From Candidatus Bathyarchaeota archaeon A05DMB-2 (GTDB lineage: Archaea; Thermoproteota; Bathyarchaeia; Bathyarchaeales; Bathycorpusculaceae): DNA of 64,000 nt. This document shows, piece by piece, positions 1-64,000 of the stretch; the first letter of the stretch is position 1, and the number at the start of each line of letters is the position of its first letter. The DNA lies in NCBI GenBank assembly GCA_018475625.1, contig JAAKEZ010000005.1:1-64000 (forward strand), read 5' to 3'. The notes under the pieces were generated by a model, which was not told the origin of the DNA, searched no databases, and was given only the letters and a program-made list of their open reading frames with translations. The position numbers were made by a program, and so were the translations under genes.

Positions 1-53
1 GGCGACCTTCTGCACGTCAAGCAGATGTCCTAACCAGGCTAGACGACCGGCCC
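1..53 (-). tRNA. tRNA-Val (GAC), cut by window edge
   Basis: Read on the minus strand from base 53, the sequence gives an acceptor strand GGGCCGG, a D-arm of the form GTCTAGCCTGGTTAGGAC, and an anticodon stem TCTGC/GCAGA closing the loop TTGACGT. The anticodon is therefore GAC (valine). The variable region, T-arm and 3' acceptor strand lie beyond base 1. A possible TATA element (cataaata, near 91-98) lies about 40 bases upstream on the same strand. No intron is seen in the visible part. Confidence 0.85.
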
Positions 54-216
54 ACAGGTGCTTTACGGACAAGTTTTCGGTATCCGATGTATTTATGGGT
101 TTTGCGCACCGCCAATCCTCGTTTAATTCAAAAACCGTAATATTCCGTGGCTTGCAGTTCACTACTTAAATAACCAAACAGCATAATGCATAGTTGAGGG
201 AAAGGAGGAGGCAGCC

Positions 217-567
217 ATGCTTAGAGCTAGAGCGGTGCCCAGCTTGACCCTTGTTCTGATGGGAACGATGGACTGGCTGACAACAATCATCGGCATAGCG
301 TATTTCGGGGCCGTGGAAAGCAACCCGTTTATGGCAGGCTTAACCAGCACCAGCCTCCTAGCTTTTACAGCCGTGAAACTCACAACTACCGTGCTCGTGG
401 CGTTGCTGTTCTACAAGGCTGAGAAAACGCTGTTGTTGGCTCCGACCAAGACCAGTCGCACATTCATGATGACCCGCATAGTCCTCCGAGCTGCATACAT
501 CTTAGCCACGGCGTTGCTTTTGGCGGCGGTCGTGAATAACCTCATAGTGGTCGTACGCGTCATCTAA
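217..567 (+). CDS. small membrane protein, DUF5658-like
   Basis: A 116-residue protein with three to four hydrophobic segments and no recognisable catalytic motif. An early polar stretch (DWLTTIIG, about residues 20-27) followed by NPFM resembles the DUF5658 family of small archaeal and bacterial membrane proteins, whose function is unknown. The start is well supported: GGAGGAG at 204-210 lies six bases before the ATG, and a TATA-like acttaaataac sits at about 163-173. It stands alone between the tRNA and the next gene. The family assignment is from recognition only and is moderately sure. Confidence 0.7.
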   Translation: MLRARAVPSLTLVLMGTMDWLTTIIGIAYFGAVESNPFMAGLTSTSLLAFTAVKLTTTVLVALLFYKAEKTLLLAPTKTSRTFMMTRIVLRAAYILATALLLAAVVNNLIVVVRVI

Positions 568-635
568 GCGCTTGAACCCGAATAGTTAATAGAGTTTCCC
601 CCCATCATATTTGTCATACAAGCTGGGACGATTGG

Positions 636-986
636 TTGCAAGCCGACTTCAAGCCGATGGTTGTCTGGTTGATTCTGAATGGAAAGCCAGAAGAAGCTCT
701 GGCGCTGTTGGCAAAAAACTACCGGGTACCCGTTCCGAAGCTCAAGGTGGGCTTGCCTAAGGGACGGAAAGCTACGGCTTTCGGCGTCTACACACCCAAG
801 AACGAAACAATTCAAGTGCTTAACAGCGACGTGCTAATGAACCCTTTCGTCATTCTGCACGAGTTTTACCATCACCTCCGCAGCAGAGCCGTGGACAAGC
901 AGCACCGGGGCACGGAAAAGAACGCGGACAAATTCGCCACAGAATTCATAAAGGCATACAACGCCTCAACCGCGCATGGAAGCTGA
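636..986 (+). CDS. small HExxH metallopeptidase-like protein
   Basis: A 116-residue soluble protein with the zinc-protease motif HEFYHH at about residues 79-84, preceded by VIL as in many gluzincin-like active-site helices. A downstream NADKFATEF segment supplies an acidic residue that could be the third zinc ligand. The length is that of a minimal metallopeptidase domain (compare the ImmA/IrrE or SprT-like folds), but I cannot name a family. The listed start is TTG at 636; an ATG at 657 would remove seven residues. The gene is monocistronic and faces the JAMM gene. Confidence 0.65.
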   Translation: MQADFKPMVVWLILNGKPEEALALLAKNYRVPVPKLKVGLPKGRKATAFGVYTPKNETIQVLNSDVLMNPFVILHEFYHHLRSRAVDKQHRGTEKNADKFATEFIKAYNASTAHGS

Positions 987-997
987 CGCCACCCGCG

Positions 998-1390
998 TTA
1001 TTCTTCAGTTACCTTAAACGGCACCTTTTCACCTTTGGAGTCGTAGACGGCAACGTTCCGCACATCCATGAAGGGGTAACCAACTATCATGAGTATTCGC
1101 CCGAAGAAGTGGTTAATGTCCACATCGGACGGGTTTATGTCTCCCGAAGGATGCGAATGCACCGTGCCAACAATGGAAAAGTCCATCGGCAACATGTGAA
1201 ACGGCATGTTAGCGAAGCCGTACCCGTAAACCGCAAGGGGCGGAACAACAAGGTCGATTACGCGGACTTCGCCTTTGTGTTTTTTGCCGCGAAGAAGCAG
1301 GAACGTCTCCTTCGGATAAAGCCGTCTGGCACCCTCAAAAATCGAGTCCAGCAACTCGGCACTCATCGAAACAGTCAGGTTGTCTCCCAT
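998..1390 (-). CDS. JAMM/MPN+ zinc isopeptidase-like protein
   Basis: A 130-residue single-domain JAB1/MPN+ protein. The complete JAMM motif is visible: an upstream glutamate in PKETFLLLRG, then HSHPSGDINPSDVD, which fits HxH-x7-SxxD. Archaeal stand-alone JAMM proteins of this size remove ubiquitin-like SAMP tags or act on sulfur-carrier proteins (established for the family). No ubiquitin-like gene or E1 is visible nearby, so the substrate is unknown. It is convergent with the HExxH gene (11-bp gap). No Shine-Dalgarno precedes the ATG, so translation may be leaderless. Confidence 0.85.
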   Translation of the reverse strand: MGDNLTVSMSAELLDSIFEGARRLYPKETFLLLRGKKHKGEVRVIDLVVPPLAVYGYGFANMPFHMLPMDFSIVGTVHSHPSGDINPSDVDINHFFGRILMIVGYPFMDVRNVAVYDSKGEKVPFKVTEE

Positions 1391-1494
1391 GATTAACGTC
1401 AGACGACTTGGCGGCTAATTACCTTTACTAAACAGATGAGCGCTCTGGACGGAAAACAGAAATAAACAAGAAGCCCAACTAGACAGAGAGCCGA

Positions 1495-1582
1495 GCCGGG
1501 ATGGCAGAGTGGTTAACGCGCGGGCCTTGAGAGCCCGTGGACCTTCTGGTCCGCATGGGTTCGAATCCCATTCCCGGCGCCA
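1495..1582 (+). tRNA. tRNA-Ser (TGA), CCA encoded
   Basis: The acceptor stem GCCGGGA pairs with TCCCGGC, followed by discriminator G and an encoded CCA. The anticodon stem CGGGC/GCCCG closes the loop CTTGAGA, giving anticodon TGA. A long variable arm (GGACC TTCT GGTCC type) and the T-arm GGGTTCGAATCCC mark it as a class II serine tRNA. No intron is present. Confidence 0.97.
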
Positions 1583-1660
1583 CAGGCACTACCATCCATC
1601 GGATTTCATAAATACTAGATTAACTCAATTGCTGATATTCATGCTCCACAGGGAATTGCC

Positions 1661-2896
1661 TTGGTAGACACTGCGCTTGTTTTTTTTATCGCAGCCGCAA
1701 TAATGATAGTAGGCTTCTTAGCAAACATCTTGTTCAGAAGTACTGGCTGGCCCGAGATTTTGTTCCTGATTTTCATCGGCATATTATTGGGTCCTGTTCT
1801 GAAGCTTTTCTCTCAAAGTGACTTCCTGCCTGTCTTGCCGTTGATTTCGACTTTTACTCTTGTGATGGTGCTTTTTCGGGGAGGCATGGAGCTTGACCTT
1901 TACGAGGTTGCGGCGAGAAGTTTGCGGTCGCTGTTTCAAACCATCGCATATTTCACCGGTGGATTGTTACTGATTGCGTTGTTCACTCATTTTGTTTTGG
2001 GATGGCAGTTGATTGACGGCCTTTTGCTCGGCTCGATGATTAGTCAGACGGGCGAGGTTGTCGTCATACCTTTGGTGAAGAAACTGGGATTGCAAGACCA
2101 GTCAGCAACTTTGCTTTCCATAGAGTCCGTTGTAAGCAGCATTGTTTGCATAGTCTTCTTTTTTGCGTTCCTCGCAACCAAGCTGAGCGGCACCTTTACC
2201 CCTATGTCCATAGCGACCTCAATCATCATGGAATTCGGTGTGGGCATAGCCGTCGGAGCAATTATGGCGGTACCATGGCTGCGAGTTTTAGCTACCTTGG
2301 AAAAAAATGATTTGGTCTACATAGCTACATTGGGATATGTTCTTGCGTGTTACGCTGTGGCGACTGCTCTTGGTGGAAGTGGTGCACTCGCGATTCTTGC
2401 CTTCGGGGTGATTTTGGGAAATGACAGGCAGGTTTTGAGGATTTTGAGGATGAAGAGGTTCGCCTCCTCACTTTCTGAAGCGAAAAACTACCTAATGCGT
2501 TTTCAAACTGAACTCTCGTTCGTGCTTAGGACCTTCTTTTTCGTGTTGCTGGGTTTGATATATGATGCCACGCAATCAGGTCTCATAATTGGGTTAAGCA
2601 TTGGCCTGCCGATCGTTGCGCTTCTTTTGACTGCGCGCTTTGTAGCGGTGTCAGCTTCCACTTGGAGAAGTCCCATGGCTTCTGAAAAGAAAACAATCAT
2701 AGGCATGTGCCCTCTGGGTCTTACTCCTGCCCTGCTCAGTTTCATAGTTCTTCAATACAATTTCCCGGATGGTTATCTTTTCCCGCTTATCGTAACTACT
2801 GCAATTATTACGACTAACATAATTGCTTCCGTAACGGCGTTTGTGAGCAAGCGTTCTAAATCTCGGAAGCGTGAAATTCAAGTTTCACCGCTGTGA
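1661..2896 (+). CDS. monovalent cation/proton antiporter (CPA family)
   Basis: A 411-residue polytopic protein with about 12 hydrophobic segments, typical of the Na+/H+ exchanger domain (PF00999). The order of helices and the motifs GWPEILFLIFIGILLGP and FGVILGN resemble NhaP/KefB-type carriers. It lacks a C-terminal RCK or TrkA domain. It would exchange Na+ or K+ for H+ at the cytoplasmic membrane. The start is TTG at 1661; a TATA-like tcataaatacta lies upstream near 1607-1618. It ends 32 bases from the convergent complex I-like operon and may share the same ion gradient, though a link is only positional. Confidence 0.85.
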   Translation: MVDTALVFFIAAAIMIVGFLANILFRSTGWPEILFLIFIGILLGPVLKLFSQSDFLPVLPLISTFTLVMVLFRGGMELDLYEVAARSLRSLFQTIAYFTGGLLLIALFTHFVLGWQLIDGLLLGSMISQTGEVVVIPLVKKLGLQDQSATLLSIESVVSSIVCIVFFFAFLATKLSGTFTPMSIATSIIMEFGVGIAVGAIMAVPWLRVLATLEKNDLVYIATLGYVLACYAVATALGGSGALAILAFGVILGNDRQVLRILRMKRFASSLSEAKNYLMRFQTELSFVLRTFFFVLLGLIYDATQSGLIIGLSIGLPIVALLLTARFVAVSASTWRSPMASEKKTIIGMCPLGLTPALLSFIVLQYNFPDGYLFPLIVTTAIITTNIIASVTAFVSKRSKSRKREIQVSPL

Positions 2897-2928
2897 GGAG
2901 TTGAACGAGGTGCGAATGCGTCTCAGAG

Positions 2929-4419
2929 TTAGGGGAAGAAAGTGATTTGGTTTATGGACGGCTGGATCAGGTTGAATACTATTTGCGGGAAAATCCCTAA
3001 GATTATGATGGCGCCTACGAGAATGAAGATGGGAATAAGCATTCTCTTTGACTCTTTTATCCTCGTTTCATCCTGGGGTCTCCGCCCGTACATGTAATTT
3101 ACTAAACGGAACACGTAAGCGGTTTGGATGACGCTTGTCAAGACACCTACGACCGCCAACCAACTCATGTTTGCCTCTATCGCAGCGGTGAAGACTAGGA
3201 ATTTTGCGGTGAACCCTCCCAGAGGGGGGACGCCTGCAAAGGACAATCCAGCTATGAGCAAGGCTAAGCTGACGAAGGGCATTTTCCAGCCCAGCCCGGA
3301 GAAGTCTTCGAGGGTTTTGAATCCGTAATGGTTGATTAAACCTACTGCCATGAATGAAAGCGCCGTGGTTATGCCGCCGATGAGGAAGAAGTAGAGGTTG
3401 CCCATGAGTCCAGTGGCGGTAACGCTGGTGATGCCAATAAGGTTGTAGCCGACATCTGCGACGCATATGTTCGCTATCAAACGCTTCACGTTGGTCTGGA
3501 TTAGGGCAAACAGGTTGCCCACTATCATGGTCAGTGCTGACATGACCGCAAGCATTAAAGTCCAGTTCAGCACGGCGGGTGGAGTGAGGATGAACACGAG
3601 AACTCGGATGAGTACGTAGTAGCTGCCTTGGTCTATCAGCGCCGAAAGGAACGCTGCTGAAGAGGAGGGCGCAGCTGTGTAAGCGTCGGGCAGCCAGAAG
3701 TGGAACGGCACAATCGCAGATTCGATAGCGTAGCCGGTGGCGATGAAGACAAAGGCTATTAGGAGCAAGTGCTTGTCGCTTAAAGTTATCAGCGCGTCCC
3801 TGACAGCCCAGAAGTTGAGGGTACCCGTTAGTCCGTAGACTAATGAGAGTCCGAAGACTATGAAGGCGGAAGCTATGATTATCATCACCAAATATTTTAG
3901 GGTGGAGTTCAGCGACGCGCGGGTTTTCTTGTAAATCATGAGGAAGCTTGAGCCTGCTGCGGCTGACTCCCAGAAAATGAATAGCGTGAGCAAGTCGCCT
4001 GAGAACACGGCGCCTGTCAGCGCTGCCGTGAGCATTAACATGATGGCGAAGTATCTTCCTGAGAGTCTCTCGTCTTCACTAATGTGGAATAAACTGTAGA
4101 ATACGACGACGGCGCTGACCGCGATGAAGATTATTGCCATGTAGATGGAAATTGCGTCAATCATGAAAGCGCTTGAAAGCGAAGAGTACGGTTCGCCTGT
4201 TAACGTTATGTTCATGAAGGATGGTGAAGGCACGCTGTAGTACTTAGCTGTCAAGTTAGCCACGGCGGCACCTGAAACGGCGAAGACCGTCGCGAACCAA
4301 ACAAGCATCAAACCGATTCTATGCTGACTTTTGCGGATGACTCTGAAAACAGGGATAGTTAAGAGTGAAAATGCGACCAAGCAAATTATGGGAAGAGCCA
4401 CATCGATGATGCCGACCAT
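2929..4419 (-). CDS. NuoN-like antiporter subunit of the hydrogenase/complex I hybrid
   Basis: A 496-residue, roughly 14-helix protein of the Mrp/Nuo antiporter family and the last gene of the operon. It keeps the helix-5 glutamate region (LLTLFIFWESAAAGSSFLMI) and the central lysine region (PFHFWLPDAYTAAPSSSAAF), which form the proton channel in NuoL/M/N. The order of the operon and the length place it as the N subunit, the pump nearest the catalytic arm. It starts 13 bases after subunit M (distal copy) ends. N and L/M subunits are hard to tell apart by eye, so the subunit letter is less certain than the family. Confidence 0.85.
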   Translation of the reverse strand: MVGIIDVALPIICLVAFSLLTIPVFRVIRKSQHRIGLMLVWFATVFAVSGAAVANLTAKYYSVPSPSFMNITLTGEPYSSLSSAFMIDAISIYMAIIFIAVSAVVVFYSLFHISEDERLSGRYFAIMLMLTAALTGAVFSGDLLTLFIFWESAAAGSSFLMIYKKTRASLNSTLKYLVMIIIASAFIVFGLSLVYGLTGTLNFWAVRDALITLSDKHLLLIAFVFIATGYAIESAIVPFHFWLPDAYTAAPSSSAAFLSALIDQGSYYVLIRVLVFILTPPAVLNWTLMLAVMSALTMIVGNLFALIQTNVKRLIANICVADVGYNLIGITSVTATGLMGNLYFFLIGGITTALSFMAVGLINHYGFKTLEDFSGLGWKMPFVSLALLIAGLSFAGVPPLGGFTAKFLVFTAAIEANMSWLAVVGVLTSVIQTAYVFRLVNYMYGRRPQDETRIKESKRMLIPIFILVGAIIILGIFPQIVFNLIQPSINQITFFP

Positions 4420-4432
4420 GATGTCTCACGTC

Positions 4433-5971
4433 TTAAATTATGGCTACCGTCTTTATCAAATTTATAAAGAATGCGGGATAGATTCCGAGAATAATCACGA
4501 AGATGACTAATATTCCCATGGCCAGCTTCATGAAGGTAGGCGCATCAACTACTTTCTTTTCGCCTTCGCTTTCGCTCTCTTGCCCCGCGTTTTTGCTTCG
4601 TGATTGGCCTAGGAAAACGCGATATATGAACCGCAGCGAGTAAGCCAACGAGAGGACAGTGGCGATGAGCATGAAAATCGTCGGAAAAGTGTAAAACCCA
4701 TCGACGCTGATGATTTCGAAGGCGCCTACGAATATTAGGAATTCACTGACGAAGCACGCAAACGGTGGGGACCCGGCGATGCTGAGGGCAGCTGTGATTG
4801 ATGAGGCGCCTGTGAAGGGCATTTTACCTGCCAGACCGCCCATTTCATTGATGTCTCGCATTTCAGTTTGGTGCATTATGGCTCCTGCGGAGAGGAAGAA
4901 GAGGCCCTTGCTTACAGCATGGTTGACTATGTGGAGCACGGTTCCGACGATGGCTGCGGTTATGGTTATTGCTCCCACGATTGGGGCGGATGAGTAGAGA
5001 GAAAGCCCGAACATGACGTATCCCATGTGCGCTATGCTCGAGTATGCGATTATCCGTTTTATGTCGGTTTCAACCAACGCGATGAACGCGCCGAAGAAGG
5101 CGGAGATGACGCCGAAAACGGCTAAGCCGTGAAGGAATGAAGACCCAAACTCTGTTCCAGCAACTGCTGGAAACACGGTTCCCAGCGAAAGCCGCAGTAT
5201 GGCGTACGCGCCAGCGCTGATTATGACACCGCTAAGTAGTGCGGACATGGTTGCGGGCGCCTCGGAGTGAGCGTCAGGCAGCCACATGTGCAGTGGAACG
5301 ATGGCCATTTTGACGGCGAAGCCCGCGGTTAACGCTATCAGAATCCACCGTGCGATTCCTGAATAACTCAGGAGTGCGGCCTGGGCTGCAAACATGTCTG
5401 TTAAGCCGGTCGTCATGTATATGGCGCCTATGCCCAGCAGCACGAAGACGGCGCCGGCGTGGGTGAATATGAAGAGCTTGAATGCTGCGCGGTACGACTC
5501 TCTGTATCCCCATCCGCCGACTATGAAGTATGCGGGGACGAGCATGAGTTCCCAGCAGAAATAGAACAGCAACAGGTTGGATGTGATGAAGACGCCCACC
5601 AGACCTATGGAGAGCATTGACAGGAGAGCGTAGTACACAGGCAAGTTTTTCTTTCCTTCCATATAGTTTATTGAGAAAAGCGTAGCTGCCAAGATGAGGA
5701 CAAGGCTGATAAGGGCTATTGAAGCGCTGATGCCGTCCACGAACAGCGTAAAGCGCGCGTCCAAAATGGGAATCCAAACGTACGACTCCTGGTAAATGGA
5801 GTCACTCGCGATGGCGGGGAGGGTTGAGAGAACAAGCCCTATGTTAGCTAAGGCGATTAATGCGACTAAAATTCCTGCGGCTTTTGTGGACTTCTTTGCA
5901 GCAAAGTAGGCTAGTGGAACGCCCAATGTGGGCAGGATGAACACCAATAGCAGGCTATATGGCACTGTCAT
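4433..5971 (-). CDS. NuoM-like antiporter subunit, second copy
   Basis: A 512-residue NuoM-type proton-translocating subunit. It carries the helix-5 motif YFCWELMLVPAYFIVG and the channel segment KMAIVPLHMWLPDAHSEAPA with its conserved lysine and histidine. It is clearly paralogous along its whole length to the gene at 6097-7602 (for example both have FTHAGAVFVLLGIGAIYMTT), so the two arose by tandem duplication. A polar insert (about residues 455-475, rich in E, S and K) precedes the last helix and is absent from the sister copy. A 125-bp gap with a TATA-like element separates it from that copy, unlike the tight spacing elsewhere in the operon. Confidence 0.92.
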   Translation of the reverse strand: MTVPYSLLLVFILPTLGVPLAYFAAKKSTKAAGILVALIALANIGLVLSTLPAIASDSIYQESYVWIPILDARFTLFVDGISASIALISLVLILAATLFSINYMEGKKNLPVYYALLSMLSIGLVGVFITSNLLLFYFCWELMLVPAYFIVGGWGYRESYRAAFKLFIFTHAGAVFVLLGIGAIYMTTGLTDMFAAQAALLSYSGIARWILIALTAGFAVKMAIVPLHMWLPDAHSEAPATMSALLSGVIISAGAYAILRLSLGTVFPAVAGTEFGSSFLHGLAVFGVISAFFGAFIALVETDIKRIIAYSSIAHMGYVMFGLSLYSSAPIVGAITITAAIVGTVLHIVNHAVSKGLFFLSAGAIMHQTEMRDINEMGGLAGKMPFTGASSITAALSIAGSPPFACFVSEFLIFVGAFEIISVDGFYTFPTIFMLIATVLSLAYSLRFIYRVFLGQSRSKNAGQESESEGEKKVVDAPTFMKLAMGILVIFVIILGIYPAFFINLIKTVAII

Positions 5972-6096
5972 ACACCTATAGCCCCTATTATCAGAATGAA
6001 AGTAGATATAAATCTATACAAAGCGCCTGCAAAAGTCGAGGTTGATGAAAAATCAGTCATTCCATTCTTCTCCATTTTGTCTTAGTCATGTGACAC
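5972..6096 (-). promoter_or_regulatory. possible internal promoter before second M gene
   Basis: The only sizeable gap inside the operon. On the minus strand it holds a TATA-like tttatatctac (about 6003-6013), roughly 30 bases before the start codon at 5971. This spacing would give a very short leader. It suggests that the second M and N genes can be transcribed separately from the rest. Sequence-only inference. Confidence 0.4.
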
Positions 6097-7602
6097 CTAC
6101 AGGAACGTTACTGTGTTTATCAGGTTCATGAAGAGCGAAGGATAAATGCCGATAATTATCACGAAAACAGTCAAGATTATCATAGCTAGCAGCATGAAGC
6201 GTGGGACCTCAAGACTCTTCTTCTTGATTTCGCCAAGTTTTGACGGGCCAAGGAAAACGTTTGACATGAACCTTAGCGAGTAGCCAAGCGAAAGAACCGT
6301 GGCGACCAACATCAGAGCGGTTGGCCAGATGTAGAAGCCATCAAGGGGAATCATCTGGAAGGCGCCCATGAAGATGAAGAATTCACTGATGAAGCACGCG
6401 AATGGCGGTGCCCCTCCAATGCTGAAAGCTGCGGTTGCTGAAGCGGTACCTGTTATGGGCATTTTGCCAGCGATGCCGCCCATGTCGCGTATGTTTCTGA
6501 GTGAAAGCGAGTTCATTAAAGAGCCAGCGGACAAGAAGAAGAGCCCTTTGCTCAACCCGTGAGTTACGATGTGCAGAACTGTGCCAGCGACTGCTACCTG
6601 TATAAGTGCGCCAGCGGAAGTGTAGAAAAGTGAAACTCCGAAGAGAATGTAGCCCATGTGAGATATGCTCGAATAGGAGATTATGCGTTTCAGGTCGGTT
6701 TCCGCCAAGGCGATGAACGAGCCGAAGAATGCTGAGATTACTCCGAATATGGCTAAGCCATGCAGAAAATCAGTGCCGAATTGGGTTCCCATGACCACGG
6801 GGAAAACGGTTTCCATGGATATTCGGATTATCGCGTAAGCCCCAGCGCTTGTCAAAACTCCGCCTAATAGCGCGGACATGGGAGCGGGAGATTCTGAATA
6901 CGCGTCTGGCAGCCACAGGTGAACTGGAAAGATAGCCATCTTAACGGCGAAGCCTGCGGTTAACGCGAGCAGTATCCACCTGACAATGTCAGGGCTCTGG
7001 GTTAGCAGGAGGCGTTCTGCTTGGAACAGGTCTATACTGTGAGTTGTCATGTATATGGCGCCTATGCCCAGCAGCACGAAGACGGCGCCGGCGTGGGTGA
7101 AGACGAAGAATTTGAAGCTTGCCTTGTAAGAGTCTCTGTAACCCCAATTGCCCACGATGAAGAAGGCGGGGACGAGCATGAGTTCCCAGCAGAAGTAGAA
7201 GAACAGCAGGTTCGACGTGATGAAAACGCCGACTAGCCCAACTAAGAGCAGGGTTAGGAGCGCGTAAAAAATTTCGAGGTTTTTCTTGCCCTGCATGTAG
7301 TTTATCGAGTATAGAGCCGCTGCCAGCATGAGCACCATGGTGATGATTGCCATGGAAATGCTGATGCCGTCCACGAACAATGCAAATTGGGAGTTCAGCA
7401 CTGGAATCCATGTGTAAGTTTCCATGTACCTGTGGTCGGGACCAAGAATCGCATGCACAGTCGTCAAAATCAACCCTAAGCTAACGAGTGAGATGAGTGC
7501 TAACAGAATGGCAGCCCACTTGGCGGATTTTCGCCCGACTAAGTAGACGAGGGGAACAGCTATCGTTGGCAGAAGCAACACTGACAAGAGGATGTACGAC
7601 AT
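6097..7602 (-). CDS. NuoM-like antiporter subunit, first copy
   Basis: A 501-residue NuoM-type proton-translocating subunit with YFCWELMLVPAFFIVG (helix-5 glutamate) and KMAIFPVHLWLPDAYSESPA (channel lysine). It is directly downstream of the L gene (four-base gap), the normal L-M order. Together with the gene at 4433-5971 it gives this operon two M subunits as well as L and N. That makes four antiporter-like subunits instead of the usual three. Confidence 0.93.
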   Translation of the reverse strand: MSYILLSVLLLPTIAVPLVYLVGRKSAKWAAILLALISLVSLGLILTTVHAILGPDHRYMETYTWIPVLNSQFALFVDGISISMAIITMVLMLAAALYSINYMQGKKNLEIFYALLTLLLVGLVGVFITSNLLFFYFCWELMLVPAFFIVGNWGYRDSYKASFKFFVFTHAGAVFVLLGIGAIYMTTHSIDLFQAERLLLTQSPDIVRWILLALTAGFAVKMAIFPVHLWLPDAYSESPAPMSALLGGVLTSAGAYAIIRISMETVFPVVMGTQFGTDFLHGLAIFGVISAFFGSFIALAETDLKRIISYSSISHMGYILFGVSLFYTSAGALIQVAVAGTVLHIVTHGLSKGLFFLSAGSLMNSLSLRNIRDMGGIAGKMPITGTASATAAFSIGGAPPFACFISEFFIFMGAFQMIPLDGFYIWPTALMLVATVLSLGYSLRFMSNVFLGPSKLGEIKKKSLEVPRFMLLAMIILTVFVIIIGIYPSLFMNLINTVTFL

Positions 7603-7606
7603 TTGT

Positions 7607-9643
7607 TTACACTCCCACGCTTATGATTAGCAGTATCACGAGGACGATGAAACCGAGAAGCGCTGCGGCAAGGTAGTGCTGAAGACTGCTGGAGGAACCC
7701 TCTGCCCTAGAAGCAGAACGTAAAGTGTGACGGGCAATAATGTCCAGAAACCTGTCCGCAAGGCTGTCGAGGGTTTTCACTTTCGCTGCTGAATCCACAG
7801 TTCGTCCAGCAATCACCGTCAACAACTGGTCTGCTGCCGCTTCAAAATACTTGTGGACGCCGCCAGCAAAGCGGATAACCATGTTGGCGAACACCATTGG
7901 GAAAATCTCCAAAAACACAACTTCAAAGAATTTTACGCCTCTAGAGAAAAGCATTACGCCTTTGGCAACGACTTTTTCGTAAAAGTCGTCGAAGAAGTAA
8001 CCGTGGCTCAAGAGTTTAGCCAGCGGGTTCGACGCGCTTCGGAGAGAATTCATGATGGAATAGTTCTTCCAATAAGCTGCATAAATCAGTAGCCCTGCCG
8101 GGATGAGGATGACTGCGAATATGGCGGTCTCTAACCCCACAAACGAACTCAGTAAACTCGGCACCTCAGCAACGCCCATGTAACTGCCCAGCCAAGGCTC
8201 CAGAAAACCCCAGATCAAGCACGCTACTGCCAAGACAAACGCTGGTGCCAGCATGATTTTGGGCGCCTCGTGCGGGTGAAGTTTCTGCAGGTGCTCGGAC
8301 TCTTTGCCTAAGAAGATGAGTTTGACGAATCGGAGGCTGTACGCAAACGTAATCGCTGTGGTGGCGTAGATGAGGATGACTTGCAGGAGACTTCCCTCTT
8401 CGGTTATGCTGGTGATGATTAAGCCTTTGCTGAAGAACGCTGCGAACGGAGGCAAGCCGCTGGTGGTCAAAATCATGATTATGGCTAAAGCGTAAGTTAC
8501 TGGCATCGCCTTCCGCAGTCCGCCCATCAGCCGCATGTCTCTGGTGCCGAGCGCGTGAATTATCCCTCCTGCCAAGAGGAAGCCCAACCCCTCGAAAAAG
8601 GCATGGCTCATCGTGTGGAACAGGCTTGCGAACCAGCCCAGCGATTCCGACGCAGCCAGGGAAGTCCCTAAAGCAGCCATCATGAAGCCCAATTGGCTGA
8701 CTGTAGAATAAGCGAGGACGCCTTTGATGTCGGGCGTGTACAACGCCATCGTGGCGCCAAGGAAAGCTGTCAAGACACCTATCCAAGCCACGGTTGGAAG
8801 CCATGAACCCTCAAGCACCGCAATCATAGGTGCGGCAATCAGGATGAAACGGGCTATTAGGTAGACACCGGCCTTCACCATCGTGGCGGCGTGAAGTAAC
8901 GCGCTTATCGAGGTTGGCGCTTCCATGGCGCTGTACAGCCACGTGTGCAACGGAAGCTGTGCGGACTTGGCGATGGCACCGCCTAAAACGAGGAAGGCAA
9001 CAACCGTTAACGTTGACGAGGGCAAAGTGCCGTTCAGGATTGCTGTTATGGTGCCGTGGAAGCTGAACGTGTTCAGGCTCGCGTACAGAATGCCGACGGC
9101 AGCGAGCAGTGAGGCGTCACCGATGCGGGTCATTATGAAGACTTTGTTGCCCGCTTTGACGGATTCGGGACGGTTGTTCCAGAAGCTGATTAGTGAGTAG
9201 CTGCATAAGCCCACCATCTCCCAGAAGATGAACAGCTGCAGAAAATTGTCTGAGATGACGAGCCCGATCATGGAGCCGATGAACAGGAGCAGGTAGAAGT
9301 AGTAGCGGGTCAGGTTCTCCTCATGTTTCATGTAGCCTAAAGAGTAAATAGCGATTATGAGCCCGAAAAAGCCCACCAAACACGTGAACAGGACGCTGAG
9401 CGGATCAATGTACACGCCAGCCGTAATCGCTTGAGAAATCCATGGAGCCACCAGATTAATGGCGCCGCCCTCGCCTGAAGACGCGGCGGGTATAAGCGTT
9501 AACGCTAAGGACGCCGTTACCGCAGTCACGCCAATGACGAAGGCATTTCGGGCTTTTTCGCCTGCACGAGCGATTAACGGAACGAAAACGCTGGAAACCA
9601 GCGGAAAAATCCAAACAAGCCACGATGTTACATCAGCCAACAT
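7607..9643 (-). CDS. NuoL-like antiporter subunit with lengthened C-terminal arm
   Basis: NuoL/5-type subunit, 678 residues from the ATG at 9643, one base after the K stop codon; a longer reading from 9667 would overlap K. It shows IFWEMVGLCSYSLISFW (helix-5 glutamate) and KSAQLPLHTWLYSAMEAP (channel lysine). After the last core helix comes the lateral arm, beginning at YFFDDFY and ending before a final membrane helix (AAALLGFIVLVILL). By my count the arm spans about 105-110 residues, whereas the same stretch in E. coli NuoL is, from memory, about 60. That fits a longer membrane arm with an extra M subunit. Confidence 0.93.
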   Translation of the reverse strand: MLADVTSWLVWIFPLVSSVFVPLIARAGEKARNAFVIGVTAVTASLALTLIPAASSGEGGAINLVAPWISQAITAGVYIDPLSVLFTCLVGFFGLIIAIYSLGYMKHEENLTRYYFYLLLFIGSMIGLVISDNFLQLFIFWEMVGLCSYSLISFWNNRPESVKAGNKVFIMTRIGDASLLAAVGILYASLNTFSFHGTITAILNGTLPSSTLTVVAFLVLGGAIAKSAQLPLHTWLYSAMEAPTSISALLHAATMVKAGVYLIARFILIAAPMIAVLEGSWLPTVAWIGVLTAFLGATMALYTPDIKGVLAYSTVSQLGFMMAALGTSLAASESLGWFASLFHTMSHAFFEGLGFLLAGGIIHALGTRDMRLMGGLRKAMPVTYALAIIMILTTSGLPPFAAFFSKGLIITSITEEGSLLQVILIYATTAITFAYSLRFVKLIFLGKESEHLQKLHPHEAPKIMLAPAFVLAVACLIWGFLEPWLGSYMGVAEVPSLLSSFVGLETAIFAVILIPAGLLIYAAYWKNYSIMNSLRSASNPLAKLLSHGYFFDDFYEKVVAKGVMLFSRGVKFFEVVFLEIFPMVFANMVIRFAGGVHKYFEAAADQLLTVIAGRTVDSAAKVKTLDSLADRFLDIIARHTLRSASRAEGSSSSLQHYLAAALLGFIVLVILLIISVGV

Positions 9644-9644
9644 T

Positions 9645-9965
9645 TTAATCTGCATCCTCCTCTTCATCTAGTTTTTCCGTTTCCAACTTCATCAATTCGT
9701 CCATGTCGCTGGTTCCGTACTTCTTAGAGACGATAACGAGCAACGCAAGGATTACGCCGCTTACCGCGGTGTCGGTGGAGAACGCCAGCACCATGAACGC
9801 TTCGCCCAGACCCAGCCCCATGGAAGAGGCAAGCATCACGAAGTTCAGCGTCGCCGCGGTGGCGATTAACTCGACCGACACGAACACCTTCAGCAGGTGG
9901 CGCTGGGTTAACAAGCCGTAAATGCCGATTGCCAGCATGATTAAGGATAAGATGACGAAGTCCAT
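9645..9965 (-). CDS. NuoK-like subunit
   Basis: A 106-residue, three-helix NuoK/4L-type protein. The membrane glutamate of helix 2 is present (VSVELIATAATLNF, equivalent to E36 of E. coli NuoK). At the position of the second conserved glutamate (E72 in E. coli) I align a valine, with an aspartate three residues earlier (FSTDTAVSGV). The C terminus is an acidic tail (KLETEKLDEEEDAD). It overlaps the J gene by one base and is followed one base later by L. In complex I this subunit carries protons between the catalytic arm and the antiporters. Confidence 0.9.
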   Translation of the reverse strand: MDFVILSLIMLAIGIYGLLTQRHLLKVFVSVELIATAATLNFVMLASSMGLGLGEAFMVLAFSTDTAVSGVILALLVIVSKKYGTSDMDELMKLETEKLDEEEDAD

Positions 9966-10426
9966 CAGTCGCCCCCGTTCTTTCTTTCGTACAAAACTAT
10001 GGCTATCCCAATAGCCACCGTCATTATGACTAAACCCTGCAGCACGATGTCAGGGGCTCTTAAATCCCATAAGGCTTCACCAAAGGGGACGCCGGAGCCA
10101 GACGCTGCGGAAAGGGGAACGGAGAGGAAAATCGGGAACAAAGACAAAACCGCGCTCACCACGATAACTGTTAGTGCACTCTTCAGCGAGGTTTTCTGTT
10201 TGGGCTTTTCGCTTAACATTTCTCCAGATAGGAAGAGAACTGCTAGGGTTCCGATGCCCACGGCGAATTGGAAAATAGCCACGTAAACAGCACCATTTAA
10301 CAGGAACAGAAGCGCGGTGAACATGAAGGTGCCAGCGAGAGCAACGACGGAGTACACGGCTTCATCTAAGAAGATGGCTAGACAAGCCGAGATTATCAGT
10401 CCAACCGAGAGTACCTCAAGGATCAT
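9965..10426 (-). CDS. NuoJ-like subunit
   Basis: A 153-residue protein with five hydrophobic segments. The third contains the conserved NuoJ pattern (AVYVAIFQFAVGIGTLAVLFL, corresponding to the Y/G-rich pi-bulge helix of ND6). The length is typical of short archaeal and bacterial NuoJ. It sits between I (two-base gap) and K (one-base overlap). A full-length NuoJ next to NuoK and NuoA is a complex I feature. Confidence 0.88.
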   Translation of the reverse strand: MILEVLSVGLIISACLAIFLDEAVYSVVALAGTFMFTALLFLLNGAVYVAIFQFAVGIGTLAVLFLSGEMLSEKPKQKTSLKSALTVIVVSAVLSLFPIFLSVPLSAASGSGVPFGEALWDLRAPDIVLQGLVIMTVAIGIAIVLYERKNGGD

Positions 10427-10428
10427 GG

Positions 10429-10815
10429 TTATGCACCGCTTTTTTCCTGATGACTCGGTTCTGGTTTTACTACCAAGTTAGATTTATCAGTTGAGGCTAA
10501 CTCGAAGAACATTGAGCTTTTGATCGCGTTCCTCGGGCAGCTTTCGGCGCATTGATAGCAGAAGATGCACTGGTCCAGGTGGAACAGAGGTCTCCGTTTT
10601 CCCTCAACCTCAACCATCTCGATGGCTTTGGCGGGGCAGTCTCTAGAGCATAAGCCGCAACTTGCGCAGAGGTTGATGTCAAAGACCTGTTTGCCCCTGA
10701 AGCCTTCTGGCACCTCAGCCTTCACAAACGGGTACTTGCACGTGGCGGGTTTCATGAATATATGCGCGAACACTTCTTTTATCATGGGCGATACACGTGA
10801 CTTCTTTTTCGACAT
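10429..10815 (-). CDS. NuoI-like ferredoxin subunit, two [4Fe-4S]
   Basis: A 128-residue protein with two complete [4Fe-4S] motifs, CASCGLCSRDCP and CIFCYQCAESCP, as in NuoI, HycF and MbhN. It passes electrons from ferredoxin to the cluster of subunit B. It lies between H and J with gaps of a few bases. No NADH-binding subunits (NuoE, F, G) or F420 subunit (FpoF) are encoded in the operon, so reduced ferredoxin is the most likely electron donor or acceptor (inference). Confidence 0.93.
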   Translation of the reverse strand: MSKKKSRVSPMIKEVFAHIFMKPATCKYPFVKAEVPEGFRGKQVFDINLCASCGLCSRDCPAKAIEMVEVEGKRRPLFHLDQCIFCYQCAESCPRNAIKSSMFFELASTDKSNLVVKPEPSHQEKSGA

Positions 10816-10820
10816 TCTTT

Positions 10821-11822
10821 TTACACCACCATTGGATACACATAGGTAGCCATAGCAACGGTTAACGCGAGTGACAGCACCGAAAGAGGAAGCAGCATTC
10901 GCCAGTTAGCTGTCAACACTTGGTCGATGCGCAACCTTGCAAACAGACACGTCACGTACTCGGTGACAATCACGACGGCTAAAACCTTGAGCACGAACCA
11001 CAGGCTGTACCAGAACGCTGGCAAGCCGAAGAACACTGGTCCGTAGGGTCCGCCGAGGAACAGTTCCACGACTAGCGCGGCACCGAGGACGATTTGCACG
11101 TCTCTTGTGAGGTGCAGGAATGCGAGTTTGCCGCCGCAGTACTCAGTTTCGAGTCCGCCGACAACCTCGCTTTCGGCGTGTGGGATGTCAAACGGGTCTT
11201 TCTCAAGTTCCGCCTGAAGCGCTATTATGAAAAGGACGAAACCCCAGGGCGCCAATAAGATAAACGGCAGATACTGGCTCGCCGCGATTGCGGAAATGGT
11301 CAAGCTCCCAGCCAGAAACGCCGGCGTCAACGCAAGGAGGAAAAGCGGGATGTCGTAGCCGAGGAACTGGGTGAGAACCCTTGCCGCGCCGATGCCGCCG
11401 TATGGGTTGGAGGAAGCCCATCCCGACATAAACAGAAAAAAGTTGGCTACCGTGACCAGAGCCATGATGAAGATGAGGTCACCGGTGAAGCCTGACATTG
11501 ATATGGCGCTTGAACCATCGATTGGCAGGAAGCATATGGCAAAAACCATAACTGAAAAGGCTATGATTGGCGCGATTCTGAAAATGTTTTTCTTGGCGTC
11601 ACGCGGGATAATCTCTTCCTTCGTCAACAGCTTGATGAAGTCAGCGAGAGGCTGCAGTATGCCTGCTGGGCCCGCGACGGCTGGGCCGACACGGTTCTGC
11701 ATCCGAGCTTCAATTTTCCGCTCTACCCAATCGCAGAATAACGTGAAGAACAGGATGAACGTAAAACCGGGGAATACGAGCACGCGGAAAATCAGCAAAA
11801 AGTCAAGCATTCTTTTCCTCAC
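10821..11822 (-). CDS. NuoH-like membrane anchor subunit
   Basis: A 333-residue, eight-helix NuoH/ND1-type protein that anchors the catalytic arm. Family motifs are clear: ERKIEARMQNRVGP, GILQPLADFIKLLTKEEIIP, and EKDPFDIPHAESEVVGGLETEY, the acidic loop facing the catalytic site. The GTG at 11822 overlaps the CD stop by four bases. An ATG at 11810, four codons on and preceded by AGGTGAGG, is an equally good start. Confidence 0.95.
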   Translation of the reverse strand: MRKRMLDFLLIFRVLVFPGFTFILFFTLFCDWVERKIEARMQNRVGPAVAGPAGILQPLADFIKLLTKEEIIPRDAKKNIFRIAPIIAFSVMVFAICFLPIDGSSAISMSGFTGDLIFIMALVTVANFFLFMSGWASSNPYGGIGAARVLTQFLGYDIPLFLLALTPAFLAGSLTISAIAASQYLPFILLAPWGFVLFIIALQAELEKDPFDIPHAESEVVGGLETEYCGGKLAFLHLTRDVQIVLGAALVVELFLGGPYGPVFFGLPAFWYSLWFVLKVLAVVIVTEYVTCLFARLRIDQVLTANWRMLLPLSVLSLALTVAMATYVYPMVV

Positions 11823-13387
11823 CTGTCAGTGCATGAGAAGCAGGGGTCTAAACTCACAAAGTTCGCTGGAACATCAGCTATGCTGCCACCGATGGCTGTT
11901 TTGATGAATGCTGGAATGTTAGCAAAGGTGGGAGTACGCACCTTAACACGCTCAGGATAAGCGGTACCGTTGCTCTTCACATAGTAGAATAACTCGCCTC
12001 TGGGCGCTTCCACGCGGTTAACTGCTTCTCCTGCGGTGACGACCCTCGGCACCTTGATTCTGTAAGGTCCACTCGGCAGGTGGTCTACAGCGTAATCGAT
12101 TATGTTTATGCTCTCGGTTATCTCGTCTAAGCGGACTTGGAGACGCGCAAAAGTGTCGCCTTCAGTGCGTGTGATGACTTTGAAGGGGATTTCTCCGTAA
12201 GCCTCGTATGGGTCGTCCTTGCGCACGTCCATGTTGACACCTGAGGCTCTCGCTACTGGTCCCACGACGCACAGCCTTAATGCGTCTTCCTTTGAGAGCA
12301 CGCCCACTTTCCGGGTTCGCATCCTGAAAGAGGGTTCACTGTCGTAGAGTTTCTGGTAGAAGTCCATCTTCTTCATAAGAGCTTCGAGGCGCGTTTTTAT
12401 TTTGGGGACGTCAGTTTCAGATAGGTCTCGGCGTACACCGCCTACAGTCATGGCTGATGAGATAACGCGGTTGCCTGTGAGCATTTCCGTTAAGTCCATG
12501 ATTGGCTCGCGGTCGCGCCACATGTACTGGAAAAGCGTTTCATAGCCTATTTCGAGCCCAGCGTGCCCGAGGAGAAGGAGGTGGCTGTGCAGTCTGTTCA
12601 GTTCAAGGATTATGGTGCGGATGTACTTGGCTCGGGCTGGCACTTCGACGCTCATTATTTTCTCCACGGTTTCCACGAAGCATGCGGCGTGGCATGAGTT
12701 GCAAATGCCGCAGATTCTCTCCACCAAGTAAACGTCTTGCAGGTAGGTGCGCTGCTCAGAAGCCTTTTCCACACCCCTGTGAACGTAGCCGATGCGCGGC
12801 TCAACATCATTAACAGTTTCGCCGTCAACCTTTATCTGGAACTTCTCAGGCTCAAGCAACGCTGGGTGCTGCGGACCAACCACTATGTTGACTAGTTTAC
12901 CTTCGCTTTGTGGCTGCAACTGCACCGGCTCATGTTGGGCGCTGCAACTTGCGCAGTTTTCCACATTAGCAGTGACTTCTTCGAGTTTAGCGTCTTTCCT
13001 GAGAGGATACAGGTTTGCAGGCCAATCGTCTGGAAGAACAAGCCGCGCGGGGTTCGGATGCCCCTGGAAGACTATGCCGAAGAGGTCGGCGACTTCCCTT
13101 TCGTGGAAGTTCGCACCTGGAATGAGATCTGTTATTGATGCGATTTGCGGGTTTTCTTTCGGAACCTCGGTTCTGACGGTTACGATTAAGCCGTCCGTTC
13201 GCATATGGTACATGACGCCTATTTTCTCGCCCATATCTAAGCCCGTAATCGCGGAGATGCCAACGTTGCCATCGTTTTCGAGTAGAATCCTGACGACATC
13301 TCGGTTGAGACCTGCATCCACATGGATGGTAGCTTTTCCGAGGTAGGCAGGTTGAATTTGGACTTTGTCGCTCAACCTTGCTTGCAA
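11819..13387 (-). CDS. fused NuoC-NuoD-type catalytic subunit with [NiFe]-hydrogenase cysteines
   Basis: A 522-residue protein. Residues 1-155 are the NuoC/30-kDa-type domain (HEREVADLFGI..GHPNPARL). Residues 165-522 are the large-subunit domain (GPQHPALLEPEKF..). Unlike complex I NuoD, it keeps both metal-binding cysteine pairs of [NiFe] hydrogenases: RICGICNSCH (C226, C229, H233; fits RxCGxCxxxH) and DPCFSCTDR (C516, C519) at the very C terminus. The protein ends at that arginine, so no C-terminal peptide needs removing during maturation, as in some Ech/CooH-type enzymes. The fused C-D layout recalls HycE/HyfG. A further CASC pair (145-148) lies in the linker. I infer a group 4 energy-converting hydrogenase. 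Confidence 0.93.
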   Translation of the reverse strand: MQARLSDKVQIQPAYLGKATIHVDAGLNRDVVRILLENDGNVGISAITGLDMGEKIGVMYHMRTDGLIVTVRTEVPKENPQIASITDLIPGANFHEREVADLFGIVFQGHPNPARLVLPDDWPANLYPLRKDAKLEEVTANVENCASCSAQHEPVQLQPQSEGKLVNIVVGPQHPALLEPEKFQIKVDGETVNDVEPRIGYVHRGVEKASEQRTYLQDVYLVERICGICNSCHAACFVETVEKIMSVEVPARAKYIRTIILELNRLHSHLLLLGHAGLEIGYETLFQYMWRDREPIMDLTEMLTGNRVISSAMTVGGVRRDLSETDVPKIKTRLEALMKKMDFYQKLYDSEPSFRMRTRKVGVLSKEDALRLCVVGPVARASGVNMDVRKDDPYEAYGEIPFKVITRTEGDTFARLQVRLDEITESINIIDYAVDHLPSGPYRIKVPRVVTAGEAVNRVEAPRGELFYYVKSNGTAYPERVKVRTPTFANIPAFIKTAIGGSIADVPANFVSLDPCFSCTDR

Positions 13388-13409
13388 AGCGGTAATTAAT
13401 GGGTCTTGG

Positions 13410-13865
13410 TTATTTTGAGTCGTTTACTTTCGCCTCTGTTTTTGGTGCTTTTAATGAGTTGAGAAGTTTCACCACGCCATCGATTATGGCTTCTGGCTTC
13501 GGTGGGCAGCCGGGGATGTACGCGTTCACGGGTATGACTTTGTCCACTCCGCCTGCTACGGTGTAGTTGCCTTTGAATACGCCGCCTGAGCACGCGCATG
13601 CGCCGATGGCTACCACAAACTTTGGTTCGGGCATCTGGTCGTAAATTCGTTTCAACCGTTCTGCACACTGCTTCGTGACTGCGCCCGTGGTTAGCAGGAC
13701 GTCTGCGTGGCGGGGTGAGGGTTCAAGTTTGATGCCAAAACGTTCCACATCAAAGCGGGGAGTCAGCAAAGCGACGACTTCGATGTCGCAGCCGTTGCAG
13801 GCGCCGCTGTTGAAGTGGAGAACCCATGGCGACTTTAGCCGTGCCCACGTTGCGAGTTTACTCAC
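13410..13865 (-). CDS. NuoB-type [4Fe-4S] small subunit, hydrogenase form
   Basis: A 151-residue small subunit of the NuoB/HycG/EchC family. The cluster ligands visible are C23 and C26 (SGACNGCDIE), C90 (GACACSGG) and C120 (IPGCPPKPE). Complex I NuoB has two adjacent cysteines at the first position; here they are spaced CxxC, and the following LLTPRFDVERFGI is also of the group 4 hydrogenase type. It would hold the cluster next to the NiFe site of the CD subunit. Its start overlaps the A gene by eight bases. Confidence 0.95.
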   Translation of the reverse strand: MSKLATWARLKSPWVLHFNSGACNGCDIEVVALLTPRFDVERFGIKLEPSPRHADVLLTTGAVTKQCAERLKRIYDQMPEPKFVVAIGACACSGGVFKGNYTVAGGVDKVIPVNAYIPGCPPKPEAIIDGVVKLLNSLKAPKTEAKVNDSK

Positions 13866-14190
13866 TGGCTTTTCCTCCTTCGAGGAGAATCAGGCTTGAC
13901 GCGAGCATCATGAAAAGGTATAGCATCAAGAGGACGGTGTTTGTTCCTGTTTTCATGAACACTGCGAACGCGAGAAGCAGGACCGCGGAGTCGAATATCA
14001 CGAAGTAGATGAGGAACTTGTACAGTGAAATGTTGACTTTGAGCCCGTGAAAGTTGGCTCTTTCCCCGCAAGCGTATGATGATTTCTCGTTTTCGCTTTG
14101 GATGGGTTTGGGTGAAGCTCGCCGTCCGAGTGCGTAGATGATTGAGGCGGTTGCGAGGATGAGTATGAACGCGACTGTGGCTTCAAGCAT
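13858..14190 (-). CDS. NuoA-like membrane subunit
   Basis: First gene of the operon: a three-helix NuoA/ND3-type protein. It has the loop SYACGERANFHG, matching the family YECG region that lies close to the catalytic site in complex I. Then comes ISLYKFLIYFVIFDSAVLLLAFAVF, with an acidic residue in helix 2. I prefer the ATG at 14190 (110 residues), since the first helix follows at once. A GTG at 14226 would add a charged 12-residue leader. NuoA is not normally part of group 4 hydrogenases, so its presence with hydrogenase-type B and CD genes is unusual. Confidence 0.85.
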   Translation of the reverse strand: MLEATVAFILILATASIIYALGRRASPKPIQSENEKSSYACGERANFHGLKVNISLYKFLIYFVIFDSAVLLLAFAVFMKTGTNTVLLMLYLFMMLASSLILLEGGKASE

Positions 14191-14226
14191 GTTTCCTGTT
14201 TCTTCCTTCTTCCGTTCCCTTTTCAC

Positions 14227-14548
14227 TCATGGACTGTGCCGCTGGCATGCTTTTATAAATTTGACGTTTGTTATGATCACGTGAATTCACTTGAACATAT
14301 ATAAGGTTATCGCCGAAAAAACTACATGAACATCCACTACCATCAGAAATAGCTGGTAATTTGTCTAAAAAGGGCTCGTTTTCTGCGCCAGCGTTTACAT
14401 CCTTTTTATTCTCCGTTTTCGTCCGCTTCCCTAGTAGTTAGAGCTAGCCTTTTAGATGAGCGAGTACATAGATTTAAAGCTTAACCATCAAATCATGCAC
14501 GGCTGATGATCTCTAAGCCGAAAACGAGGCTGGTTTTGTGAAACTGGC
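14227..14548. promoter_or_regulatory. hydrogenase operon promoter region
   Basis: A gene-free stretch. On the minus strand, tttataaaag at about 14251-14260 is a good TATA box; transcription would begin near 14228-14232, just before the first possible start of the A gene. The rest, up to the DUF1622 stop codon at 14549, holds AT-rich tracts and short GGCTT/AAGCC inverted repeats near 14515-14555 that could form a hairpin. I see no RNA gene. Confidence 0.55.
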
Positions 14549-15055
14549 TTATTCTGTTTCTTCTCCGCCGTGCCATCGTCTTTCCAAGTACAAAATCAGG
14601 CTGAAGAGACCTCTACTGAGGATGATGAGGATAAGCACAGAAAACTCCTCCCACGTCCTTGTGACTGTGGTTTTTATGATTTCGGCACCTATGAAAAATT
14701 CAAGGCTCAGTGTCAAATACCCCGAGAGGAAACGCGTGACGCAGGACGGCTTATACGCTTCTCGAAGCTTACACTGGATAAACCTGACTGTCACGACCAA
14801 GGCGCCGAAAACAACCACCAACGCACCTAGCATGTAGAGAATGTTGGTTCCCACCGTGAGCAAGACGTAGATGACTTCATAAACGGTTCCTCCCGGCACA
14901 TAGGTGACTCCTCCAGGCTGGAACAGGTTTCCGAGGTCTTTGTAGCCTACAGTAATGGTGGTGCCTACGACTACGGCGATGGCGATTACAGCCAGTACTG
15001 CAAGAGTCAAGGGGTCCATTCTTTTCTTGGTAGTGGGCACGGTGCATTCAGACAT
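14549..15055 (-). CDS. DUF1622 family membrane protein
   Basis: A 168-residue protein with three to four hydrophobic segments. The pattern GALVVVFGALVVTVRFI, then RFLSGYLTLSLEFFIGAEIIKTTV, then EFSVLILIILSRGLFSLILYLE matches DUF1622, a widespread small membrane family of unknown function. It reads in the same direction as the hydrogenase operon but is separated from it by about 320 bases with its own promoter region, so it is probably independent. Confidence 0.8.
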   Translation of the reverse strand: MSECTVPTTKKRMDPLTLAVLAVIAIAVVVGTTITVGYKDLGNLFQPGGVTYVPGGTVYEVIYVLLTVGTNILYMLGALVVVFGALVVTVRFIQCKLREAYKPSCVTRFLSGYLTLSLEFFIGAEIIKTTVTRTWEEFSVLILIILSRGLFSLILYLERRWHGGEETE

Positions 15056-15411
15056 TCATTCGGCAACCTATTGCTCATTATTACGCTGTTAACCTTAATA
15101 TTATTTATTCCCCAACATAGGCATTTATTTTTCATGTGAAAAGCTGAACCTCAACCAGCCTATTTGGCGTCTATTGATGGTTTGTTGCAGAAACCTATAG
15201 AGGGCCTATCCGTATTCGCGCCGAAACACGCCAAACCATGCAGAAGCGGTTAGAAGGGAGGGGACTACTAGCAGAGGTGTATCTGCAAAACATATAAACA
15301 AACTGTATAAACACCAACCCCACAGACCTGCGTGAGCGCAAGTTCCCCAGAGAATATTTATATTAGGCTTAATGACTTTACTGCAAGGAAAACCAGAAGG
15401 AACCAGAAAAC
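15056..15411. promoter_or_regulatory. divergent promoter region before ribosomal cluster
   Basis: A gene-free stretch between divergent genes. The plus-strand TATA-like gaatatttatattagg (15353-15368) sits about 45-55 bases before the eS19 start and probably drives the translation cluster. AT-rich tracts at about 15093-15112 could serve DUF1622. The 77-codon reading frame on the minus strand has no family features and is not called. Confidence 0.5.
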
Positions 15412-15876
15412 TTGACCACTCCTTACGATGTTCCAGCATCCAAGTTCATCGAAAAACTAGCCAAATACTTAAAAGAAAACGTGGACGAAGTGCAGCCGCC
15501 AACATGGGCAAGCGTAGCCAAAACAGGCTCACACGTAGAGAAACCGCCGCAGAATCCGAACTGGTGGTACACACGCAGCGCATCCATACTACGCAAAATC
15601 TACGTCCACGAACCCATAGGACTGGAAAAACTCCGCAGCGACTACGGCGGAAGAAAAGGCTTCACCGTCAAACCAAACCACGCTTCCAAATCAGGCGGAA
15701 GTAACATCCGCAAAATCCTGCAGCAGCTTGAAGCAGCAAGCTTAATCCAGAAAGCAACTCCAAAAGGAAGGGTAATGACGCCGAAAGGACGCAGGCTCCT
15801 CCGAGAAATAGCTGAAGACCTGCAGAAAGAACTGGTCAAAACCGCTCCAGAACTCAGGAAGTATCAAGGCGAATAA
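15412..15876 (+). CDS. rps19e: ribosomal protein eS19
   Basis: 154 residues, the usual archaeal eS19 length. The diagnostic stretches PPTWASVAKTGSHVEKPPQ, WWYTRSASILRKIY and RKGFTVKPNHASKSGGSNIRKILQQLE are present. It is a small-subunit protein needed for late 40S-type maturation in eukaryotes. The start is TTG at 15412, followed by ACC ACT CCT; no earlier in-frame start keeps the conserved N terminus. It is the first gene of the cluster, four bases before the PDCD5-like gene. Confidence 0.97.
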   Translation: MTTPYDVPASKFIEKLAKYLKENVDEVQPPTWASVAKTGSHVEKPPQNPNWWYTRSASILRKIYVHEPIGLEKLRSDYGGRKGFTVKPNHASKSGGSNIRKILQQLEAASLIQKATPKGRVMTPKGRRLLREIAEDLQKELVKTAPELRKYQGE

Positions 15877-15880
15877 GGCC

Positions 15881-16210
15881 ATGTCAGATGAAGAGCTTGA
15901 AGCCATCCGTAGAAAGAAACTTTTAGCCCGCCAGCAACGAATAAACGACGAACAGAGGCAAGTACAGCGGGAACAGGAGCTTGAAGCGCGGAAACAGGCG
16001 CTGCTGAGGCAGATACTTTCACCTGAAGCCAGACAGAGGCTCACCAACCTAGCGTTGATTAAACCCGAATTCACGGAGCAGCTGGAACTGCAACTCATAC
16101 AGTTGGCGCAGTCAGGCAGACTGCAGATTCCCGTTTCAGACGCCCAGCTGAAACAGCTGCTCATTCAGCTTCAATCGCTAAAGCGAGAAACAAAAATAAG
16201 AAGGATATAA
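15881..16210 (+). CDS. PDCD5-like DNA-binding protein
   Basis: A 109-residue helical protein of the PDCD5/TFAR19 family, common in archaea and usually next to eS19. The N terminus is a long charged helix ([14 protein letters not shown]..), and the core [24 protein letters not shown] is diagnostic. Archaeal members bind DNA in vitro, but their cellular role is unsettled. Tight spacing on both sides places it in the ribosomal operon. Confidence 0.95.
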
Positions 16211-16212
16211 TT

Positions 16213-16371
16213 ATGGCGCGAGTGAAACCCACAGCCAAAAAACGCAGGCTATCCAAAGCCACCAAAGAAACAGAGTCCGTTCCCACATGGGTGATTGCGC
16301 GGACAGACGGAAAAGTCAGAACTAACCCTAAACGGCAGAGAAACTGGAGAAGACGCAAACTGAAACCATAG
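16213..16371 (+). CDS. rpl39e: ribosomal protein eL39
   Basis: A 52-residue basic protein starting ATG GCG CGA GTG AAA and ending AAA CCA TAG. It contains the eL39 signature [29 protein letters not shown]. It lies two bases after the PDCD5-like stop and 13 bases before eL31, exactly where archaeal genomes carry it. In the ribosome it lines the peptide exit tunnel. Confidence 0.97.
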
Positions 16372-16384
16372 AGAGGAAACAGCA

Positions 16385-16894
16385 ATGAAGGAAGAACCCA
16401 AAGAAGACGAACCAATCGAAGAAGAACACGCAGAAGTAGTGGAAGAAACAACCGAACAGGAAATGGAAGAGCTCCTAGAAGAAGAGGAAAAACCTGAAGA
16501 AGAAGCCGATGAAGCGGAAACCGAAGCACCAGCCGAAACCGAAGAAGCGAAAGAGGAAGCCAAACCAGCACGCAAGAAAGAAGAGGAAGAAGTAGAAATA
16601 GTCGAAGAAAGATTCTACACCATCCCCCTCCAAAAAGCCCTAATCCGACCGCCCAAAAAACGAGCTCCACGCGCCATGCACATGATACGCGAATTCATAA
16701 CCAAGCACATGAAGCTCGAGATGCGCGTCGAGGAAGAAGAAGAGAAAGAGGAACTACCCAAACTCATCATAAGCAAAGAGGTTAACGAAAAAGTCTGGAG
16801 CAAGGGCATAGAGAAACCGCCACGGAAAATCCGCGTGCGCGCCGCAAAAGACAAGGATGGGAACGTCACGGTCTACTTGGCTGAAGGCGAATAG
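16385..16894 (+). CDS. rpl31e: ribosomal protein eL31 with acidic N-terminal extension
   Basis: The last 95 residues (from about residue 74, ERFYTIPLQKAL) are a complete eL31, with RAPRAMHMIREFITKHMK and a KEVNEKVWSKGIEKPPRKIRVRA segment. The first 73 residues are an added tail made almost wholly of E, with A, P, T and K. A typical archaeal eL31 is about 80-100 residues. The extension is in frame and no start codon lies near the core, so it looks genuine. eL31 sits at the exit tunnel rim, so the acidic arm could reach factors docking there (inference). Confidence 0.95.
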   Translation: MKEEPKEDEPIEEEHAEVVEETTEQEMEELLEEEEKPEEEADEAETEAPAETEEAKEEAKPARKKEEEEVEIVEERFYTIPLQKALIRPPKKRAPRAMHMIREFITKHMKLEMRVEEEEEKEELPKLIISKEVNEKVWSKGIEKPPRKIRVRAAKDKDGNVTVYLAEGE

Positions 16895-16897
16895 TCC

Positions 16898-17578
16898 TTG
16901 GCCGTTTACTTGTCCAGCATCGTTGGAAGCGCAAGCATTGGCGTCTACTCCCTCGCCACGGAAAAAATTGTTATCATACCAGCGATGGTTCCGCGCGGGA
17001 AAGCCGAAAAAACGGCTGAGTGGCTGAAAACTAAACTTGTCCACACGAGCATCGCTGGTTCTGTGCTGGCTGGCGCACTGGCATGCGCGAACTCCAACGG
17101 CATCCTGCTCCCTAACTCCATCCGCGAAGAGGAATTAGCCGCCATCAAATCCTGTTTCACAGGCAGCATCACCATCATGGAAACTAAGAAAACAGCGTAC
17201 GGCAACCTCGTCTTGGCGAATGACAACGGCGCGCTCGTTGATCCGCGCTTCAAAGAGCGCGAGATACGCCAAATCGCCGAGACGTTAGGCGTTCCAGCAA
17301 CTCCAGGCGAGATTGCTGGTTTGCCATACGTGGGTTCTTTGGCTGTGGCGACAAACAAAGGCGTTTTGGCGCATCCGCTGCTGAAAGACGACGAGCGAAA
17401 GGTTCTCGAAAGCGTGTTCAAGGTTCCCGTTGACGTCGGCACCATCAACTGCGGTATACCGTACGTTGGCACCGGCTTAATCGCCAATTCGCATGCTGCT
17501 GTGGCTGGTTCTTTGACCACTGGACCCGAGATGTTTATAATTGGGAACGCATTGGATGTTGTGCAGGAAGATGATTAA
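16898..17578 (+). CDS. eif6: translation initiation factor aIF6
   Basis: 226 residues of the IF6 five-fold pseudosymmetric repeat family, the usual archaeal length. The repeats show the pattern NSNGILLPN, NDNGALVDP, TNKGVLAHP and NSHAAVAG at about 45-residue spacing. aIF6 binds the large subunit and prevents premature joining. The start is TTG at 16898, three bases after eL31 stops. Confidence 0.97.
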   Translation: MAVYLSSIVGSASIGVYSLATEKIVIIPAMVPRGKAEKTAEWLKTKLVHTSIAGSVLAGALACANSNGILLPNSIREEELAAIKSCFTGSITIMETKKTAYGNLVLANDNGALVDPRFKEREIRQIAETLGVPATPGEIAGLPYVGSLAVATNKGVLAHPLLKDDERKVLESVFKVPVDVGTINCGIPYVGTGLIANSHAAVAGSLTTGPEMFIIGNALDVVQEDD

Positions 17579-17580
17579 CG

Positions 17581-17808
17581 ATGAAGGTTTTCAGAGTAAC
17601 TGGCGAAATCAGCAAGCCCAACCTGAAGACGCCTTTCGCGAAGGAAGTGTTAACTGACAAGTCTGAGCATGCAGTGGAGAAGGCGTACGCTGAAATTGGC
17701 AGCAAACACCGCGTCAAAAGGCACCACATCAAAATCCTGAAAGTTGAAGAAGTCCCAGCTGAGGACATCCAGAACCCGATTTTGAAGAAAATCGTCATTG
17801 GGGAATAA
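17581..17808 (+). CDS. rplX: ribosomal protein eL20 (LX)
   Basis: 75 residues, the length of archaeal LX/L18a-type eL20. The start FRVTGEISKPNLKTPFAKEV and the later GSKHRVKRHHIKILKVEEV are characteristic. It lies two bases after aIF6 and three before prefoldin alpha, in the standard archaeal order. Confidence 0.95.
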   Translation: MKVFRVTGEISKPNLKTPFAKEVLTDKSEHAVEKAYAEIGSKHRVKRHHIKILKVEEVPAEDIQNPILKKIVIGE

Positions 17809-17811
17809 GCG

Positions 17812-18264
17812 TTGGCTGTCAGAAGCAAAGACGAAGAGGAACTGCGCAAACTCAGCATCGAGATGCGCCTTCTCGAGCAGACCGCTGAAACACTGCAGCA
17901 GCGAATCAGCATGATGAACGCTGCGATTACTGATTTGACATACGCCAGCATGACATTGGAAGGCATAGAACAAGAGAAGGAGAACGCGGAGCTGCTGGTT
18001 CCCATCGGCGGAAGCTCCTACGTTAAAGCCAAACTCGCAGCACCTGACAAGGTGGTTGTCGGCATTGGCGCAGGCGTGTCCATCGAGAAAACGGTGGCGG
18101 AAGCCAAAGCCTTGTTTAAGGAGCGGCTGGAGGAGCTGCAGAAGACCATGGGTTCAGCGCAGCAGCAGTTCGCTCAGGTTGCGGAAAGAATTAACTCCAG
18201 CAGGAACAGGCTTGAGAGTTTGCTTACCTCGGTGAGAGAGGGGAAAACGCCGGGCGATGTTTGA
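17812..18264 (+). CDS. pfdA: prefoldin subunit alpha
   Basis: 150 residues with the prefoldin alpha layout: an N-terminal coiled coil (about 5-50), a central beta hairpin region (LLVPIGGSSYVKAKLAAPDKVVVGIGAG) and a C-terminal coiled coil (about 85-145). With prefoldin beta it forms a hexameric chaperone that holds unfolded proteins for the thermosome. The start is TTG at 17812. It overlaps ftsY by eight bases. Confidence 0.96.
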   Translation: MAVRSKDEEELRKLSIEMRLLEQTAETLQQRISMMNAAITDLTYASMTLEGIEQEKENAELLVPIGGSSYVKAKLAAPDKVVVGIGAGVSIEKTVAEAKALFKERLEELQKTMGSAQQQFAQVAERINSSRNRLESLLTSVREGKTPGDV

Positions 18265-19162
18265 AAAGCTCAAGTCAGGCTTTAAAGGACTCGTAAACAA
18301 GGTCACCACAACCGAGCTTAAAGCCGCCAACCTGCACCCGATTCTTGAAAATTTCAAGATGAACTTAGTTGAGAACGACGTAGCGTTCCCAGTGGCAGAC
18401 CGAATCTGCGAGGAAATGGAGAAACGGCTTACAGGCGTCCAGGTCAAGCGGCTGGAGGACCGCAAAAAAGTCGTTGAAGAGAACCTGCGGCAAGTGCTTT
18501 TGGAGGTTATGCTTACCAACAAGCGGGTTGACCTGCTGGAAATCGCCTCGGCGAAGCGCAGCAAAAAGGAGCCTCTGGTGCTGCTTTTCGTGGGTATAAA
18601 CGGCACTGGAAAAACCACCACCATAGCGAAGGTCGCCGAGTTCTTCAGGAGTAAGAATTTCTCGGTGGTGCTTGCAGCCAGCGACACTTACCGCGCAGGT
18701 TCCATTGAACAGCTGGATGAGCACGCGAAACGCTTGGGCTTAAGAATAATAAAAGGCGTTTACGGAGGAGACCCAGCCGCAGTTGCCTACGACACCATCA
18801 GCCACGCTAAGGCGCACGGCACGAACGTCGTGCTGATTGACACTGCTGGACGCATGCAGACTAACCAGAACCTGATGAACGAGCTGCAGAAGATTAAGCG
18901 TGTAGTGTTTCCTGACCTGACGATTTTAACGGTGGATTCGTTGATCGGCAATGATGCTGTGACACAGGCGGAAGAATTTAACAGATGTGTCGGTATTGAC
19001 GGCACGATACTGACTAAGGTGGATGCTGACGTTAAGGGCGGTTCAGCTTTAAGCGTGACTTATGTGACGCAGAAGCCCATCCTGTTCATCGGCGTCGGGC
19101 AGAAGTACAAGGATTTGGAGCTGTTTAACCCTGAAAAATTCGTCCAGATGATTCTAAGATAG
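18257..19162 (+). CDS. ftsY: signal recognition particle receptor FtsY
   Basis: A 301-residue SRP-type GTPase. The helical N domain (1-100) leads to the G domain with G1 GINGTGKTT (113-121), DTYRAGSIEQLDEHAKR, the G3 region DTAGRMQTNQNLM and the G4 region TKVDADVKGGS, then GVGQKYKDLELF at the C terminus. It docks SRP-ribosome complexes at the membrane. It lacks a long acidic A domain, as archaeal FtsY often does. It closes the cluster and is convergent with the histidine kinase. Confidence 0.97.
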   Translation: MFEKLKSGFKGLVNKVTTTELKAANLHPILENFKMNLVENDVAFPVADRICEEMEKRLTGVQVKRLEDRKKVVEENLRQVLLEVMLTNKRVDLLEIASAKRSKKEPLVLLFVGINGTGKTTTIAKVAEFFRSKNFSVVLAASDTYRAGSIEQLDEHAKRLGLRIIKGVYGGDPAAVAYDTISHAKAHGTNVVLIDTAGRMQTNQNLMNELQKIKRVVFPDLTILTVDSLIGNDAVTQAEEFNRCVGIDGTILTKVDADVKGGSALSVTYVTQKPILFIGVGQKYKDLELFNPEKFVQMILR

Positions 19163-19172
19163 ATACCCGCGT

Positions 19173-21416
19173 TTAGTTTTTGTTGGGTGCTGGCAGTCTT
19201 ATGGTAAATGTGGTGCCCTTTCCCTCTTGGCTCTCAAACGTGACGATGCCGCCCAGCGCTTCGGTTAGCCGCTTGACTACTGCTAAGCCGAAGCCTTGCC
19301 CTTTCGCTTTGGTGGTGAACAAAGGCGTGAACAGTTTGTCTTTTGCGTTTTCTGGGATGCCCACGCCAGTGTCCTGAACTGTAATGACCACCGTGTCTTT
19401 TTCTCGGTGAGCCTGGATTGTGAGTTTTCCGCCGTCTGGCATGGCTTGCACCGCGTTTGATACAAGGTTGCCAAATATGCGTCTTATATATGCCGAGTCA
19501 GCCCAGACTATGCGTGCGTCGGCTTCGATTTTGGTTTCAGTATGAATTTTCGGGGAAACTCCATTCTTCATCAGCAATTCCTGAATCATCTGTTCGATGT
19601 TCGTTTCCTCGGCGAACGGGTTAAGCGGCTTGGCGAAGTCTTGGAGGTCTAAAACAATCTTGTTTATGTATTCAATGTTCTGCTTTATCATTTTAAGGCT
19701 TTCCAGCAAGTTGGTCTTCTCCTCGCTGTTTGGGAGTGAAGATAGTTCCGTGTTTGCCAGATAGACTTCACCGATTATGGCTTGCAGTGGGTTGCGGATG
19801 TCATGTCCAACCATGCCTGCGGTCTGTCCGATGGCGGCTAAGCGTTCTGAATCTTTCAGCTGTCTTGTCTTTTCCTCAACTAACGCTTCTAAGTGTTTGC
19901 TGTAGTGTTCAAGCTGGTCTCTCAGGGTTTTTTGTTCAATCAGTAGTTTCGCAAGTTTGAAGTTACTGTAGCTTAGCTTTGAGATAAGGTCTGCTAGTTT
20001 CGTGTAGAACATCATCATGTTTTTTACTTTCTCTCTGCTCCACCTAGGAATACGGTCGAAAGCGCTCATGTAAGCTTCTTTGTCAAATCCGTACTTTTCT
20101 GCTTGGGCGGCAAACATCTCGCGGTTGACCTTTTCGTCTTCGAAGAAGAACTGGCCAGAGTGGATGTTTGCCATATGCTTTCCACCTATAATGATTGGTG
20201 TAACGATGTCCCACATGTTGTTCTTGCATTTGAAGATGCGAAATTCACCCTGTTTCACGCCCTGAGTAAGCGTGAGGTCGCTTTCAACGCAATTCTTCAA
20301 GGTCTGAGGGTTAGCTCGGTGGAATTTGGCGCAGATGTCCTGCCAGCCAGTGTCTACGAGCACATTTCCCTTAAGGTCAATAACGCTGAATCCTACTTTG
20401 GTGACTGCACACAGGTCCTGCATCATGGACTGTAATGCGTGGACATCAATTATGTTAGAGAGTTCCTGTTCGCCGATGTCTGCGTTAGGAGACAGCACCG
20501 AATCCAGCTTCAAACGCAACTGCTCTTTGCTCTCGCGTAGTGCTTCTTCTACCTTCTTGCGTTCAGCTACCTCCTGCACCAGACGGTCATTGACCTCGGT
20601 TAAGTCGTTGGCATACTCCGTTAGGACTACCTCGTTCTGTTTCAGGTTACGGAAAAGAAGCTCATAGGGCTTGGTAAGCCCGGTCTCTATCAAAGCCTTA
20701 TAGATTAGAAAGAATGAGACGACAATAAGCAAATGCCCTATCAGGTTTGCTATGCCGAAAACATCCGTGTAAAGGGTGAAAGCCATATCTGCGGCGATTG
20801 CCACAGCCATCGCGGCCACCATCAGTTTGACTATGCTGCCGCTGAATTCCCTACGTTTTATTATTAGCAAGATGATTGCGCTTAAGAGAATGAGTGAAAT
20901 GACATATTCGCTGATAACTTTGAACGGTGTCAACCCGACTCCTTCAATGAACGCAACTGGAAAATTTTCCCAGTAAAAGATGGACCCGAGCACTAAGGCT
21001 GTAACAACGGAGTAGCCTGCGAAAACAGTGCTTGGCCGAAATCTTCGGTTGACAAAAAACAAAGCCGCAAGAAAAGAGATGCTCAGCAAGTACCTTGTAG
21101 CAAGCCAGAGCTGGGTAGCTAAATTTGAGCCATATTCCGGGAACACACCCATTCCCTTGTAGGCGAGTGTGTGAACCAAATCCAATCCGCCCACGAATAG
21201 GCAGGCGATTCCTATGAAAAGTAGGTAACTGCTGTCCATCATGCGGCGGCTGTTCCAAGCGATTGCGAAGATGGTGAAAGTTATGACGATGCTAAAGACC
21301 TCAACTGAACTGTGGAAAAGCAGATAGTTGGCATGGCTCAAGAGATACAGCGCATGTATGGCGACACCTGCAGCTACGACTATGAAAACGTGCCTGAGAC
21401 GCTTATTGAGCTGCAT
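19173..21416 (-). CDS. membrane histidine kinase, MASE3-PocR-HisKA-HATPase
   Basis: 747 residues. Residues 1-245 hold about eight membrane helices of the MASE3 type (HTLAYKGMGVFPEYGSNLATQLW is typical). Then come a coiled coil (about 250-310) and a PocR-type sensory domain (about 320-480; IDLKGNVLVDTGWQDIC, HRANPQTLKNC, CKNNMWDIVTPI), which in relatives senses small metabolites. HisKA has the phospho-acceptor H538 (MVGHDIRNPLQAI). The ATPase domain shows NLVSNAVQAM, DTGVGI and GQGFGLAVVKRL. No response regulator is adjacent. The architecture is common in bacteria and methanogens, so transfer is possible. Confidence 0.93.
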   Translation of the reverse strand: MQLNKRLRHVFIVVAAGVAIHALYLLSHANYLLFHSSVEVFSIVITFTIFAIAWNSRRMMDSSYLLFIGIACLFVGGLDLVHTLAYKGMGVFPEYGSNLATQLWLATRYLLSISFLAALFFVNRRFRPSTVFAGYSVVTALVLGSIFYWENFPVAFIEGVGLTPFKVISEYVISLILLSAIILLIIKRREFSGSIVKLMVAAMAVAIAADMAFTLYTDVFGIANLIGHLLIVVSFFLIYKALIETGLTKPYELLFRNLKQNEVVLTEYANDLTEVNDRLVQEVAERKKVEEALRESKEQLRLKLDSVLSPNADIGEQELSNIIDVHALQSMMQDLCAVTKVGFSVIDLKGNVLVDTGWQDICAKFHRANPQTLKNCVESDLTLTQGVKQGEFRIFKCKNNMWDIVTPIIIGGKHMANIHSGQFFFEDEKVNREMFAAQAEKYGFDKEAYMSAFDRIPRWSREKVKNMMMFYTKLADLISKLSYSNFKLAKLLIEQKTLRDQLEHYSKHLEALVEEKTRQLKDSERLAAIGQTAGMVGHDIRNPLQAIIGEVYLANTELSSLPNSEEKTNLLESLKMIKQNIEYINKIVLDLQDFAKPLNPFAEETNIEQMIQELLMKNGVSPKIHTETKIEADARIVWADSAYIRRIFGNLVSNAVQAMPDGGKLTIQAHREKDTVVITVQDTGVGIPENAKDKLFTPLFTTKAKGQGFGLAVVKRLTEALGGIVTFESQEGKGTTFTIRLPAPNKN

Positions 21417-21649
21417 CCTTAAACGCCATTCTCCGATAAATGGTGAAGTGCAAGTTTTTTCTCTATTAATCTTCGCAGAACTTGTTTAAAAATCATCTTC
21501 ATATCAGTTTTATTTGATCAGGAGCCAAACTCAGCAAAGCGTAGTTATATTCAGTGAGCATGGCAAAGAGTTGGTTAGTGATCTGTTTCTTTAAGGAGAA
21601 AGTCTCAACTCCTAATGAATTAGATAAAAATAAGAAAGAAAGGGATGGA

Positions 21650-22720
21650 TTACCAGAGTTTTACTGGACCCAATCTTTTTTCACGTTTACGCAGGAATGC
21701 ACTTTCCACCCCGGTTACAACAGCCATCACTGAGACGCCGCCTTTCAGCTCCTTGTCGACTCTTGCGCCCCAGATTATCTTTGCTTTTGGTGGCAATGAG
21801 CGTTTCATGATTTCAGCTGCGTGGTTGACTTCGTACAGCGTTAGGTCTTCTCCACCTGCAACATGGATCAGTAAGCCGCGAGCTTTTGTCACGTCTTCGA
21901 TGTCAAGAAGTCGGTCGTTTAAGGCTTTTTCCACGGATTGCTCAACTCTGCCTTCGCCCATACCTTCGCCTATTCCTATGGATGCTATGCCTGCTCCAGA
22001 CATTATGGCTCTCAAGTCCGCGTAGTCCAGGTTGATTAGGCTTGCGGTCGTGATTGTTTCGGTGATGCCTTTTACGAATTTTCCGATTGTGGTGTTGGCT
22101 ACGCCCAGCGCTTCTCGGAACGGCAAGTTACCTGCTATCTTTACGAGTCGGTTGTTGTCGATGACGACAACGGTGTCACATGCAGATTTCAGTCGGTCCA
22201 ATCCTTTTTTTGCCACTGCCATTCTTGCGGTTTCAACATCAAAGGGCAAGGTGACGACGCCTACTAAAAGGCGTGGAAAAGACGAACTTGCAAACTTGCT
22301 GCGTAATGCTTCGGCTAACGCGACGATTGAGCCTGTTCCTGTTCCTCCGCCTAAACCGGCTACCATGAAGATTATGTTGGCGTTGGAGATTTCTTTGATG
22401 ACGTCGTTTGCTGTTTCGTTTAGGGCTTTTTCGCCCACTTCGGGGTAACCTCCGCAGCCTAGTCCCCTGGTGAGTTTTTCTCCTATGAGTATTCTTTTGT
22501 CGGCTTTGGTGATTCTCAGGTGGTTTGCGTCAGTGTTGACTGCAACTGTTTTGCCGCCTGTTATGCCTCTTTCTTTTGCCCAGGTTATGACGTTGCATCC
22601 TGCTCCTCCGAGTCCTATTGCTACTACTGTGGGGGCTGCCATCTTGGCGAATTTTTCGATTTTTTCTTCTTGGGTTTCTTCTAGCATTCCTGTTTCTGCG
22701 TATGCTTGTTCAGCTTGCAT
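21650..22720 (-). CDS. ftsZ: cell division GTPase FtsZ
   Basis: 356 residues. The nucleotide-binding part has GLGGAGCNVI (about 37-46), VNTDANHL and the tubulin signature GGGTGTGS. The T7 catalytic loop is NLDYADLRAIMSGAGIASIG. These fit FtsZ rather than CetZ. It polymerises with GTP to form the division ring. The C terminus is short (KREKRLGPVKLW) and lacks a long linker. The start at 22720 is preceded by AAGGTG. It is followed by an AT-rich region and the kinase gene. Confidence 0.94.
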   Translation of the reverse strand: MQAEQAYAETGMLEETQEEKIEKFAKMAAPTVVAIGLGGAGCNVITWAKERGITGGKTVAVNTDANHLRITKADKRILIGEKLTRGLGCGGYPEVGEKALNETANDVIKEISNANIIFMVAGLGGGTGTGSIVALAEALRSKFASSSFPRLLVGVVTLPFDVETARMAVAKKGLDRLKSACDTVVVIDNNRLVKIAGNLPFREALGVANTTIGKFVKGITETITTASLINLDYADLRAIMSGAGIASIGIGEGMGEGRVEQSVEKALNDRLLDIEDVTKARGLLIHVAGGEDLTLYEVNHAAEIMKRSLPPKAKIIWGARVDKELKGGVSVMAVVTGVESAFLRKREKRLGPVKLW

Positions 22721-22854
22721 TTTGTTTCACCTTTGTCTGTAGTGTATGAGACGCGCAAACTAATAAATATTACGTCTTACGAATTAATACAATTTTCGAA
22801 ATATCCCTTATAAAAACACAAACAATTCTAAACAACAAAAAAAGGGAACTAAAA

Positions 22855-23265
22855 ATGAGCAAAATCGAACTAATGCAAAAATTCATGAACACCTTCACCG
22901 GAAAAAACATCCACCTAACCATCAAAGAAAACAACAGCACCTTCAACGTGCACACAATCGAAATCATCCAAAAAACAGACGACACCTGCCCCGTAAAAGA
23001 AATCCCAGTAGGCGACCACTTCCTCCACCTAATCGCCACAAACCAGTACGGCAACGACGCCTCGATACTTTGCAACTGGACCGAAGAACTCCTGCAAAAC
23101 TTGCTCAGCGCCTACAAAGAAGCCAAAGACGCCGAGTTCTCTCACATCACCATGTGCAGAGATACGCTTTCAGACGACCCTAACAGGTGGCTTCTGCTGT
23201 GGGGCAAAGATCTATCCGAACCCGCCATAGGCGACGAATACGTTTCCGCTGGAAACGCCGGGTAA
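22855..23265 (+). CDS. hypothetical protein
   Basis: A 136-residue soluble protein I do not recognise. It begins MSKIELMQKFMNTFTGKNIHLTI and has no membrane segment. Four cysteines, three of them in its second half, are not arranged as a metal site. Codon use (many AAC, ATC and CTA) matches the plus-strand archaellum genes that follow. GGGA lies upstream of the ATG. It stands between ftsZ (divergent) and the archaellum operon, with about 270 bases before the latter, so it is probably a separate transcript. Confidence 0.7.
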   Translation: MSKIELMQKFMNTFTGKNIHLTIKENNSTFNVHTIEIIQKTDDTCPVKEIPVGDHFLHLIATNQYGNDASILCNWTEELLQNLLSAYKEAKDAEFSHITMCRDTLSDDPNRWLLLWGKDLSEPAIGDEYVSAGNAG

Positions 23266-23420
23266 CAAGCCCTATCCCTAAATTATTTGTATTCCTCGCA
23301 TCTTAGCTTAATTCGACTTTACTCTGACGGAATCGCGTTCTTTTCTTTGTCCATGTTTCATATGTCTATGGGAAATCCAAAGCATGTTCAGATTCCAAAT
23401 TAAAATCAATAATTTCTACA

Positions 23421-23447
23421 GAATTTGAATCTAAATTTCAAATTATA
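23421..23447 (+). promoter_or_regulatory. 27-bp element upstream of archaellum operon (copy 1)
   Basis: The box begins GAATTTGAATCTAAATT and runs to 23447. It matches 23 of 27 bases of the box at 31174-31200, which lies before the third archaellin gene. The differences are A/T swaps at positions 6, 12, 18 and 25. It ends about 23 bases before a TATA-like attaaatat (23473-23481). The nearby gattccaaatt (23391-23401) is a partial inverted copy. This position suits an activator site. Confidence 0.55.
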
Positions 23448-23537
23448 CCGATATAGATTGCAATTTCACACATATTAAATATGATTTCTGGATTCGTATG
23501 ATAAATGCAGATATGACGACAAGGAGAACGCTTCACA

Positions 23538-24341
23538 TTGTCAGACAAAAAGAACAGCAACAAAAAACCCGAAGAAACACAAGAAGCGCCCACGTTGCCT
23601 TCCACTGAGAAGCCGGAGCCAGCACCCACGGCAAGCGAGTTCAGCCAACTCAGAGCCGACGTTGACCACCTGTCGGACGACTTACAAAACACGGTAACCG
23701 AACTCAAAAAATCCATCGTGGACATTCGCTCCGCCGTCAGCGAAATCGAAAACCCCTTCAACCTTCTAAGGACCATCTCCAGCGAAAAAGACGTGAAGAA
23801 ACTAAACGGCGAAAGAATGCCTCCAGGCGTCCAATCACTTATCTTGGGAAACGCGCAAGAAAACTTCGAAACTGCGGAACCGACTAAAGCGCATGTAGCC
23901 AAGCCTGAACCCGTCCCAAAGCCCGAATATCAACAGCCTCAAGCTGCTCAAACTGAACCCAGAACCGAAGCCAAACAAGTACCCAAACCAGACCCGCAAC
24001 CAGCGGGTCAGTCACCGCCTCCTAAAGCCAATGCTGCATACATAGATTGGATTTGGAATCTTTTGGACTCGGGACTAAAAGCAAACGACATCCTCCAGCT
24101 TGCATGCTCCTGCGAGTCCATGGGCTATCTGCCCCCTGAATCCCACGAGTTCATCTACTCCTTGGCGGTTGCAGCGGAAAAACTCCGAGAAAAAGGCCTC
24201 ACTAAGAGGCACCTGCTGCTTAACCTATACAAAGCCGCTGCAATCTCCAAAGCCAATATGAGCTGGGAAGACATGAAGACTCTTATTGCCATCGCTGACG
24301 ACCATCTGAAACGAACAAAACCAGCGAAAGGTGCTGAATAA
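23538..24341 (+). CDS. archaellum accessory protein, ArlC/D/E-like
   Basis: 267 residues. The acidic N terminus (1-35) leads to a coiled coil (about 35-75) ending in IENPFNLLRTI, the NPFN motif of ArlC-type proteins. A proline/glutamine-rich linker follows (about 110-165). The C-terminal domain YIDWIWNLLDSGLKANDILQ.. resembles the ArlD/E domain. It probably links the archaellum motor to the chemotaxis adaptor (family knowledge from euryarchaea). The start is TTG at 23538, with AAGGAG at 23521-23526. First gene of the operon; its stop overlaps arlG. Confidence 0.85.
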   Translation: MSDKKNSNKKPEETQEAPTLPSTEKPEPAPTASEFSQLRADVDHLSDDLQNTVTELKKSIVDIRSAVSEIENPFNLLRTISSEKDVKKLNGERMPPGVQSLILGNAQENFETAEPTKAHVAKPEPVPKPEYQQPQAAQTEPRTEAKQVPKPDPQPAGQSPPPKANAAYIDWIWNLLDSGLKANDILQLACSCESMGYLPPESHEFIYSLAVAAEKLREKGLTKRHLLLNLYKAAAISKANMSWEDMKTLIAIADDHLKRTKPAKGAE

Positions 24342-24841
24342 TGGGCTTCTCCGTAACGCTCACTCATATAATCATGGTCATAGCCTCAGTCTGCTTGGCA
24401 AGCGTTTTCTCCGCCTATGCCTTTTACACGGGCAGCGTTGTTCAAAACGAACTGATGCAGAACGTCAACGACGCCAAGAGAATGACCAGTCTTCAACTTG
24501 ACATTGTCTACGCTACAGTGGACAACTCCACAAGCCCTGCGCACTTCGTGATTTACGCCAAAAACGTCGGCAATCTGCCCTTCAGCGAATTCGACTTCCT
24601 CGACGTTTACGCAGGTGAGTACTGCCAAGCTCAACTCTACACCTACAACGCAACTGCGGAGGCTGGAAGTGGAAAATTCAACCTCACAGACGCCAACGGT
24701 AACGGCGTTTGGGAGCCCAGAGAAACCGCCACCTTAATGGTTTACCCGACCGGCGCGATTAACGGCGTAATTTTCGAGGCACGGCTTGTCCCGTCCAGAG
24801 GAATCGGAAGTAGTTTCCTCTTTCCAGCACCAGCATCTTGA
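24341..24841 (+). CDS. arlG: archaellum stator-type protein ArlG
   Basis: 166 residues: one N-terminal membrane helix (MGFSVTLTHIIMVIASVCLASVFSAYAFY) and a beta-rich outer domain. The same start sequence MGFSVTL is repeated in the next gene, as expected for the related ArlG/ArlF pair. It contains a metal-site-like loop DANGNGVWEPRE, also seen in the archaellins. ArlG and ArlF form filaments or stators that anchor the motor to the S-layer. Which of the two is G and which F is inferred from gene order. Confidence 0.83.
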   Translation: MGFSVTLTHIIMVIASVCLASVFSAYAFYTGSVVQNELMQNVNDAKRMTSLQLDIVYATVDNSTSPAHFVIYAKNVGNLPFSEFDFLDVYAGEYCQAQLYTYNATAEAGSGKFNLTDANGNGVWEPRETATLMVYPTGAINGVIFEARLVPSRGIGSSFLFPAPAS

Positions 24842-24852
24842 GGTGAACACCT

Positions 24853-25377
24853 GTGGGTTTTTCAGTAACCCTGTCTTCAGCCATTGTCCTAATAGGATTC
24901 TTGGCACTCTATGCCTCGTTCACCACCGCACTTTTTCAAGGCGTAAACGAACTATCCTGTATCGCTAATGAATATGTGAAACATGAAAGAGAGAAAATCG
25001 ACGTTCGCCTGCAACTAACCATAGACGCCTTAACCGCTTCCTCATGCACCGTTACCGTGAAAAACACGGGTTCAAAAACCATATTCCTGAAGAGTCAAGA
25101 CGGGTTCAAATGGAACACGCTGATGGTGGCTTACGGAACGGGTTCACAGTGGCAGTCCTATCCCATCGAAGAATACGAGGTACTGGCGGTTCGTGTCTCA
25201 GAAACAAACAGCACCTTCAACCCGAACACTCACAACTACATAAACTCAGGAGAAGAAGCAAGCATAATGTTCAACATTCCAGATGATGCTCCTGAAATTC
25301 CGTCAGGGGCAGTGGTTTCAGTAACGTTTGCGTCTCACTACGGCGTAATCGCGTCAGGGGAGGGGGTGCTAGAATGA
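24853..25377 (+). CDS. arlF: archaellum stator-type protein ArlF
   Basis: 174 residues: an N-terminal membrane helix (VTLSSAIVLIGFLALYASFTTALF) and a beta-sandwich domain with TVTVKNTGSKTIFLKSQDGF, typical of ArlF, which binds S-layer protein in other archaea. The start is GTG at 24853, preceded by gaggtgaacacct. It overlaps arlH by four bases. Confidence 0.87.
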   Translation: MGFSVTLSSAIVLIGFLALYASFTTALFQGVNELSCIANEYVKHEREKIDVRLQLTIDALTASSCTVTVKNTGSKTIFLKSQDGFKWNTLMVAYGTGSQWQSYPIEEYEVLAVRVSETNSTFNPNTHNYINSGEEASIMFNIPDDAPEIPSGAVVSVTFASHYGVIASGEGVLE

Positions 25378-26075
25378 AGGTAGTTTGTCTTGGAATTTCA
25401 GAGTTAGACCGAGACCTCGGTGGCGGAATTCCCACGCCCAGCCTCATCTCCATCGAGGGCGATTACGGCTCTGGGAAGACTGTTCTTGTCCAGCAAGTAA
25501 TCTACGCAATGCTCAAAAACGGGTTAAAAGTATGCCTTGTTTCCAGCGAGGCAACTGTGAAAGAGTACCTTTCAATGATGGAGTCCGTCAAGCTTGACAC
25601 TTCCAGCTACTACCTGTCTGGGCAATTCAGCATTTATCCTTTGCACGTTGAAGGTGGCAGATGGAGCGAGTTTCTCAGTTCGTTCTTCTTAAGGGTCACA
25701 AGCAACTTCCTCGAGTTGAAGAAGAAGACTTACGATGTTGTTATCGTTGACAGCTTGAGCGTTTTAACGGTGGAGACTCCACCATATGAGTTCTTAACTT
25801 TCATCACACGGCTAAAAAACCTAGTTTCAGACGGCAAAACCGTAATCATCACGTTTCATCCGGAATTTCTCTCAGAGGATTCAATAATGAAACTTAGGGC
25901 AAGCTCCGATGTCTACTTCATTCTAAAGAACGCAAGCATCTCGGGAATAGACGTCAAAATACTGCGCATCGTGAAGCTTTGGGGAGTAAGCGGCGAACGA
26001 AAAAGTGCCATCACTCTTGAGATTAACCCGCAAATCGGTTTACGAGTTATGCCGCTCAGCGGAGTGAAGCTTTAA
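25374..26075 (+). CDS. arlH: archaellum motor ATP-binding protein ArlH
   Basis: A 233-residue RecA/KaiC-like protein. The Walker A motif is GDYGSGKT (about 29-36) and Walker B is YDVVIVDSLSVL. ArlH binds ATP and sits on the ArlI motor with ArlJ and assists torque generation or switching. It has the usual length and place between arlF and arlI. Confidence 0.95.
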   Translation: MKVVCLGISELDRDLGGGIPTPSLISIEGDYGSGKTVLVQQVIYAMLKNGLKVCLVSSEATVKEYLSMMESVKLDTSSYYLSGQFSIYPLHVEGGRWSEFLSSFFLRVTSNFLELKKKTYDVVIVDSLSVLTVETPPYEFLTFITRLKNLVSDGKTVIITFHPEFLSEDSIMKLRASSDVYFILKNASISGIDVKILRIVKLWGVSGERKSAITLEINPQIGLRVMPLSGVKL

Positions 26076-26088
26076 GGGGTTAAGAACC

Positions 26089-27759
26089 GTGCCTAACCTG
26101 AAGGTAATTCCAAAGAACTTCAACCTTAAAGGCGCCTTTAAATTCAGGGCACGGAAGATCGAGGATGAAGAGAACCAGCTTTTCAAGAAGACCATTTGCG
26201 AAACACTGGAAAGTGCGGTGAAAGAGCATCCGCACCTGGGTTCTTACCTGAAAGATTTACCTGAAGCTCCGAAGTACGTGTTAAATCCTGAATCTGAACC
26301 ATTAGGAAAAGAAGCCAATTTGCTTTATCCGCTGGGCTTAGGAATCTACGCTCACATAAACGTCGGAGGCGAAATCGGCAGATACATCCTCATTGAACCA
26401 GCGAAACCCGAAAGCCATTTGATAGACGATACCGAAGCTGCGGTTGCGCGCCTCGTGGAAGACAAGGAATACGGAGAGCAAAAAGAAAAGATTTTGGCTT
26501 CACTTTTCAGGCAAGCAGTTAGAAGTAAAATGATCAAAATTCCAAAAGATGTGGACGAAAACATCTTACTTTACCACTTTTTAAGGGAAAAAATCGGACA
26601 CGGCTTCTTAGATGGGTTTCTGGCAGACCCGCATCTTGAGGACATCAGCATCCCCGGTGCAGGTAAGGTCTTCGTTTATCATAAACTGTTTGGACACTTA
26701 GAGACAAGCGTGGAAGTCACAAAAGATGAAATAAACCGCCTTCTAAGGAGCATTTCTGAAAGATACGGAAAAGTCCTGAGCTATTCACATCCGATAGTTG
26801 ACCTTCACTTACCTGACGGGTCCAGATTCAACATAGTTTTCGGTGAGGACATAAGCTTGCGGGGAAGCAACTTTACCATACGCAAGTTCCCACAGGAACC
26901 AATCTCCGTAGTTCAGTTGATCAAGTGGCATACGTTTACGGCTGATTTAGCCGCGTACCTATGGATACTCTTTGAAATAGGCATCTCAGCTATTATATGC
27001 GGAGAAACCGCTTCAGGCAAAACAACCACACTGAACGCTCTCACAGGCTTCATTGATTCTGACTCCAAGATCATCAGCATCGAAGAGACACCTGAGATTA
27101 ACGTGTACCACAAGAACTGGATCAGGGAAGTCACAAGACAGCACACAGGCGTGCAAGTCACTATGTTTGACCTGCTTAAAGCAGCGCTGAGACAGAGACC
27201 AGACTACATTATCGTGGGCGAAATACGAGGCGAAGAGGGCAGGGTGGCTTTCCAAGCCATCGAGACGGGTCACCCAGTGCTATCGACAATGCACGCGGGC
27301 ACGCTTGGGCAACTCTTTCAAAGAATCACGTCTTACCCGATTGACGTGCCAAAAACACATATCGACGGTTTAAACTTGGCCATCTTTCAGGCGAGGATGG
27401 AGCGCGGAAGAAAATTCATCCGCAGAATCACTTCGATTAACGAGGTGATAGGTTACGAGCCTGACGAAGCGAGACTGAATTATCTGCCCACTTTCATGTA
27501 CGACGCCAACATCGATCAGTTTCGGTTTATGGGCTCAAGTTTCCACATGGAAACCAAAGTCCTAGCTTTCAGAGGCTGGGGAAAGGAACGTTTGCCTGAG
27601 CTCTATGACGAGATGCGTGCCAGAGCTGAAATTCTTACTTTTCTGGCTGAAAATTTTCCATCGTACACAGATGTTTGGAAAACCATGATTGCCGTCCGAA
27701 ACCAGGGCGTGTGGGAGGTTCACCGTAAAATAAAAGAGATGAAGATTCCTTGGAGCTAA
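26089..27759 (+). CDS. arlI: archaellum motor ATPase ArlI
   Basis: A 556-residue secretion-type ATPase. Walker A is GETASGKTT (about residue 305), followed by IISIEETPEIN, RQRPDYIIVGEIRGEE (Walker B) and the HPVLSTMHAGT His box. It drives both assembly and rotation of the archaellum. The start is GTG at 26089. Its end overlaps arlJ by ten bases. Confidence 0.96.
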   Translation: MPNLKVIPKNFNLKGAFKFRARKIEDEENQLFKKTICETLESAVKEHPHLGSYLKDLPEAPKYVLNPESEPLGKEANLLYPLGLGIYAHINVGGEIGRYILIEPAKPESHLIDDTEAAVARLVEDKEYGEQKEKILASLFRQAVRSKMIKIPKDVDENILLYHFLREKIGHGFLDGFLADPHLEDISIPGAGKVFVYHKLFGHLETSVEVTKDEINRLLRSISERYGKVLSYSHPIVDLHLPDGSRFNIVFGEDISLRGSNFTIRKFPQEPISVVQLIKWHTFTADLAAYLWILFEIGISAIICGETASGKTTTLNALTGFIDSDSKIISIEETPEINVYHKNWIREVTRQHTGVQVTMFDLLKAALRQRPDYIIVGEIRGEEGRVAFQAIETGHPVLSTMHAGTLGQLFQRITSYPIDVPKTHIDGLNLAIFQARMERGRKFIRRITSINEVIGYEPDEARLNYLPTFMYDANIDQFRFMGSSFHMETKVLAFRGWGKERLPELYDEMRARAEILTFLAENFPSYTDVWKTMIAVRNQGVWEVHRKIKEMKIPWS

Positions 27760-29318
27760 TTAAATCAAAAAAGCTCATTTTTACACTTGTTCCCTCGGTG
27801 CTTTTCTCAGTCTATTACCTGTTGAGAGGAGAAATTTTTGAAGCTTTAATTAGCTTTGCCATTGGCATAGTTGTTCTGTTCACGCTGAGGCGCATGTCGA
27901 GGAAAGGCATCAAGACAAAAATTGACTATAATCTCACGGCTGTCATTTTCCACATGTATGGGCTGGCGCTCGGCGAAACCACTCCATCGGATCTGGTTGA
28001 CACCATTGCCGATAACCGTGAATACGGTTTTTACAGTAAGGTTTTCCAGAGAATCCGCAATCTGGCAAAAGATTTCGGCTACGGAATCACGAAGGCAACG
28101 GGTCAAGTGGCTCGGAGCGTTAAGCCTCCGCTTAAGGACATTCTCGTTCGATGCACTAACGTGTTTTCAAGCGTAGAGCCCAGGGGATACTTGGAAATCG
28201 AGTCTTCGATGATGATGGAGGAATATTCAGGATACTACACGCGGGCGATTGAAACCCTGAAGACTCTGGGCGGGATCTTCACGTCTTTCCAGAGCATAAC
28301 CGTTTTCCTGATTATGACTTTGGTGATTATGACGATTTTCATGATTGACCCGAGTGCAATTGTGTTTGGCTACGTTATCGCGATTTTTGCCACGGTGATG
28401 ATGTACTTTCTCTTTAGGTCTTCAGCGCCCAGAGAACAAACTGTTTACATAGGGAAGTATCCTCCAAGAACGTACTTTTTGATGAGGTGGAGTTTCATGG
28501 CTACTGTGCCGTCTTCCGCAGTTCTTGCTTTTTTTGTCTATTTTTCTTTTGGGGCTCCGGTGGCTTTCATTGTTCTTGGTTTGGGCTCACTCGTCCCAGG
28601 CTCGTTCGGTTACATAATGGAGAGGTATGTTGGCAAGATTGACAAGAACTACCCGACTTTTCTGAAGGCTTTAGGCGAGAATCTGGCTTCCACATCCGAC
28701 TTGAAGGCTTCTCTCTCGTACATTCTTTACTTGGAGCTTGGTCCCTTGCGTAAGCTTGTCAAGGAGGCTTTGGCTAGGTTGAAGCTGGGTATTGATCACA
28801 GACAAGCGTTGGAGACTCTTTCCTCGGAAGCGGCGTCTTACCAGGTTCATATGAGTAATCGGATACTGCTGGATTCTTTGGGCAGGGGGGCGAACGCTTT
28901 GGAGATTGGGAATGCGTTGGGGAATCGGGTGGTGAAGTTTCTTGAGTTCAGGAAAGTTAGGGATGTTGCGGCTAAGGGTTTTCAGACTATTGTTTTGGTT
29001 ATGCAGCCGATGACAGTGGTTCTTCTGGTCGTTTTGGAAATGCTGGCTGGTTTCATGTCTCAGTATTTGATTAATCTGCCGTATTTCGGCTTCAACTCTA
29101 TCCCCATGATTGTGATTGAAACTGGAAACGTAGTCATGGTTTTTGTGATGGCTGTGGTTAACGCTTTGATTGTTAAGGAGGTGTCAGCAGGGTATTGGGG
29201 AACCTTTTTCCTAAATTTTGGCATTCTTTTGGTGTTGAGCGGTGTCACCTGGATAGCGGGTCGTGTGCTGATTCAGAGTGTTTTGGGCTCGATGCCGAGT
29301 ATAGAGTTGCCTGTGTGA
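27750..29318 (+). CDS. arlJ: archaellum membrane platform protein ArlJ
   Basis: A 522-residue polytopic T2SF-type platform protein. Two similar cytoplasmic domains are separated by groups of membrane helices (about 10-45, 185-225, 250-300 and four near the C terminus). FLKALGENLASTSDLKASL and EIGNALGNRVVKFLEFRKVRDVAAKGF are typical of ArlJ. It anchors ArlI in the membrane. The start is TTG at 27750, inside the end of arlI. Confidence 0.95.
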   Translation: MELIKSKKLIFTLVPSVLFSVYYLLRGEIFEALISFAIGIVVLFTLRRMSRKGIKTKIDYNLTAVIFHMYGLALGETTPSDLVDTIADNREYGFYSKVFQRIRNLAKDFGYGITKATGQVARSVKPPLKDILVRCTNVFSSVEPRGYLEIESSMMMEEYSGYYTRAIETLKTLGGIFTSFQSITVFLIMTLVIMTIFMIDPSAIVFGYVIAIFATVMMYFLFRSSAPREQTVYIGKYPPRTYFLMRWSFMATVPSSAVLAFFVYFSFGAPVAFIVLGLGSLVPGSFGYIMERYVGKIDKNYPTFLKALGENLASTSDLKASLSYILYLELGPLRKLVKEALARLKLGIDHRQALETLSSEAASYQVHMSNRILLDSLGRGANALEIGNALGNRVVKFLEFRKVRDVAAKGFQTIVLVMQPMTVVLLVVLEMLAGFMSQYLINLPYFGFNSIPMIVIETGNVVMVFVMAVVNALIVKEVSAGYWGTFFLNFGILLVLSGVTWIAGRVLIQSVLGSMPSIELPV

Positions 29319-29508
29319 TTCTGGGCGATGCTTTGTTTTTGGTAGTTTAGTTTTTCATCATTTTTGGCTGTGATTTCTATATCGTTTGCGAATGTATTGA
29401 ATGAAATTTTTTTAGTTTGTGTTCTGAATCGGAACAAGCAAGAATGTTTATTAAATCTTAATATACAATACAGATTTGGTGTAAGTAGTGGTGGTCTAAG
29501 TAGAGTAA
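29319..29508 (+). promoter_or_regulatory. promoter of first archaellin pair
   Basis: AT-rich gap after arlJ. The TATA-like tcttaatataca (29456-29467) closely matches tcttaatataaa before the third archaellin (31226-31237), and the downstream bases are also alike (aatacag versus acatcag). This points to duplication of promoter and genes together. An imperfect inverted repeat, GTTCtgaatcgGAAC, lies at 29421-29435. Confidence 0.5.
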
Positions 29509-30396
29509 GTGGTAAAAATGAACAGACAAAAACCAAACATGAAATGCACCAAATGCGGATACCAATGGCACACACGATCAAAGCTCAAAATGGTCACATG
29601 CCCCTCATGCAACCAAAAAATACGCAACGCCATCATGCAATCACACTGGGTCAACAAATTACTGCAGCAGAAACGCGGAATAATCGGATTGGAAGCCGCC
29701 ATCGTGCTGATAGCCTTCGTCATCATCGCAGCCGCCTTCAGCTTCATGGTCGTCAACCAAGGCCTGTACGCCACGGAACGCGGCAAAACCGTCATTCAAG
29801 AAGGTTTGAAACAGGCCAGCACACCACTGACCATAGACGGTACAACCTTCGTGCGCACCGATCCCTCAGGCAGAAGCGTGGATCTCATTGTAATTCCCGT
29901 GAAAGCCTTTGGAGTAAAATACGTGCCTGCTGGAAGAAACCAGACTGTGGTGGTGCTTAGAGTTGGCGAAAGAGCTTGGGCAAACGCCTACCTCGGCGTA
30001 CTGTACATGGGGCAGTCTGACAGCACATCCTACAACGCTACCAGCTTAACATACGACCCGACTGGAAAAGAGTTCGACCAGTTCGTAGGCTTTCAATTAG
30101 CCAACCAAACTGTGACAGGTGAAACATGCGACATTTACGTCAACGAAACATACACAACTGGCCATAGCAGGGGACTTGTCACGGGAGTGGTTCTTGCCAT
30201 CGCCAACAGCAACGGAGACGAAGCCTTGGACACCGGCGAGAAAGGTTTCCTGCTGATTTCGCTGGCGCCAGACGCTGCTGCCTCTGCAAGGGCTTCGATA
30301 AACATTGAAATAAGGCTTGAAACGAGTGCGACGCTTTCAATTGAGCTCTCTGTGCCCGCGTCGATGCCAGCGAACACTTACGTGCCAGTCTCATAG
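29509..30396 (+). CDS. archaellin A1 with zinc-ribbon leader
   Basis: Archaellin-type protein with an unusual leader. Counting from the GTG at 29509 (ATG at 29518 is equally likely), residues 13-34 form a zinc ribbon (C13, C16, C31, C34: CTKC..CPSC). Residues 50-57 are the class III signal end KLLQQKRG. The hydrophobic archaellin helix starts IIGLEAAIVLIAFVIIAAAF. Cleavage after G57 would release a leader of about 55 residues instead of the usual 6-20. The outer domain contains the loop NSNGDEALDTGEKG. It groups with the protein at 31284 (shared NQG..ATERGKTVIQEGLKQASTPL). Confidence 0.9.
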   Translation: MVKMNRQKPNMKCTKCGYQWHTRSKLKMVTCPSCNQKIRNAIMQSHWVNKLLQQKRGIIGLEAAIVLIAFVIIAAAFSFMVVNQGLYATERGKTVIQEGLKQASTPLTIDGTTFVRTDPSGRSVDLIVIPVKAFGVKYVPAGRNQTVVVLRVGERAWANAYLGVLYMGQSDSTSYNATSLTYDPTGKEFDQFVGFQLANQTVTGETCDIYVNETYTTGHSRGLVTGVVLAIANSNGDEALDTGEKGFLLISLAPDAAASARASINIEIRLETSATLSIELSVPASMPANTYVPVS

Positions 30397-30408
30397 GAGT
30401 GTGAAAAA

Positions 30409-31080
30409 ATGCGCAGACTCTTGAGAAATAAACGAGGTATCGTGGGAATCGAAGCTGCCATAGTGCTGATAGCTTTCGTGATTGTCGCTGCAGCCCTGAG
30501 CTATGTGGTCATCAACATGGGTTTCTACACGACGCAGAAAGCGAAAGACGCGATGGCTTCTGGTCTTGAGGAATCCTTGAATGCGCTACAACTTGACGGT
30601 GTTGTCACGGCGAAAACTGATGAAAACGGTTATATCGAATGGCTATTGTTCCCCGTCAAGCTTTCCGCTGGCAGAGCTGCAATCGACCTGAAAAACGAAA
30701 CGCTCGCGATGACGCTTTACATGCCGAACGCGACGTTGCTGAATATCTACCGAGGAATCTTCAACGAAACGGAATACGGCGCCGACCCAGTTGATTTAGA
30801 GCAGGTCTTATCCAACGCGACGTCGCTGTTTGCAAGCAGTACCCAGAAGGACTACTCTTTGAGCATAATCTACAACGATGACGGCGACACAGTGCTAGAA
30901 CCCACGGAGAAAGCGTTCTTCGTGGTTCACCTGGACACTGCTGCAGCGAATGGTCAACATGGACTATTGGCGTACGATGTCATGACGATTGAGGTTAAAG
31001 GGGCTAAGGGTGCAGCTTTGACTATTGAGAGGATGGTGCCGGGTGGTATGCTTCCTGGTTCCTATGTGAACTTGGGATAA
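30409..31080 (+). CDS. archaellin B1
   Basis: 223 residues. The short class III signal MRRLLRNKRG is cut before IVGIEAAIVLIAFVIVAAALSYVVINMGFY. The outer domain has a DDGDTVLEPTEK loop. It is closely related to the protein at 31923 (YTTQK..LEESLNALQLDGVV, ending ALTIERMVPGGMLPGSYVNLG), forming the B type. It lies 12 bases after A1, so the pair is co-transcribed. Confidence 0.95.
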   Translation: MRRLLRNKRGIVGIEAAIVLIAFVIVAAALSYVVINMGFYTTQKAKDAMASGLEESLNALQLDGVVTAKTDENGYIEWLLFPVKLSAGRAAIDLKNETLAMTLYMPNATLLNIYRGIFNETEYGADPVDLEQVLSNATSLFASSTQKDYSLSIIYNDDGDTVLEPTEKAFFVVHLDTAAANGQHGLLAYDVMTIEVKGAKGAALTIERMVPGGMLPGSYVNLG

Positions 31081-31104
31081 TATTTTTCCCTTCTTTTTTA
31101 TGTT
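31081..31104 (+). terminator. T-rich terminator after archaellin pair 1
   Basis: Directly after the B1 stop come several T runs (attttt, cttctttttta). Archaeal transcription stops at such U-rich tracts, and the next pair has its own promoter. Confidence 0.45.
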
Positions 31105-31173
31105 TTAATTGTTTTGTATTTTGTAGATGTGTCTTTTGTTCTGATTTCGAATCCAATTCGGCTATTTTGGATT

Positions 31174-31200
31174 GAATTAGAATCAAAATTACAAATTTTA
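31174..31200 (+). promoter_or_regulatory. 27-bp element before archaellin pair 2 (copy 2)
   Basis: The box begins GAATTAGAATCAAAATT and runs to 31200. It is 23/27 identical to the element at 23421-23447 and sits at nearly the same distance (27 versus 23 bases) upstream of a TATA-like element, here cttaatataaac at 31227-31238. A partial inverted copy (gaatccaattc) lies at 31149-31159. Confidence 0.55.
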
Positions 31201-31283
31201 GGAATAAAAATTATCATTTCATAAGTCTTAATATAAACATCAGAGTTTAAATGCACAACACCTCAAAGGAGGATAAAACAAAA

Positions 31284-31922
31284 ATGAATTGGAAAAAAAC
31301 TCTGATGAACTTCGCAAAACAAAAGCGCGCCATAGTCGGCTTAGAAGCAGCAATAATTCTCATAGCCTTCGTCATCATCGCAGCAGTCTTCAGCTTCATG
31401 GTCATCAACCAAGGTGTCTTCGCAACTGAACGCGGCAAAACAGTAATCCAAGAAGGACTGAAGCAGGCAAGCACGCCGCTCGCCGTTGACGGAACAATGT
31501 TCGTAAAAACCTCAGCCGATGGTGCAAATGTGACAGGTTTGCTCATCCCGCTGAAGGCATACGGCGTTAAGTACGTCGCCATGTGGGAGAACACGACCGT
31601 TGTGACTCTGAAAGTTGGCGCCAACGCTTGGGCAAACGTGTATGAAGGCGTCGACTCTTCGAATCAGACCGGCGACAGCTTCAGTGACATGCTAAGCGGC
31701 GTTACCCAAGACCGTGCAAAGCTCTATATCCAAAACAGCAACGGCGACGAAACTTTGGACTCCAACGAAAAAGGCTATCTTCTGATAAGCCTCAGCGCAG
31801 ACAATGCTGCATCAGTGAGGGCGCAGATAAACGTTGAGATAAGGCTGGAGAAAACAGCGCCGCTGTCTATTGAATTCAACATTCCAGAAGCGATGCCGGC
31901 AGACATGTGGGTGAACGTGTAA
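31284..31922 (+). CDS. archaellin A2
   Basis: Archaellin, 212 residues from the ATG at 31284, chosen because AAAGGAGG (31265-31272) precedes it; an ATG at 31251 would add 11 residues. The signal MNWKKTLMNFAKQKRA is cut before IVGLEAAIILIAFVIIAAVFSF. It shares NQG.FATERGKTVIQEGLKQASTPLAVDGT with A1 but lacks the zinc ribbon. The loop NSNGDETLDSNEKG is conserved. Its stop codon directly abuts the next start. Confidence 0.95.
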   Translation: MNWKKTLMNFAKQKRAIVGLEAAIILIAFVIIAAVFSFMVINQGVFATERGKTVIQEGLKQASTPLAVDGTMFVKTSADGANVTGLLIPLKAYGVKYVAMWENTTVVTLKVGANAWANVYEGVDSSNQTGDSFSDMLSGVTQDRAKLYIQNSNGDETLDSNEKGYLLISLSADNAASVRAQINVEIRLEKTAPLSIEFNIPEAMPADMWVNV

Positions 31923-32564
31923 ATGTTCCTCAAAAAACTGTCCAAGAGCACGCGGGGCATTGTGGGCATAGAAGCCGCCATAGTGCTCATCGCCTTCATC
32001 ATAATCGCCGCTGCCCTCAGCTACGTGGTGATAAACATGGGCTTCTACACCACTCAGAAGACGAAAGAAACAGTGCAGACAGGGCTTGACGAATCATTAA
32101 GCGCTCTGCAGCTTGACGGTGTGGTGACAGCGAGGACAAACGAAACCTCCAGTGAAGTCCTTTACCTGCTCGTGCCTGCAAAACTCTCAGCTGGAAAAGC
32201 CTCGGTAGACCTCAAGAATGAGTCGATAATAGTTTCGGTGTACTTGCCGAACGCGACTTTCCTCAACATCTACCAAGGCGTTGAATCAGCTACAGACACG
32301 ACCTGGGATAGCTTAAGCACAACCTTGAGCTTAGCAAATCAGGAAGCCAAATTCGCAATCTACAACGGAGACGGCGACAGCGTGTTGGAGTCCAACGAGA
32401 AAGCCTTCCTAATGATACGGCTGGATTCCGCTTCAGTAGACGGCATGGTCAGCGACTACCAAACAGTGAAAATCGAAGTGCGAACCCCGAAAGGTGCTGC
32501 TTTGACTGTTGTGCGAACGGCTCCGGGTGGTATGCCTGCAAACTCGTTTATCGACTTAGGCTAA
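31923..32564 (+). CDS. archaellin B2
   Basis: 213 residues. The signal MFLKKLSKSTRG is cut before IVGIEAAIVLIAFIIIAAALSYVVINMGFY. It is a B-type paralogue of the gene at 30409 along its length, with a GDGDSVLESNEK loop and the C terminus GGMPANSFIDLG. The start codon follows the A2 stop with no gap. The stretch after it (32565-32590) is C- and T-rich and may terminate transcription. Confidence 0.95.
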   Translation: MFLKKLSKSTRGIVGIEAAIVLIAFIIIAAALSYVVINMGFYTTQKTKETVQTGLDESLSALQLDGVVTARTNETSSEVLYLLVPAKLSAGKASVDLKNESIIVSVYLPNATFLNIYQGVESATDTTWDSLSTTLSLANQEAKFAIYNGDGDSVLESNEKAFLMIRLDSASVDGMVSDYQTVKIEVRTPKGAALTVVRTAPGGMPANSFIDLG

Positions 32565-32597
32565 CCCACCCCCCTCCCCTCTTTTTCCTCCTAATCC

Positions 32598-33482
32598 CTA
32601 TTTTGTTTTGCAGTTCCATAGCTGATTGAAGAGGGCGCTTAACGCTTTGATGAACGCTTCATAATTTGTCCATAACGCGGTGATTTTTGGGCATGCGATT
32701 TTTCTTCGTTTTGCTCCGCTGATTTTTCTTATCATGAAGAGTAGTTGCTTTTGGTCTGCCAGGATAAACGAGGGCGCGGCAGTTTCTGGCGGAGCAATCC
32801 TTTTGTTGAGCAGCTTTATTTTTTCTGTGAAAAAGCGGCTTTTAGGCGAGTCGCTTGTTAGGAATTTTATGTCAAGTTTCTTCTTTGAAAGTTTTTCTAG
32901 CTTTTCCATGAATCCTGAATGGTAGAATCTGGGAAGGTCTTCTTCTGAAGCATAAACCCTGATTTGTTGCTGTGCGTTTTGAATAATTTCAGTTGCCTTC
33001 AGGTCAATTTGTTCTTCGCCCTCGAGAATCTGAAAAACCTCTCTTCCCTGTTCTTTTGGTTCAGGCTTGGGAAGCGACCGCCACAGCTCCATTAAGCTTT
33101 GTCTTTTTCGTTCTAAACGTTGTATTCTTAGTTTTTTTGCCTCAATCAGCGCGTCTACCGCTCGGTCAAATGGTGTAGCGATGAATTTCAAGGGCTTCTC
33201 GAACACGGATGAAACTATGCCTTTTTTCTCCAGGTCCTGCAGTGTCCTGTAAGTGTCAGTTCTGTGAAGCTTTAGCGCTTCGGAGATTTCGCCTGCCTTG
33301 CGTTCTTTGGAAAGCGCAAGGTATAGATACACTTTGGCTTCGTTCTTGGAGAGTCCGTACTCTTGGAGAATATTTTCAATTCTTTCGGTGGCGTTGGCGG
33401 GTTTCTTGCTTTTTTTGTGGAGTTCCCATCCTTCTACGACCTGTTGCGGTTCTTCCTTGTAGGCTTCCATAAACGGGTGCAT
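32598..33482 (-). CDS. TrmB-family transcription regulator
   Basis: 294 residues. A winged helix-turn-helix of the TrmB type occupies about 30-100 (EYGLSKNEAKVYLYLALSKERKAGEISEAL..RTDTYRTLQDLEKKGIV). A coiled coil (about 110-140) and a C-terminal phospholipase-D-like ligand domain follow. TrmB regulators often respond to sugars or control surface structures. The gene is convergent with the archaellin cluster and divergent from a P-type ATPase. Its own start region carries a partial copy of the box found before the archaellum genes, so it is a candidate archaellum regulator (inference). Confidence 0.88.
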   Translation of the reverse strand: MHPFMEAYKEEPQQVVEGWELHKKSKKPANATERIENILQEYGLSKNEAKVYLYLALSKERKAGEISEALKLHRTDTYRTLQDLEKKGIVSSVFEKPLKFIATPFDRAVDALIEAKKLRIQRLERKRQSLMELWRSLPKPEPKEQGREVFQILEGEEQIDLKATEIIQNAQQQIRVYASEEDLPRFYHSGFMEKLEKLSKKKLDIKFLTSDSPKSRFFTEKIKLLNKRIAPPETAAPSFILADQKQLLFMIRKISGAKRRKIACPKITALWTNYEAFIKALSALFNQLWNCKTK

Positions 33483-33736
33483 CCGACTCTGAATTGGAAT
33501 AAAACCGAGTTTAGAGCAACTCTATATTTTATGCTTCTGAATTAGCGATGTGAATCCAAAATATACGTGTGTACGTAGTATTATTGTGGTTGTGTTGGCA
33601 CAGCCACAAATATTTTTGAGTATTCACTTCTGCATACATTCTATAGCCGTGCTATAAGCCATCATATTATTTGAAACTGCCGTCCACATATCCTTTACAA
33701 GTAACTGATGGTCTGCTTGTCTGGAAACAATAGGTA
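33483..33736. promoter_or_regulatory. divergent TrmB / P-type ATPase promoter region
   Basis: On the minus strand, cataaaatat (33523-33532) is a likely TATA box for the TrmB gene. GAATTGGAATAAAA (33491-33504, plus strand) resembles the first half of the 27-bp archaellum boxes and would cover the TrmB transcription start. A hairpin of ten pairs (one G-T) with loop TTGG lies at 33585-33608, followed by aatattttt. A short palindrome, ACGTGTGTACGT, lies at 33565-33576. Confidence 0.5.
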
Positions 33737-36178
33737 GTGTTTGTGGTGAATCAGGGTTTGATGTCCACTGAAGAGGCAAAGAAAGTCCACACAGACGACC
33801 TCTTCAAGAAGCTTTCAAGCAGTGAAAAGGGGCTTTCTTCTTCTGAAGCGGAGAAAAGGCTTCAGCAGTATGGAGCTAACGAGATTCCTGAGAAGAAAGT
33901 CAACCCGTTCCTGAAGTTTCTCAGTTATTTCTGGGGACCGATTCCTTGGATGATAGAGGCAGCAGTCGTGATGTCCGCTATAATTGGGCATTGGCCTGAC
34001 TTTGGAATCATCACGCTTCTGCTGATGATGAACGCGGTTGTGGGTTTCTGGCAGGAACATCAAGCCGGCAACGCCATCGGGCAGTTGAAGAAGAGGCTTG
34101 CGTTGAAGGCGCGGGTTCTGCGCGACGGCAAATGGCAAGAAGTTCCTGCTGCATATCTCGTCCCTGGTGATATGGTGCGCTTGCGTCTGGGCGATATTAT
34201 TCCCGCGGACGTGAAACTGGTCGCGGGCGAGTACTTGTTAACGGATGAGTCCGCTCTTACTGGTGAATCGTTGCCTGTGGAGAAGCACGCTTCTGACGTG
34301 GGCTATTCGGGTTCCATTGTTAAGCAGGGCGAGATGAACGCGCTTGTGGTTAACACGGGTCTGAACACGTTTTTCGGCAAGACTACGAAGTTGGTCGAAG
34401 AGGCTAAAACACAGAGCCACTTCCAAAAGGCTGTTGTCAAAATTGGCGATTACCTCATCAGCATGACAATTGCGCTTGTAGTGCTTATTTTCTTGGTTTT
34501 TCTTTTCCGAGGTCAATCCGTTCTGGACATACTTCAGTTCGTGCTGGTTCTAACTGTAGCTGCGATACCCGCCGCGCTTCCAGCCGTTCTCTCGGTGACG
34601 ATGGCGTTGGGCGCCATGGCATTGGCGAAGAAGGAAGCCATAGTCACTAAGCTTGTGAGTATTGAAGAGATGGCAGGGATGGATGTGCTGTGCGCGGACA
34701 AGACTGGAACAATAACACAGAACTCGCTCACAGTCAGCGCCTTAGAGACGATTGGCAAATTCACACAGGATGACGTGCTACTCTATGGGATGCTGGCTTC
34801 ACGAGAAGAAGACCAAGACCCAATCGACAACGCCATAATCGCGAAAAGCAGAGAAAACGAAAAAATCGCGGAAACAGTCAAAACCTACACGGTTGTCAAT
34901 TTCAAGCCCTTCGACCCAGTCATAAAACGCACCGAAGCCACGCTGGAGGGCAAGAACGGCAAGAAGTTCAAGGCGTCCAAAGGCGCACCCCAAGTAATTC
35001 TATCATTAGTAAAGGATAAGGAAAAGATTGCTGACGAAATAACCCAAGTTGTGGAGGCTTTCGCCGAGAAGGGCTACCGCGCTTTAGGCGTCGCCAAGGC
35101 AGACGAAGAAGCTGACTGGCGATTCGTGGGTCTTCTGGGGCTTCAGGACCCGCCGCGTGAAGATTCAGCGGAAACAATCAAAGCCGCTGAAACTATGGGC
35201 GTGAAGGTGAAGATGGTGACGGGTGACCACATCGCTATCGCCAAGGAAATCTCTCGCGAAGTGGGCTTAGGCACAAACATAGTTCTCCCCTCCGCTTTCG
35301 TGGATAAACATGATGTTCAAGCGCGGGAAGTGGTTGAGGAAGCAGACGGGTTTGCCGAAGTTTTCCCTGAGCACAAGTACGACATCGTCAAGGCGCTTCA
35401 ATCCGCGAATCATATCGTGGGCATGACTGGCGATGGGGTAAACGACGCGCCTGCGTTGAAAAAAGCTGATGCTGGAATCGCTGTTTCAGGAGCCACTGAC
35501 GCCGCGAAATCCGCAGCTGATATCGTGCTTACTAAGTCGGGCATTTCAGTTATCATCGATTCGATTCGGGAGAGCCGTAAGATATTCCAGCGCATGAACA
35601 ACTACTCCATTTACAGGATGGCGGAGACCATACGCATTTTAATCTTCATCACTTCGTCAATCCTTATCTTCCAGTTTTTCCCCATAACTGCGCTGATGAT
35701 AGTGCTACTTGCGATACTGAATGATTTACCCATCATCACAATCGCTGTTGATTACGTGCGGCACTCTGAGCTGCCTGAGAAATGGGACATGCGGATGGTT
35801 TTGGGAATCGCCACGGTTCTAGGAATTTTTGGCGTTCTTTCTACGTTCGGGCTTCTTTACATAGGGCTTGTCTTGAAGCTTGAGCTTCCCGTCCTCCAGT
35901 CTTTCATCTATCTTAAACTCTCGGTTGCGGGTCACTTTACCGTGTTCATGGCACGAACCAGAGGACACTTCTGGGAGAGACGGCCTGCAATGCCACTGCT
36001 GCTGGCGGTGGTTTTAACGCAGCTAACTGCCACATTAATAACTGTTTACGGAATACTTCTGCCAGCAATGGGCTGGGGTTTGGCACTTCTTGTATGGGGT
36101 TACGCGATAGTCACCGAACTATTCCTGATAGACTTCATAAAAGTATGGTTCTATAGGTCTTTAGGTACACCGGAATAA
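33737..36178 (+). CDS. P-type proton ATPase (type IIIA)
   Basis: 813 residues, matching plasma-membrane H+-ATPases of plants, fungi and methanogens. It has an N-terminal cation-ATPase domain (LSSSEAEKRLQQYGANEIPEKK), the actuator motif TGES, the phosphorylation site DKTGTITQN, and the hinge MTGDGVNDAPALKKADAGIAV. About ten membrane helices are seen. It would pump protons out using ATP. The start is GTG at 33737; the ATG ten codons on is an alternative. It is monocistronic. Confidence 0.93.
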   Translation: MFVVNQGLMSTEEAKKVHTDDLFKKLSSSEKGLSSSEAEKRLQQYGANEIPEKKVNPFLKFLSYFWGPIPWMIEAAVVMSAIIGHWPDFGIITLLLMMNAVVGFWQEHQAGNAIGQLKKRLALKARVLRDGKWQEVPAAYLVPGDMVRLRLGDIIPADVKLVAGEYLLTDESALTGESLPVEKHASDVGYSGSIVKQGEMNALVVNTGLNTFFGKTTKLVEEAKTQSHFQKAVVKIGDYLISMTIALVVLIFLVFLFRGQSVLDILQFVLVLTVAAIPAALPAVLSVTMALGAMALAKKEAIVTKLVSIEEMAGMDVLCADKTGTITQNSLTVSALETIGKFTQDDVLLYGMLASREEDQDPIDNAIIAKSRENEKIAETVKTYTVVNFKPFDPVIKRTEATLEGKNGKKFKASKGAPQVILSLVKDKEKIADEITQVVEAFAEKGYRALGVAKADEEADWRFVGLLGLQDPPREDSAETIKAAETMGVKVKMVTGDHIAIAKEISREVGLGTNIVLPSAFVDKHDVQAREVVEEADGFAEVFPEHKYDIVKALQSANHIVGMTGDGVNDAPALKKADAGIAVSGATDAAKSAADIVLTKSGISVIIDSIRESRKIFQRMNNYSIYRMAETIRILIFITSSILIFQFFPITALMIVLLAILNDLPIITIAVDYVRHSELPEKWDMRMVLGIATVLGIFGVLSTFGLLYIGLVLKLELPVLQSFIYLKLSVAGHFTVFMARTRGHFWERRPAMPLLLAVVLTQLTATLITVYGILLPAMGWGLALLVWGYAIVTELFLIDFIKVWFYRSLGTPE

Positions 36179-36218
36179 TTTTTCACAGAGAATACAGCAC
36201 CAACTATGTGAGCGTGTC

Positions 36219-36461
36219 TCAGTCTGCCGATTGCACCATAAGGTTTAGATTTAGCATTTCTGCCCATGCGATGTTTCTTAGAGGTATGCAGACAGGCTTG
36301 TGATTTCCATAGGGCACGTACTCAACCAAGTTTCCCTTTCCAAATGCGCCTTTTCGAAGCTTAGTCAACTGCACGTTGATTATCACTGCTCCGTCTTTCA
36401 GGTGCAAGTTTACGTTTTTTCCTATGAAAGATTTGGCGCTGTTTAGGCTGAAGTTTTCCAT
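36219..36461 (-). CDS. hypothetical 80-residue protein, coupled to zinc-finger gene
   Basis: Starts MENFSLNSAKSFIGKNVNLHLKDGAVIINVQLTKL and looks like a small beta-barrel domain (two hydrophobic strands around turns; possibly an Sm- or OB-like fold, which I cannot confirm). I choose the ATG at 36461. The reading frame stays open further upstream, but that part overlaps a better-supported small gene, whose stop codon lies five bases before this ATG. Confidence 0.65.
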   Translation of the reverse strand: MENFSLNSAKSFIGKNVNLHLKDGAVIINVQLTKLRKGAFGKGNLVEYVPYGNHKPVCIPLRNIAWAEMLNLNLMVQSAD

Positions 36462-36466
36462 GTTTT

Positions 36467-36604
36467 TCACCAGCTTTCGTCTTGTTCGGCTATTTTGCTC
36501 CAGCATTGGCTGCATATGGGGCGTTTTTCTCCTTTGAAAAGTATGTAGAGTTTGATGTTTTCGCTTTTGCACTTGTCTTTCCACGGGTTTTGGCAATGTT
36601 CCAT
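36467..36604 (-). CDS. 45-residue zinc-finger protein
   Basis: A small gene: MEHCQNPWKDKCKS.. then LYILFKGEKRPICSQCWSKIAE. Four cysteines in two pairs (C4/C12 and C31/C34) suggest a bound zinc. A GTG six bases earlier is an alternative start. It ends TGG TGA, five bases before the next start, so the two genes are probably translationally coupled. Function unknown; it may help a nucleic-acid-binding partner. Confidence 0.7.
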   Translation of the reverse strand: MEHCQNPWKDKCKSENIKLYILFKGEKRPICSQCWSKIAEQDESW

Positions 36605-36754
36605 TTTCACAACCCTCCATTCTTTATGAAGGGCATGTGTGGCGGAAATTGCTTTTAAGACTCATTGTGAAGCGACTGTGTAGTGGAGGGGAGAGAGGTG
36701 GGTTAAAGTGAAGTTTTTATACCGACTGGCGCCAATTTACTGCCGTGAACTCTT

Positions 36755-37186
36755 ATGGCGTATTATGTTGAAGTCGTTGCTGTCAGTCTGTTTCTTCAGG
36801 TTATCGTTTTCGTGTTACTCGTGGGCGGTTATGGGCTAAAGAGGCTGAAGAGATTTCGTCAACATGGCTTCGCTATGCTCGCTGCTGTTGTGCTCCATAT
36901 AGTCTCCATTTTGATGGTTATGATACCTTCATTCGTAATCAGTATTCAATTCATCTCCAGAAACATTACAGGATTATTCGAATTTGCCATTTTAATTCAC
37001 GCCATTACGGGCGTCTTAGCCGTAGTTCTGGGCACCTGGCTAGTTGCCTCTTGGCATCTGCGCCAATCAATGCAATCATGTTTTTCCAAAAAGAAAGTTA
37101 TGCGCGTCACCTTGGCGGTGTGGTTGATAGCATTGATTATAGGAATTCTCCTGTACCTAAGCGCTTACACGGCGCTTCTCTCTTGA
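36755..37186 (+). CDS. four-helix membrane protein, DUF420-like
   Basis: 143 residues with four membrane helices. A histidine in helix 2 (MLAAVVLHIVSILMVMIP) and one in helix 3 (ILIHAITGVLAVVLGTW) recall the DUF420/cytochrome b561-like arrangement in which such histidines can hold haem. I cannot confirm haem binding. A TATA-like tttttataccg (36714-36724) precedes it. Monocistronic; convergent with the phosphoesterase. Confidence 0.65.
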   Translation: MAYYVEVVAVSLFLQVIVFVLLVGGYGLKRLKRFRQHGFAMLAAVVLHIVSILMVMIPSFVISIQFISRNITGLFEFAILIHAITGVLAVVLGTWLVASWHLRQSMQSCFSKKKVMRVTLAVWLIALIIGILLYLSAYTALLS

Positions 37187-37197
37187 GAAACCAAGTT

Positions 37198-37782
37198 TCA
37201 GATGTGAACAATCTCTGGTGCTATGGCTTCTTTTGTCACCTTCAACAAGCCTACAGACGGCTTGTTCACGGATGAAGATAGGGCATTCGTGGGACTGCCA
37301 GGGTTAATGTAAAGGGTTTTGCCTTCCCATTTTATTGTGGGGTTGTGCGTATGCCCGTACACGAACACGTTAAAACCGTTATGTTTGGCGATTTCCCGCA
37401 TCTTGCCCATCCCGAAAAGCGTGCTTGGGTCATGCATAACTCCTATTTTCCAGTCAGCCACTTTTAAGGAGTTAAGTTTAGGCAGAGCACCGCTGACTTG
37501 TGGCCCGTCCATGTTGCCGTGAACAGCTAAAACGGGCGCAAGTTGCTCTAACTCGTCGATTACAGCAAGTTCCACAAGGTCTCCTGCGTGCACGATGAAG
37601 TCAACGTTCTCGAAAATCTTGAAAACAGCTTTCGGAATGCATCTTGCTCTCACGGGGACATGGGTGTCTGATATTAATCCCACGGTTTTGGCTGTTTTGT
37701 AATCTGTCATTTCGAGAGGAATAGTCATTTGTTCACTGGTCAATGCGCTTGCCTCAGGAGTTGTTCTACGTTGCCATAGCAT
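37198..37782 (-). CDS. MJ0936/YfcE-type metallophosphoesterase
   Basis: 194 residues with all calcineurin-like motifs: GLISDTHV, VHAGDLVE, VHGNMDG, MHDPS, YGHTHNP and NPGSP. These bind two metal ions. Relatives hydrolyse phosphodiester bonds of small substrates or cyclic nucleotides; the substrate here is unknown. The conserved part starts near residue 30 (KTVGLISD). An internal ATG at 37710 (MTDYKTAK) may be the true start, giving about 170 residues. Confidence 0.9.
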   Translation of the reverse strand: MLWQRRTTPEASALTSEQMTIPLEMTDYKTAKTVGLISDTHVPVRARCIPKAVFKIFENVDFIVHAGDLVELAVIDELEQLAPVLAVHGNMDGPQVSGALPKLNSLKVADWKIGVMHDPSTLFGMGKMREIAKHNGFNVFVYGHTHNPTIKWEGKTLYINPGSPTNALSSSVNKPSVGLLKVTKEAIAPEIVHI

Positions 37783-37987
37783 ATGGCGATGATAGATAAT
37801 AAATATTCACATGCTCTGAGGCTGCTTAAGCGTCGATTATTCATGTGCCCGCTTAAAATGTGCACTTGTCGACAAAATCAGAAAAGGCACAGGTTTGGTT
37901 TGCAAAAGCTTCCAAAGAAAAACTGTTTGAGAAAGAAGGACGCTGGTGAAGCACAAACATCGGTGCTTGGCTTTGGGGCTCCACCTG

Positions 37988-38494
37988 TCACTTTAGCTTT
38001 GCTAAGTACTTAAGGTGAAATGGCTTAATATTCACGGCGTTTTTTAAGTCTACGTGAAAACTCTGGCTTTCCACAACCCACTCTGAAAGTTCAGAATCAT
38101 GTGCCCTGATAAAATTGGTGAAGTCCGCAAAGCTTTCATGAAGCGAAATGCACAGTACATCCCAGCCCATTCCTCTTCCGTCTACGACGAGGATGACGCT
38201 CGGCTGATTGTCGTACCACTCCTTCAGTTTCTTTAAGGCTTCATCTTTTTCTCTGCTTGTCTTCTGTTTTAGCCTGCTTTTGAGGAAAGTGAACGCCGCA
38301 AGTTCAAACCCGATTTGCCCGAATTTTGGTATAACCGTGTATCCTTCAGTGTATCCTTCTTCAAGCATGGCTCGTCTGCGAGTGACAGTGGGCTGCGACA
38401 CGCCTAAAGCTTTAGCTAACTGCCTGTCGCTTCTGTGAGAATCCTTCATCAATTCGAACAAAAGTTTATAGTCTATAGGTTTTAGGTCTTTCAT
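37988..38494 (-). CDS. Lrp/AsnC-family transcription regulator
   Basis: 168 residues. The N-terminal helix-turn-helix (about 5-55: DYKLLFELMKDSHRSDRQLAKALGVSQPTVTRRRAMLEEGYTEGYTVIP) is clearly Lrp-like. The C-terminal domain (65-165) has the length of a RAM domain but is divergent. It is divergently placed from the M20 peptidase gene, 175 bases away, and could regulate it (position only). Confidence 0.88.
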   Translation of the reverse strand: MKDLKPIDYKLLFELMKDSHRSDRQLAKALGVSQPTVTRRRAMLEEGYTEGYTVIPKFGQIGFELAAFTFLKSRLKQKTSREKDEALKKLKEWYDNQPSVILVVDGRGMGWDVLCISLHESFADFTNFIRAHDSELSEWVVESQSFHVDLKNAVNIKPFHLKYLAKLK

Positions 38495-38669
38495 TTAAGT
38501 CAGCCTTTTTTTGCATATGCCATTTTCCTTTTCATATATAAACTTTAATCATTGAACCTTGAATTTTGGTTTATCACTTTGAGAATCAGGCACTGCAGAC
38601 TGCAAGTGTGCACGGGAAAATCTTAAGAGAACCTGCCGTTTCTTAGAAAACGAAAAGGTGACTTGAAAA

Positions 38670-40028
38670 GTGCCAGCCAAGCTGTTGAAGGAGGTTGAGG
38701 GTGAAGTCACGCAGTTACTCAGCGACCTGATTAAGATTAACACGACAAACCCGCCTGGAAACGAGACCGAAGCAGCTCGTTTCTTGGCAGAAAACCTAAG
38801 CCGAGACGGCTTCGACTGTGAAATTTTCGAGTCTGCGCCCGGAAGAGGCAGCTTGGTCACGCGAGTTAAAGGTTCAGAGGAGAAGCCTAGCTTGCTCTTG
38901 CTTTCACACTTAGACGTTGTCGCGGCTAACGCTGAAGAGTGGAGCGTGGACCCGTTCGGCGGCGTGGTGAAAGACGGCTTCGTTTGGGGCAGAGGCGCTT
39001 TGGACATGAAGGGCATGACCGCCGTGGAGGTGATGGTGCTGAAGCTTCTGAAGAGAAACAACGTAAAACTCAAGGGCGATGTCCTGTTGGCTGCAACTGC
39101 GGACGAGGAGAGAGGCGGCGTTTCAGGTGTGGATTATCTCCTGCGCAGGTACCCAGAGAAAATACATGCTCCTTACGTTCTGAACGAGGGAGGAGGCTCA
39201 GCAATCTCTACAGGACGCAGGAACTTGTACGTGGTGCAGACAGCGGAGAAAGGTCTCGTGTGGTTCAAAGTAAAGGCGAAGGGTGTTCCCGGACACGGCT
39301 CAATGCCTGACGCTGCCGACAACGCCATTCTCCGCATGAGTAAGGTTATCGAGAGACTTGGCGGTTACCATGCGCCTGTGACGCTTGTGCCCGCGGTGGC
39401 TCGGTTTCTCAGGGCGCTGGCAGAGGAAGACACCGCTTTGCAGGAGCCGCTGTCGCGTTTATTAGCGAATCCGAAGTCCAGCGTTCAAGTCCTTGATGAG
39501 TTGTCTGAAGTTGCGACGAGCCTTCGAGAGGAGATTGAGCCTCGGCTCAAGATGACCGTTGCGCCCACCATGGTTCGCGGCGGAGTGAAGGAGAACATTA
39601 TTCCCTCAGAATGCGAAACCGTGTTCGACTGCAGAATACTCCCGGGGCAAACCGTTGATCAAGCGTTGACCCTGCTCAAAGGCTTGCTAAGCGACATAGA
39701 CCAGGACAGGTTAACGTTTGAGGTTTTACAGGCGCAGGAGCCATCGGAATCGCCCGTGGAAACCCCACTTTACAACGTTATTTCGAGGGTGCTTGGGGAA
39801 TTTGACCCGGGCTGTGGAGTGGCTCCGATGCTTATGACTGGCGGGACTGATTCGCGTTTCTTCCGGAAAACGGGCAGCGTTTGCTACGGCTTTTTCCCAA
39901 GGCTTCCAGGAGCACCGTATGAGCGGATAATCACGACAGAGCATGGAATAGACGAACGCGTTTCGGTTGAGAACCTAGTTTTTGGCACCAGCGTCCTCTA
40001 CGAGACGGTGAGGAAGTTAATGAGCTAG
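38670..40028 (+). CDS. M20-family metallopeptidase/deacylase (ArgE/DapE type)
   Basis: 452 residues. Metal ligands and catalytic residues are seen in LLLLSHLDVV (H), GRGALDMKG (D), ATADEERGG (EE) and TTEHGIDE (H near the C terminus). The lid/dimerisation domain is inserted (about residues 185-345; PGHGSMPDAADNAI). Family members remove acyl groups from amino acids or cut dipeptides; the substrate cannot be told. The start is GTG at 38670. Confidence 0.9.
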   Translation: MPAKLLKEVEGEVTQLLSDLIKINTTNPPGNETEAARFLAENLSRDGFDCEIFESAPGRGSLVTRVKGSEEKPSLLLLSHLDVVAANAEEWSVDPFGGVVKDGFVWGRGALDMKGMTAVEVMVLKLLKRNNVKLKGDVLLAATADEERGGVSGVDYLLRRYPEKIHAPYVLNEGGGSAISTGRRNLYVVQTAEKGLVWFKVKAKGVPGHGSMPDAADNAILRMSKVIERLGGYHAPVTLVPAVARFLRALAEEDTALQEPLSRLLANPKSSVQVLDELSEVATSLREEIEPRLKMTVAPTMVRGGVKENIIPSECETVFDCRILPGQTVDQALTLLKGLLSDIDQDRLTFEVLQAQEPSESPVETPLYNVISRVLGEFDPGCGVAPMLMTGGTDSRFFRKTGSVCYGFFPRLPGAPYERIITTEHGIDERVSVENLVFGTSVLYETVRKLMS

Positions 40029-40581
40029 TTGTTCTTTTCTGCTCAACCCTTCGAGGACGCTGCTTTTTCTTGTTTTGTAGCAAGATTAAATAATCCGTTT
40101 TTTTGAGAGCAGTGTGTTCATAGATTAAAGGAACGCTGGAAAAGACGCTGTCACCTGCCCTTCTCTTTCCACGAAAGGCTCAGATAAGGGTGAATCAATT
40201 GAGCCAACGATTCTAGGTGATGTAGCGCCTCCAGAAACGTGCTGTCTAGCACCTAATATAAGAAGCTTGTTTCGGCTTGGATAGGGCAAACCCGAATCTC
40301 CTTAAAAATAGGGCTTGGCGTTTTCAGGTTCTCTTGTCAGCGCGAACAAAAAAGAAGCCTGTGTCAGGGGAACACTGTTCGCGTTCTAGTAATTTCTGTC
40401 CGCCAAGTTTTGTGACCTGTCTGGGCGGGGAACGTTATGTACTTTACTTTTTAGTCTAAAAAGTATGTGACTGTCGCAGTACAACAACAAAGGTTATACG
40501 CTGTTTGCCGGACTTGCCTCATTATTAACGTAAGGTGGCCTTGCAATGAGTCAAGCAGTTTAAAAAAGATGTGAGAAATTT
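40029..40581. other. non-coding stretch before broken DUF5752 gene
   Basis: No supported gene. A small hairpin, GTGCT-GTCT-AGCAC, lies at about 40240-40253. Reading frames here are short and lack family features. I see no tRNA, C/D-box pair or repeat. Confidence 0.4.
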
Positions 40582-40898
40582 TTGCGTCAGGTTCCTGTTG
40601 AATATGGCTTCCGCTTCAACATGCCGAATGGAACTCCCACAGGTGTGACAGCCATCAGCTTGAGGATTTCGCTGAGAAGCTTAAGGTCGTGAGTGCTGAT
40701 TTAATCCTGTACCATTATCCCCGCGGAGACTTCCAAGCATGGATAAGGGATACGCTTGGAGACCAAGAGTTTTCAAACAGATTATGCTTCATAAAAACTG
40801 GACTATCTGGTGAAAGCCTGAGAAAGGAAGCTGGTAAAATGGTGCGAAAACGAATAGCTGAGCTTAAAAGTCCAAGTAGAATGCACAAGAACAGCTAA
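40582..40898 (+). pseudogene. DUF5752-family gene with one-base frameshift
   Basis: Two adjacent frames together make one DUF5752-like protein. The first frame, from TTG 40582, reads RQVPVEYGFRF.. to PTGVTAISL and soon hits a stop. The second, one base back, continues EDFAEKLKVV.. then LYHYPRGDFQAWIRDTLGDQEF, the family core. The break lies near 40662, at TTGAGGAT; adding one G would restore the frame. It is either a true single-base deletion or an assembly error. DUF5752 function is unknown. Confidence 0.75.
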
Positions 40899-41296
40899 GC
40901 CTTAAGAATTTTGCTGAGAGCAAAAAGAGCCGCCGCTTAATCAGAAACATGTTTCTATTCTAAGAACCTTTGGCACTTGGCGGTTGCTCTACCTGCTTCG
41001 ATTTTTTGAAGATGCTTGCTGCAGCAAAGCGAGCAGGAAGCTGAAGTGCTGGAAAGCGTGTACCTACTGATATTATTCAAATCGTGAGTTTCGGGCAGGA
41101 AGATTATGTCTAAGCTTGTTGTTTTATCTTAGTTCCAGAATAGGCTGAGATGTTGCTTTCGAAATCTTTTATTTTGGATGATAGTTTTAACTTGAGTACA
41201 ATTAAATGAGGCATAGATTGGCAAATTTTATATATGACATGGGCGGAGAGGGCAAGTCATACACAGGAATGTGTATTATACTTAAGGAGAAATAGA
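40899..41296 (+). promoter_or_regulatory. non-coding stretch with promoter of secreted propeller protein
   Basis: No gene seen between 40899 and 41210. The TATA-like aattttatatatgac (41224-41238) lies about 60-70 bases before the next start, and AAGGAG (41284-41289) is its ribosome binding site. Confidence 0.5.
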
Positions 41297-43969
41297 GTGA
41301 GGATGAGGAAGAACAAAACAACTGCAGCGATTGCTATATTTCTGATAATGACTTTTGCTGTTTCCCTTGTTGCTTTACCAACCGTCAACGCCGCACCAAC
41401 ATGCAAGACTTATCCAATCATTGGTGCTACTCCGAACCCCGTGGGCGTCGGTCAAGAAACGCTGATAATGATCGGCATAACACAGGCAACGACATCTGCA
41501 CTATATGGATGGGAAGGCTTAACCATAACAATCACGAAACCTGACGGCACCATTGAAAAGCTTGACAATGATGGAAAGGGATACACAACCGATTCAACGG
41601 GACTGACAGGTGTTGTGTACGTTCCCAGCGTGGCCGGCAACTACACTTTGCAGATGCACTTCCCTGAACAGGTTTGTGAGGAAGGAGTTTCTAGCTTCTT
41701 CGGTTACAGCATCGCCCCGAACACAACGATGTTGGGTAGCGACAGCGAAAAAATTACCCTCGTCGTGCAGGATGAACCAATACAGTACTATCCAGGATTC
41801 CCACTTCCAACCGAATTCTGGACGCGGCCAATAGACATGCAGCTTAGAGAATGGGCGCCAATCGCAGGAAACTGGCTGACGACTCCGCGTAATTTCTACG
41901 CTGTTGGCAACGAAGAAGCACCAGAGACTGCTCACATACTGTGGGCAAAGCCGTTAACGTCAGGAGGTCTCGTCGGAGGGGCATTGAACGCATATGACGG
42001 TTCCGAGGAAGCTGTTACCCAGATCGGATACGAGCATGGAGATGCATACGAAGGCAAATGGAGCGGATCAATAATTATGGCGGGCAAACTTTACTACCAG
42101 AAATACGCCAGCGCCGACCCCTACAAGGAAGTAGCCTGCGTAGACCTACATACTGGAAAAGAGCTGTGGTCTAGAGTTTTGCTGAACAACTTGACCTTGA
42201 CGCGCGGTCAAATGCATTATTGGCAAACATACGACAACCAAGGCGTATACGACTACTTATGGGCAACTGGTAACAATGCTACAGCTTCACTTTTGGGCAT
42301 TAATTTGACGAAGATAAATCCTGGAACTATTTGGTGCGCGTTTGATCCTTTCAACGGAGACTTCGTTTACGCACTATATGGCATTCCATCAGGAACCTTT
42401 GCATACGGGCCAAAAGGCGAATTACTGATATATACTTTTGACCTCAGAAACGGCTGGATGACACTTTGGAATTCAACCAACATACCAGCACTGTACGCAA
42501 GTACTCTCCTACCAAGCGGTCAATACACAGTAGCTTACCTGTCGATGGCATGGGGTCAGTGGAGACCAATGGGAAAAGTTGTCAACGCGACAGGTCCAGC
42601 AGGCGTAACCAAGGAAGGAGCTGCCTTTGTACCACCCACAGCGCCTTTGAATCTAAATGGCTATTCGTGGAACAAAACAATACAGCAAAAAGGCTTGCCT
42701 GGTAGCGTTCGAGCAGTCTTTCCGCAGGATAAAATACTCGGTGGAGTCGTGAACCAAACCCACGTCGTCTCATGGGGCATTAGCTTAAAACCGGGAGACG
42801 AAGGACGGGTGATGTATAACACAGTCTGGCAGGCGCCCTCTGAATGGCTTGAAGGCAACCTAACCGTGAGCCTTGGAGCTATCAGTAACATCGACAACGT
42901 TTTCACCGTGAACACAAAAGAAGACAGAATGCGCTATGGCTTCAGCACCTTAACAGGCGAATACCTATGGAAAATCTCTGAACCAATCGCAATGCTCGGA
43001 CACCTTACAGGTGGGCCATCAGGCGAGAACGGCTACATCGCTTACGGCTTACTCTACTGCGGAACCATGAGCGGAGTAATTCAAGCCTTCAATGTTACGA
43101 ACGGCAAGCTAGTGTGGAAGTACGAAGTAAGAGATCCCTACATGCAAGTCCTATGGAGCAACAACTGGCCAGTGGGACACTTAATCGTTACCGACGGAAA
43201 AGTCTACATTGCCAACTTAGAGCACTCTGTCAACCAACCACTGCCACGTGGCGGGCCATTCGTCTGCCTCAACGCAACAACTGGCGAGGTAATATGGAGA
43301 GCAAACGGTCTGTTCCGTCAAACCGTTTGGGGCGGACGCGCAGTCATAGGCGACAGCATAATTGCGACTATGGACACTTACGACCAGCGCATATACGCCA
43401 TAGGTAAAGGTCCAAGCGCCACCACCGTCACAGCACCAGACATTGGCGTGCAAGCCGGTTCCGTTGTAATGATTAAAGGAACCGTGACCGATGTTTCTCC
43501 AGGTACTGAGGAATACGGTTTGAGGGCTCGTTTTCCAAACGGTGTTCCTGCTGTTTCTGACGAGTGCATGAGCGACTGGATGTTGTACGTGTATAAGCAG
43601 TTTCCGCGTCCTTCGAACGCGTCCGGTGTTGAAGTCTCGATAGATGCGATTGACCCTAACAACAACTTTATCCACCTCGGCACAGCCACAAGCGACTCCA
43701 GCGGCACCTTCGGTTTTGCTTGGGAAACACCTAATATCCCAGGCAAGTACACGATAATAGCTACTTTCGGCGGTTCAAAAGCCTACTATGCCTCGTTCGC
43801 AGAAACCTATGCTTATGTGACAGAAGCACCTTCGGAGACACCTGCGCCAACCCCAACGCCTGCGTCAGTTGCTGACCTGTACTTCGTGCCCGCAACAGTA
43901 GGCACGATAGTTGCAATCGCTGTAGTCGGTGCGTTGCTGGCTTTGCTGCTGCTTAGAAAACGACCATAG
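41297..43969 (+). CDS. secreted, membrane-anchored PQQ-like beta-propeller protein
   Basis: About 890 residues. The signal peptide MRKNKTTAAIAIF..TVNA is followed by an Ig-like domain (about 30-120). Then come many PQQ/BamB-type propeller blades, each with an LWK or VIW motif (HTGKELWSRVLL, TGEYLWKIS, NGKLVWKYE, TGEVIWRAN), and another beta domain. A PTPTP linker and a C-terminal helix ending RKRP form the membrane anchor. GTG 41297 is preceded by AAGGAG. It is probably a surface protein, perhaps for binding or scaffolding; no catalytic site is visible. Confidence 0.85.
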   Translation: MRMRKNKTTAAIAIFLIMTFAVSLVALPTVNAAPTCKTYPIIGATPNPVGVGQETLIMIGITQATTSALYGWEGLTITITKPDGTIEKLDNDGKGYTTDSTGLTGVVYVPSVAGNYTLQMHFPEQVCEEGVSSFFGYSIAPNTTMLGSDSEKITLVVQDEPIQYYPGFPLPTEFWTRPIDMQLREWAPIAGNWLTTPRNFYAVGNEEAPETAHILWAKPLTSGGLVGGALNAYDGSEEAVTQIGYEHGDAYEGKWSGSIIMAGKLYYQKYASADPYKEVACVDLHTGKELWSRVLLNNLTLTRGQMHYWQTYDNQGVYDYLWATGNNATASLLGINLTKINPGTIWCAFDPFNGDFVYALYGIPSGTFAYGPKGELLIYTFDLRNGWMTLWNSTNIPALYASTLLPSGQYTVAYLSMAWGQWRPMGKVVNATGPAGVTKEGAAFVPPTAPLNLNGYSWNKTIQQKGLPGSVRAVFPQDKILGGVVNQTHVVSWGISLKPGDEGRVMYNTVWQAPSEWLEGNLTVSLGAISNIDNVFTVNTKEDRMRYGFSTLTGEYLWKISEPIAMLGHLTGGPSGENGYIAYGLLYCGTMSGVIQAFNVTNGKLVWKYEVRDPYMQVLWSNNWPVGHLIVTDGKVYIANLEHSVNQPLPRGGPFVCLNATTGEVIWRANGLFRQTVWGGRAVIGDSIIATMDTYDQRIYAIGKGPSATTVTAPDIGVQAGSVVMIKGTVTDVSPGTEEYGLRARFPNGVPAVSDECMSDWMLYVYKQFPRPSNASGVEVSIDAIDPNNNFIHLGTATSDSSGTFGFAWETPNIPGKYTIIATFGGSKAYYASFAETYAYVTEAPSETPAPTPTPASVADLYFVPATVGTIVAIAVVGALLALLLLRKRP

Positions 43970-44138
43970 CGCCGTAGTCAACGTGCACGGCGCTTCACTT
44001 TCCCCTTTTTAGTATGCTACCACTATTGGCGAGTTGAAGATAGAGAGGCTAAAAGGCGTTTTTTGCTAACTGCGCTCTGGCGGGGAAAAGATGCTTTTGT
44101 AGATAACCCTGAAATACAACCATCTTCGTATATATCCT

Positions 44139-45365
44139 ATGGCAGTCGATGAGCCTCCTGTAATCAGTCCTTCAGTTAAGAAGTGGGTTCTTGTTTCAGC
44201 CCTGATGGGCTACGCAGCCTTGGTGATTTATCTTCTCTATTTTGTCGGCATAAACGACTTGATTGATGTCATCGGAAGAGTGAACTTGGGCATCTATACT
44301 CTGGCAGTCGCCAGCCTCATTATATCCCTAACGTTCCATACTCTGGTCTGGTTCCAACTCCTCAACGCCTTGGCAATCAAGCTTGGCTTCCGCAAAACAT
44401 ACACATTATACTGGGTCGGGGTGTTCGTGGACAACCTGATTCCAGGCGGCTGGTCAGGCGACCTGTTCAAGGCTTACCTGCTGAACAAGGACCCAAGCGT
44501 GCAGAGTGGTAAGGCGGTGGCTTCGGTCGTTGCCAAGAACCTGTATGAAGCCATATTCAACTTGAGCAGCATGGTTTTCGGTCTCGTTCTGCTCTTGCTA
44601 AACTACACTCTTGAGGGCTCAATTCTCATAAGCCTCGGGGGAATAATGCTGCTGCTGACCTTGCCGCTGATTATTCTCCTCACAGCTAGCTTCAAGCCTA
44701 AAGGCGCGAAAAAACTTGTTGATGGGTTTTTCCGTTTTCTCCATCGCGCGAGCAGAAAACGCTGGAACCCTACTTCGCTTCAGACGAAGGTGGAGAAGGC
44801 ACTTGGCGATTATCATGAGGGGATGAAAATTCTTCTGAGCAATCCGCGGATGTTTTTCAAGCCTATGATATTGTCTTTCTTCGCGTGGGGCTTTGAAGTG
44901 TTGATGCTGCTTTTCGTGTTCGCATCATTGGGGCTGCTGATTCCAGTAGATAAAGTCATTATCGTCCGTTCTATCGCGGGCAACGTTGAGGCTCAAGGAT
45001 ACGCCTTCGTCGGCTATGCCCAGATTATCACGACGCAAATCTACGCGGCACTATATGTACCCCACGCTGTAGGTTTATCCGTAGCGTTGCTCGGTGGTGT
45101 CCTGATTTTTCTGTTGAAAACCGGAATCTCTTACACCGCTTTCCACTACACAGTCATCTCACCACGCAACAGCAATCGCAAACGCTACACCAAGGATGAA
45201 ACACCAAAACCGGCAGAACACAAGAATAGCCAACTTCAGGGCGAGTCAGGAAGGACTATAGTCGTGAACAATTTTTCTGAAATGGTTCATAGAAGAACCA
45301 AAAGAGGAGAGGTTAGAGGTCTACCCTGCAGAGACGTCAACTCTGCACGGAGCGGCTTTAAATAG
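44139..45365 (+). CDS. UPF0104/AglD-like membrane protein
   Basis: 408 residues with about eight membrane helices and the family motif FVDNLIPGGWSGDLFKAYLLNKD. The UPF0104 family includes the membrane part of lysylphosphatidylglycerol synthases and AglD-linked proteins and may flip lipids. No glycosyltransferase domain is fused. The tail (about 330-408) is polar and hydrophilic. A TATA-like gtatatatcc lies just before the ATG, which suggests leaderless translation. Confidence 0.85.
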   Translation: MAVDEPPVISPSVKKWVLVSALMGYAALVIYLLYFVGINDLIDVIGRVNLGIYTLAVASLIISLTFHTLVWFQLLNALAIKLGFRKTYTLYWVGVFVDNLIPGGWSGDLFKAYLLNKDPSVQSGKAVASVVAKNLYEAIFNLSSMVFGLVLLLLNYTLEGSILISLGGIMLLLTLPLIILLTASFKPKGAKKLVDGFFRFLHRASRKRWNPTSLQTKVEKALGDYHEGMKILLSNPRMFFKPMILSFFAWGFEVLMLLFVFASLGLLIPVDKVIIVRSIAGNVEAQGYAFVGYAQIITTQIYAALYVPHAVGLSVALLGGVLIFLLKTGISYTAFHYTVISPRNSNRKRYTKDETPKPAEHKNSQLQGESGRTIVVNNFSEMVHRRTKRGEVRGLPCRDVNSARSGFK

Positions 45366-45549
45366 GGGGCAATAGAAAAAAATCGCACACCAGCTCCGCA
45401 GAGCGCATTCAGCAATTGACTGCAAAGTTGCTATGGTGCCACACAGAAAAAAAGGCTGAATCAACTATAAAGCTAATAAATAACTTCAGCTTATTGTGTT
45501 AAAAACCGTTCCAGCGATAACTAAAACTTGGGAAAGGAGAAGAATAGAA

Positions 45550-47640
45550 ATGTCGTTCCAACCATGGCTGATAGCGCCCATATCCGCAATAGTCAGCATC
45601 CTCATAGGCTTATACTTTTACCGCTACGTCGAAAAACAAGACCGCGGAAACCAAACCATGCAGGAAATCTCAGACGCCATCCGAACAGGCGCCAACGCTT
45701 TCCTGAAAAGAGAATACCGCACACTCGCCATCTTCGTAGGCGCTGTAAGCGTTCTGCTGTTCATATTCCTCCCAACACCCATATGGCAAGGCGAACCAAT
45801 CAGAAACCTCACCATAACCCTATCATATATCTTCGGCTCAGCTTGCTCCGCACTCGCAGGCTACCTCGGCTTAACAGTCGCCACCAAAGCTAACGCCAGA
45901 GTCGCAAGGGGTGCTCAACAAGGATTAAACAAGGCTTTCCCGATAGGATTCCGCGGCGGAGCAGTAATGGGCTTATCCGTTGTCGGCGTCGGCTTGCTCG
46001 GCATAAGCGTAGTTTACGCGATTGTTGGTTTATCTCCAACTGAGGAAGTTCCCGCAGTGCTGGCGTACAGTTTCGGCGCAAGCGCCTTGGCTCTTTTCGC
46101 GAAGGCTGGCGGCGGAATTTACACCAAAACCGCGGACATAAGCGCCGACCTAGTGGGCAAGGTGGAGCTTGATTTGCCTGAGGATGACCCGCGAAACCCA
46201 GCTGTCATCGCGGACAACGTTGGCGACAATGTCGGCGACGTTGCAGGCATGGGGGCAGACCTGTTTGACTCTTACGTCGCAAGCATCGTGGCTACGATGA
46301 TTCTCGGCGCAGCTCTTGCGATTAGTGGGAGCTATGCGTATTTGGAGATACCGTTGGTGTTTGCGGGTGTGGGCATTTTCGCTTCCGTTATAGGCTCTTT
46401 GATTGTTCGAATCAGCAAGAAGGGTAACCCTGGTAACGCGCTTAACATGGGAACTTACGTGACCTGCGCGATTTTCGGCGGGTTGACGGCTATCACCACC
46501 TACTTGATGAGCTATCCTTGGGAGATTTGGGGTGCCGCCACTGTTGGTTTGGTTGCTGGAGTGATAATTGGCGTGACGACTGATTATTTTACTTCTGAGG
46601 ACAAGACACCTGTTATCAAGACGGCTGAAGCGTCAAAGAGTGGTCCTGCGATTAATATCATTACCGGTTTTTCGTATGGTTTACGGAGTATTATTTTTCC
46701 TTTGATTGGTATTGGTGTTGCAGCGGCAATTGCGTACAAGCTGCTGGAGCCTTTAGGTGGCGTGTCTTACGGAGTCTTTGGAATTTCGATGGCTGCTGTC
46801 GGCATGCTCTCAATCGTTGGGTTGACGGTTTCGAATGATGCTTACGGTCCAATTGTGGATAACGCGAAGGGCGTAGCGGAGCAGTCTGGGCTAAGCGAGG
46901 AAGTTGTAGCTGTTACGGATAAGCTTGACGCAGCGGGAAACACGGCGAAGGCTATAACAAAGGGTTTTGCGATTGGCGCTGCGGGTTTAACGGTGATTTC
47001 GTTACTGGCAGCTTTTCAGGAGATCGCTTCGAAGGCTGGTCATGTTGCCGTGTTTGACATTATGAACCCGCTGGTTTTGATGGGTGCCTTGGTGGGCGTG
47101 GCGATGCCTGCAGTGTTCTCAGCCATGCTCATGTTGGGTGTGGGGCGGAACGCTGAGCGGATGATTGCTGAGATACGGCGGCAGTTCCGTGAGATTCCAG
47201 GTTTGAAGGAGGGTAAACCAGGTGTGAAGCCTGACTACGCAAGGTGCGTTGATATTGCGACGATAGGTGCGATTCGTGAGTTGATGCCGGCAAGTGTGGT
47301 TGCGATTGCGGTTACCCTTATCATCGGTTTTGTCGGCGGGATTAACGCTTTGGGCGGCTACTTGGCAGGCGCAATCCTGTCAAGCTTGCTGCTGGCGCTA
47401 CTAATGTCGAATGCCGGCGGCTTGTGGGATAACGCGAAGAAGCTGATTGAGACTGGTGTTCATGGCGGAAAAGGATCTGAAGCGCACAAGGCTGCGGTGG
47501 TCGGAGACACAGTTGGTGACCCATTCAAGGACACTGCGGGACCATCGTTAAACACGATGATAACGGTGATGTCGCTGGTTGCTTCGCTGTTCGCCGCGTT
47601 GATAGTGCAGTATAACTTGATAGGCTTCCTTGGACTATAA
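45550..47640 (+). CDS. hppA: membrane H+-pumping pyrophosphatase, K+-independent type
   Basis: 696 residues from the ATG at 45550, chosen because GGAAAGGAG lies 14 bases before it; a TTG at 45496 gives an 18-residue longer frame without signal. About 16 helices are present. Catalytic motifs are [33 protein letters not shown] and [19 protein letters not shown]. In the ion-specificity motif [10 protein letters not shown] a lysine follows GNTA, where K+-dependent enzymes have alanine. This marks a K+-independent H+ pump. It recovers energy from pyrophosphate. Confidence 0.95.
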
Positions 47641-47841
47641 GATTAAAGCGCTGAAACTGGCGGGTGAAATTTATATTTAGCCCCCTTATTCAAAGGGTCC
47701 GTGCATAGCGCTGAAAGTCAGCTGTGACCCAGTTTTCTCTCTTTAGGTTTTCTGCAACGAACCGCTGTTAGGCTCCAAAAATGCTGTAGCTGTACGATGC
47801 GGCGGCGCGCACTACGAAAAGAAAGTAGGGATAGTATAGCT

Positions 47842-48810
47842 TTATTGTTTCATTCCACATTTTGATAGAAGACGTTGCCACCTCTCGTCTGTCACGCGTT
47901 GAACTTCTTCCAGCAGCTTCCTGCCCTGCGGTTTAAACATGTGGCTGAAACGTCCTTGACCTTTCAAGTATTCCGTTACAAGCTTCTTTTTCTGAGGTGC
48001 AAGCGCAATGAGCTTGCTGGGCGTTGACAATTGGCATTGCCCGTTGATTGATTCCCACAATGGGAACACGCACGTCTCCACCGCCAGTTTCGAGTACTCA
48101 ATGGATTTCGCAGGGTCGCTACGCCATCCACGCGGACAAGGCGCAAAAACATGCAGGAACGCCGGGCCTTCAACCTCCAAGCCCTTCCGCACCTTCGTCA
48201 GCATATCCCGCCAGTAATACGGCGAAGCAGTAGCCACGTACGGCATTTCATGCGCCACCATAATCTCGGCAATAGGCTTCTTGTACTCCAGCTTTCCCGG
48301 AATTACCGTGCCAGCAGGCGAAGTAGTTGTGGCAGCGCCGTGTGGAGTTCCACCGCTACGTTGAATTCCCGTGTTCATGTATGCCTCGTTATCGTACAGC
48401 ACGAACAGGAAATCGTGCCCTCGCTCAACTGCGCCTGAAAGCGCTTGGATGCCTATGTCGTACGTGCCGCCGTCACCTGCAAGCGCTATAACGTCCACAT
48501 GCTCATACTTCACTTTGCCTTTTTTCTTCAGTATCTTCAATGCAGCTTCGATGCCGGAAGCGTTTGCGGCAGCGGTTTCGAAAGCGGTGTGCAACCACGG
48601 CACAGCCCAAGAAGTGTACGGATAAATCGAAGAGACCACTTCCATGCAGCCAGTAGCCTCAGTCACGATTGTGGGTCCACGCGTTGCCTTCATTATCATC
48701 CGCAGCACAGTTGCAGGTCCGCAACCCGCGCATGCCCTATGACCTGATAGGAACAAGTCTGGTTTTTCTGCGATATCTTTTGTCGTGAATTTCCATTCTT
48801 CAGTCGCCAT
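47842..48810 (-). CDS. porB: pyruvate:ferredoxin oxidoreductase subunit beta
   Basis: 322 residues with GHRACAGCGPATVLRMI (cluster and TPP region), ALAGDGGTYDIGIQALSGA (TPP-Mg2+ motif GDG..) and LYDNEAYMNTGIQRSGGTPHGAATTTSP. It binds thiamine pyrophosphate and, with the alpha, gamma and delta subunits, oxidises pyruvate to acetyl-CoA and reduces ferredoxin. Last gene of the por operon. Confidence 0.95.
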   Translation of the reverse strand: MATEEWKFTTKDIAEKPDLFLSGHRACAGCGPATVLRMIMKATRGPTIVTEATGCMEVVSSIYPYTSWAVPWLHTAFETAAANASGIEAALKILKKKGKVKYEHVDVIALAGDGGTYDIGIQALSGAVERGHDFLFVLYDNEAYMNTGIQRSGGTPHGAATTTSPAGTVIPGKLEYKKPIAEIMVAHEMPYVATASPYYWRDMLTKVRKGLEVEGPAFLHVFAPCPRGWRSDPAKSIEYSKLAVETCVFPLWESINGQCQLSTPSKLIALAPQKKKLVTEYLKGQGRFSHMFKPQGRKLLEEVQRVTDERWQRLLSKCGMKQ

Positions 48811-48826
48811 TTTTCATTCCTCCCTT

Positions 48827-50059
48827 TTACTCTCTTAACCCCAAATATTGTATTGGATTCTCAACACGTTTTGTCTGCAGTATCCGTTGTAAGTCTTCGT
48901 AGATTCCACGCAGTTCCCGTGGACTCGTGTCTCTTCCACCCAAACCGTAAATATAGTTCACAACGAATGGCTGAGCGTTTGCCTCGTAGAGCGCATGGCG
49001 AACCTCATGAAAAACTGCGCCGCCGTAGCCGCCGAAACTCATGCTCTTGTCCATGACCGCGATTGCTTTAACGCTTTCCAGCGCACTTCGGATCTCTTCG
49101 ACTGACAATGGTCTGAACGTGCGCAACCTCAAAAGCCCTGCTTTCACGCCTTCTTGGCGCAGTTCGTCAACAATAGTTTTCATGGTGCCAGCTGTTGAGC
49201 CTAAGCACACCGCTGCGATTTCGGCGTCATCAAGGCAGTAAGCGTCAACTAAACCGTTTCCGTATTTTCTGCCGCTGAGCTCTGCGAACTCGTCGTTGAC
49301 TTGTTGAATCACTGTTAAAGCGTTCTTCATGGCTTCTTCTTGCTGCCGTTTGAACTCGAAATAGTAGTTTTGCAGCGCTATTGGACCCATGGTCATCGGG
49401 TTATCTGGGTCAAGCTTGAAAGGCACAGTTTTTCCTTCATGGGTGAGCACGTTGGGCAAGCGGCGTGTTCCAACAAACTTTTTGACAGCATCATCCGGTA
49501 GCGTCTCCACGTTTTCCAACGTGTGGCTAAGCGTGAACCCGTCTAAACCTACCATGACGGGTAGAAGGACATCGAGGTCCTCCGCAATCCTGAACGCTTG
49601 AATTATCGAGTCATAGGCTTCCTGTGCATTCTCGGCGTAAAGCTGAATCCAACCGCTGTCTCTCTGCGCCATGCTGTCCGAGTGGTCGCAGTGAATATTC
49701 AGCGGAGCAGACAAAGCCCTGTTAACCACTGCCATAACCACTGGCGCACGGCAACCTGAGGTAACGAAAAGCATTTCATGCATCAACGCTAGACCGGCAG
49801 ACGCCGTGGCGGTGAAGGCTCTTGCACCTGTAACAGAAGCCGATAAACACGCAGCCATCGCGCTGTGCTCAGACTCTACGCACACGAATTCGGTTTCGAC
49901 TTCGCCGTTCGCCACGTACTCGCTGAATTTTTCAACTATGATGGTTTGCGGAGTGATAGGGTACGCGGCTACGACGTCCACATCTGACTGTTTAGCTGCA
50001 TAGGCAACTGCTTCGTCTCCGCTCATCGCGTTTTTTTCGTGTTTGACCAAACTTGCCAT
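48827..50059 (-). CDS. porA: pyruvate:ferredoxin oxidoreductase subunit alpha
   Basis: 410 residues. AYPITPQTIIVEKFSEYVANG and NRALSAPLNIHCDHSDSMAQRDSGWIQ are strongly diagnostic for Por alpha with pyruvate specificity. Other motifs are FVCVESEHSAMAACLSAS and DKSMSFGGYGGAVFHEVR. It lies 16 bases before porB and 6 after porD. Confidence 0.95.
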   Translation of the reverse strand: MASLVKHEKNAMSGDEAVAYAAKQSDVDVVAAYPITPQTIIVEKFSEYVANGEVETEFVCVESEHSAMAACLSASVTGARAFTATASAGLALMHEMLFVTSGCRAPVVMAVVNRALSAPLNIHCDHSDSMAQRDSGWIQLYAENAQEAYDSIIQAFRIAEDLDVLLPVMVGLDGFTLSHTLENVETLPDDAVKKFVGTRRLPNVLTHEGKTVPFKLDPDNPMTMGPIALQNYYFEFKRQQEEAMKNALTVIQQVNDEFAELSGRKYGNGLVDAYCLDDAEIAAVCLGSTAGTMKTIVDELRQEGVKAGLLRLRTFRPLSVEEIRSALESVKAIAVMDKSMSFGGYGGAVFHEVRHALYEANAQPFVVNYIYGLGGRDTSPRELRGIYEDLQRILQTKRVENPIQYLGLRE

Positions 50060-50065
50060 TTTCCA

Positions 50066-50350
50066 TTACTCCTGTTCAAACTTCATCGTTATAGCCTTGG
50101 TTGGACACTCGTTGGCGCATATGCCGCAACCCTTGCAGTAGCGGGTGTCAAACTCTATGTCTCCTTTTTCCGGTCGCCAATGGATTGCTCCATCAGGGCA
50201 GAAGGCAACGCACAGCAAACAGCGAGTGCATTTTACAGGGTCACGTAAAGGAGTGTAAGTCTTCCAATCTCCTGTCAAGAAATCGGTGCTTGCTTTTGAG
50301 CAGACGCCTGCAGGCGCGATTTCCTTCCAGCCCTTATCCTTCACAGTCAT
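50066..50350 (-). CDS. porD: pyruvate:ferredoxin oxidoreductase subunit delta
   Basis: 94 residues with two [4Fe-4S] motifs (CTRCLLCVAFCP and CKGCGICANECP). It carries electrons to external ferredoxin. It overlaps porC by four bases. Confidence 0.95.
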   Translation of the reverse strand: MTVKDKGWKEIAPAGVCSKASTDFLTGDWKTYTPLRDPVKCTRCLLCVAFCPDGAIHWRPEKGDIEFDTRYCKGCGICANECPTKAITMKFEQE

Positions 50351-50907
50351 TCTTTCTTTGCCTCCTGATAAGCTTCCTTGATAACCGCAAAGTTTTTCTC
50401 CGCAATGTCCAACCTGAAACGTTCCTTAACTATTTTTTCAACACTTTCCAAGGCAACTATACCTGTGGCACGGGCAACGGTTCCAAGCAATGCAGTGTTT
50501 GTAATAGGCATGCCCAGGATTTTCAAAGCGATTTCCGTAGCAGGAATTGTCCAAAGATGCCCCTTCTTGGTCTTGAGGTTTTCCCTAACCTTAGCAACCT
50601 CATCAGCAGAATTCACCACTATCACGCAGTCATCCCTCAATCCAGAAGCCACTGGAACAGTCTTTAACAACGTCGGGTCCAAAACCACCACAACGTCTGG
50701 TTCATAAACCGCACAGTGTATCCTGATTGGCTTCGTGCTTATCCGTGTGAACGCCGTCACAGGAGCACCCATTCTTTCGGGACCGAACTCTGGAAATGAC
50801 TGGATGTATTTGCCTTCGTGCAGAGCTGTTCGCGCGAGCAGCTCGCTGGCTGTCCACGCGCCTTGTCCGCCTCTGCCGTGCCACCTGAATTCTACGATCT
50901 CTTTCAA
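50347..50907 (-). CDS. porC: pyruvate:ferredoxin oxidoreductase subunit gamma
   Basis: 186 residues. EFRWHGRGGQGAWTASELLARTA and SFPEFGPERMGAPVTAFTRI are the gamma-subunit signatures. First gene of the por operon, order C-D-A-B as in many archaea. Confidence 0.95.
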   Translation of the reverse strand: MKEIVEFRWHGRGGQGAWTASELLARTALHEGKYIQSFPEFGPERMGAPVTAFTRISTKPIRIHCAVYEPDVVVVLDPTLLKTVPVASGLRDDCVIVVNSADEVAKVRENLKTKKGHLWTIPATEIALKILGMPITNTALLGTVARATGIVALESVEKIVKERFRLDIAEKNFAVIKEAYQEAKKE

Positions 50908-51217
50908 CCTAGCCTTTTACTCCCCTTTGATGGTTTTCCCATTTAATAGTAAATTCCCTTCATATACATTTTTCTAGAAAAGCGCGGTATCCAATTGAGT
51001 ATTGTAAAGCAGCATTGTTTAACTTTGTCATTGGCTATTGCCTCTTGCAAAGGAGCGCAGCCAAAGGCGGCAGAATTCTTCTAAATACTCTTTTAGGTTG
51101 CTGGAGCTCGGGTTGAATTAAAGAAGAAAAGAATGACTTGCTGAACTGCTAGGGCATGTTACAGTTTATATAAGGGGGCTATAGAATTTTCACAGGCCAG
51201 TTCTGAAATTTCATGAA
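50908..51217. promoter_or_regulatory. por promoter region
   Basis: No gene. On the minus strand, tatatgaaggg with flanking AT (about 50955-50970) lies upstream of porC and is a likely TATA element. A second AT box, tttatataag, lies at 51166-51175 near a G run; its target is unclear. Confidence 0.4.
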
Positions 51218-51475
51218 CTACTTTTTCTTCTTTCCCGAATCAACATCAATGTCTTCTCCGCTCAAGAGAAGACGCAGAGACTTCACCTCGTCACGCAGCA
51301 TTGTTATCTCGCTTTCTAATGCTTTTGCTTTCGCATCCGCCATCTTCTTAAGCTCCTCAATCTCCAACAACAAATTCTTCCGCTCGGCTTCCAAAGCTCG
51401 AATCCGCTCGACAGTGCTCTTGAAACTGCTCACGTAAACCCACCCAATGATAAAAGGAATTACACCGTGCAACAC
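51218..51475 (-). CDS. small coiled-coil protein with N-terminal hydrophobic segment
   Basis: 85 residues. A short hydrophobic stretch (VIPFIIGWVYVSSF, 5-18) is followed by a coiled coil (about 20-70; TVERIRALEAERKNLLLEIEELKKM..) and a basic tail (GKKKK). It could be a membrane-tethered coiled coil. No family recognised. It diverges from the LeuA-like gene 67 bases away. Confidence 0.65.
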   Translation of the reverse strand: MLHGVIPFIIGWVYVSSFKSTVERIRALEAERKNLLLEIEELKKMADAKAKALESEITMLRDEVKSLRLLLSGEDIDVDSGKKKK

Positions 51476-51542
51476 TTAAAACTTTTGCAGTTCTATACCG
51501 CAGAGGCAACACCCCTATGGAAGACAGATTCAGTTTTTATAT

Positions 51543-52922
51543 TTGAAACAGCACATACAGAAGTGTTTAGCCGCGGAAAGTGTGCAGATGAGAAAAACCA
51601 TCTTCAAAAAACTTGAAGCTCAAGGATTAATCATAAACTATAACCGATTACGGAAAAACCTCCCGCCAAAACTCCCCAAAAAAGTCCGCATCTGGGACGA
51701 AACCTTCCGAGAAGGCATCAAAACTCCAACCACATTCCTCACCTACGTCGAACAAGTTAAACTCGCCAAACAAATGGACGAAACAGGCATTGCCACCATA
51801 AACCTTGGACTTCCAACCCTCAGCGAAAACGAAAAACAAAACATCAAACGGCTCGTCAACGAAACCTTCAAAAATGCCGCACTAACAGCTTCAGCGCAAC
51901 CTAGTCAAAAAAGCGTCGACGCATGCCTAGAGACAGGCATAAAGCAAATCACTATCGAAACTCCCTTCAACCAACTCAACCTTAAATATCGACTTAAACA
52001 ATCTCAACAGCAAACGCTTCAAAAAACCACCGAAGCCATCAAATATGCTCTAAAACACGGCGCAACCGTCCACTTCATGCTAATCGACGGTTCAAGAACA
52101 TCCCTCGAAGATATCCAACAAATTTTTCAAGCCGCCGCAGACGCAGGCGCAGCCACACTCGGTATCGCCGACACAGTAGGCTTCCTCAGACCGTTATCCA
52201 CACGCTACTTAATCTCACACATCCGAGATAACCTGCCAGAAAACATCAGAAAGAAAACTCTCCTCGCAATCCACTGCCACAACGACTTCGGCTTAGCAAC
52301 TGCCAACACGCTGGCAGCAGTGGAAGAAGGTGTGACCGAACTTCACACAAGCATCGCAGGCTTCGGCGAACGCGCAGGAATCTCACCCTTCGAAGAAGTC
52401 GTCGCCGCACTAGAACTTCTCTACAATATCGACACAGGAATTGACCTTGCAAAAATCAACCGACTTTCACAAACTGCCGAAAAAGCCTTCGCCTTACCAC
52501 TCCAGTTCCACAAGCCCATAGTTGGCGAGAACATTTTCGCCCACGAACTGGAAGAGCAAATCGAGGAAAGCATGGCTTATCCACTGCTTTTTGAACCGTT
52601 TCCGCCTGAAATCGTGGGACGCGAAACCAGCCTGTTCGTAGGCAGAAACACTGGACAGACGCTGATTCAGCAACTTCTGGAGAAGGCTGGCATAAGGGCT
52701 TCGCCACGCCAAATGGCTGAGCTATTCCTACACATTAAGGGTCCTCAAGAAAGGTTGGATAAAGGTGAGGTGCAGATGACTTTTTATCAGGTGAAAAAGC
52801 TAATGCGGGACTTGTTGAAGGGTTACTCGATGGATGAGTTTTGGCGTTTGGTTGAGCAGATTACACATCAGAAACCGAAGCTTCCGACAGTGAATAAAAC
52901 GCAGAAGCCCGAAGACGAGTAA
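51543..52922 (+). CDS. LeuA/HMGL-like aldolase-family enzyme
   Basis: About 440 residues of the DRE-TIM metallolyase superfamily. KVRIWDETFREG supplies the metal-binding D and catalytic R, ADTVGFLRPLS follows, and HCHNDFGLATANTLAAVEEG supplies the metal-ligand histidines. These condense acetyl-CoA with 2-oxoacids (isopropylmalate, citramalate, homocitrate). The C-terminal part is not the usual LeuA regulatory domain, so the substrate is uncertain. The first frame start at 51543 precedes a more likely ATG at 51588 (MRKTIFKK). Its last 62 bases overlap the opposing radical SAM gene. Confidence 0.8.
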   Translation: MKQHIQKCLAAESVQMRKTIFKKLEAQGLIINYNRLRKNLPPKLPKKVRIWDETFREGIKTPTTFLTYVEQVKLAKQMDETGIATINLGLPTLSENEKQNIKRLVNETFKNAALTASAQPSQKSVDACLETGIKQITIETPFNQLNLKYRLKQSQQQTLQKTTEAIKYALKHGATVHFMLIDGSRTSLEDIQQIFQAAADAGAATLGIADTVGFLRPLSTRYLISHIRDNLPENIRKKTLLAIHCHNDFGLATANTLAAVEEGVTELHTSIAGFGERAGISPFEEVVAALELLYNIDTGIDLAKINRLSQTAEKAFALPLQFHKPIVGENIFAHELEEQIEESMAYPLLFEPFPPEIVGRETSLFVGRNTGQTLIQQLLEKAGIRASPRQMAELFLHIKGPQERLDKGEVQMTFYQVKKLMRDLLKGYSMDEFWRLVEQITHQKPKLPTVNKTQKPEDE

Positions 52923-53925
52923 GTTTCAACTGGTTTTTTATGGTGGCGATTTCTTCAGGGCTTAAGGGTTCAGGGTGGTTGTAGATAGGACCAGTGGGTT
53001 TCTCGTTGTAGTAAGGTCGATTGCAGTCTGGGCATCCTGTGGTTTGGAACGGCTTTCCGCTGGCGACGATTTCGTGTAGTGTGTTTTCTTCTACATGGTA
53101 GCTGGTGATTTTGCCGTTTCCGTCATATGTGAAGTTTCTGCTACATGCTTGGCGGTTCGTTATTAGGTATCTTGCGAGTTGAATGCGCCTGTACGCTGCC
53201 ACATCGGGCTGAGGGCGATTTTGCATGAATGTGCCGCGGACTGGTGTAAAGGCGAAGAGTGCAGTTTGAATGTTGTAGTCAGCGAGTTTTTGGATGGCGT
53301 TTGCGGCTTGTTTTTCGGTTTCGCCGAGTCCAATGATGAGGTGCGTGGTTACGTGGTTTTTTCCGAAGATTTCAACCGCATCGCGCAATAGCTTGAGCGT
53401 CTTTCGCCACGTGTATGGTCCGTTGGCTTCTATGCCTTTGGTTTGGCTGAACAGCTTTGAGGTTGATGCGTCTATGGCTATGCTGATTCGTTCTGCGCCT
53501 GCATCGGCGAGTTTTTGGATGTTTTCGCGGTTTTGTGGTTGGCATGAGATTGAGATGGGAACAGCGGCGGCGTTTTTTATGGTCTTCACGAGTGTTATAA
53601 GGTGTTGGATGACGTCGGGGTAGTTTAGAGCTTGTATGCATACGCGGAGGATTTTTTCATTTTCAACTGCGTTTTGAATGGCATTGATGACAGTTGCGGT
53701 TGGGAACTGTGGCCATGTGATTCTTGAGAGCAGTTCTGCACTGCTCTGGCTGTTGCGTGCTTGGGGGCAGAATGTGCAGTTTGCGCGGCATTTACTTTGG
53801 TGATACGTCATTAAGTAGGCGGTTGTGGGTTCCGCGTCGAGTTTGCCCTCTAAAAGTCCAATGGCGATTGCTGTGCCGATTGAAACTCGTATTTGCCGAG
53901 GTAATTCTGGTTTCGTGTTTGCCAA
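52861..53925 (-). CDS. BioB/LipS-like radical SAM protein
   Basis: 354 residues. The SAM-cluster motif is CRANCTFCPQARNS (about 47-60; CxxxCxxC), closest by eye to biotin synthase and archaeal lipoyl synthase relatives. HLIIGLGETEKQAANAIQKLADYNI and a C-terminal CPDCNRPYYNEKP follow; the cysteines at the end may bind a further cluster. It would insert sulfur or rearrange a substrate radically. The exact reaction is not established; LipS-type activity is one possibility. Confidence 0.78.
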   Translation of the reverse strand: MANTKPELPRQIRVSIGTAIAIGLLEGKLDAEPTTAYLMTYHQSKCRANCTFCPQARNSQSSAELLSRITWPQFPTATVINAIQNAVENEKILRVCIQALNYPDVIQHLITLVKTIKNAAAVPISISCQPQNRENIQKLADAGAERISIAIDASTSKLFSQTKGIEANGPYTWRKTLKLLRDAVEIFGKNHVTTHLIIGLGETEKQAANAIQKLADYNIQTALFAFTPVRGTFMQNRPQPDVAAYRRIQLARYLITNRQACSRNFTYDGNGKITSYHVEENTLHEIVASGKPFQTTGCPDCNRPYYNEKPTGPIYNHPEPLSPEEIATIKNQLKLTRLRASAFYSLSEASVSDV

Positions 53926-54162
53926 CTACTCCACTGAAAGAGAAACAATACCTGGAAGGGTATATTAGTTTAGGGCTGGAAGTATTTTTGTTTCAGTTGC
54001 AGTGCTGGAAGGCGCTGAACTGATATGCGATTTTAAGCTATAGCATCCTTATTTAAAGGGGTGAGTTGAATTGGAGCGTGAGCTGTGTTCTGTTCTCTGG
54101 AAAGTTTGTTCTAAGCTTAGGATTAAATCAAAATCTGAACCATTATTACGAGTTGGAAAAAT

Positions 54163-54387
54163 TTGAGCCGCAGAAACCTCGCTTTAGCGTTAGGCATAAT
54201 TTGTGCGGCCTTGCTGGTGATAGCCGCGCTTTATTCACTAATCACGGCAGCCTTTGAGCAGGTTAACCCAGTAGCAACCACGGCGGCCATAGGCGTTGCA
54301 GTAGCCGGAATCGCATGGTTCCAAAAAAACGGTGAACAATTGTTGAAATTAACCTTGCCATTTTTAGGTTTTTTCTGTCATTTCTAA
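54163..54387 (+). CDS. small two-helix membrane protein
   Basis: 74 residues with helices at about 6-30 and 38-52 (AIGVAVAGIAWFQKNG). The start is TTG at 54163. The end overlaps the opposing gene by 24 bases. No family recognised; a real but minor gene is plausible. Confidence 0.5.
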   Translation: MSRRNLALALGIICAALLVIAALYSLITAAFEQVNPVATTAAIGVAVAGIAWFQKNGEQLLKLTLPFLGFFCHF

Positions 54388-54783
54388 TATTTTGTTATAT
54401 TGGTCAAAGTTAATGTAGGTAAAAAGTTGTCCAAATAATAGTTCTGTTTTTTCTGTTATCTGCTCTTTTGTAGGGAAAAAATGGAAGACTCGAATGCTGG
54501 AAGGGTCCAAAGTTAAATAATACTTATAGTCAGTAGAATCTGACAGTGGCTTAATATCTTCTTTAACTATTGCTTCGCCAAAGATTTGACCTTCAAAAGA
54601 AAAAAGCACTATTGAACCTGGAGATAATCCCTCCTTAGGTTTTTTCTTACTGAAAAAGTATCTGTGTGGCGGCTCTTTCTTACCTTCCAGCCATTTGATC
54701 GCTCCTTTGATTCCGATTGTGAACTTGAAGTTGCGATCTGTCTTCGAAAGCGATAAGATGCAAATTTTCTTTTCATGGCACAT
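54364..54783 (-). CDS. hypothetical protein, possibly PUA/EVE-like fold
   Basis: 139 residues, AT-rich compared with its neighbours. LSPGSIVLFSFEGQIFGEAIVKEDIKPL has the flavour of ASCH/EVE-type ligand domains, but I am not sure. The N terminus is basic. It may have been acquired by transfer. Confidence 0.6.
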   Translation of the reverse strand: MCHEKKICILSLSKTDRNFKFTIGIKGAIKWLEGKKEPPHRYFFSKKKPKEGLSPGSIVLFSFEGQIFGEAIVKEDIKPLSDSTDYKYYLTLDPSSIRVFHFFPTKEQITEKTELLFGQLFTYINFDQYNKILEMTEKT

Positions 54784-54893
54784 TAGATGTCCCCGTTTGA
54801 AGGTTTTCTGTAAATGCTTAATACAATTTATTAATTCAACGGTAGTTTAAAATAAAGGTTTACATGCTTTGAACTTAAAGCGTGTTGTTGTGG

Positions 54894-57347
54894 TTACTGT
54901 TTCTTTCTTTTCAGCATGTTCTCGATGACTGGCTTCAGTTTCGCGTTCTCTGCCTTAATCTTTTCCTTGCCCAGCGCATGCATCTGTGCGTCTATTTCGC
55001 GTATAAGCTCGGCGTAGTGAACGCCTTCGGCGGCGGAAACGTATTCCACTCGGAATCGTTCAGGGCTCATGCCCAGTTTCTCCAGCATTCCTTTCAGCGC
55101 GTCTGTGCGGGCTTTCATCTTGTAGTTTCCGCTGATGTAGTGGCAGTCGTACGGCAAGTGGCAAGCGGCAACAAGCACCATGCCAGCGCCAAGACGCAGC
55201 GCTTCCAGTATGAAGTCACGGTCAACTCTGCCTGAGCACATTACGCGTATCGCCCTTATTGAGGGCGGATACTCGAAACGGCTTGTCCCTGCAAGGTCGG
55301 CGCCGGCATAGCTGCACCAGTTGCAGAGGAAGGCCAGAATCTTGTCTTCTGGGTCTTTTTCCAGCGCCGCGCGTATCTGCGCCAGTATCTGCGCGTCCGT
55401 GAAGTGCATCTGTGTAATCGCGTCTTGCGGGCATTCGGCTACACATGTTCCGCATCCGTGGCAGCTGGCGGTGATGACCTGCGCTGGCTTGTTCGGCTCG
55501 ATTTTTATTGCTTGGTAGGGGCATTTGTCGGCGCATATGCCGCATTTCACGGTCACGTTTCGGCATTTGCTTTCGTCGATGACCGAGACTATTGGTTCAA
55601 TCTTCCATGTTGGCTTGGAAATGACTGTTGCTGCGCGAGAAGCAGCGCCACTTCCCTGCGAAACGCTGTAGGGAATATCCTTCAAGCCTTGGCAAGCACC
55701 AGCGAAGAATATGCCGTCAGTCGGCGCATCTAAAGGCTTCAGCTTCGGGTGGCTCTCCATGAAAAAGCCGTCTGCACCGCGGGTCAGGTTGAGGATGCGA
55801 GCTAACTCGTCAGAGCCTTTCTTGGGTATTGAGGCGGTTGCCAAGACGACCATTTCAGCCTCGACTTCTATGGGAACGCCGAGGTTCTCGTCTTCAGAAT
55901 GCAGAATCAGGTTGTGCGTCTTCGGGTCTTCGTCTATGCGGCTGACGCGACCGCGGATAAAGTTCACTCCTTTCTCCCTCGCGCGGTCGTAGAACTCTTC
56001 GTACCCTTTGCCTGGACTGCGCATGTCCATGTAGAACACGTAAACTTCGATGTCTTCTTTGTACTTCTCTTTCAGTTGCACAACGTGTTTGAGCGTGTAC
56101 ATGCAGCAGTAGTTGCTACAGTATGGGTACTTGTTTTTGTCTCGCGAACCGACGCACTGGATGAACGCTACAGAATGCGGTTTTTGACCGTCCGATTGCC
56201 TTATGACTTTGCCGCCTGTGGGACCCGCCGCGAGGATTAGGCGTTCGAACTCCATGCTGGTGATGACGTTCAGGTACTTCCCGTAACCCAGCAATGGCAT
56301 GTCGTAGGGCAGGTAAACGTCGTAGCCCGTGGCCACGATTATGGCGCCAACTTCTATGTCGATTTCCTCTGGTTTCTGCTCGAAGTTAATCGCTTCCCTT
56401 GCGCCGCAAGCGTCCACACACTTGTAGCATTCAATGCAGTAATCCTTGTTTATTGTATAAATCAGCGGCACAGCCTGGTCAAACGGCACCGAAATCGCCT
56501 TCCGCGTGCCAAGGTTCAAGTCCCACTCGTTCGGAAACTCAATTGGGCAAACGTCTTTGCATTCGCCACATCCCGTGCACTTGTCCGCCATCACGTACCG
56601 TGGGTTTCTGCGAATCTTCACCTTAAAATTGCCAACGTAACCGTCTACCTTGATGAGGTCGGCGTTGGCTATTATCTGAATGTTCGGGTGTCTGCCCACA
56701 TCCACCATCTTCGGACCTTCGATGCAGATGCTGCAGTCCAACGTGGGAAACGTCTTGTCCAACGCAGCCATGTGACCGCCGATGCTTTCACTTTTCTCCA
56801 GCAGGTAAACCTTGAAGCCCATCTCCGCAAGATCCAGCGCAGCGTTCATGCCCGCGATGCCTCCACCTATAACCAGCGCCTTGTTGGTCACAGGCACCTC
56901 AATCGTCTGCAGGGGCATGAGCAAACGTGCCTTCGCCACAGCCATCTTTATCGCGTCTTTGGCTCTTTCAGTGGCTTCCTTCGGAGTGCTCGGGTGACAC
57001 CATGAACTGAACTCGCGGATGTTCGCCATCTCAAAAAGAAACGGGTTCAAACCTGCTTCTGAAACAGTTCGGCGGAACGTCGCCTCGTGCATGCGGGGTG
57101 AGCAAGCAGCAACGACCACGCGGTTCAGCTTGTAATCCCTTATACCCTTCCTGATTTCCTCCTGCCCTGGGTCAGCGCATGTGTAACGGTTTTCTTTGAC
57201 GTACACTACGTCTGGAATGGTCTTAGAGTACTCAACAAGCTCCTTGATATCCACCGTGCCAGCTATGTTTAAACCACAGTGGCAGATAAAAACGCCTATT
57301 CGCAGTTGTTCAGGCGCAGGCTGCTTATCTGTTTCAGGCTGACTCAT
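54894..57347 (-). CDS. hdrA: HdrA-MvhD fusion (heterodisulfide reductase A-like)
   Basis: 817 residues. The HdrA N domain (1-145) has CHCGLNIAGTVD. The FAD domain starts ALVIGGGIAGMNAALDLAEMGF (157-178) and includes FPTLDCSICIEGPKM, part of the extra HdrA cluster. Ferredoxin motifs are CTGCGECKDVCP (257-268), CIECYKCVDACG (304-315), CGICADKCP and CHGCGTCVAECP. An MvhD-type domain (about 670-800; FLCNWCSYAGADLAG, VMCSGRVDRDFI) is fused at the C terminus. HdrA bifurcates electrons at its FAD. No HdrB, HdrC or Mvh hydrogenase gene is in view. It overlaps the polyferredoxin gene by four bases. Confidence 0.93.
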   Translation of the reverse strand: MSQPETDKQPAPEQLRIGVFICHCGLNIAGTVDIKELVEYSKTIPDVVYVKENRYTCADPGQEEIRKGIRDYKLNRVVVAACSPRMHEATFRRTVSEAGLNPFLFEMANIREFSSWCHPSTPKEATERAKDAIKMAVAKARLLMPLQTIEVPVTNKALVIGGGIAGMNAALDLAEMGFKVYLLEKSESIGGHMAALDKTFPTLDCSICIEGPKMVDVGRHPNIQIIANADLIKVDGYVGNFKVKIRRNPRYVMADKCTGCGECKDVCPIEFPNEWDLNLGTRKAISVPFDQAVPLIYTINKDYCIECYKCVDACGAREAINFEQKPEEIDIEVGAIIVATGYDVYLPYDMPLLGYGKYLNVITSMEFERLILAAGPTGGKVIRQSDGQKPHSVAFIQCVGSRDKNKYPYCSNYCCMYTLKHVVQLKEKYKEDIEVYVFYMDMRSPGKGYEEFYDRAREKGVNFIRGRVSRIDEDPKTHNLILHSEDENLGVPIEVEAEMVVLATASIPKKGSDELARILNLTRGADGFFMESHPKLKPLDAPTDGIFFAGACQGLKDIPYSVSQGSGAASRAATVISKPTWKIEPIVSVIDESKCRNVTVKCGICADKCPYQAIKIEPNKPAQVITASCHGCGTCVAECPQDAITQMHFTDAQILAQIRAALEKDPEDKILAFLCNWCSYAGADLAGTSRFEYPPSIRAIRVMCSGRVDRDFILEALRLGAGMVLVAACHLPYDCHYISGNYKMKARTDALKGMLEKLGMSPERFRVEYVSAAEGVHYAELIREIDAQMHALGKEKIKAENAKLKPVIENMLKRKKQ

Positions 57348-58276
57348 CGTATAACCTCCTCAAACACGAACCGCTTGCACACCGCTTCACGCGCCTTCTT
57401 AGAGCCTGTTGCCTTCAACTCCTTAACAGCGTCGACTGGCGACGTAAGCCTCTCCAACGCCTTGTTCCACGTGCCAGAATGCACCGGCGTATGCAGAATC
57501 CTAGTCCTCTTAAGCGTTAAAGCCTCGTCTACTGGGCAGACGACTTTGCATGCGCCGCAGTAGTCGCAGAACAACTCGTTAACGTGAACTTTCCCGTCCA
57601 CGAGGTACAGCGCTCCGGTTATGGGGCAGACGTCGAGGCAGTCGGTGCAGCCTTCAGGGCATTTGGCTTGGTCGATGCTGATTTTGCCCTCCATGAATTT
57701 GTGCACTTTTATGACGCCTGGCGCGCATTTGTACTCGCAGACTCGGCAAGTTGGGCAGTACTCTTTCTGGATGGCAAGGTTTATTTGCACGCGGCTTCTC
57801 TCGCTCGGCGTTAAAGCCTCCATGTTCGTAACGGGTTTCCCGCCAAAACCCACTTTGGAAACCGTTATCAAATCCAGTGGGCAAGCCTCGGCGCAGTCGT
57901 CGCAGTCTTTGGGGCATTGGCGCGTGTCCACTTTTATGTCGCGCACCAACTCAGGATAGCTTTCCTTCGCGAGCACCGAGAGGTCGTGATTGCCGTTCAA
58001 GGTGAGTTTTATGGCGCCGTAAGGACAGGTAACGTCGCATATGCCGCAGAAGTTGCATTTCGCAAGGTCGATGTCAACCTTGGCTTTCTTGGCTTTCTCG
58101 CCCTGCGCTTTCGGCTGTTTTTCAACTTTTATGGCTTCTTTCGGGCAAGCTAAACTACATATCTGGCAGCCCGCGCACCGCGCCTTATCTAGGGCAAGCT
58201 TGTAATTCTTAACGTGTAAAATCCATTCCAAAGTTAGCGTGTCTGCCGTGTCTTTCTTCACGGTTTTTAACGGCAT
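57344..58276 (-). CDS. six-cluster polyferredoxin
   Basis: 310 residues with six [4Fe-4S] motifs: CAGCQICSLACP, CNFCGICDVTCP, CPKDCDDCAEACP, CPTCRVCEYKCAP, CPEGCTDCLDVCP and CDYCGACKVVCP. It resembles FwdF/MvhB-type polyferredoxins, which carry electrons between HdrA complexes and other ferredoxin enzymes. It is co-transcribed with hdrA (overlap ATGA). A TATA-like aatatttatatc lies upstream on the minus strand near 58367-58378. Confidence 0.9.
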   Translation of the reverse strand: MPLKTVKKDTADTLTLEWILHVKNYKLALDKARCAGCQICSLACPKEAIKVEKQPKAQGEKAKKAKVDIDLAKCNFCGICDVTCPYGAIKLTLNGNHDLSVLAKESYPELVRDIKVDTRQCPKDCDDCAEACPLDLITVSKVGFGGKPVTNMEALTPSERSRVQINLAIQKEYCPTCRVCEYKCAPGVIKVHKFMEGKISIDQAKCPEGCTDCLDVCPITGALYLVDGKVHVNELFCDYCGACKVVCPVDEALTLKRTRILHTPVHSGTWNKALERLTSPVDAVKELKATGSKKAREAVCKRFVFEEVIR

Positions 58277-58529
58277 CTTATCTTACCACCAGGAGATTGT
58301 ACATGCGTCGATACAAATCGTTCAACGCTTGGCATGATTATAGAATGTTTCAATGCAACGCTTGCGATATAAATATTGCCAGAGAAGAACGCGTTTTCGA
58401 ACATCCATCCATGGAGAACTCGAACAACATCCCCTATGCCTAATTGGTCTGGATTCTTTTCTTAAAAAACATCTTGCCCTCTCTATCAAAATCTGAATAA
58501 AAAAGAAAAGAGGGTAAATGGTTTGAGTT

Positions 58530-60001
58530 TTACTGGCAAATGTAGACGAATGTTACCATCATGTGCAGCGAGGATGGTGTGATTATTGCACCGCTTCCAT
58601 AGCCATAGAAATATCCGTTGACTTCTGTCCACCAAATGCTGCCGTACGCTTGCCAGTATGGAACATAGGCATAAAAATCGGCTTCGATTGTGTGTTGCTC
58701 AAGGTTTGCCACATTGTAGGTTGACCACGCCCCTCCCACGTATTGGCTGTCCACGTAAACGTTCGTATATGCCGCGCTTTGGCTAACGCATTCAATGGCG
58801 TATACTGTTACCTCACATGTCGGCAGCTGCTCGTTGAAGTGCGCCCCAAGAGTATGGTACTGATTCATTGGAACTTGTATGGTCTCTCCGGTATAGACGT
58901 ATTCGCCGTCTAAAAGCCAGTAGCTGAAGCCGCTACCCACAGCGTTAACCTGGACCCCTGTGCCATAATCGTACCAGTGCTCACCTGGCGAAGGATTAGT
59001 AGTTCCGCCACCTGTGGCTGAAATAGTTAGTCTCTGCTGTGGTTGTCCGTATGTGAAATAGGCTGTAAGGTAGTGGTCTCCATCCCATGTTTCAATGTAG
59101 ATTGGGTTGTCTGTGGATTGAGAATTGCCGAAGTCTATGTCCCAGTGATCAAATGCATAGTTCTCATAGGGAATAGCAGTTACTTCCGCAGTTTCACCGT
59201 AATAATAGTATCCACCTGGCGATGGATCGGTTGTACCCCCCTGCGTTGTTGCAATGGTTAAAACAGTCGAGCTAGGTACGCTAGTGGTAACGGTAATGGA
59301 ATCAACGCTCAAACAGCTATTATATTCAGTACTTGGTGACCATGTGCAAACTCCTATATAGTTAAAGGTCTCCGGAAAATAGTCGATATAAACTTCTATC
59401 AGGGAACCCCAGTTGACGTTAATATATGGTGGATACCACTGGTTCCAATTTTGTCCGTCAATACTAACGTAAAAGATGAGCATATTAGTCGTACAAGGTT
59501 GGTGCGGCCCTAAGCTACAAGTAACGCTGACTGCTCCTCCTTCACATGTCGAACTCAATGTCCAACAATGAAGGCTTCTGCATCATCGCCAGAAGCATGC
59601 ATGTGTGTCGTTAAACCGTCGCTCTCGCCTATAATGTAGTTGTCATTTTCAACTATGGCTATTTGATTATAAGTCCAATACCATTCTGAAGCAATGTGAA
59701 TGAAACTAATATCTAATGGTGAAAATCCAGACGGTTTTTTAACTAAAACAGGTGTTGTATCTGTTCCTTTTTCAATAATGCTCCTAAACTGCTCCTTGTT
59801 TGAATCAAACGCTTTCTTAAGCGAACTAAACATGTTACTGACGAAAGTTGAATTATCAACATGACTTTCCGTTGGCTGAGTTACAGATGTAGAAGGTTGT
59901 TTCTGGTCATCTAAAAATGTTGTTGCATAAACAATCTCGAAACTGTAGACCACTAATATCATCACCATAAAAGCAACCAAAAATGAGATTTTCCTTTGCA
60001 T
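58530..60001 (-). pseudogene. secreted InlB-repeat protein split by frameshift
   Basis: Two frames overlap by four bases. The first (59555-60001, 148 residues) has a signal peptide (MQRKISFLVAFMVMILVVYSFEIVYA) and ends DDAEAFIVGH-stop. The second (58530-59558, 342 residues) starts at a TTG inside that stop, lacks a signal peptide, and continues beta-sandwich sequence (SSTCEGGAVSVTC..DGQNWNQW). It then has two divergent InlB B-type repeats (TTDPSPGGYYYYGETAEVTA; TTNPSPGEHWYDYGTGVQV). I read them as one surface protein with a one-base shift at about 59565. Two coupled genes remain possible. Confidence 0.65.
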
Positions 60002-60560
60002 CTTATCACCTCCTCTTTAAGGAATCCTTCAGTTAATTGATGGCAAGGTTAGCTCTCCAATTATTCAGTTACCCGTTGTGATACTTGAGGCTTGTGCATC
60101 AAGTTGAAGTTGGAAAACAACACAAAAAGCAAAATCACTATGTTGTCCTGCTATAACTCATTATTAATTTTTCAAAATTTTTGTGCATATGTATCCTTTG
60201 GACTAAAAACTCAAATATCAATCGTTTTATTGGGCGATTTTTGTAGATTAGAGGAATATCGACAGCTGAAGACATCATGTTCAACTTTTTCAAAAGATCA
60301 TTAGTCAGAGAAAATAAAATGACATCATCGCTAAGTAATTTGAAAAATCCTCCTAATCCCCCTTTAGTCAACTTCATCTTGTTTTTCAAGATGACAAGGC
60401 GCCAGAAAGGGAGTAACGCAACCTTACTAACCGAATCGTGTGTTTTTTGAGCAAAGCTATATTGTTTGTATTACCTTTTTTCTGTTCTCCAGAAGGAACA
60501 CTTTGTTCTTTGAGGAGAGTAATATATTACCAGCACATAGGTACTTATTGGAAGAACGGA
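60002..60560. other. AT-rich non-coding stretch
   Basis: About 560 bases without a supported gene. Short frames (for example on the minus strand at 60138-60389) have no recognisable features. ACGGA (60556-60560) right before the following ATG may serve in translation. The region is richer in A and T than the neighbouring core genes. Confidence 0.4.
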
Positions 60561-61393
60561 ATGAAAAGCAAGATACTTCGTGTATCCCTATTCTCTCTGA
60601 TGCTTATTGTTTCCATAGCTGGAAGCGTATGCGTAGTTAAAGCTGACGCCACGGGTGAACCCAAAGTCTCTTACGATACTTGGGGCATGTGCCGGGTTAC
60701 CATAGACAGGAAAACCTAACGTTAATTATTCTGTCTCCTCTATCCAATGAAGTTCTTAGAGATAATGCCGTTACTGTAAGAGTTAATATAAGCACACAAG
60801 CCATGCCGATAAACAGCGTCTATTACCAAGCGGATTGGCAAGAAGGGCTGCACTGTATCTATAATGTTAGCAATCAAACGTTAAACTGGAATATGCTATA
60901 TAAACTCTCTATAACTGCTAACTTTACCGACATCCCAGACGGAAGACATCACTTAACACTCTATGCGCATATACATGATGGCTCACAGGGTTCTTCTTCA
61001 GTTGATTTCACAATAAACGCTCCTCCCTCGATAGTGATTCTGTCACCGGAGAATGAGACTTACGAGACTGGGGATTTGCCCTTAAACTTCACAGTTAATG
61101 AACCCGTGAAATGGGTTGGTTACAGCTTAGACGGAAAAGAAAACGTAACTGTGACGGGCAATAGCACAATAACTAATCTAACAAACGGTTTCCACAGCAT
61201 AACAGTTTACGCTAATGATCCCTCTGGAAATATGGGAACCTCTCAAACAATGAATTTTTCCGTTAACAAACCAACTGTAATACTGCCGCTCAATTCTGCT
61301 CAAACTATAATAGTCGTTGGTGTTGCCATCGCGGTAATTGTCGCCGTAGGTGTCGGTTTGCAGGTTTATTGCAAGAAGCATAAACGGATTTGA
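60561..61393 (+). pseudogene. membrane-anchored surface protein split by frameshift
   Basis: The first frame starts at ATG 60561 with the signal peptide MKSKILRVSLFSLMLIVSIAGSVCVVKA and runs to VTIDRKT-stop at 60719. The second frame continues ENLTLIILSPLSNEVLRDNAV.., two Ig-like domains and a C-terminal membrane helix (TIIVVGVAIAVIVAVGVGLQVY) with a basic end (CKKHKRI). The frames join naturally at about 60710 (DR, then ENLTL) if one G is restored. Several N-x-S/T sites suggest glycosylation. Either a recent pseudogene or an assembly error. Confidence 0.65.
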
Positions 61394-61505
61394 TTTTGCA
61401 CGACGATAGTCCCAATCTTCTAGCCTTCTTCAACTCCCTTGAGCAAGATTGTTTTTGGCAAGTTTTATACATGCTTGTTGCATTACAAATCATTGTGGGT
61501 GTTAC

Positions 61506-62783
61506 ATGTCGGGGTCTGAAGAGGAAATTTACTCGATCATGTTCGCTTCACTGAAGCATCCGGTGCGGCGCAAAATTCTCAGGATGCTTGCTGATAAGCC
61601 GCTTACTTTTACGGAGATGGTTGCGGCTCTCGAGGTTTCGACGCCGAACTTGACTTATCACCTTGAGAGCTTGGGCGAACTGGTCTATAAAATGGATAAC
61701 GGGCAGTATAAGCTGTCCAGTTTTGGCGTAACTACCGTGAGCGCAATGAAGGGCGTGGAAGAGGTTCCTGAGATACAGTCAAAATACCATTTGGCTTTGC
61801 CTTTAAAATGGAAAGCCTTGTTTGCGGCAATGTTAATCTGCGTTGTGCTTTTAGCAAGCATGTCTACCCTCCAGTATGTTGCGATAACTCAATTGTCTAG
61901 CCGCCAGGATTTGCTGAGGGCGCAAAACCAGCAGTTACTAGCATGGAGCAGCACCAACAAGGTTGCGTCTCTCATCCGTGATGTGGCCCAAGTCGATATA
62001 TCAAAGTACACGGTTACGCTTCTCAGCAACACGTTAGAGTATCGTGCGGATTTGGGGGCGAACGAAGAAGTGCTGCGGTACGCTTTAACCAGTAGCGAAA
62101 GCAACTTGGACGCGATTTTCAGGTTTAGAAACAACCATTTCTCACGCTACCAACTGAACCTGATTGAAAGCTCGCCAATCTACACAGGGTCTCCGTCGAA
62201 CGACTTGTTGGAAAACGCGAAAGTTGCGTTGGACCGGTACAAAGCCTATTCAGGAGACGAATACTTAACAGGAATGAGCAACCTCTTAAACTCGCTGAAT
62301 AAGACGGAGAGCACGTTGGTAACCCAAGGCAACATTAAGCTACGGGTCACGGTTACGGGCGCTGGAAGCGGCGAATTTTTGTGGATGTACACTGAGAACG
62401 GCGTTGATTTTGAACCTAAAGGTTTGCGGATGACATTTGAGAATCACTTCTTAAAAGAAATGACGGATGGCTACTTCTTCTTCACGGTAGGCAGCTCCAG
62501 CATAGACGTTTCCAAAGAGGAAGCTGTGGCGATAGCCAAAAGCTACGTCAAAACCCTGTCTTCAAGCATAAACGGCACAGTGATTTCAGGTTTCTCGGTG
62601 TTAGATGAGCCGGTGTCGGTTGATTTTGCTCCCCACCCGAGACCTGACTCCACAGGGCTGGTCCCGTACTGGTACGTGGTGCTGCGTCTCGACAAGGTTT
62701 ACGTGGGAAACATAAACACGATAACCGTCGGCATCTACGCGGACACGGGCCAGGTGGCGCACATACAACTTCTAAGCGAATAG
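61506..62783 (+). CDS. membrane-tethered winged-helix regulator with outer PepSY-like domain
   Basis: About 425 residues from ATG 61506 (MSGSEEEIY). Residues 1-85 are an ArsR-type winged helix (SLKHPVRRKILRMLADKPLTFTEMVAALEVSTPNLTYHLESL). A single membrane helix (about 105-127: KALFAAMLICVVLLASMSTL) follows, then about 300 outside residues with a coiled part. The C-terminal module, SKEEAVAIAKSYVKTLS.. and YADTGQVAHIQLL, is PepSY-like. It should sense an outside signal and act directly on DNA from the membrane. The TATA-like ttttatacatg (61461-61471) fits a short leader. Confidence 0.82.
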   Translation: MSGSEEEIYSIMFASLKHPVRRKILRMLADKPLTFTEMVAALEVSTPNLTYHLESLGELVYKMDNGQYKLSSFGVTTVSAMKGVEEVPEIQSKYHLALPLKWKALFAAMLICVVLLASMSTLQYVAITQLSSRQDLLRAQNQQLLAWSSTNKVASLIRDVAQVDISKYTVTLLSNTLEYRADLGANEEVLRYALTSSESNLDAIFRFRNNHFSRYQLNLIESSPIYTGSPSNDLLENAKVALDRYKAYSGDEYLTGMSNLLNSLNKTESTLVTQGNIKLRVTVTGAGSGEFLWMYTENGVDFEPKGLRMTFENHFLKEMTDGYFFFTVGSSSIDVSKEEAVAIAKSYVKTLSSSINGTVISGFSVLDEPVSVDFAPHPRPDSTGLVPYWYVVLRLDKVYVGNINTITVGIYADTGQVAHIQLLSE

Positions 62784-62789
62784 AAGAGT

Positions 62790-63347
62790 TCAGCGCTGAG
62801 CAGCAACAGCGACGTAACACTTCAAAACTTCATCATCCACAAACGAAACCACCGCCAAACCAGCATCCGCAAGCATGTCCATGAAGTCATCGAGTGAGAA
62901 AGCTTTCTTTAGCCCTGTTACTACAAGGTTGCCGTCTGATTTGGTGACGCGTTTTAACTCGCCCAAAGTTTCTTTGGGTTTAGGCATGTTCTGAAGCACC
63001 GTGAACGCGAAAACCGCGCTGAAAAGGCCGTTCTGGAAGGGCAGGTGGTCCGCGTCAGCCTGAACCAAGTGAACATTGCTGAGCCTTTCCGCCTTTTCCT
63101 TAGCTCTAACCAGCAGTCCGTGAGAAATTTCTACGCCTACAAGGATTTGAGCTTTGGGCGCGACGTGGCTGAACAGGAGCCCTGTGCCGCATCCGACATC
63201 CAGAATCCAGCTGTCAGCGGCTACGTTAACATGTTTCAGGGCTTTCTGGTACTTGGCTTCCTGCTCCTCACCGTACAGCTCATCATACGAAGGCGCCGTC
63301 GTATCGTAGCGCCGCATCACCCTGCGCTTCTGGTCCCACCTGTTCAC
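62790..63347 (-). CDS. class I SAM-dependent methyltransferase
   Basis: 185 residues. Motif I is ILDVGCGTGLLFSHVAP (about 49-65), motif II VQADADHLPF, and then FAFTVLQNMPKP. The substrate is not evident. The start at 63347 is 64 bases from the divergent nucS start. Confidence 0.88.
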   Translation of the reverse strand: MNRWDQKRRVMRRYDTTAPSYDELYGEEQEAKYQKALKHVNVAADSWILDVGCGTGLLFSHVAPKAQILVGVEISHGLLVRAKEKAERLSNVHLVQADADHLPFQNGLFSAVFAFTVLQNMPKPKETLGELKRVTKSDGNLVVTGLKKAFSLDDFMDMLADAGLAVVSFVDDEVLKCYVAVAAQR

Positions 63348-63411
63348 GGGCGGATTCCTTCAGAAATCTTATCTACCATGTAACCCTCTAAAATACTTGG
63401 CTGAAAACACG

Positions 63412-64000
63412 ATGCAGGAACAGGACAAGCAGACGGTGCTCACGAACCCGACGCTGGCGCAAGCCGCAGAGGTCATTGGCAAAGCGTTTGTGCAGCGGCG
63501 AACCCTCATAGTCGCGGGCAAATGCCACGTGCACTATACGGGACGCGCCACGTCCACGCTTGAACTCGGCGAACGCCTCCTAATCATCAAAGCAGACGGC
63601 GCGCTACTTGTCCACCGCCCAGTTGGCTACGAACCGGTTAACTGGCAGCCCGCGGGTAGCGTCTTCCACGTACAATCTAAAGCGGATTCCCTTGAGGTGC
63701 ACGGGGTCAAGCAGAAGCCCCGCGAAAGCGTGAGGGTGACGTTCAGCGAGGTCTTTATGGTCTCCAGCCTAAGCCTCGAGGACGCGGGCGAGTTCTTGCT
63801 GTACGCGAGCGAGGAGGACATGCACCGGGCGATTCTGCTGAAGCCTTCGCTGTTGGAGCCGGGTTTCAAGCCCATCAGCTACGAGAAGAAGGTTGAGCCC
63901 GGATTCGTGGACGTTTACGGCGAGGACAAGAATGGCAGGCTTGTGGTGGTGGAAGTTAAGCGGAAAACGGCTGGGAAAGAAGCAGTTCTGCAGCTTGCCA
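63412..64000 (+). CDS. nucS: mismatch endonuclease NucS/EndoMS, cut by window end
   Basis: The first 196 codons are visible. The N-terminal domain has VHYTGRATSTLELGERLLIIKADGALLVHRP, characteristic of NucS. The start of the nuclease domain, GFVDVYGEDKNGRLVVVEVKRKTAG, shows the catalytic D, E and K. It cuts both strands at mismatches or acts on branched DNA in archaea. ATG 63412 is used; an in-frame TTG at 63397 followed by GCT is also possible. Confidence 0.93.
   Translation, partial: MQEQDKQTVLTNPTLAQAAEVIGKAFVQRRTLIVAGKCHVHYTGRATSTLELGERLLIIKADGALLVHRPVGYEPVNWQPAGSVFHVQSKADSLEVHGVKQKPRESVRVTFSEVFMVSSLSLEDAGEFLLYASEEDMHRAILLKPSLLEPGFKPISYEKKVEPGFVDVYGEDKNGRLVVVEVKRKTAGKEAVLQLA

Follow-up and report, generated by a model that had tools for sequence, protein, structure and literature searches.

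Group 4 hydrogenases couple the transfer of electrons between ferredoxin and H2 to ion movement. One of them, Hfo, is an Fpo-like [NiFe] hydrogenase of Bathyarchaeia that belongs to subgroup 4g and forms an 11-subunit complex (Loh et al. 2021, PMC7886697); it has also been reported in Bathyarchaeum tardum (PMC10477458). Another related system is 2M complex I (Chadwick et al. 2018), for which we use the criteria given in four citing papers (PMC6606698, PMC7300363, PMC9038741, PMC7117926). Lengthening of NuoL has been named as a mark of the 2M complexes (PMC6606698), and archaeal examples are published from heterotrophic Thaumarchaeota (PMC7300363) as well as from Angelarchaeales and ammonia oxidisers (PMC9038741). 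That the length of the lateral helix varies with the number of antiporters has already been stated for this superfamily (PMC9474812).

Here, we describe an operon in the window, i.e. the whole stretch of 64,000 nucleotides that was analysed, from Candidatus Bathyarchaeota archaeon A05DMB-2. It encodes a membrane hydrogenase on the plan of respiratory complex I, with two M genes. The host is a sediment-type archaeon of the Bathyarchaeia with a genome of 2.48 Mb (96% complete), and the nearest relatives of the window L are all Candidatus Bathyarchaeota.

Hfo has the same subunits, gene order, L1/L2 motifs and archaeal class as the window operon. However, the available text of Loh et al. describes 11 subunit types and mentions no second M, while in the window M is duplicated and the lateral arm of L is 107 residues long. 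The 2M complex I, as portrayed in the citing papers, shares the second M beside the first, the lengthened L and an operon without the NADH module, but it is described there as a type of complex I, with the archaeal forms in respiratory chains, while the window D carries [NiFe] motifs. Fpo and respiratory complex I agree with the window in overall architecture and key antiporter residues but have no [NiFe] site, three antiporters instead of four and an arm of only 54-58 residues. Finally, the group 4 complexes FHL and Hyf are, like the window complex, hydrogenases that possess antiporter-like subunits, and their lateral helix varies in length with antiporter number (PMC9474812); however, the C-terminus of HycC is ND3-like, and the arms of HycC and HyfB fall off the 26-residue scale discussed below.

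Hfo and 2M complexes, including archaeal ones, are thus already known, and it is their combination that looks undescribed; no 2M complex with a [NiFe] site was found in the open literature searched, outside which the founding 2M paper lies. The preliminary description of this locus had called it an archaeal 2M complex, seemingly novel in its pairing with a hydrogenase site. The 2M architecture and the apparent novelty of the pairing both hold, but an archaeal 2M complex as such is not new.

The operon and its catalytic site

The operon is complete and lies on the minus strand (14226-2929) in the order A-B-CD-H-I-J-K-L-M1-M2-N. Its features are:

13858..14226, minus strand: A subunit (NuoA/ND3-like); PF00507, 30.7 bits
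13410..13865, minus strand: B subunit (small hydrogenase/NuoB-like, proximal cluster CxxC); PF01058, 120.7 bits
11819..13387, minus strand: C-D fusion, catalytic large subunit with L1 CGICNSCH and L2 DPCFSCTDR; PF00346, PF00329, PF00374 and sequence
10821..11822, minus strand: H subunit (NuoH/ND1-like); PF00146, 290 bits
10429..10815, minus strand: I subunit, two [4Fe-4S] clusters; profile search
9965..10426, minus strand: J subunit; PF00499
9645..9965, minus strand: K subunit; PF00420
7607..9667, minus strand: L subunit, antiporter-like with a long lateral arm, open reading frame of 686 aa; TIGR01974, 435 bits, and fold match
7676..7996, minus strand: lateral arm of L, residues 558-664 (107 residues); arm measurement
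7685..7837, minus strand: two imperfect arm repeats, AADQLLTVIAGRTVDSAAKVKTLDS / LADRFLDIIARHTLRSASRAEGSSSS, L residues 611-661
6097..7602, minus strand: M1, the second M paralogue, 501 aa; TIGR01972, 328 bits, and tree (single-origin clade)
4433..5971, minus strand: M2, ancestral-type M, 512 aa; TIGR01972, 327 bits, and tree
2929..4419, minus strand: N subunit, antiporter-like, TM7 Lys replaced by Glu; PF00361, 189.6 bits, and alignment

The longest reading frame of L starts at 9667, but the true start is likely the alternative at 9643 (678 aa, MLADVTSWLVW), which fits the homologues better and coincides with the end of K. A gene for a DUF1622 membrane protein (14549-15055) lies directly upstream of the operon, and a convergent gene for a PF00999 sodium/proton exchanger (1661-2896) adjoins it. 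Among the other clusters, in L208 (7748-10692) a chloride-channel domain (PF00654) is joined to K, and an ArsB-like gene on the opposite strand stands between this fusion and L.

The window D keeps both [NiFe] motifs, the second at its extreme C-terminus. They agree with the Hfo L1/L2 motifs published in PMC7886697 (C[GS]xC..H and DPCxxCxDR) and are also present in D of the Hfo relatives. The genome encodes HypD, which acts in [NiFe] assembly, and contains three more NiFe large-subunit-like genes. Taken with the Hfo match and HypD, the D motifs identify the complex, as judged by sequence, as a hydrogenase of the Hfo type without quinone-reductase character. Gene order, motifs and the trees of M and L are the basis on which the complex is related to Hfo (putatively subgroup 4g); by these measures, it is a 2M form of the known Bathyarchaeia Hfo.

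We consider it probable that the operon encodes an Hfo-type enzyme, i.e. a membrane-bound, energy-converting [NiFe] hydrogenase of group 4, that follows the plan of complex I/Fpo with a duplicated M and has L, M1, M2 and N in one arm. In this complex, the four antiporter-like subunits would lie side by side in the membrane, braced by the extended lateral helix of L. Electrons would move between ferredoxin and protons/H2 via the clusters of B and I and the [NiFe] site of D, while H and the E-channel would couple this transfer to ion movement through the antiporter row. That both Ms sit in one complex is something we infer, and the same applies to ion type, direction and pumping by each M.

The two M subunits and N

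Against an NDH_I_M cut-off of 264 bits, M1 scores 328 and M2 327; the two share 65% identity. The preliminary description had read this locus as two tandem M paralogues within a set of four antiporter-like subunits, and this is what is found, since L and N lie in the same operon and a PF00361 search of the whole 96%-complete genome finds no other antiporter-like genes. The genome contains no other complex to which M1 could belong.

A tree of the M copies had also been proposed there. In our tree of 54 M proteins, the L-adjoining M1 copies make up a single clade (100/99), to which the unlinked M of G084 is sister (100/98), while the M2 copies cluster with the single Ms of relatives in a clade of 24 rows (99/97). 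With one supported M1 clade, and M2 among the single Ms, the tree places the origin of M1 as a single event inside the window's family. The duplication is separate from that of 2M complex I, as both M1 and M2 branch inside the Bathyarchaeial Hfo. On the L tree, the presence of M1 changes twice, which we read as one gain and one loss.

M1 and M2 occur together in six relatives, whose arms measure 108-111 residues. In four of them (L001, L008, G145 and G091) the genes are contiguous as L-M1-M2-N, G145 being a single-contig genome, while in G080 and G029 the operon is split, with M2-N apart from L-M1. In one of these contigs, G080:C22 (L157 1205-17509), about 16 kb of apparently unrelated genes separate the two parts. 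In G084 and G088, an M1-type gene is found alone in an unrelated neighbourhood (placed by the tree in G084 and assigned by best match in G088), and the L arm is still 106-107 residues. The M2 of L001 (13718-15367) and of L008 (13881-15473) matches the antiporter profile in two pieces, which suggests an insertion inside the TM domain.

The ion-path residues E144, K234, H322, H348 and E407 (E. coli NuoM numbering), i.e. the TM5 Glu, the TM7 Lys, two His and the TM12 Glu, are retained in both window Ms; the TM8 Lys is replaced by Ser, as it is in most Hfo Ms. In the Hfo N, the TM7 Lys is replaced by Glu and other ion-path positions are unusual, while the TM12 Lys is kept, and this pattern is conserved in the Hfo relatives. 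Full pumping by every subunit is therefore not assured.

The lateral arm and the number of antiporters

As arm length we count the residues of L that lie between its FFDxxY motif and its final TM helix. Total L length was not used, as FpoL is long through its TM14-15 loop and not through its arm. By this measure the window arm has 107 residues and that of E. coli NuoL 54, close to the 105-110 and about 60 estimated in the preliminary description; the difference is approximately two units of 26 residues. Elsewhere the arm has 57 residues in Zixibacteria and Rokubacteria, 58 in Fpo, and 55 in an Hfo relative that has one M; the window arm exceeds the three-pump length of 54-58.

The AlphaFold2 model of the window L (mean pLDDT 82.5, pTM 0.82) matches L/NdhF chains of complex I with TM-scores up to 0.76. 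The arm is predicted to be helical at residues 556-619 and 631-654; no other part of L is modelled with so little confidence, pLDDT being <50 at 611-637 and 648-666. Remodelling L from same-arm sequences alone gave a worse model (mean pLDDT 62.5), so a continuous helix is not proven. At low confidence, the arm is thus predicted to be helical, and the model falls short of showing one unbroken rod.

Among 71 non-redundant L proteins, arm lengths group near 31, 58, 84, 108-112 and 135-140. The lengths are strongly quantised with a period of 26 (R = 0.84, unmatched in 5000 uniform sets), and long arms show an internal repeat at lag 26 (z = 14); in L103, for example, two arm units match at 19 of 26 positions. 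L005 (7264-9369) has an arm of 133 residues containing its own tandem repeat, two copies of 25 residues (GNEKVxNQVGTSGRxILYFS), that differs from those of other lineages.

The steps follow the number of antiporters. L with one further antiporter has an arm of 31 (L159, L161, L162), and three antiporters correspond to 54-59. Four antiporters correspond to 84-86, in the Chloroflexi 2M clusters, which thus lie one step below the window, in an Actinomycete L-M-L-N cluster and in Bathyarchaeia M-L-M-N and N-L-M-M clusters. Five correspond to 112 in G025 (N-L-M-M-M), the sole cluster behind the scale above four. The relation is described by arm = 27.1n - 23.4 with a residual sd of 1.0 for n = 2 to 5, over 35 calibration clusters chosen as those whose gene counts fit. 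The E. coli HycC and HyfB were rejected as calibrators because they align too poorly (arms 35 and 68).

Outside Hfo, the arms of L170, L171, L173 and L182 exceed the prediction for three antiporter genes, as do those of L183 and L184, whose clusters are cut by contig ends, and L160 is a lone L with an arm of 31. The step fit thus holds as a rule whose exceptions all deviate upward and are all single-M clusters. Two kinds of cluster from this series stand out in themselves. The five-antiporter cluster (L177 6105-14465, G025:C5) is complex I-like, with a D that lacks [NiFe] motifs, and L161 8372-11702 and L159 6954-10313 encode [NiFe] complexes with L and N as their only antiporters, a natural two-pump form.

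On this fit, the window arm corresponds to n = 4.8 antiporters against four genes, which places it one step beyond the need of four antiporters and two steps beyond a three-pump arm. Relatives of Hfo with a single M have arms of 55 or 61 (fitting three antiporters), 82-83 (four), 108-110 (five) and 135 (six). Five of them (G120 with an arm of 83, G097 with 110, and G050, G106 and G139) have near-complete genomes, a long arm and no additional antiporter gene. In G032, the arm of 135 and the one operon M are on one contig, with two more antiporter genes at a distance of about 135 kb. The preliminary description had explained the longer arm by one added M. This link is only partly borne out: the long arm itself is confirmed, but because single-M relatives also have arms of 83, 108-110 and 135, a long arm alone is no proof of one added subunit.

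On the L tree, built without the arm region, Hfo shows at least nine changes of arm-length class against two of M1 presence, so the arm is no simple record of the M duplication. Nevertheless, M1 and arm length are not unrelated, because the sister clade beside G084 and G088, ten rows without a detected M1, has short arms (55-61, one row 86), and the arms of all nine M1-bearing genomes (counting the window) measure 106-111, also where M1 has been relocated. With just two independent pairs, a phylogenetic pair test for M1 and arm length has no power.

Readings of the long arm and energetics

Two readings of the extra arm deserve weight. According to the first, to which we give an even chance, the additional length is spare, i.e. 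an overhang, a binding site for lipids or other partners, or a brace between dimers, and the number of pumps equals the number of genes, four in the window. The long-armed single-M relatives in near-complete genomes agree with this, as does the low confidence with which the arm is modelled. However, the length shifts by steps of an antiporter footprint and not freely, and the clade without detected M1 has a short arm.

The second reading is more doubtful and would add to the preferred explanation, a 2M Hfo hydrogenase, rather than replace it. Here the arm acts as a ruler, and the number of its 26-residue units sets the total number of antiporters, with one M product stacked in several positions. 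It is tempting but speculative to suppose that the window complex then has five antiporters (L, three Ms and N) from four genes, that single-M relatives with arms of 83, 110 and 135 hold two, three and four copies of the same M, and that the complex of G032 has six antiporters. The tight fit, the window value of 4.8, the quantised and internally repeated arms and the excess of arm-class changes over M1 changes all favour such stacking, as do the alike arm units of L103, expected if they face the same partner. So does G031, a relative of G025 that has N-L-M, no further antiporter gene and the same arm of 112; G055, also related to G025, has a nearly equal arm length with one M in its cluster. 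Against it, repeated use of one M is seen in no structure, the scale beyond four antiporters comes from one cluster, HycC and HyfB lie off the scale, and whole-unit steps could come merely from duplication of a repeat.

Two further alternatives are very improbable. The second M could be part of a different complex, either Mrp-type or a pump of its own, and merely be sited in the operon, as the unlinked M1 orthologues of G084 and G088 might hint, but we reject this for the window on the genome-wide PF00361 count, and the L arm is long even where M1 is unlinked. An ordinary Fpo/Nuo-like respiratory complex reducing a quinone, with which the eleven subunit types and the gene order agree, is hardly credible given that both [NiFe] cysteine pairs are intact in the window D and its Hfo relatives and that the window operon contains no E, F, G or FpoF.

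For the 2M Hfo hydrogenase that we prefer, four or more pumps pose an energetic puzzle. In a simple calculation for electron flow from ferredoxin to H2, with an assumed driving force of 86-200 mV, moving six ions per two electrons stalls above approximately 29-67 mV. With many pumps the forward reaction is therefore possible only at low membrane potential, which suggests operation at such potentials, reverse use to reduce ferredoxin, or incomplete pumping by the antiporters. Loh et al. favour ferredoxin reduction with H2 driven by the pmf in Bathy-6 (PMC7886697).

That the arm grows in steps, and that these disagree with the number of genes, is a more interesting result than the pairing of 2M with a hydrogenase. 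This bears on how many ions complex I-like machines move per electron pair and how the number of their subunits evolves. The natural series of two to five antiporter genes with matching arms, together with the discordant lineages, makes the idea of the arm as a ruler directly testable.
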